In this document: positions 1 through 13,311 of the stretch, piece after piece
How positions within the stretch are numbered: the stretch's first letter is position 1
Layout: each line of letters opens with the position of its first letter
Made by a program: the position numbers and the translations under genes
Source: Oscillospiraceae bacterium
Lineage (GTDB): Bacteria > Bacillota_A > Clostridia > Oscillospirales > Ruminococcaceae
Direction of reading: 5' to 3'
Assembly (NCBI GenBank): GCA_017523995.1
Contig: JAFWUX010000017.1
Span: 1-13,311, forward strand
Length of the DNA stretch: 13,311 nt
Notes under the pieces: model-generated
Seen by the model: the letters and a program-made list of their open reading frames with translations, nothing else
The model's database searches: none
What the model was told of the DNA's origin: nothing

Positions 1-19
1 CAGGAAGATCGTTCAGCAT
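1..19 (-). CDS. tnpB: IS66 TnpB, N-terminal six codons only
   Basis: An ATG at 19 (minus strand) overlaps the TGA stop of tnpA and opens a frame reading MLNDLP up to the window edge. IS66 TnpB (Orf2) proteins characteristically start with a sequence like this directly after tnpA, with the same kind of overlap. TnpB is one of the two accessory proteins needed with the DDE transposase TnpC. The rest of the gene is outside the window, so the call rests on position and six residues. Confidence 0.7.
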
Positions 20-339
20 AACGCATTCACCAATGCCAGCAGCGTATCCTGCGTTATGCTGGTCGGCAATGAGATACGCACTCCGTTCTTCTCGATCCTG
101 ATATCTGCACTTTGCTGCTGCGGTACAGTCATCGGAACGACTGCTTGTGCAGACTGGATATACTGTTCCCGGACTCTCCGTAGCCGATAGTAGAAGCTCT
201 TGGTTTTGATTCCGTTTTCCGCACACCACTGCGGAACAGTCAGCCCGCTTGCCTGTTGTGCTTCGAGCTGTTCCGCCCATTCCCGCAGGCGTACATCCTG
301 CTTTACTGCCGTGATCGCTGTTGTGGTTTCCGATTGCAT
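13..339 (-). CDS. tnpA: IS66-family accessory protein TnpA
   Basis: 108-aa protein. The middle part has the hallmark of IS66 TnpA (Orf1): a helix-turn-helix-like stretch, LTVPQWCAENGIKTKSFYYR, followed by basic residues, then a C-terminal segment with IRIEKNGVRISLP. Start: the frame stays open upstream to 408, but the ATG at 339 has a GAGGAGG Shine-Dalgarno sequence 7-8 nt ahead; the upstream codons lie in a palindromic leader. The stop overlaps the start of tnpB, so the two are translationally coupled. TnpA is required for IS66 transposition, but its precise biochemical role is not well defined. The gene appears intact. Confidence 0.88.
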   Translation of the reverse strand: MQSETTTAITAVKQDVRLREWAEQLEAQQASGLTVPQWCAENGIKTKSFYYRLRRVREQYIQSAQAVVPMTVPQQQSADIRIEKNGVRISLPTSITQDTLLALVNALC

Positions 340-378
340 ACCGATTCCTCCTCGTGTCAGTCTATAATACTCCAATTT

Positions 379-429
379 AGTCCATTGGACTGATTTAGAC
401 TGTCTCAATTGGTCTAAAACAGTCCAATG
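379..429. repeat. Overlapping palindromes in the IS66 leader
   Basis: 379-391 is a palindrome, AGTCCA-T-TGGACT. Its right half also belongs to a second, competing inverted repeat: CATTGGACTG (383-392) pairs with CAGTCCAATG (420-429). Both lie between the tnpA promoter and the tnpA start codon, so they could be alternative RNA hairpins or a binding site for an IS protein. The function is unknown. Confidence 0.5.
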
Positions 430-445
430 ACTTGCTTAGGACTCC

Positions 446-451
446 ATTATA
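446..451 (-). promoter_or_regulatory. Extended -10 promoter of the IS66 tnpA transcript
   Basis: On the minus strand the sequence reads TGGTATAAT, a perfect extended -10 element (TG-N-TATAAT); the -35 region 17 nt upstream (CTTCCC) is poor. Transcription would start near 440 and give a leader of about 100 nt before tnpA. The same promoter block is kept in the solitary IS66 end at 11934-12003. Confidence 0.5.
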
Positions 452-497
452 CCATTTTTGACACCGGAGGGGAAGACGCGGATCATTTTACTCTTAC

Positions 498-590
498 GAT
501 CTCATGGACACATTCCTGCATGTCATGAAGAATGCTTACAAAGACGGCGGTCTGTATATTGACGGAATCGTGAGCAAGCCTGATGCTTAA
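498..590 (+). pseudogene. 3' remnant of a small gene cut by the IS66 element
   Basis: The frame from 498 reads DLMDTFLHVMKNAYKDGG, continues to IDGIVSKPDA and stops at 590. It has no start of its own and abuts the IS66 end. It resembles the C-terminal half of the protein at 2205-2504, where LLYTFLHLMHTAFEKDGLVV is followed by DGVKSEYF. It is therefore a truncated paralogue of that gene, and IS66 insertion is the apparent cause. Confidence 0.65.
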
Positions 591-602
591 CTGAAAGAAA
601 AA

Positions 603-626
603 GTGAGGGAGCGCAAGCTCCCTCAC
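603..626 (+). promoter_or_regulatory. Perfect 10-bp hairpin with GCAA tetraloop before the gene at 642
   Basis: GTGAGGGAGC, loop GCAA, GCTCCCTCAC. GCAA is a stable GNRA tetraloop. No T-run follows, so it is not a normal intrinsic terminator. It lies 15 nt ahead of a start codon and overlaps no Shine-Dalgarno site. An RNA-stabilising or processing role between two small genes is an inference. Confidence 0.55.
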
Positions 627-641
627 GGAAAGGACACTATT

Positions 642-929
642 ATGAGGTATATCGAACACCGGAGAATGGAAAGCAGCGTAATGAGAGGTCTGTGCATCAA
701 TCACAACTGGTACAATACAGGAACCAATGCTGAATACGGTCAGCTGCTCTATACGCTCTGCGGACACCATGACCTTACGACTGATGACGTTGCTGCGATT
801 GTCGATGACATTATCGCGCATACTCTTGAATTTCGATCTGTTACTGATCCGGAAGCAAAGGCAGCAATCGTCTTCAATGTATCGACCGAAGTCTTTATTA
901 ACATGACAATTTGGCTGGAAGCAGCCTGA
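642..929 (+). CDS. Hypothetical protein, 95 aa
   Basis: I do not recognise the family. The protein starts MRYIEHRRMESSVMRGLCIN; it is soluble-looking and mixed helical, with an acidic stretch in the middle (LTTDDVAAIVDDIIAHTLEF) and an amphipathic C-terminal end (NMTIWLEAA). No signal peptide or membrane segment. The frame is open from 603, but the ATG at 642 has AAAGGA at a suitable distance and the upstream codons lie in the 603-626 hairpin. It is the first complete gene of a plus-strand row of small genes. Its stop is followed by the repeated hairpin leader at 945-977. Confidence 0.6.
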   Translation: MRYIEHRRMESSVMRGLCINHNWYNTGTNAEYGQLLYTLCGHHDLTTDDVAAIVDDIIAHTLEFRSVTDPEAKAAIVFNVSTEVFINMTIWLEAA

Positions 930-944
930 TCGTCGATTACCGAT

Positions 945-977
945 GCCGAGCCGGGCGGCTAATCCCGGCAGAAAGGA
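945..977 (+). repeat. 33-bp intergenic hairpin/ribosome-binding-site repeat, copy 1
   Basis: Identical over 33 bp to 2165-2197. It contains GCCGGG...CCCGGC, an alternative stem AGCC-GGGC-GGCT, and then the Shine-Dalgarno sequence GAAAGGA. The last 13 bases (CCGGCAGAAAGGA) occur a third time at 1154-1166 ahead of the gene at 1173. Here it precedes the TTG-start gene at 987. Confidence 0.75.
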
Positions 978-986
978 GCGGTTAAG

Positions 987-1151
987 TTGAAGAACGAGCT
1001 GAAGTGTGAGAACTGCGGCTACTTCTGGCAGGAGAAAGACGAAAACCATCCTTACTGCCATTGGGAAGCACGGTGTCCGGATGACAAAGCACCATGCGAG
1101 TACGATGATGACGATTACGTTGAGGAGCCGGATTATCCTGATGAATGGTAA
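987..1151 (+). CDS. Small acidic Cys-rich protein, 54 aa
   Basis: TTG start 9 nt after GAAAGGAG. The protein begins MKNELKCENCGYFWQEKDE and ends in a very acidic tail (CEYDDDDYVEEPDYPDEW). Cysteines fall as CENC, then single Cys in YCHW, RCPDD and PCEY, with two His nearby, a pattern consistent with a small zinc-binding fold. No catalytic motif is visible and the family is not recognised. It sits directly after the copy-1 hairpin leader, and its stop is 21 nt before the next gene, so it is very probably co-transcribed. The reading frame is supported by leader, spacing and composition rather than by homology. Confidence 0.6.
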   Translation: MKNELKCENCGYFWQEKDENHPYCHWEARCPDDKAPCEYDDDDYVEEPDYPDEW

Positions 1152-1172
1152 TACCGGCAGAAAGGATCTATT

Positions 1173-1355
1173 ATGAAACTGTGTGATTGCAAAGACTGGA
1201 AAGCGGTTATCTTTCCGGACCGCACAATTCTCAAGAAAGACTGCCCCTATATGTCGGGTACGCAGCTGCATGAGCTGGCAGAAACGAACGTTGAACCGAC
1301 AGGACGCAAAGGCTACTACAAAGTAATCTCGTCCATGTTTGCAAGTAGAGTCTGA
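1173..1355 (+). CDS. Hypothetical protein, 60 aa
   Basis: Starts MKLCDCKDWKAVIFPDRTIL. ATG preceded by CAGAAAGGA, the shared leader sequence of this gene row. Three Cys (C4, C6 and one in KKDCPYM) and several Lys/Arg; no signal peptide or membrane helix. The N-terminal CxC followed by CPYM could be a small metal site, but this is a guess from composition. The stop is followed 9 nt later by a perfect hairpin with a T-run at 1365-1382. Function unknown. Confidence 0.55.
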   Translation: MKLCDCKDWKAVIFPDRTILKKDCPYMSGTQLHELAETNVEPTGRKGYYKVISSMFASRV

Positions 1356-1364
1356 TGCTGCTAG

Positions 1365-1382
1365 GTTGCTACTAGTAGCAAC
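1365..1382 (+). terminator. Short hairpin with TTTT, attenuator-like
   Basis: GTTGCTACTAGTAGCAAC is a perfect 18-bp palindrome (7-bp stem, CTAG loop) followed at once by TTTTC. It sits between the genes at 1173 and 1405, just before the Shine-Dalgarno sequence of the latter. It could be a weak intrinsic terminator lowering downstream expression; the stem is only moderately GC-rich. Confidence 0.45.
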
Positions 1383-1404
1383 TTTTCGGAAGGAGAATGC
1401 CACT

Positions 1405-1764
1405 TTGAAAAGAAAAAAGAAACGACCTCTGATAACCGGCACAGTGCTCTGGTATGTGATTGAGCATCTGTACCATGTTCCGGGACGAGCTGGACCGTTG
1501 CAGGAATACTGTGTATCCTGCGGTATTCTGACCGGCTACTATGACGGAACTCGTTATACAGAGTTCTGCATTCGCGGTTACGAACCCGGAAAAGGCTGCG
1601 TCCCTCGGCGGTATAAAACAGCGGCACTTGGCAAGTGTGTGTTTCTGAATCCGTGGGATGCGGCGAAACTGGCACAGCAATGGACTGAACACCAAGAAAA
1701 GGCATTCCCATTTTACTATAAAGAACCGATGCGCAGGACTTGGAAAAAATGGCTGAACATCTGA
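1405..1764 (+). CDS. Hypothetical Cys-containing protein, 119 aa
   Basis: TTG start chosen because GGAAGGAG lies 9 nt upstream; the frame is open from 1339, but that part overlaps the previous gene and the hairpin. The N-terminus is very basic (KRKKKRPLITGTVLWYVIEH). A CVSC pair around the middle is followed by FCIRGY and GKGCVP, so four Cys could bind a metal ion. The C-terminus is Trp- and Lys-rich (RRTWKKWLNI). A basic protein with a possible zinc site might bind nucleic acid, but no known domain is recognised. It is followed after 25 nt by the next gene. Confidence 0.6.
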   Translation: MKRKKKRPLITGTVLWYVIEHLYHVPGRAGPLQEYCVSCGILTGYYDGTRYTEFCIRGYEPGKGCVPRRYKTAALGKCVFLNPWDAAKLAQQWTEHQEKAFPFYYKEPMRRTWKKWLNI

Positions 1765-1789
1765 CCTCAACCAGAAAGGAAGGCGGTTT

Positions 1790-2143
1790 ATGTACGAACT
1801 CACAGAAGAACAGGAAGACCGGTTTCGTGCAGAGGAACGGAACCGAAAGAAAGAGCTGATTGAGAAAGTCCGCAGCAACGCACAGAAGCACTACGACCAG
1901 AACGAAGAAAACTATCAGTCTGCCGGTTCGCCGGGATCGTACCGGGCAATGAGCAAGTGGCAGGATCTTCTGGATGTTTGCAGCATGGCAGCGGCTAGTC
2001 TGGAAACAGAGTGCAGCCGGTGTCGGCAGCGGTATCGAAACGGCAAAATCTTGGCGCAACAGCTTAAAGATCAGAAAGCTGCTGGTCAGGAAAAGATCGA
2101 CATTGATAAAGCAATCGAACTGATCTTGACGGTTGCTTCGTAA
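1790..2143 (+). CDS. Hypothetical charged helical protein, 117 aa
   Basis: Begins MYELTEEQEDRFRAEERNRK. The N-terminal 45 residues are dominated by Glu, Arg, Lys and Gln, as in a coiled coil or long helix; a central CSRC pair and a further helical C-terminal part follow. Start supported by AAAGGAAGG upstream. No signal peptide or membrane segment. Family not recognised. A near-consensus promoter for the following gene overlaps its 3' end (2126-2153). Confidence 0.6.
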   Translation: MYELTEEQEDRFRAEERNRKKELIEKVRSNAQKHYDQNEENYQSAGSPGSYRAMSKWQDLLDVCSMAAASLETECSRCRQRYRNGKILAQQLKDQKAAGQEKIDIDKAIELILTVAS

Positions 2144-2153
2144 AAAATATAAT
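2126..2153 (+). promoter_or_regulatory. Near-consensus promoter for the genes at 2205 and 2501
   Basis: TTGACG, 16-nt spacer, TATAAT. The -35 lies in the last codons of the previous gene. The transcript would start near 2160 and begin with the 33-bp hairpin leader (2165-2197). Confidence 0.6.
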
Positions 2154-2164
2154 CCGTGAGAAAC

Positions 2165-2197
2165 GCCGAGCCGGGCGGCTAATCCCGGCAGAAAGGA
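2165..2197 (+). repeat. 33-bp intergenic hairpin/ribosome-binding-site repeat, copy 2
   Basis: Exact second copy of 945-977, here ahead of the ATG at 2205, with GAAAGGA as the Shine-Dalgarno sequence. The perfect conservation between two unrelated genes suggests a recent duplication or selection for the RNA hairpin. Confidence 0.75.
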
Positions 2198-2204
2198 CGA
2201 AGCT

Positions 2205-2504
2205 ATGAATAAGAAGGAACGCTGCGCGGTTGTTCGCGCAATGGATCTGATCGCCCGCACTGTAAATGACGATCATGTTTTCATGGAATGGCTGGCAGAA
2301 GGTGTCGATGACGGGGAGATTACTCCCGCCACGACTGATGACGATCTGAACTGCTACATTAAGAACGATGACGAATTTGGCGGACTGCTGTACACGTTCC
2401 TTCATCTCATGCATACAGCATTTGAGAAGGACGGACTGGTCGTTGACGGCGTGAAAAGTGAATACTTCGACCTCTATAATAACGTAAAAGGAGAGCCGTC
2501 ATGA
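2205..2504 (+). CDS. Hypothetical acidic protein, 99 aa, paralogue of the fragment at 498-590
   Basis: Starts MNKKERCAVVRAMDLIARTV. Acidic and helical, without signal peptide or membrane segment. The C-terminal half (LLYTFLHLMHTAFEKDGLVV, DGVKSEYF) matches the truncated gene next to the IS66 element, so this family was present at least twice in the row. Start supported by the leader Shine-Dalgarno site and by a near-consensus promoter 52 nt upstream. Its stop overlaps the next start by four bases (ATGA), showing translational coupling with the 222-aa protein. I recognise no function; the small acidic shape is common among plasmid- or phage-encoded accessory proteins. Confidence 0.65.
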   Translation: MNKKERCAVVRAMDLIARTVNDDHVFMEWLAEGVDDGEITPATTDDDLNCYIKNDDEFGGLLYTFLHLMHTAFEKDGLVVDGVKSEYFDLYNNVKGEPS

Positions 2505-3169
2505 GCGCGAAAGCTGAACGTGCGCGGAATCTCCGCTACAAGCGACCGGCACTTGCAATGCTGGGTTACGAATTAATCCTCAACGAGCTGTATGACATTT
2601 GCTCAGAATGCGAAACAATCCGCTACGCATGGGACGATGATAACATCCTCGAAGCAATGGACGGCGAAGAAGAAGACTTCTACGAGTTCCAGATGATGTT
2701 TTCAGACCTCTCAGCCGAAGCAGATCAGCTCTATGATATTCTCCAAGATTCTCAGATCGAGGAGAACTTCGATGACTGCACCGTTGCGCTGATGGGCAAT
2801 CGTTTTGAGTGTATCGGTTATGATACCGTAGAGGAAGACTACTACGGGCTGTGTCAGTACGAATCGGAACTTGCTCAGACAGTCAGCGGAAAGCGTGTCA
2901 TGCAGTTGACTAAGAAAGAAATGCTGTCCGTGATCGGGCAGTGCGTCAGCGCAATGGCAGCATTCTGGTCGATCCGTGAGAAATACGACCGGCTGCAAGC
3001 GGTCTTCGGCATCCTGAAAGATGATAATCATAGTATCATCGAAACGGTCAAGGAGATCGAAAAGGCATACACCGAGTTTTGCAATGAAGGCTGCTACGAA
3101 TACAGCAATGCCGCCAAGCAGCTTGACAGGCTGTGCAATGCTTTACCGGAAAGAGCGTGGATCATGTAA
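2501..3169 (+). CDS. Hypothetical acidic helical protein, 222 aa
   Basis: Largest protein of the row, beginning MSAKAERARNLRYKRPALAM. After a short basic N-terminus it is strongly acidic (EAMDGEEEDFYEFQMMF) and looks all-helical, with scattered Cys. It has no signal peptide, membrane helix or enzyme motif that I can see. It is coupled to the preceding gene by a 4-bp overlap, and GGAGAG serves as Shine-Dalgarno sequence inside the end of that gene, so the two products probably act together. The stop codon lies in the loop of an 11-bp hairpin (3152-3179). Family not recognised. Confidence 0.7.
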   Translation: MSAKAERARNLRYKRPALAMLGYELILNELYDICSECETIRYAWDDDNILEAMDGEEEDFYEFQMMFSDLSAEADQLYDILQDSQIEENFDDCTVALMGNRFECIGYDTVEEDYYGLCQYESELAQTVSGKRVMQLTKKEMLSVIGQCVSAMAAFWSIREKYDRLQAVFGILKDDNHSIIETVKEIEKAYTEFCNEGCYEYSNAAKQLDRLCNALPERAWIM

Positions 3170-3179
3170 TCCATGCTCT
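3152..3179 (+). promoter_or_regulatory. 11-bp hairpin enclosing the stop codon of the 222-aa gene
   Basis: AGAGCGTGGAT, loop CATGTA, ATCCATGCTCT; one pair is G-U. No T-run follows. Possible mRNA stabiliser or processing point between the 2501 and 3219 genes. Confidence 0.4.
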
Positions 3180-3218
3180 ATATCCGCATACGATGACATT
3201 TGAAAAGGAGGATGACCT

Positions 3219-3560
3219 ATGAATAACACGTTTGATATGTTCGAGGGACTGCCGGACTATGCAGTCAATTTCTTGCAGGATCAGTGCAGATTGTATCTTA
3301 CCGTGCCGGGCGTAAAGGAGTACATCGAACGAACCTATAATGATTTTCTGCGGCAGGGCTATACCAAAACAGAAGCACAGCGCGCTGTGAAGCGTATCGT
3401 TGAAACAAAGACACTCGTGTTTATCGGAGAGATGAACCGTGCAGAGGAAAGAGCGCGGAAGGAAAGCAGGGGCATCCGCCGCGTCCGGAACGAGCTGCGT
3501 GATTGGGTTTCTCATGCGTGGAAGCGGCTCGTGCTGGAGTTTCATATTCACTTCTTCTGA
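3219..3560 (+). CDS. Hypothetical basic protein, 113 aa
   Basis: Starts MNNTFDMFEGLPDYAVNFLQ behind a full AAGGAGG Shine-Dalgarno site. The centre reads like a helical bundle with a possible helix-turn-helix (FLRQGYTKTEAQRAVKRIVE), and the C-terminal third is Arg-rich and then aromatic. A DNA- or RNA-binding role would fit the charge, but no family is recognised. It is the last gene of the row: 60 nt later a strong promoter starts the unrelated secreted-protein gene. Confidence 0.65.
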   Translation: MNNTFDMFEGLPDYAVNFLQDQCRLYLTVPGVKEYIERTYNDFLRQGYTKTEAQRAVKRIVETKTLVFIGEMNRAEERARKESRGIRRVRNELRDWVSHAWKRLVLEFHIHFF

Positions 3561-3620
3561 CAATTTGCACAAATCAAGAAGCACATTTTGCATATTATAC
3601 ATAATGTTTCGAATTGCACC

Positions 3621-3659
3621 TTGACAAAACATTATTGTCATTCTATAATGATATTGTCA
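3621..3659 (+). promoter_or_regulatory. Perfect consensus promoter with operator-like repeats for the gene at 3775
   Basis: TTGACA (3621-3626), 17-nt spacer, TATAAT (3644-3649). The -35 overlaps an inverted repeat, TGACAA (3622-3627) with TTGTCA (3635-3640), and a further TTGTCA lies just downstream of the -10 (3654-3659). The arrangement suggests repression of an otherwise very strong promoter. The leader to the ATG is about 118 nt and has a 7-bp stem, ACCGCAG with CTGCGGT, at 3717-3740. Confidence 0.75.
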
Positions 3660-3774
3660 CAACAATACACATGCCGCATTAAACTGTTTTTCAATGACAT
3701 CACTCCCTGAAACCATACCGCAGAGGCTCTCTCCTGCGGTTGGAATAATATTTATTTACCAAGGAGGATACACT

Positions 3775-5277
3775 ATGAAACACGGCAAAATTCTCTCTCT
3801 GCTCTCGGCTGTTGTGCTCGGACTCTCGGCAGCAGTCGTTCCCGTCACCCTGCCGTACGCACCCGGCAGCATCACCGCGGAGGCGGCAAGCCTTTGGGAA
3901 ACAGATGACGGCTATCTGGTTTCCCGGTACAGCTCCGGAATCAAAATCGAAGGATACCAAGGAACAATGTCTCAATCAAATTATGTGATCCAGTCCGAAT
4001 ACGACGGTTATGAGGTTTTGAAAATTGTCGATGGCGCCTTCCGCAATCAGAAAATGACCGGCATTCAGATCCCTTCCACTGTGAAAATCATCGGGGAAAG
4101 TGCATTCAGCGGCTGTAATAAGCTCACAAAGGCTGAGATTCTGGGCGCGTGTACGATCGGAAATTATGCTTTTTACAACTGCTCAAAGCTGCAAAATATC
4201 ATCATGGATCAAAACTGCACCCGTGCCAACAGCTATACCGGCGAGCCGCAGGCACGCGGCTGCAATGTCTTCACGGGATGCACCTCGCTGACGAAAATCA
4301 ACAACAAGCTGGTTTTGAGGCATTCACAGGATCTTCACCCAGCGCCGTATCTGGAGTTTAATACTGATGTTCGCAAAATCATCAAAACCTTCTTTGTCAG
4401 AAGCCAGGATGTCAAATTCATCAACGATTACTGCACAGATATCTGCTATTACCTGCGGGATACGCTGACCAGAGATTGGATGAGCGAAGCTGTCAAGGCA
4501 AGACAGTATCATGACTGGATAGAAACCCATTGCAGACTGGAAGACGAAAACGGCACCGGCATGAGCCAAGAAACAGCGATTGATCCGGAAAATCAGCTCT
4601 ATTCTTCTGTGTTTCTGAGCTATGCGCTGAACATCAGGGGCGAGGAAATCGGAGAGTCAACCTGTCTCGGACTCGCAAAGGCATATCAGATGCTGCTGAC
4701 AGCTTCCGGAATCACAAGCTATGTGGTTTACCAGGATGCTTACAAGGATAAGAATAATCCTGCGAACAACGAACCGGGTCATGCCTGGAATCTTGTCAAA
4801 CTGGACAATCATTACTATCAGAGCGATCTATTTGTTGACATTGGTTTGAGATATCGGTATAATAATGTTACCTGCGGCAACGGTCTTTGCTATCGGATGT
4901 TCGTGGCATCGAATTCGGAAACAGGCAGCAACAATCCCAACCAAAAGAAAATCCACAATCCCCAAACCAGCGTTTTTGAAACCAACGGCCCCTCATATGC
5001 GCATCCGCTCGAAAACTACACCTACTCCTCGTCACTGAACAATCGCCTGAACCAGTGTACGATTTCTGGAAGTACATATGATCCGAACCGCGACGGCATT
5101 CTGGACGGCGACTGGAGCCTGAACGGCGTTGCGAATATGGGCGACAATACTTACTATTATGCAGCCTGCGATTGGTTCAATAGTACTTCCCTTTCGCAGG
5201 ATTATATGTGGGCGTATCTGTATTGGCTGGACTACTACGACTCTTCCCCGGATGAGATTCGGGACAGGTACATCTGA
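3775..5277 (+). CDS. Secreted BspA-like LRR protein with transglutaminase-like domain
   Basis: 500 aa. The N-terminus MKHGKILSLLSAVVLGLSAA is a signal peptide, probably cut near AEAA. Residues about 60-130 hold LRR_5/BspA-type repeats (QIPSTVKIIGESAFSGCNKL and the following GNYAFYNCSKL). Residues about 230-370 form a transglutaminase-like cysteine-protease-fold domain with the expected order Cys297 (STCLGLA), His336 (GHAWN) and Asp351 (YQSDL). Near the C-terminus, 436-447 reads DPNRDGILDGDW, like a single calcium loop of a dockerin, but no second repeat follows, so a working dockerin is doubtful. The frame is open from 3694; ATG 3775 is chosen for AAGGAGG and the signal peptide. It is probably an extracellular adhesion or protein-modifying factor; the substrate is unknown. 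Confidence 0.85.
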   Translation: MKHGKILSLLSAVVLGLSAAVVPVTLPYAPGSITAEAASLWETDDGYLVSRYSSGIKIEGYQGTMSQSNYVIQSEYDGYEVLKIVDGAFRNQKMTGIQIPSTVKIIGESAFSGCNKLTKAEILGACTIGNYAFYNCSKLQNIIMDQNCTRANSYTGEPQARGCNVFTGCTSLTKINNKLVLRHSQDLHPAPYLEFNTDVRKIIKTFFVRSQDVKFINDYCTDICYYLRDTLTRDWMSEAVKARQYHDWIETHCRLEDENGTGMSQETAIDPENQLYSSVFLSYALNIRGEEIGESTCLGLAKAYQMLLTASGITSYVVYQDAYKDKNNPANNEPGHAWNLVKLDNHYYQSDLFVDIGLRYRYNNVTCGNGLCYRMFVASNSETGSNNPNQKKIHNPQTSVFETNGPSYAHPLENYTYSSSLNNRLNQCTISGSTYDPNRDGILDGDWSLNGVANMGDNTYYYAACDWFNSTSLSQDYMWAYLYWLDYYDSSPDEIRDRYI

Positions 5278-5300
5278 ACATTCCGCTCTGAACTAAAACA

Positions 5301-5332
5301 GAAACCGCCCGCTTTGAAAAGCGGGCGGTTTC
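5301..5332. terminator. Strong bidirectional intrinsic terminator
   Basis: GAAACCGCCCGC, loop TTTGAAAA, GCGGGCGGTTTC, a perfect 12-bp GC-rich stem 23 nt after the stop at 5277. A short T-stretch follows on the plus strand and TGTTTTAG on the minus strand, so it can stop transcripts from both the gene at 3775 and the SRAP gene. Between here and 5545 I see no further gene or clear site. Confidence 0.9.
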
Positions 5333-5545
5333 ATTCTACGCAGATTTATCGACAGGATGTTTTCGCTTGAATAATTCTGATATCACCCACCCACTGTCAG
5401 TCCGTATTTTGTCGTAAAGGACTAGCCTCACCTTTCAAAATTCAGCTACGCTAGTAGTCGTTTTCTTTGTGTATGCGTGTTTTTTCTTTCAAATCAGCAT
5501 TGCTTGATTCGCAATCTACATCTGCTTATGAAAAATAAGAATTGA

Positions 5546-6253
5546 TCAATACTGTGCAAGCTCATTCCCAATCTGCATGAAATCCTGAATCGGCTCAGGA
5601 TAATCCTTTGCCTTTTCCACAACCATATTCGTCAAAGCCTTTGCCGCGATGCTGTCAGGATCACCGTCAGGGCGTATCCATTCTCTCAGATGCTCTTTGC
5701 CGAGAATGACCGGCATCCGGTTGTGAATGATGCTGACGGGCGCGACGGATTCTCTTGTCAGCACAGCAAACACCGGAATCTGAATGCCCCGATGTTCCTC
5801 AAAGCGATACAGACCGGCAAGGTATGTGATCTCCGCACCTTCCGGCTGGATCGCATACTTCTCTTTTTTGATTCTGTGCTGCTGATTGGCATTGCGGAAG
5901 CCTACCTCAGACGGCGGCACGCCCCATTCATAATACCACGATGCCGGTATGATACATCTGCGCCGATACCAAGAATCTTTCCATAGAGCCTTTTGATCGG
6001 CAGACTCTACACGGCAGTTGACTATCGGCTTTTCGGTTGCTTCATGCGTGAAGCCCCAGATCATAGGGAATACTGCCATACTGCCTTGTTTGTTCGGCGC
6101 AAGCACCGCAGCCATATCCGTAGGTCTGATGTTGCCGGACATCGCCATGCTCCGCGACATCGTAACCATCATCTCATGCGCAAGCGGCAGTTGCTGCGCC
6201 CTCGATATGAAATAAGATAGTGATTTGCTTTCAGCATAATACCAGACACACAC
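5546..6253 (-). CDS. SRAP-domain protein (YedK/HMCES family), abasic-site DNA-protein crosslinker
   Basis: 235 aa. SRAP proteins protect abasic sites in single-stranded DNA by forming a thiazolidine crosslink through Cys2 after removal of Met1. The frame can start at GTG 6262, but GTG 6253 gives Met-Cys-Val-Trp, placing Cys at position 2 as the mechanism needs; a GGGGGTG purine run lies about 8 nt upstream. Key family residues are present: Asn79 and Arg81 (VNCRVES), Glu109 (PASWYYEW) and His177 (IIHNRMP), agreeing in spacing with YedK Cys2/Asn75/Glu105/His160. It has its own perfect promoter and an SOS box, which suits a damage-inducible gene. The transposon right beside it ends 18 nt upstream of the -35. 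Confidence 0.92.
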   Translation of the reverse strand: MCVWYYAESKSLSYFISRAQQLPLAHEMMVTMSRSMAMSGNIRPTDMAAVLAPNKQGSMAVFPMIWGFTHEATEKPIVNCRVESADQKALWKDSWYRRRCIIPASWYYEWGVPPSEVGFRNANQQHRIKKEKYAIQPEGAEITYLAGLYRFEEHRGIQIPVFAVLTRESVAPVSIIHNRMPVILGKEHLREWIRPDGDPDSIAAKALTNMVVEKAKDYPEPIQDFMQIGNELAQY

Positions 6254-6279
6254 GGTATTCACCCCCGTTCAGCCAAAGA

Positions 6280-6291
6280 GAACATATATTC
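6280..6291 (-). promoter_or_regulatory. Putative LexA/DinR SOS box of the SRAP gene
   Basis: GAACATATATTC differs by one base from the Firmicute SOS box GAAC-N4-GTTC and sits inside a longer AGAGAA...TTCTCT symmetry. It lies immediately downstream of the -10, where LexA binding would block transcription. The SRAP family is named for its association with SOS genes, so location and gene function agree. Confidence 0.65.
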
Positions 6292-6298
6292 TCTTTTG

Positions 6299-6327
6299 AT
6301 TATACCACAAGTGAGCTGCTTTGTCAA
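6299..6327 (-). promoter_or_regulatory. Perfect consensus promoter of the SRAP gene
   Basis: On the minus strand: TTGACA (6327-6322), 17-nt spacer, TATAAT (6304-6299), with TG one base before the -10. All twelve core bases match the consensus. Confidence 0.85.
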
Positions 6328-6340
6328 TAGGGCGAAGGTA

Positions 6341-6345
6341 GTAAG
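6341..6345 (+). repeat. Target-site duplication, left copy (GTAAG)
   Basis: GTAAG directly abuts the left transposon end (TGTTAG at 6346) and is repeated exactly next to the right end at 12183-12187. Five bases is the duplication length made by Tn7/TniA/Mu-type transposases. Confidence 0.88.
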
Positions 6346-6420
6346 TGTTAGCGCCCAGCTAATTTGTCCTCCAGAAGTGAACGTATTTTGTCAGGGGCAG
6401 GCACTGTAATTTGTCAAGGT
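6346..6420 (+). repeat. Left transposon end with three transposase-binding-site-like repeats
   Basis: After the terminal 12 bp come three similar sites with their GTC at 6366, 6391 and 6413: TAATTTGTCC, TATTTTGTCA and TAATTTGTCA, about 22-25 bp apart. The first 45 bp align base for base with the inverted right end, including AACGTATTTTGTCA. Spacing of about two helical turns on one DNA face is as expected for TnsB/TniA-type binding sites. Confidence 0.85.
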
Positions 6421-6439
6421 ACGTTGGTAGACAGAAAGC

Positions 6440-6471
6440 AAACTGACATCCCCTCCCGGAGATGTCAGTTT
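6440..6471 (-). terminator. Terminator of the transposition operon
   Basis: On the minus strand AAACTGACATC, 10-nt loop, GATGTCAGTTT: a perfect 11-bp stem about 100 nt after the stop of the 79-aa gene, followed by GCTTTCTGTC. It would stop the operon transcript just before the left end. Between it and the gene only the 6484-6498 subterminal repeat is visible. Confidence 0.6.
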
Positions 6472-6483
6472 CAGATATAAGAG

Positions 6484-6498
6484 AGCAGATGCTCCCGG
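6484..6498 (+). repeat. Subterminal inverted repeat, left copy
   Basis: AGCAGATGCTCCCGG occurs here and, inverted, at 12051-12065 (CCGGGAGCATCTGCT). The two lie 138 and 117 bp inside their ends, and each is followed by one variable base and AAAA, so the repeat belongs to the element's end structure. Role unknown. Confidence 0.65.
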
Positions 6499-6569
6499 CA
6501 AAATCCCGTAAGGCGCTCAGGTCGCTCCCCAGCGTTGCCCTATCCTCCTCACGGGCAAAAGCCCATTGA

Positions 6570-6809
6570 TTAGAATGGAGATTGTTGAATCGGACAAGAC
6601 GAGCAGATATAACTGTCAGTGAAATGCAGCTCATGTCTGTCAAGAATATTGAGGATCTCAATTATAAGGTCATGTCTGCTTGTTTTTTCGGCATTATCGC
6701 TCTCGGTGAGTATTTGAAAATACTCGAACACTTCTTGCCTTGCTTTGGAATAATCCAAACGGCGCAGCAGCCAGATCAGCACAGCATCATGCAGCAGTTT
6801 TTCTGTCAT
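6570..6809 (-). CDS. Small fourth protein of the transposition operon, 79 aa
   Basis: Starts MTEKLLHDAVLIWLLRRLDY; helical and charged, ending in SYICSSCPIQQSPF with a CxxC pair. Its ATG overlaps the TGA of the ATPase gene (ATGA), so it is translated by coupling, which is the main support that it is real. It is the last gene before the operon terminator and the left end. I do not recognise the family. As a partner of a TnsC/TniB-like ATPase it could act in target choice or regulation, in the place where other systems have TniQ, but it is too short for TniQ and shows no match to it. Confidence 0.65.
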   Translation of the reverse strand: MTEKLLHDAVLIWLLRRLDYSKARQEVFEYFQILTESDNAEKTSRHDLIIEILNILDRHELHFTDSYICSSCPIQQSPF

Positions 6810-7621
6810 GTACTTTTCACCCCCGTAACCTCGTTTTCAAGTACGATGTCTACTGACTTGCTGTCAATGCAGGTTTGCTTCATCTGCGACCCATAGATCA
6901 GAGACTGACTGCAAGCCCGGTTAATGAGCCTTGGATTTCCGCCGGAGAACTCAAATATTGACTTCATGGCATCTTCTGTAAAAATAGGATTGCTATGACC
7001 GGCATACAAGAGCTGGGCTTCAATGTACTGCCTGGTATCTGCAAAGTCCATCGGAGTGAGGAAGCATTCAATGTCCACACGCTCAAGGATTGCTCTGTAT
7101 GCAGAGAGCCGCAGCTTGTCCCAGAGTTCTGTCTGACCGGACAGGATCAGCGCCATCGGGTTCTCTGAGTCCATCTTATAGTTGAGCAGAAAACGTGCTT
7201 CTTCCAGCATTTCTTTGCTCAGGAGATGTGCCTCATCAACGATCACAACCGCTTTCCGGTTCTGCATCCCGCGCATGATCTCGATCTGCTTATGAAGATT
7301 ATCCCTTGCGGTATTGCGCTGAAGCACAGGCTTGCAGCCCAGCTGCATCAGCAGATAATTGTAAAAACTGCGCGGTGTCAGCTTGGAGTCGGAGATATAC
7401 AGGACCATATACTCCGTTTCAGGAAGCTCATCCTTCAGGCGGCGGAGCGTACTTGTCTTACCTGTTCCGGGTTCTCCGATCAGGACAGCAAAGAGCTGGT
7501 TTCTGGCGGTGTATTCCAGACGGCTGAACACCTCTGCGCTCTGCCGTGTTTTATGCAATGCAGTGGTCGGAATGCTGCGTGTAAACGGCGTATGCTTCAT
7601 TTCATAGAACAGCTCAAACAT
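6806..7621 (-). CDS. AAA+ ATPase, transposition regulator (ExeA/TnsC/TniB/MuB-like)
   Basis: 271 aa. Walker A GEPGTGKT at residues 49-56 and Walker B VVIVDEAHLL at about 125-134 are intact; LILSGQTEL has the sensor-1 layout, and NPRLINRACSQSL near the C-terminus is typical of ExeA/TnsC-type AAA proteins. Proteins of this type bind target DNA in an ATP-dependent way and activate the DDE transposase. Start: ATG 7621 with GGAGGG about 8 nt upstream, overlapping the end of the transposase gene; codons further upstream in this frame lie inside that gene. The gene is intact, whereas the transposase upstream is frameshifted. Confidence 0.9.
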   Translation of the reverse strand: MFELFYEMKHTPFTRSIPTTALHKTRQSAEVFSRLEYTARNQLFAVLIGEPGTGKTSTLRRLKDELPETEYMVLYISDSKLTPRSFYNYLLMQLGCKPVLQRNTARDNLHKQIEIMRGMQNRKAVVIVDEAHLLSKEMLEEARFLLNYKMDSENPMALILSGQTELWDKLRLSAYRAILERVDIECFLTPMDFADTRQYIEAQLLYAGHSNPIFTEDAMKSIFEFSGGNPRLINRACSQSLIYGSQMKQTCIDSKSVDIVLENEVTGVKST

Positions 7622-8943
7622 TTTTATCGCCCTCCAAAGCTCTTGTGTACGAGATAACAGCTCTGCGTTCCTTCTCATCAGCAGTTTTGTTTACTGCATC
7701 AAGAAGCCTTGAGGAATCCGCAGGGAGACGGTCGATTCCGACACGCTTCGGCTTTTTCGCAACATGAGTACCGATCTTAGCTGGCTCGGCATAGAACGGT
7801 TCATGCCCTCTGGCTTCGATCCGTACCTTTGCGATGTTCAGCGGATCATAGACAACATCGACCTGTTGTCCGGCATACAGAAGCCCCACCTCGTATTCCT
7901 TGCCCATAAAGCTGATGCAGCCGGACTTGTTGACCTTTCGCGGCTCACAATGCAGGAACGCACTGGCAAGGAGTGCTTCATCAATTCAACGGCATCGAAT
8001 CTGACTTGAAAGCGCGTTCGGGAGTCGTGCCGAGCGCACTGTGCGTCTTGCTGTGGTAACATTCTGAAAGCCATGCCGTAAACAGACGGTTCAGCTCTTC
8101 GATGCTTTCCGGCGGGTTTACATCGATCTCAGCAAGAAAAGAATCGACAGTATGATTGAAACGCTCCTGTTTTCCCTTGCCCTGCGGGTTACGGGGCTTG
8201 GCGTACAGAAGCCGGATACCGAGCAGACCACAGGCACGCTTCATCCAATGTGTGCGGTATTGAGAACCGTTGTCAAAGTAGATACGGCGCGGAACGCCGT
8301 ACTTTTGAACACCCTTTTTCACGGTGTCTTCCACAATGGCCTGTTCCATGTCGCCGTAAAACTGTGCGTGGATGATGTAACGGGTGGCATCGTCGATCAG
8401 GCAGGATAGATATGTCGGCTGTGCTTTTCCCCCGATCCTCAGCGTCGGACCGTATTTGATGTCGCCCTGCCAGAGATCGCAGCGGTGAACCCTTTGAAAC
8501 CGCTGAGAAGCATATCCATTGTCCTGATACATTTTCATCATAGCAGACGAATATCCTTCCCTTGCAAGCGCCCGCTGCAATGTCGTGCGCTTCAGAACAC
8601 CCTGCTCCGCCCTGCCTTCCAGTTCGAGAATCCGGATAATGGTTGGTACGCTGCGTGACGGAACTTCACGGCGCAGGCGAATCGCTTCCGCGAGAATCTC
8701 TTTTGAAATGACGGGATTCTGCTCCGGTACTCTGCCCTGCGGTTCCAGACCGTCTATTCCCGATTCATTGTAGGCATCTACATATCGCTGCAAAGTACGG
8801 GTGGACACATCATACGTTTCGGAGATCTCACGGCGCTTCCTGTAGTATTCTTCCACTGATAAGAGCGCGCCGATCAGCGGCGCAATCATAATCATACGCC
8901 GCTCTGCAATCTCTTTTGCCAACTGCTTGTCTTTCATGCCCAT
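7614..8943 (-). pseudogene. DDE transposase (IS481/TniA/TnsB-like, rve fold), one frameshift
   Basis: About 442 aa once joined. Start at ATG 8943 (MGMKDKQLAKEIAERRM) behind AAGGAGG. An N-terminal helix-turn-helix region (about 25-60, with STRTLQRYVDAYNESG) is followed by the integrase core: Asp161 (WQGDIKYGP), Asp224 (YFDNGSQYR) and Glu260 (GKGKQERFN). The first frame ends with FKSDSMPLN and TGA at 7983-7981. In the +1 frame the protein continues at once as IDEALLASAFLHCEPRKVNK and on through the Mu-type C-terminal domain (GKEYEVGLLYAGQQVDVVYD) to 7614. Relatives as I recall them have about two more residues (PLRF-type) here, so a 5-bp deletion is the simplest explanation. The core would still be made without its C-terminal domain. 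Confidence 0.85.
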
Positions 8944-8975
8944 AGAGGCACCTCCTTCTTTGGTGATGCCTCTAT
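8942..8975 (-). promoter_or_regulatory. Hairpin enclosing the transposase ribosome-binding site and start codon
   Basis: On the minus strand ATAGAGGCA, 16-nt loop, TGCCTCTAT. The AAGGAGG Shine-Dalgarno site is in the loop and the A and T of the ATG are in the right arm. An alternative inner pairing CACC/GGTG is possible. Such a structure would lower transposase translation; the effect is inferred. Confidence 0.6.
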
Positions 8976-8999
8976 CATAGCATAATTCAGCCTGACAAT

Positions 9000-9482
9000 C
9001 TACACGAACTCGTTTGCCTTCCACTCATCAGCGTTTGCAACCGCTCTGACAAAAAACTTAAGCGTGTCAAATGTGGAATTGACATCGTAATTTGTCACGA
9101 GCATCGGGTGTTCCAGTTTCAGCCGTCTGACCGTTGCAGCCCCGAATTTAAAAAAGCGATCAACCCAACGACGGATACGTGCTGCGGAGTGATCATCAAC
9201 ACAATAGTCACCGATGGCATCATGAATTGCTGCAATCGCCTTCGTACACAGATGTTTGAACGGCGTAACAAAATCCGGAAGTTCCCTGTGATAGCGATGG
9301 CACAGTGTGCAAAGCAGTACTCTGACAGACAATTTGTCGCGCATTCCGTTTAACCTTCGTAAATACCGTCTGCATCTGCTGTGCGGCTTCATAATCTGAC
9401 CGCAATCCGGGCAAATAACAGTTTCAGTTCCGGTAATATAATGGATTTCGTCCTTGACATATTCGAAAAAAACGTGATACAA
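9000..9482 (-). CDS. DUF6431-like zinc-ribbon protein of the transposition operon
   Basis: About 160 aa. An N-terminal zinc ribbon pairs VICPDCGQIMKPH with VLLCTLCHRYHRELPDFVTP; the Cys pairs and the HRELPD...PFKH motif are typical of DUF6431 proteins, which I know as companions of IS481-like transposase/AAA modules. The C-terminal half is helical, with a possible helix-turn-helix (CVDDHSAARIRRWVDRFFKF), so DNA binding is likely. It is the first gene of the operon, 56 nt ahead of the transposase. The start is uncertain: TTG 9482 is the first codon after an in-frame stop, there is no Shine-Dalgarno site, and a run of seven T follows. An out-of-frame ATG at 9489 would join this frame if that run had six T. 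Confidence 0.75.
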   Translation of the reverse strand: MYHVFFEYVKDEIHYITGTETVICPDCGQIMKPHSRCRRYLRRLNGMRDKLSVRVLLCTLCHRYHRELPDFVTPFKHLCTKAIAAIHDAIGDYCVDDHSAARIRRWVDRFFKFGAATVRRLKLEHPMLVTNYDVNSTFDTLKFFVRAVANADEWKANEFV

Positions 9483-9483
9483 T
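9454..9483 (+). promoter_or_regulatory. Plus-strand promoter opposing the transposition operon
   Basis: TTGACA (9454-9459), 18-nt spacer, TACAAT (9478-9483), with TG one base before the -10. It lies inside the first codons of the DUF6431-like gene and points away from it, across the operon leader, with a start near 9490. Confidence 0.65.
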
Positions 9484-9496
9484 AATCATGTTGGGG

Positions 9497-9546
9497 ACGA
9501 TAGCCGTGTCATGAGTGCCAGTCATGACAATCAAAACGGCTATCGT
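9497..9546. promoter_or_regulatory. Composite hairpin in the operon leader
   Basis: Outer arms ACGATAGCCGT (9497-9507) and ACGGCTATCGT (9536-9546), perfect over 11 bp; inner arms TGTCATGA (9507-9514) and TCATGACA (9522-9529), perfect over 8 bp with a 7-nt loop; a 6-nt bulge on one side. It can fold on both transcripts. On the minus strand it ends 14 nt before the DUF6431-like start and is not followed by a T-run. Confidence 0.75.
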
Positions 9547-9574
9547 GTTCCTTTCTATAGGTATGAATATTTCT

Positions 9575-9602
9575 ATTATATCATGTTTCTTCATAAAAGC
9601 AA
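9575..9602 (-). promoter_or_regulatory. Probable promoter of the transposition operon
   Basis: On the minus strand TGATATAAT forms a perfect extended -10 (TATAAT at 9580-9575); the -35 TTGCTT with 16-nt spacing is weak. Start near 9568, leader of about 86 nt containing the composite hairpin. Confidence 0.5.
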
Positions 9603-9604
9603 AG

Positions 9605-9653
9605 ACGGTATCCTCCTGGTTCGCATAGCCGGAAAGATACCGTTTTTGTTTTT
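9605..9653 (+). terminator. Intrinsic terminator between the opposing units
   Basis: ACGGTATC (9605-9612) pairs with GATACCGT (9636-9643); the inside can extend the stem through TCCTGGTT with AGCCGGA using G-U pairs. It is followed on the plus strand by TTTTTGTTTTT. The minus-strand side also has CTTTGCTTTT, so it may shield the operon promoter from incoming transcripts. Confidence 0.8.
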
Positions 9654-9825
9654 GAACCGATATCGTATTATATTTGACGGCTTACAGCAGGTATACCATA
9701 AAACGATATACGTAAAACGAGCCGTCATTTGAGCCTGACTTCCGCAATGCGAATGAGCACAACGCATTAAAACATAAACAGGGAGCGAGATCACTGGTTG
9801 ATCCCGCTCCTGTTTATTCAGCCTA
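9654..9825 (+). other. Non-coding stretch between the antisense unit and the cargo promoter
   Basis: No gene with a ribosome-binding site is visible. It holds a long-range inverted repeat, TGACGGCT (9675-9682) with AGCCGTCA (9720-9727), a short AATGCG/CGCATT pair near 9750, and the terminator-like hairpin at 9776-9815. It is AT-rich compared with the flanking genes. Confidence 0.5.
9776..9815. terminator. Terminator-like hairpin upstream of the cargo promoter
   Basis: AAACAGGGAGCG...CGCTCCTGTTT with inner GATCA/TTGATC, an almost perfect stem of about 16-17 pairs with a single mismatch region and a 4-nt loop. TTTATTC follows on the plus strand. No gene ends near it, so it may insulate the cargo promoter or be left from a lost gene. 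Confidence 0.65.
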
Positions 9826-9854
9826 TTGACATTCTGCAGGAAATCTGCTATTAT
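9826..9854 (+). promoter_or_regulatory. Near-consensus promoter of the cargo gene
   Basis: TTGACA (9826-9831), 17-nt spacer, TATTAT (9849-9854), with TG one base before the -10. Start near 9861, leader of about 124 nt. Confidence 0.75.
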
Positions 9855-9940
9855 GAAAATGAAAGGATATTGCATCAGAAATCAAAGTGAAAGAAGGTGA
9901 TTCCCATGTGCTGAGCATATTCCCGCAGCAATCGATATCC

Positions 9941-9988
9941 ATGATACGCCGCAGAACAAGGCTTGTCCGAAAGGGGGAATTATTATGA
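9941..9988 (+). CDS. Candidate 15-aa Arg-rich leader peptide coupled to the cargo gene
   Basis: The frame reads MIRRRTRLVRKGELL and its TGA overlaps the cargo ATG by four bases (ATGA at 9985-9988). Upstream, ATG-TGC-TGA at 9906-9914 is a two-codon frame behind an AAGAAGGTGA Shine-Dalgarno-like site. The 15-aa frame itself has no clear ribosome-binding site, so it may be chance. Confidence 0.3.
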   Translation: MIRRRTRLVRKGELL

Positions 9989-11625
9989 AACACAGCAGAT
10001 TTATCTGTGCTGTCTGCGCGGCCGTGATGCTGACCGGCAGCCTTACAGTCTTTCCGGCAGAAATTACAGCTTATGCAGAGACAGAGCCTTTTTATATATG
10101 TTCTTCCGGTAATTTTGAATGGGATTTTTATAGGGACGGCACGCTGTTCATTTCCGGAAAGGGTCGTATGGATGACAATGAAGAAACACCGTTTGAGAAT
10201 TACAACCGCAATTCCGGGGACACGATTACACTGAAAAAGGTCATTTTTGAGGAAGGTATTACGCATATCGGTGCAGATCTTTTTTATTCCGGTGAGGATC
10301 AGGAGCCGGAAGGCGACTGCAAGGATCTGACCTCTGTGACGCTGCCGGACAGTCTGGAAAGCATCGGAGCAGGTGCATTTGAGAGCTGCCGGAAACTCAA
10401 GGAGATCAACATTCCGGAACGTGTACAGCATTTCGGGTACATGGCATTTGCGGGCACACCGTGGTATGATGATCTGAAAGCACAAAACGAGTTTGTCATT
10501 CTGAACAATGTGCTGCTGGAAGCACCGGCTTCAGAAACGCTGACCGTTCCGGACGGTGTTACACGTATTGCGATGCGCGTGGTCTGGTCGGATGAAGTCA
10601 GGCGCGTTGTACTGCCGGACAGCGTTACAGTACTGGAAGAGAAAGCATTTGCAGACTGCATCAATCTCGAAGAAATCGTCATTCCGGAAAGCGTCAGTGA
10701 AATCGGCATTTCGGCTTTTGCCGGTACAAAGTGGCTTGCGGACAGATGTGCAGAAAACCCTTGTGTCACGGTCAATCACATTCTAGTGGACTGTTATGCC
10801 GTTGAAGGTGAACTTGTCATTCCTGACGATGTGGAGATCATCCCGACGCTTGCGTGTGCAAAATACGAAGGGATTACCGGTGTTGTGATACCGGAAACAG
10901 TCAAAAAGATCGGAGCGGGTGCTTTTATGCAATGCAGCAGCCTGAAAAGTATTTCATTTCCGGATCATCTCGCAGCGATCCCGCCGTATATCTGTACCGA
11001 ATGCACCGCTCTGTCTGATATCCGGTTTCCTGCGCATGTACGTGAGATCGGACAGGCTGCTTTCGGCGGCTGCAGCGGTCTGACAGAGATCACGCTGCCG
11101 GAAACGGTCACATGGGTCGGTTATGCTGCATTTACCGAATGCAGCAGCGTGAAAGAAATCACCGTGCTGAATCCGTATTGCCGGTTCGTGAATTTCGGTC
11201 TTTCATTTTGCAATCATTTCATTTTCGATTTTGATAATGAGATACCGGTCAAAGATCGCTATGCCGGTACGGTTCGCGGTTACAGCAGTTCAACCGCAGA
11301 GGAAGCCGCAATAGAAGCAGACTATCCGTTTGTATCGCTCGGAGAAATCCCGGAGCAGGCATTTGTTCAGCCGCTTGTGCGCGGGGATGTTGACCGGAGC
11401 GACAAGGTCGATGTGGCGGATGCGGTTTTGCTGGCGCGGTTTCTGACAGAAGACGCGGAGGCTATTGTCACACAGGAAGGATTGATCTGCGCGGATACAG
11501 ATCGGTCCGGCAGCATTGACCTTGAGGATCTGACTTATATCCTGCAAAAGATTGCAAAACGCCCTGTTAATGACGAAATCTGGAATGAACGAACCGGGAA
11601 TCCGTTTTTGGATTATTTTCTTTGA
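9985..11625 (+). CDS. Transposon cargo: secreted BspA-like LRR protein with C-terminal dockerin
   Basis: 546 aa. The N-terminus MKHSRFICAVCAAVMLTGSL is a signal peptide, probably cut after AYA. Most of the protein is BspA-type LRR_5 repeats, recognisable from LTSVTLPDSLESIGAGAFES, ITGVVIPETVKKIGAGAF and LTEITLPETVTWVGYAAFTE. From about 468 to 533 there is a two-repeat type I dockerin: GDVDRSDKVDVADAVLLARF and ADTDRSGSIDLEDLTYILQK, each with a calcium-loop pattern. Dockerins anchor proteins to cohesins of a cellulosome scaffoldin; the LRR part probably binds a protein or surface. No catalytic domain is seen. ATG 9985 follows AAGGGGG. The gene has its own promoter and terminator, so it moves as a self-contained unit inside the transposon. 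Confidence 0.9.
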   Translation: MKHSRFICAVCAAVMLTGSLTVFPAEITAYAETEPFYICSSGNFEWDFYRDGTLFISGKGRMDDNEETPFENYNRNSGDTITLKKVIFEEGITHIGADLFYSGEDQEPEGDCKDLTSVTLPDSLESIGAGAFESCRKLKEINIPERVQHFGYMAFAGTPWYDDLKAQNEFVILNNVLLEAPASETLTVPDGVTRIAMRVVWSDEVRRVVLPDSVTVLEEKAFADCINLEEIVIPESVSEIGISAFAGTKWLADRCAENPCVTVNHILVDCYAVEGELVIPDDVEIIPTLACAKYEGITGVVIPETVKKIGAGAFMQCSSLKSISFPDHLAAIPPYICTECTALSDIRFPAHVREIGQAAFGGCSGLTEITLPETVTWVGYAAFTECSSVKEITVLNPYCRFVNFGLSFCNHFIFDFDNEIPVKDRYAGTVRGYSSSTAEEAAIEADYPFVSLGEIPEQAFVQPLVRGDVDRSDKVDVADAVLLARFLTEDAEAIVTQEGLICADTDRSGSIDLEDLTYILQKIAKRPVNDEIWNERTGNPFLDYFL

Positions 11626-11633
11626 ACGCCAAA

Positions 11634-11665
11634 ACCGCCGCCTGATTTTGCATTCAGGCGGCGGT
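11634..11665 (+). terminator. Terminator of the cargo gene, first hairpin
   Basis: ACCGCCGCCTGA, 8-nt loop, TCAGGCGGCGGT: perfect 12-bp GC-rich stem 8 nt after the stop. The minus-strand side is followed by TTTTGGCG, so it may also stop transcription coming from the right arm. Confidence 0.85.
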
Positions 11666-11677
11666 CAGCTTGTCCCC

Positions 11678-11702
11678 CCCCTCTGACAGAACGTCAGAGG
11701 GG
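11678..11702 (+). terminator. Second tandem hairpin after the cargo gene
   Basis: CCCCTCTGAC, loop AGAAC, GTCAGAGGGG, followed by CAATTTTG. A second strong stem 12 nt after the first makes read-through into the right end unlikely. Confidence 0.7.
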
Positions 11703-11933
11703 CAATTTTGAAGAATAATCTAGCAAAAACGGAAGCAGGAAGCAAAATCTGAATAAAAGCCATATAATACATTGGCTGACGGCGATTCCTTTTGAGCCGG
11801 AGCGCCAGTTTTTTCAAATTCAGGGCAGCAGATTAAAGCCCGAGCCATTTTGTGTCCTGAGCCCAAAGCAACGCTGTCATGCACGTTTCCAAACGAGCCA
11901 AGACACAAACCTGTCCGAATCACGGATTAAAGA
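11703..11933 (+). other. Non-coding stretch before the IS66 remnant
   Basis: No supported gene, tRNA or promoter seen. The only open frames lack ribosome-binding sites and resemble nothing. It could be decayed sequence of the IS whose end follows. Confidence 0.45.
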
Positions 11934-12003
11934 AGTCCAATGACTTGCTTAGGATTCCATTATACCATTTTTGACACTGGATGGGAAGACATTTTACCCT
12001 TAC
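11934..12003 (-). mobile_element. Solitary IS66-type end (remnant) inside the transposon
   Basis: Aligns with 421-497 over 70 bp with four mismatches and one 7-bp gap, then similarity stops on both sides. It keeps the GTAAGGGTAAAATG-type end (minus strand) and the TGGTATAAT promoter block, but no tnpA follows. It is either a deletion remnant of an IS66 element that had entered the transposon or a captured end. Confidence 0.75.
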
Positions 12004-12009
12004 TTTGAA

Positions 12010-12027
12010 CCTGTGCTGACGCACAGG
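12010..12027 (+). repeat. Short hairpin next to the IS66 remnant
   Basis: CCTGTGC, loop TGAC, GCACAGG, a perfect 7-bp stem lying between the IS66 remnant and the right-end array. No T-run follows. Confidence 0.35.
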
Positions 12028-12050
12028 ATGGGTTTATCGCTTTTGTTTTC

Positions 12051-12065
12051 CCGGGAGCATCTGCT
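12051..12065 (-). repeat. Subterminal inverted repeat, right copy
   Basis: CCGGGAGCATCTGCT, the inverted equivalent of 6484-6498, directly ahead of the first TGACAAAA site of the right end. Confidence 0.65.
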
Positions 12066-12069
12066 GTCC

Positions 12070-12182
12070 TGACAAAACAGGTGGGCGTCCTGACAAAATA
12101 CAGTGCCTCCACCTTGACAAAACGTGTGTCTGCGTGACAAAATACGTTGCCTTTTGGATGACAAAATGGGTGGGCGGTAACA
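12070..12182 (-). repeat. Right transposon end with five transposase-binding-site-like repeats
   Basis: TGACAAAA occurs at 12070, 12091, 12115, 12135 and 12159, spaced 21, 24, 20 and 24 bp, followed by the terminal TGGGCGGTAACA (12171-12182). Inverted, this matches the left end: TGTTACCGCCCA, then ATTTTGTCA, then AACGTATTTTGTCA. A GGCACTGTA(T/A)TTTGTCA block is also shared with the innermost left site. Three sites on one side and more on the other recalls the asymmetric ends of Tn7. Confidence 0.88.
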
Positions 12183-12187
12183 GTAAG
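12183..12187 (+). repeat. Target-site duplication, right copy (GTAAG)
   Basis: Exact repeat of 6341-6345, immediately after the right end. Confidence 0.88.
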
Positions 12188-12220
12188 AACGTAAGCGTCA
12201 AACCCCAGCGCACACACGAT

Positions 12221-12264
12221 AAAAGAAAGCCAGCCCTGCATGAAACAATACCACGCAGGGCTGG
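12221..12264 (-). terminator. Terminator of the C1 peptidase-dockerin gene
   Basis: On the minus strand CCAGCCCTGC (12264-12255), 15-nt loop, GCAGGGCTGG (12239-12230), followed by CTTTCTTTTATC. It lies about 80 nt after the stop at 12345 and just outside the transposon. Confidence 0.85.
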
Positions 12265-12344
12265 TATATTGTCTATACTTGATAATGCCTGAAGGCAAGC
12301 TGTTTTCAATCCGAAATTGCCGTATGCGTCAATGTCCGAATATG

Positions 12345-13311
12345 TTATTCCTGCTCCGGAATTTCTAGCAAAAAGCCGAGCAACCCCTTTGCATCCTCTG
12401 CGTTTAGCGCATTATCTCCGTTCCAGTCAGCCGCTTTCCGGTCAATGTTTGTCCGTTCACTGCCGAGCAGCACCTGTTTCAGCAGCGAGAGGTCAACGGC
12501 ATTCACCTTGCCGTCGCGGTTCAGATCGCCGCGGATGAACTGCTCCGCTTCGCCCTCGTATTCCGTATACACATAGGTACAGACATCGCCGTAATTCTTA
12601 TCGTAGCAATCCTTCCAGTTCAGTTTTGTATTATCTGTTTCGGCATTATGATTGGCATAAAAGGAAATACCCTTCTGATAGCAGTAGTCATCATAATAAA
12701 AACCGTAATTTGTCCCGATTGGCGACTTCACCAGAACGGAATATTTCTGTCCCTTTTTCACAGGATAACTCTCCGGCAGATATTCCGTATGGAATCCCTG
12801 ATATTCCTCTGTTCCGCTGATTGTGGAAACCAGCGTACCGTCCTGCGGATCGGTATAGTCGGGATTCAGCATATAAACAGATATTTCGTAATCCTGAGAG
12901 AGTCTGTCAGTCAAAAAGCCGACCGCAGCGATCTTTTCGTCTTTCTTCGCTTCAAACACCGTTGCCGTCACATAGCCGTAAGCCTCATTGGAAGGATACT
13001 TATGCGTTATTTTGGAACAGTTATTGTAGTGATAGACATCTCCGAAGTTTGTGACCGGCTGCATATCAAAATAAATGAACTCCCGTATTGTTGCTTCATA
13101 ATAGCTGAGATAAAAATACCCGCCGTCGGAAGTTTTGTAATCTCCCCAGCTGTTTTTGCAGATCCACGCGCCGTCAGCGGGTGCTTCCTGATTAAAGTCC
13201 TCTTTCGGATAATGATCATCCCAGCCGACAATCATAATACAGTGGGTACTGCCGTCGCCTTTTTGGATGGTTCCGCCGTTCGCATAATCGGCATTATAGT
13301 ATCCGGCTTTC
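12345..13311 (-). CDS. Papain-like (C1) peptidase with C-terminal dockerin, N-terminus outside the window
   Basis: The frame is open to the window edge; the visible 321 codons begin KAGYYNADYANGG and reach THCIMIVGWDDHYP, which holds the catalytic His, then GAWICKNSWGDY with the catalytic Asn of the C1 fold. The nucleophile Cys and signal peptide must lie beyond 13311. After the peptidase, a beta-rich region of about 150 residues (from YHYNNCSKITHKYP to CTYVYTEYEGEAEQ) fits the lectin-like domain often fused to bacterial C1 peptidases. The protein ends in a two-repeat type I dockerin, GDLNRDGKVNAVDLSLLKQV and ADWNGDNALNAEDAKGLLGF. It is probably an extracellular cellulosome-attached protease; its target is unknown. 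Confidence 0.88.
   Translation of the reverse strand, partial: KAGYYNADYANGGTIQKGDGSTHCIMIVGWDDHYPKEDFNQEAPADGAWICKNSWGDYKTSDGGYFYLSYYEATIREFIYFDMQPVTNFGDVYHYNNCSKITHKYPSNEAYGYVTATVFEAKKDEKIAAVGFLTDRLSQDYEISVYMLNPDYTDPQDGTLVSTISGTEEYQGFHTEYLPESYPVKKGQKYSVLVKSPIGTNYGFYYDDYCYQKGISFYANHNAETDNTKLNWKDCYDKNYGDVCTYVYTEYEGEAEQFIRGDLNRDGKVNAVDLSLLKQVLLGSERTNIDRKAADWNGDNALNAEDAKGLLGFLLEIPEQE

Follow-up and report, generated by a model that had tools for sequence, protein, structure and literature searches.

Between positions 6346 and 12182 of the 13,311-nucleotide stretch of Oscillospiraceae DNA analysed here (hereafter the window; contig JAFWUX010000017.1) lies what had been annotated as a transposon with an unusual set of genes. 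The question raised by this locus is what kind of element it is, and what else besides its proteins it may need in order to move. The explanation that best covers the locus as a whole, to which a probability of about 0.7 can be attached, is that of a DUF6431-TnsB-TnsC transposon which uses the chemistry of Tn7, Mu and Tn5053, and whose two ends encode halves that pair into a bipartite RNA.

Limits and ends of the element

The initial annotation had drawn a transposon bounded to the base by a 5-bp target duplication, with inverted repeats containing one mismatch as its ends. This is indeed a real jumping element, correctly delimited: GTAAG stands on the forward strand at both 6341–6345 and 12183–12187, and the left terminal repeat TGTTAGCGCCCA (6346–6357, forward strand) and the right terminal repeat TGTTACCGCCCA (12171–12182, reverse strand; forward letters TGGGCGGTAACA), found by repeat comparison, are identical at 11 of 12 positions. 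On its own, the 12-bp match is not significant, with two matches at up to two mismatches against 0.90 expected and 42 of 200 shuffles doing equally well, such that the ends by themselves were rejected as sufficient proof. What places them beyond chance is the combination of the exact 5-bp duplication outside ends already fixed by the repeats, an excess of the motif TTTTGTCA, and matching ends in independent relatives. In this regard, TTTTGTCA occurs eight times against 0.82 expected, a count reached in none of 200 shuffles, and six of these copies fall inside two arrays at the ends. The left array (6360–6416, forward strand; aligned with four other left ends) comprises three putative TnsB sites, TAATTTGTCC, TATTTTGTCA and TAATTTGTCA, with their TGTC at 6365, 6389 and 6412, and the right array (12070–12168, reverse strand; aligned with six other right ends) comprises five TTTTGTCA sites, also putatively bound by TnsB. 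The TGTCA sites are thus asymmetric, five on the right and three on the left.

That homologous modules have the same ends holds for the close relatives L002, L003, L005 and L006. It holds less well further out, since in the more distant L012 the TGT/ACA ends are kept but the terminal repeats have diverged (7/12 matching), and in the Ruminococcus albus copies L001 and L010, and in L011, the right end alone was found. A script search recovered target duplications in L005 (CATAT), L006 (GCCAAG, 6 bp) and L012 (CGGAA), and no matching duplication in L002 and L003, where both ends are present; its input left out L004 and L008, and it relied on a 5′ RNA half (see below) to mark the left end, which L001, L010 and L011 lack. 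By eye, L009 has TTTGT on both sides; its repeat, at 6/12, is below the threshold of the script and is not counted. For one relative, L006, a clean empty site exists: its flanks, joined at a single copy of the duplication, give one unbroken frame over the site, IS256-type by eye. For the window locus, the search for an empty site with the right flank against 398 genomes returned only two matches of about 100 bases each, inside a protease-like gene. Searches of viral contigs and of phages gave nothing useful. The extra 1.6 kb of L005 was considered as cargo and rejected, being a nested 396-aa transposase gene in the DUF6431 leader; this transposase looks IS630-like by eye. The element is one of gut and rumen bacteria.

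Operon and cargo

The proposed operon of DUF6431, DDE transposase, AAA ATPase and 79-aa genes, plus cargo, is supported by protein-family searches. The gene for the TnsB/IS481-like DDE transposase (7614–8943, reverse strand), assigned from profile matches and alignment with relatives, is frameshifted in the window: its rve part is at 7981–8943 (Pfam E 2.9e-14) and its Mu-type C-terminal part, a weak match at 18.2 bits that is below the cut-off of 21.7, is in a different frame at 7614–7907, while an intact 444-aa relative, P0001, is 99% identical over 98% of the query. The residues D161, D224 and E260 are invariant across 20 aligned transposase sequences. Moreover, the TnsB profile matches the solved TnsB 7svw over its N-terminal 70 positions (4.6e-9) and, comparably, the IS5376 transposase (5.1e-9). 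Judged by these matches, the protein is a TnsB-type DDE transposase, as a Tn7-like element calls for. The description of the element as complete stands insofar as both ends are present, but not in the functional sense; because its transposase is frameshifted, the window copy is disabled and would depend on an intact one for help.

The next gene (6806–7678, reverse strand) encodes a TnsC/MuB-type AAA ATPase, for which AAA_22 (2.7e-24) scores far better than TniB (24.2 bits, cut-off 22.4). Among solved relatives its TnsC profile, built from an alignment that omits L010 and has L001 cut to its annotated start, finds MuB first (2e-11), followed by VchTnsC (7.2e-6) and ShTnsC (8.9e-4); assignment as a TnsC-type ATPase appears sound, with the qualification that unrelated AAA proteins (Cdc6 at 3.7e-6, and others) rank among the matches. 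The operon ends with a 79-aa open reading frame (6570–6809, reverse strand) of no significant family, DUF4272 missing its cut-off at E 0.012, with homologues in L001, L002, L003, L005, L006, L010 and L011.

The sole passenger of the window element is a gene for an LRR_5 protein (9985–11625, forward strand; 2.4e-53), whose match to dockerin stays below threshold (20.7 bits against a cut-off of 22.9). A secretion signal was noted on this protein by eye. No homologue of it was found in the other element loci compared at E ≤ 1e-20.

At the head of the operon is the gene for a DUF6431 zinc-ribbon protein (9000–9482, reverse strand; 1.6e-14), the frame of which departs from that of its relatives near its start. 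Directly before the start is a leader hairpin, CGATAGCCG...CGGCTATCG (9498–9545, reverse strand), and a terminator-like hairpin (9605–9643, reverse strand), oriented inward from the right end, precedes the operon; both are also present in L002, L003 and L011. A first structure model of DUF6431, from 23 sequences, reached a pLDDT of 55.8, and a model of the relative P0124 reached 83.2; fold comparison of the latter gave only weak zinc-ribbon rows and no TniQ among the matches listed, which does not speak against a TniQ fold. With a zinc ribbon and a helical part, the protein probably binds DNA and aids target choice or end recognition. It may instead be a transcriptional repressor of the operon, which is a possible reading though not the one we would expect to hold, the match being weak and the fold a very common one. 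Moreover, DUF6431 adjoins TnsB above the Pfam cut-off in L012, L013, L014 (recorded as Chloroflexi) and L133, and just below it in L015 and L022 (recorded as Spirochaetales), and this adjacency in distant relatives is what would be expected of a core part rather than of a repressor.

Taken as a core part of the module, DUF6431 would act beside a TnsB that binds the TGTCA arrays, five sites on the right and three on the left. Having nicked the 3′ ends at TGT/ACA, this TnsB would attach them to the target over a 5-bp stagger, with the TnsC/MuB-type ATPase picking and licensing the target DNA. In agreement with the initial annotation, no match to TnsA or to TniQ/TnsD, nor to TnsE, is listed for six tested element proteins (for the ATPase, among the best 25 of 28 Pfam rows), and none of the six has a listed match to a resolvase (TniR). 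Since neither TnsA nor a resolvase is seen, movement would most likely be replicative, with cointegrates.

A structured RNA divided between the two ends

While operon and cargo had been recognised, it had been missed that the ends of the element each carry one half of a structured RNA. The 5′ half (6484–6562, reverse strand), delineated from covariation in 24 sequences, consists of GCUUUU, a helix P1 with inner P2 and P3, and the first strand of P4; it sits between the operon and the left end. The 3′ half (12031–12065, reverse strand), from sequence and right-end comparison, holds the second P4 strand, GGAAAACAAAAGCGATAAACC, and lies at the right end on the same strand. Between the 5′ half and the left array is a terminator-like hairpin (6440–6471, reverse strand), in the same place in L002, L003, L005 and L006. 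A covariance model, R1, scores the 5′ half of the window, which is a training sequence, at 90 bits, and matches four non-training loci downstream of transposition genes (L007, L008, L009 and L012) at 81–89 bits; L007, L009 and L012 also have the 3′ half at their right ends. Double-sided changes occur at 11 of 16 pairs, with a covariation score of 0.496 against 0.174 when shuffled (0/500). This RNA was previously uncatalogued, being absent from Rfam 15, which at gathering score gives no match for the window, L002, L003, L005 and L010, nothing at the RNA position in 10 further loci, and, for an unsplit copy, no match even at E ≤ 10; on this ground it was rejected that the stretch to the left of the 79-aa gene is a catalogued RNA such as raiA.

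The two halves of the window co-fold as a three-way junction at −28.0 kcal/mol (shuffles: mean −5.3, s.d. 2.8). P4, the stem that joins them, covaries between two transposon clades, with pairing scores of 11–17 for an element's own halves and 8–10 across clades. The operon's last stretch would thus encode the 5′ half and the right end the 3′ half, and covariation and energy support their pairing via P4, by which the two would assemble into one bipartite RNA in the cell; if the halves pair in this way, the complete RNA requires both ends of the element. Counting against this reading, a P0 helix of at least five pairs appears in only 5 of the 19 single-strand folds listed. We know of no precedent for an RNA split with its halves at the two ends of a transposon.

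Elsewhere the RNA is unsplit. It lies in or beside IS21, IS256, IS30, IS3, IS110 and IS6-like elements, some IS21 elements carrying an RNA of the same family, and it also follows a distant DUF6431-TnsB-TnsC operon, L133. The orientation of the IS256 gene relative to the RNA varies. That insertion sequences merely insert beside the RNA was rejected for two elements, since in G1359 the RNAs, weak family members at 38–41 bits with R1, lie within repeated units (2911 and 2034 bp) that are nearly identical. Among 26 loci with a pattern-found 3′ strand, from 40 stretches (L071–L090, L121–L140) with duplicates removed, the unsplit RNA's own P4 strand is the best of 26 in six of the 26 rows, although the mean lies above all 5000 permutations.

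As to function, the favoured guess, and a tentative one, is that of a bipartite regulatory RNA acting on transposition or on transposase expression. It may belong to a new three-way-junction family in unrelated Clostridia transposons, split in those of the DUF6431-TnsB-TnsC kind such that the working RNA forms in trans only when both ends are there, as an RNA-based check on or regulator of transposition. Alternatively, the halves could be relics of an ancestral RNA gene that act as DNA, providing subterminal inverted repeats or spacing for the transposase or a host factor. Together the P4 strands do double as a subterminal inverted repeat, one arm at either end. Counting also against the bipartite RNA, the halves of one element do not always match each other best: an element's own 3′ half is best in its row for only 3 of 8 elements by energy and, with ties included, for 4 of 8 by P4 score, and clade-B halves pair no better together (−13.5) than clade-B 5′ with clade-A 3′ halves (−13.9). 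Furthermore, no 5′ half was found in L001, L010 and L011, where the right-end half is kept, so that the split RNA is not retained wherever the module survives, unless those copies are dead; and a promoter score of at least 10/12 is reached in none of nine element 5′ halves (a scan without shuffled control). A role as DNA is nonetheless rather unlikely, since it has no need of the double-sided changes at 9 of 9 P1 pairs in the 24 sequences (in alignment A4, L074, L076 at 17250 and L087 are one column off in P1, which depresses the paired percentage), nor of a P2 pair that is G-U in 13 of 24, and the 5′ core is kept intact in elements whose TnsB proteins are just 60–65% identical.

Distinctly unlikely is a one-piece RNA made only from end-joined forms, such as excised circles or head-to-tail dimers, as a sensor of the transposition intermediate. 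The halves are on the same strand in the order that joining the ends would make contiguous, and L133 has its operon followed by the RNA in one piece, but in the window and in relatives the 5′ half is followed by terminator-like hairpins (in L012 with a U-run), because of which the transcript would stop before the junction, and in L007, L009 and L012 the 3′ half is closely preceded by TATAAT, which suggests a separate start. For the bipartite regulatory RNA, the significance lies in its spread: that IS21, IS256, IS30, IS3, IS110, IS6-like and TnsBC elements have one RNA in or beside them points to a need shared by the mobile elements of Clostridia. The protein module, a widespread one, has an interest of its own, as Tn7-like TnsB-TnsC transposition is usually accompanied by a protein dedicated to target selection, for example TniQ; with DUF6431 where a selector might be expected, the element is a compact system for testing the selector's task. 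Of the two, the RNA matters more than the protein module.

Comparison with known systems

No description of the DUF6431-TnsB-TnsC group was recognised in the literature searched, most subscription journals being outside it, and the one paper found to name DUF6431 mentions it a single time, as a gene-table entry. The present RNA invites comparison with the bridge RNA or seekRNA of IS110/IS1111 elements, which is likewise a structured RNA borne by a mobile element, and in L086 one family RNA is just upstream of an IS110 transposase; however, since unrelated transposase families share the present RNA, it is unlikely to be an IS110 guide.

Tn7-like elements have TGT/ACA ends, asymmetric site arrays and a 5-bp duplication (PMC11406308). 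The window element resembles them in all of these, with several putative TnsB sites at its ends, and in having relatives of TnsB and TnsC by profile; among its relatives, L006 has 6 bp and L002 and L003 have no duplication found. It differs in its DUF6431 and 79-aa proteins, in the RNA halves at its ends, and in having no TnsA, TniQ/TnsD or TnsE match among those listed. With Tn5053/Tn402 (TniABQR) it shares a DDE transposase and AAA ATPase without TnsA, the TniB cut-off being just passed, whereas TniQ and resolvase matches are absent from the tested proteins. The likeness to bacteriophage Mu (MuA/MuB) resides in the sub-cut-off Mu-type C-terminal region and in MuB as the ATPase's best solved relative, but this is a small transposon without phage genes and with DUF6431.

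IS21 (IstA/IstB) also pairs a DDE transposase with an AAA protein, and has no reported target selector (PMC10293859). The DDE profile does match the IS5376 transposase, but on the NCBIfam models the element scores below the cut-offs, with 43.5 bits against 160 for IS21 and 15.9 bits against 200 for IstB. To our knowledge, IS481 elements have neither a helper ATPase nor site arrays. It is highly improbable that this is a plain insertion sequence of the IS481 family with a helper ATPase and a chance passenger gene, for although NCBIfam IS481 is the best-scoring transposase family and TGT/ACA ends are shared with IS481 (PMC11406308), the score of 180.6 bits, measured on the rve part of the frameshifted copy, is under the cut-off of 224, and the weak Mu-type C-terminus, the TnsC/MuB-type ATPase and the multi-site asymmetric ends are traits of Tn7 and Mu. 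The element would work like Tn7, Mu and Tn5053, yet by the profile tests it belongs neither with the TniQ-bearing transposons nor with IS481.

Boundaries of the element and its relatives

According to the initial annotation, 6346-12182 is a transposon that has inverted ends and is flanked by a GTAAG target duplication, and both the ends and the repeat are indeed found at these positions. Taken alone, the 12-bp inverted repeat is unconvincing, with two matches in the window when two mismatches are allowed (0.90 expected). The motif TTTTGTCA occurs eight times in the window against 0.82 expected, a number reached in 0 of 200 shuffles; five of these are packed into a 97-bp stretch at the right end, and the left end has one, which forms an array of three with two near copies. 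The boundaries are confirmed by relatives. Seven right ends and five left ends can be aligned across the window and these loci. The right ends carry five TGTCA-kind sites (four in L005; a degenerate site is among the five of L002) and the left ends three (four in L006).

A single search through 84,980 species genomes yielded 27 loci, of which 11 (L002-L012) have a TnsB transposase that is 60-94% identical in its best segment and 16 are distant (26-45%); addition of the copy on an R. albus plasmid (L001) brings the close relatives to 12. The duplication script was given the window and ten relatives, with L001, L010 and L011 being outside the reach of the test, and it reported duplications in four cases: the window (GTAAG), L005 (CATAT), L006 (GCCAAG, 6 bp) and L012 (CGGAA). 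Both ends are present in L002 and L003, yet the script found no matching duplication there, and it gave none for L007 and L009. The L006 element sits within a reading frame that looks to be of IS256 type, and this frame is continuous once the element and one copy of the repeat are taken out.

A DUF6431-type protein adjoins TnsB-TnsC in L013, L014, L015 and L022 (Clostridiales, Chloroflexi, Bacillota and Spirochaetales, respectively, by record title; the DUF6431 score is just under cut-off in L015 and L022), an arrangement that suggests a broad transposon class. Protein P0126, on six contigs, has a DUF6431 N-terminal part and a C-terminal end that by eye resembles the 79-aa protein of the operon, as expected from internal deletion of the element, and is possibly the mark of a non-autonomous derivative.

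Between the operon and the right array, where L002 and L003 have nothing, sits the cargo, a 546-aa LRR_5 protein whose dockerin match is below threshold. The extra length of L005 was considered as cargo and rejected, being accounted for by a nested transposase gene. On either side of the element (window 3694-5277 and 12345-13310) are an LRR_5/transglutaminase-like protein and a lectin-like/papain-like protein that has a type I dockerin, and the cargo is similar in kind to both. Further out, an ORF at 13-408 (reverse strand) resembles an IS66 accessory protein by eye, with no Pfam family over cut-off. Two R. albus 7 plasmids have matches (70-76%) to the left flank (5300-6345) with its SRAP gene, so a plasmid of a Ruminococcus relative may be the source of the window.

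A structured RNA divided between the two ends

The region from the 79-aa gene to the left end is still conserved in L003 and L005, in which identity of the 79-aa protein itself has fallen to 43-48%. Of 394 genomes belonging to the order, 19 contain a 27-base pattern taken from the region left of this gene, and the reversed control of the pattern has no match among the rows listed. Helices P1, P2 and P3 of the RNA are supported by 24 sequences, in which 91.9% of cells pair, as compared to 29-46% in slid control versions. Moreover, 11 of the 16 pairs change on both sides, and the covariation of 0.496 (0.174 in shuffles) is matched in 0 of 500 of these. Since kin sequences can beat shuffles without any structure, more weight goes to the slid controls and to the 66 cells changed on both sides than to the shuffles. 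Rfam 15 holds no match to the RNA. Of 391 genomes from the class to which G002 belongs (taken as Clostridia), 25 contain a match to its covariance model, R1.

The RNA is divided in the window and in L002, L003, L005, L006, L007, L009 and L012, with both halves on one strand, the 5' half downstream of the operon toward the left end and the 3' half at the right end. Outside its training set R1 matched four loci (L007, where the left end beyond the RNA is lost, L008, where no ATPase gene was seen, L009 and L012); it found no 5' half in L001, L004, L010 and L011, nor, at E <0.1, in the 16 distant loci. When co-folded, the window halves form P0, P1 and P4, the binding energy being -28.0 kcal/mol, and mean energies are -19.8 for the eight own pairs, -15.6 for other pairs and -5.3 (sd 2.8) kcal/mol for shuffled 3' halves, the own 3' half being best in just 3 of 8 rows. 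Both strands of P4, the stem that joins the halves, differ between transposon clades A and B; P4 scores are 8-17 within clade A, 13-16 within clade B and 8-10 across clades. By energy alone, clade B pairs no better with its own kind.

TATAAT stands directly before the 3' half in L007, L009 and L012, and the 5' half of L012 ends in a hairpin and U-run, features compatible with two separate transcripts, out of which the RNA would be assembled. The promoter upstream of the window 5' half scores 9/12 and, as no strong promoter precedes it, this half would derive from the end of the operon mRNA. The RNA may have a regulatory role.

L006 has a second, weaker copy of the RNA at 12597-12667 (reverse strand, 27.3 bits), about 430 bases outside the element and near the IS256-type gene that the element interrupts. 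By eye, L083 (reverse complement, ~1830-2070) has an L012-type left end that includes the 5' half of the RNA, and none of the listed ORFs nearby is a transposase, making it a solo end or remnant.

The unsplit RNA and its other carriers

Elsewhere the RNA is unsplit, with P1 followed by a P4 stem that closes with GGAAAACNAAAGCGNUAAACC or a variant. Across 26 unsplit RNAs, P4 scores a mean of 10.8 with its own partner strand vs 8.5 with those of others, a value that 0 of 5000 permutations reach, and the own partner is the best of 26 for just six. Outside the close transposons, 16 of 41 rows have a promoter score of at least 10/12 just upstream of the RNA; among the close transposons, none of nine rows has one upstream of the 5' half. 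Both are counts by eye with no control.

From 40 fetched stretches, 15 neighbouring proteins at 14 loci, picked for a transposase-like look, were compared with NCBIfam. Over cut-off were IstB of IS21 (L073, L074, L087, L129, L137), IS256 (L127, L130, L131, L136), IS30 (L084), IS3 (L076) and IS110 (L086); IS110 (L075) and IS6-like (L138) fell under it. In other words, the RNA is found in or beside IS21, IS30, IS3, IS110, IS256 and IS6-like elements. Other stretches have it close to recombinase or phage-like genes, or to no recognised mobile gene. In one genome two kinds of repeated unit contain it: an IS21 unit of 2911 bp, present three times, and a unit of 2034 bp, present twice. The IS21 unit of L137 that bears the RNA also has a DUF6618-like protein, which scores 26.9 bits against a cut-off of 27. 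A 2376-bp circular plasmid record from an uncultured bacterium, HG796808.1 (L141), has part of the RNA at 1395-1441 (48.6 bits).

At L133:3900-7244, the unsplit RNA lies downstream of a distant DUF6431-TnsB-TnsC operon that includes a DUF6618 gene and is in the same orientation, a layout that could be a source of the split form.

Comparison with known systems

The boundaries, gene order, site arrays, duplication, RNA structure and the division of the RNA between the ends are established. In the known families, TnsB nicks and joins the 3' ends with a 5-bp stagger, and a cointegrate is the product in the absence of TnsA (PMC11406308, PMC8649781); the DUF6431 protein would act as a DNA-binding partner. 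In the open-licence literature consulted, DUF6431 is mentioned only in a table of one paper, and that literature gave no recognised account of the RNA, or of any RNA split between the ends of a transposon.

In a 2021 survey, tnsD/tniQ is present in 73-97% of transposons per clade (PMC8649781), and a 2023 survey of Tn7 target selectors has IS21 as being without a reported one (PMC10293859). The element differs from Tn7 and Tn5053 in that its six tested proteins gave no TniQ match, and its scores miss the cut-offs of both IS481 and IS21; it acts like Tn7, Mu and Tn5053, yet is filed under none of them.
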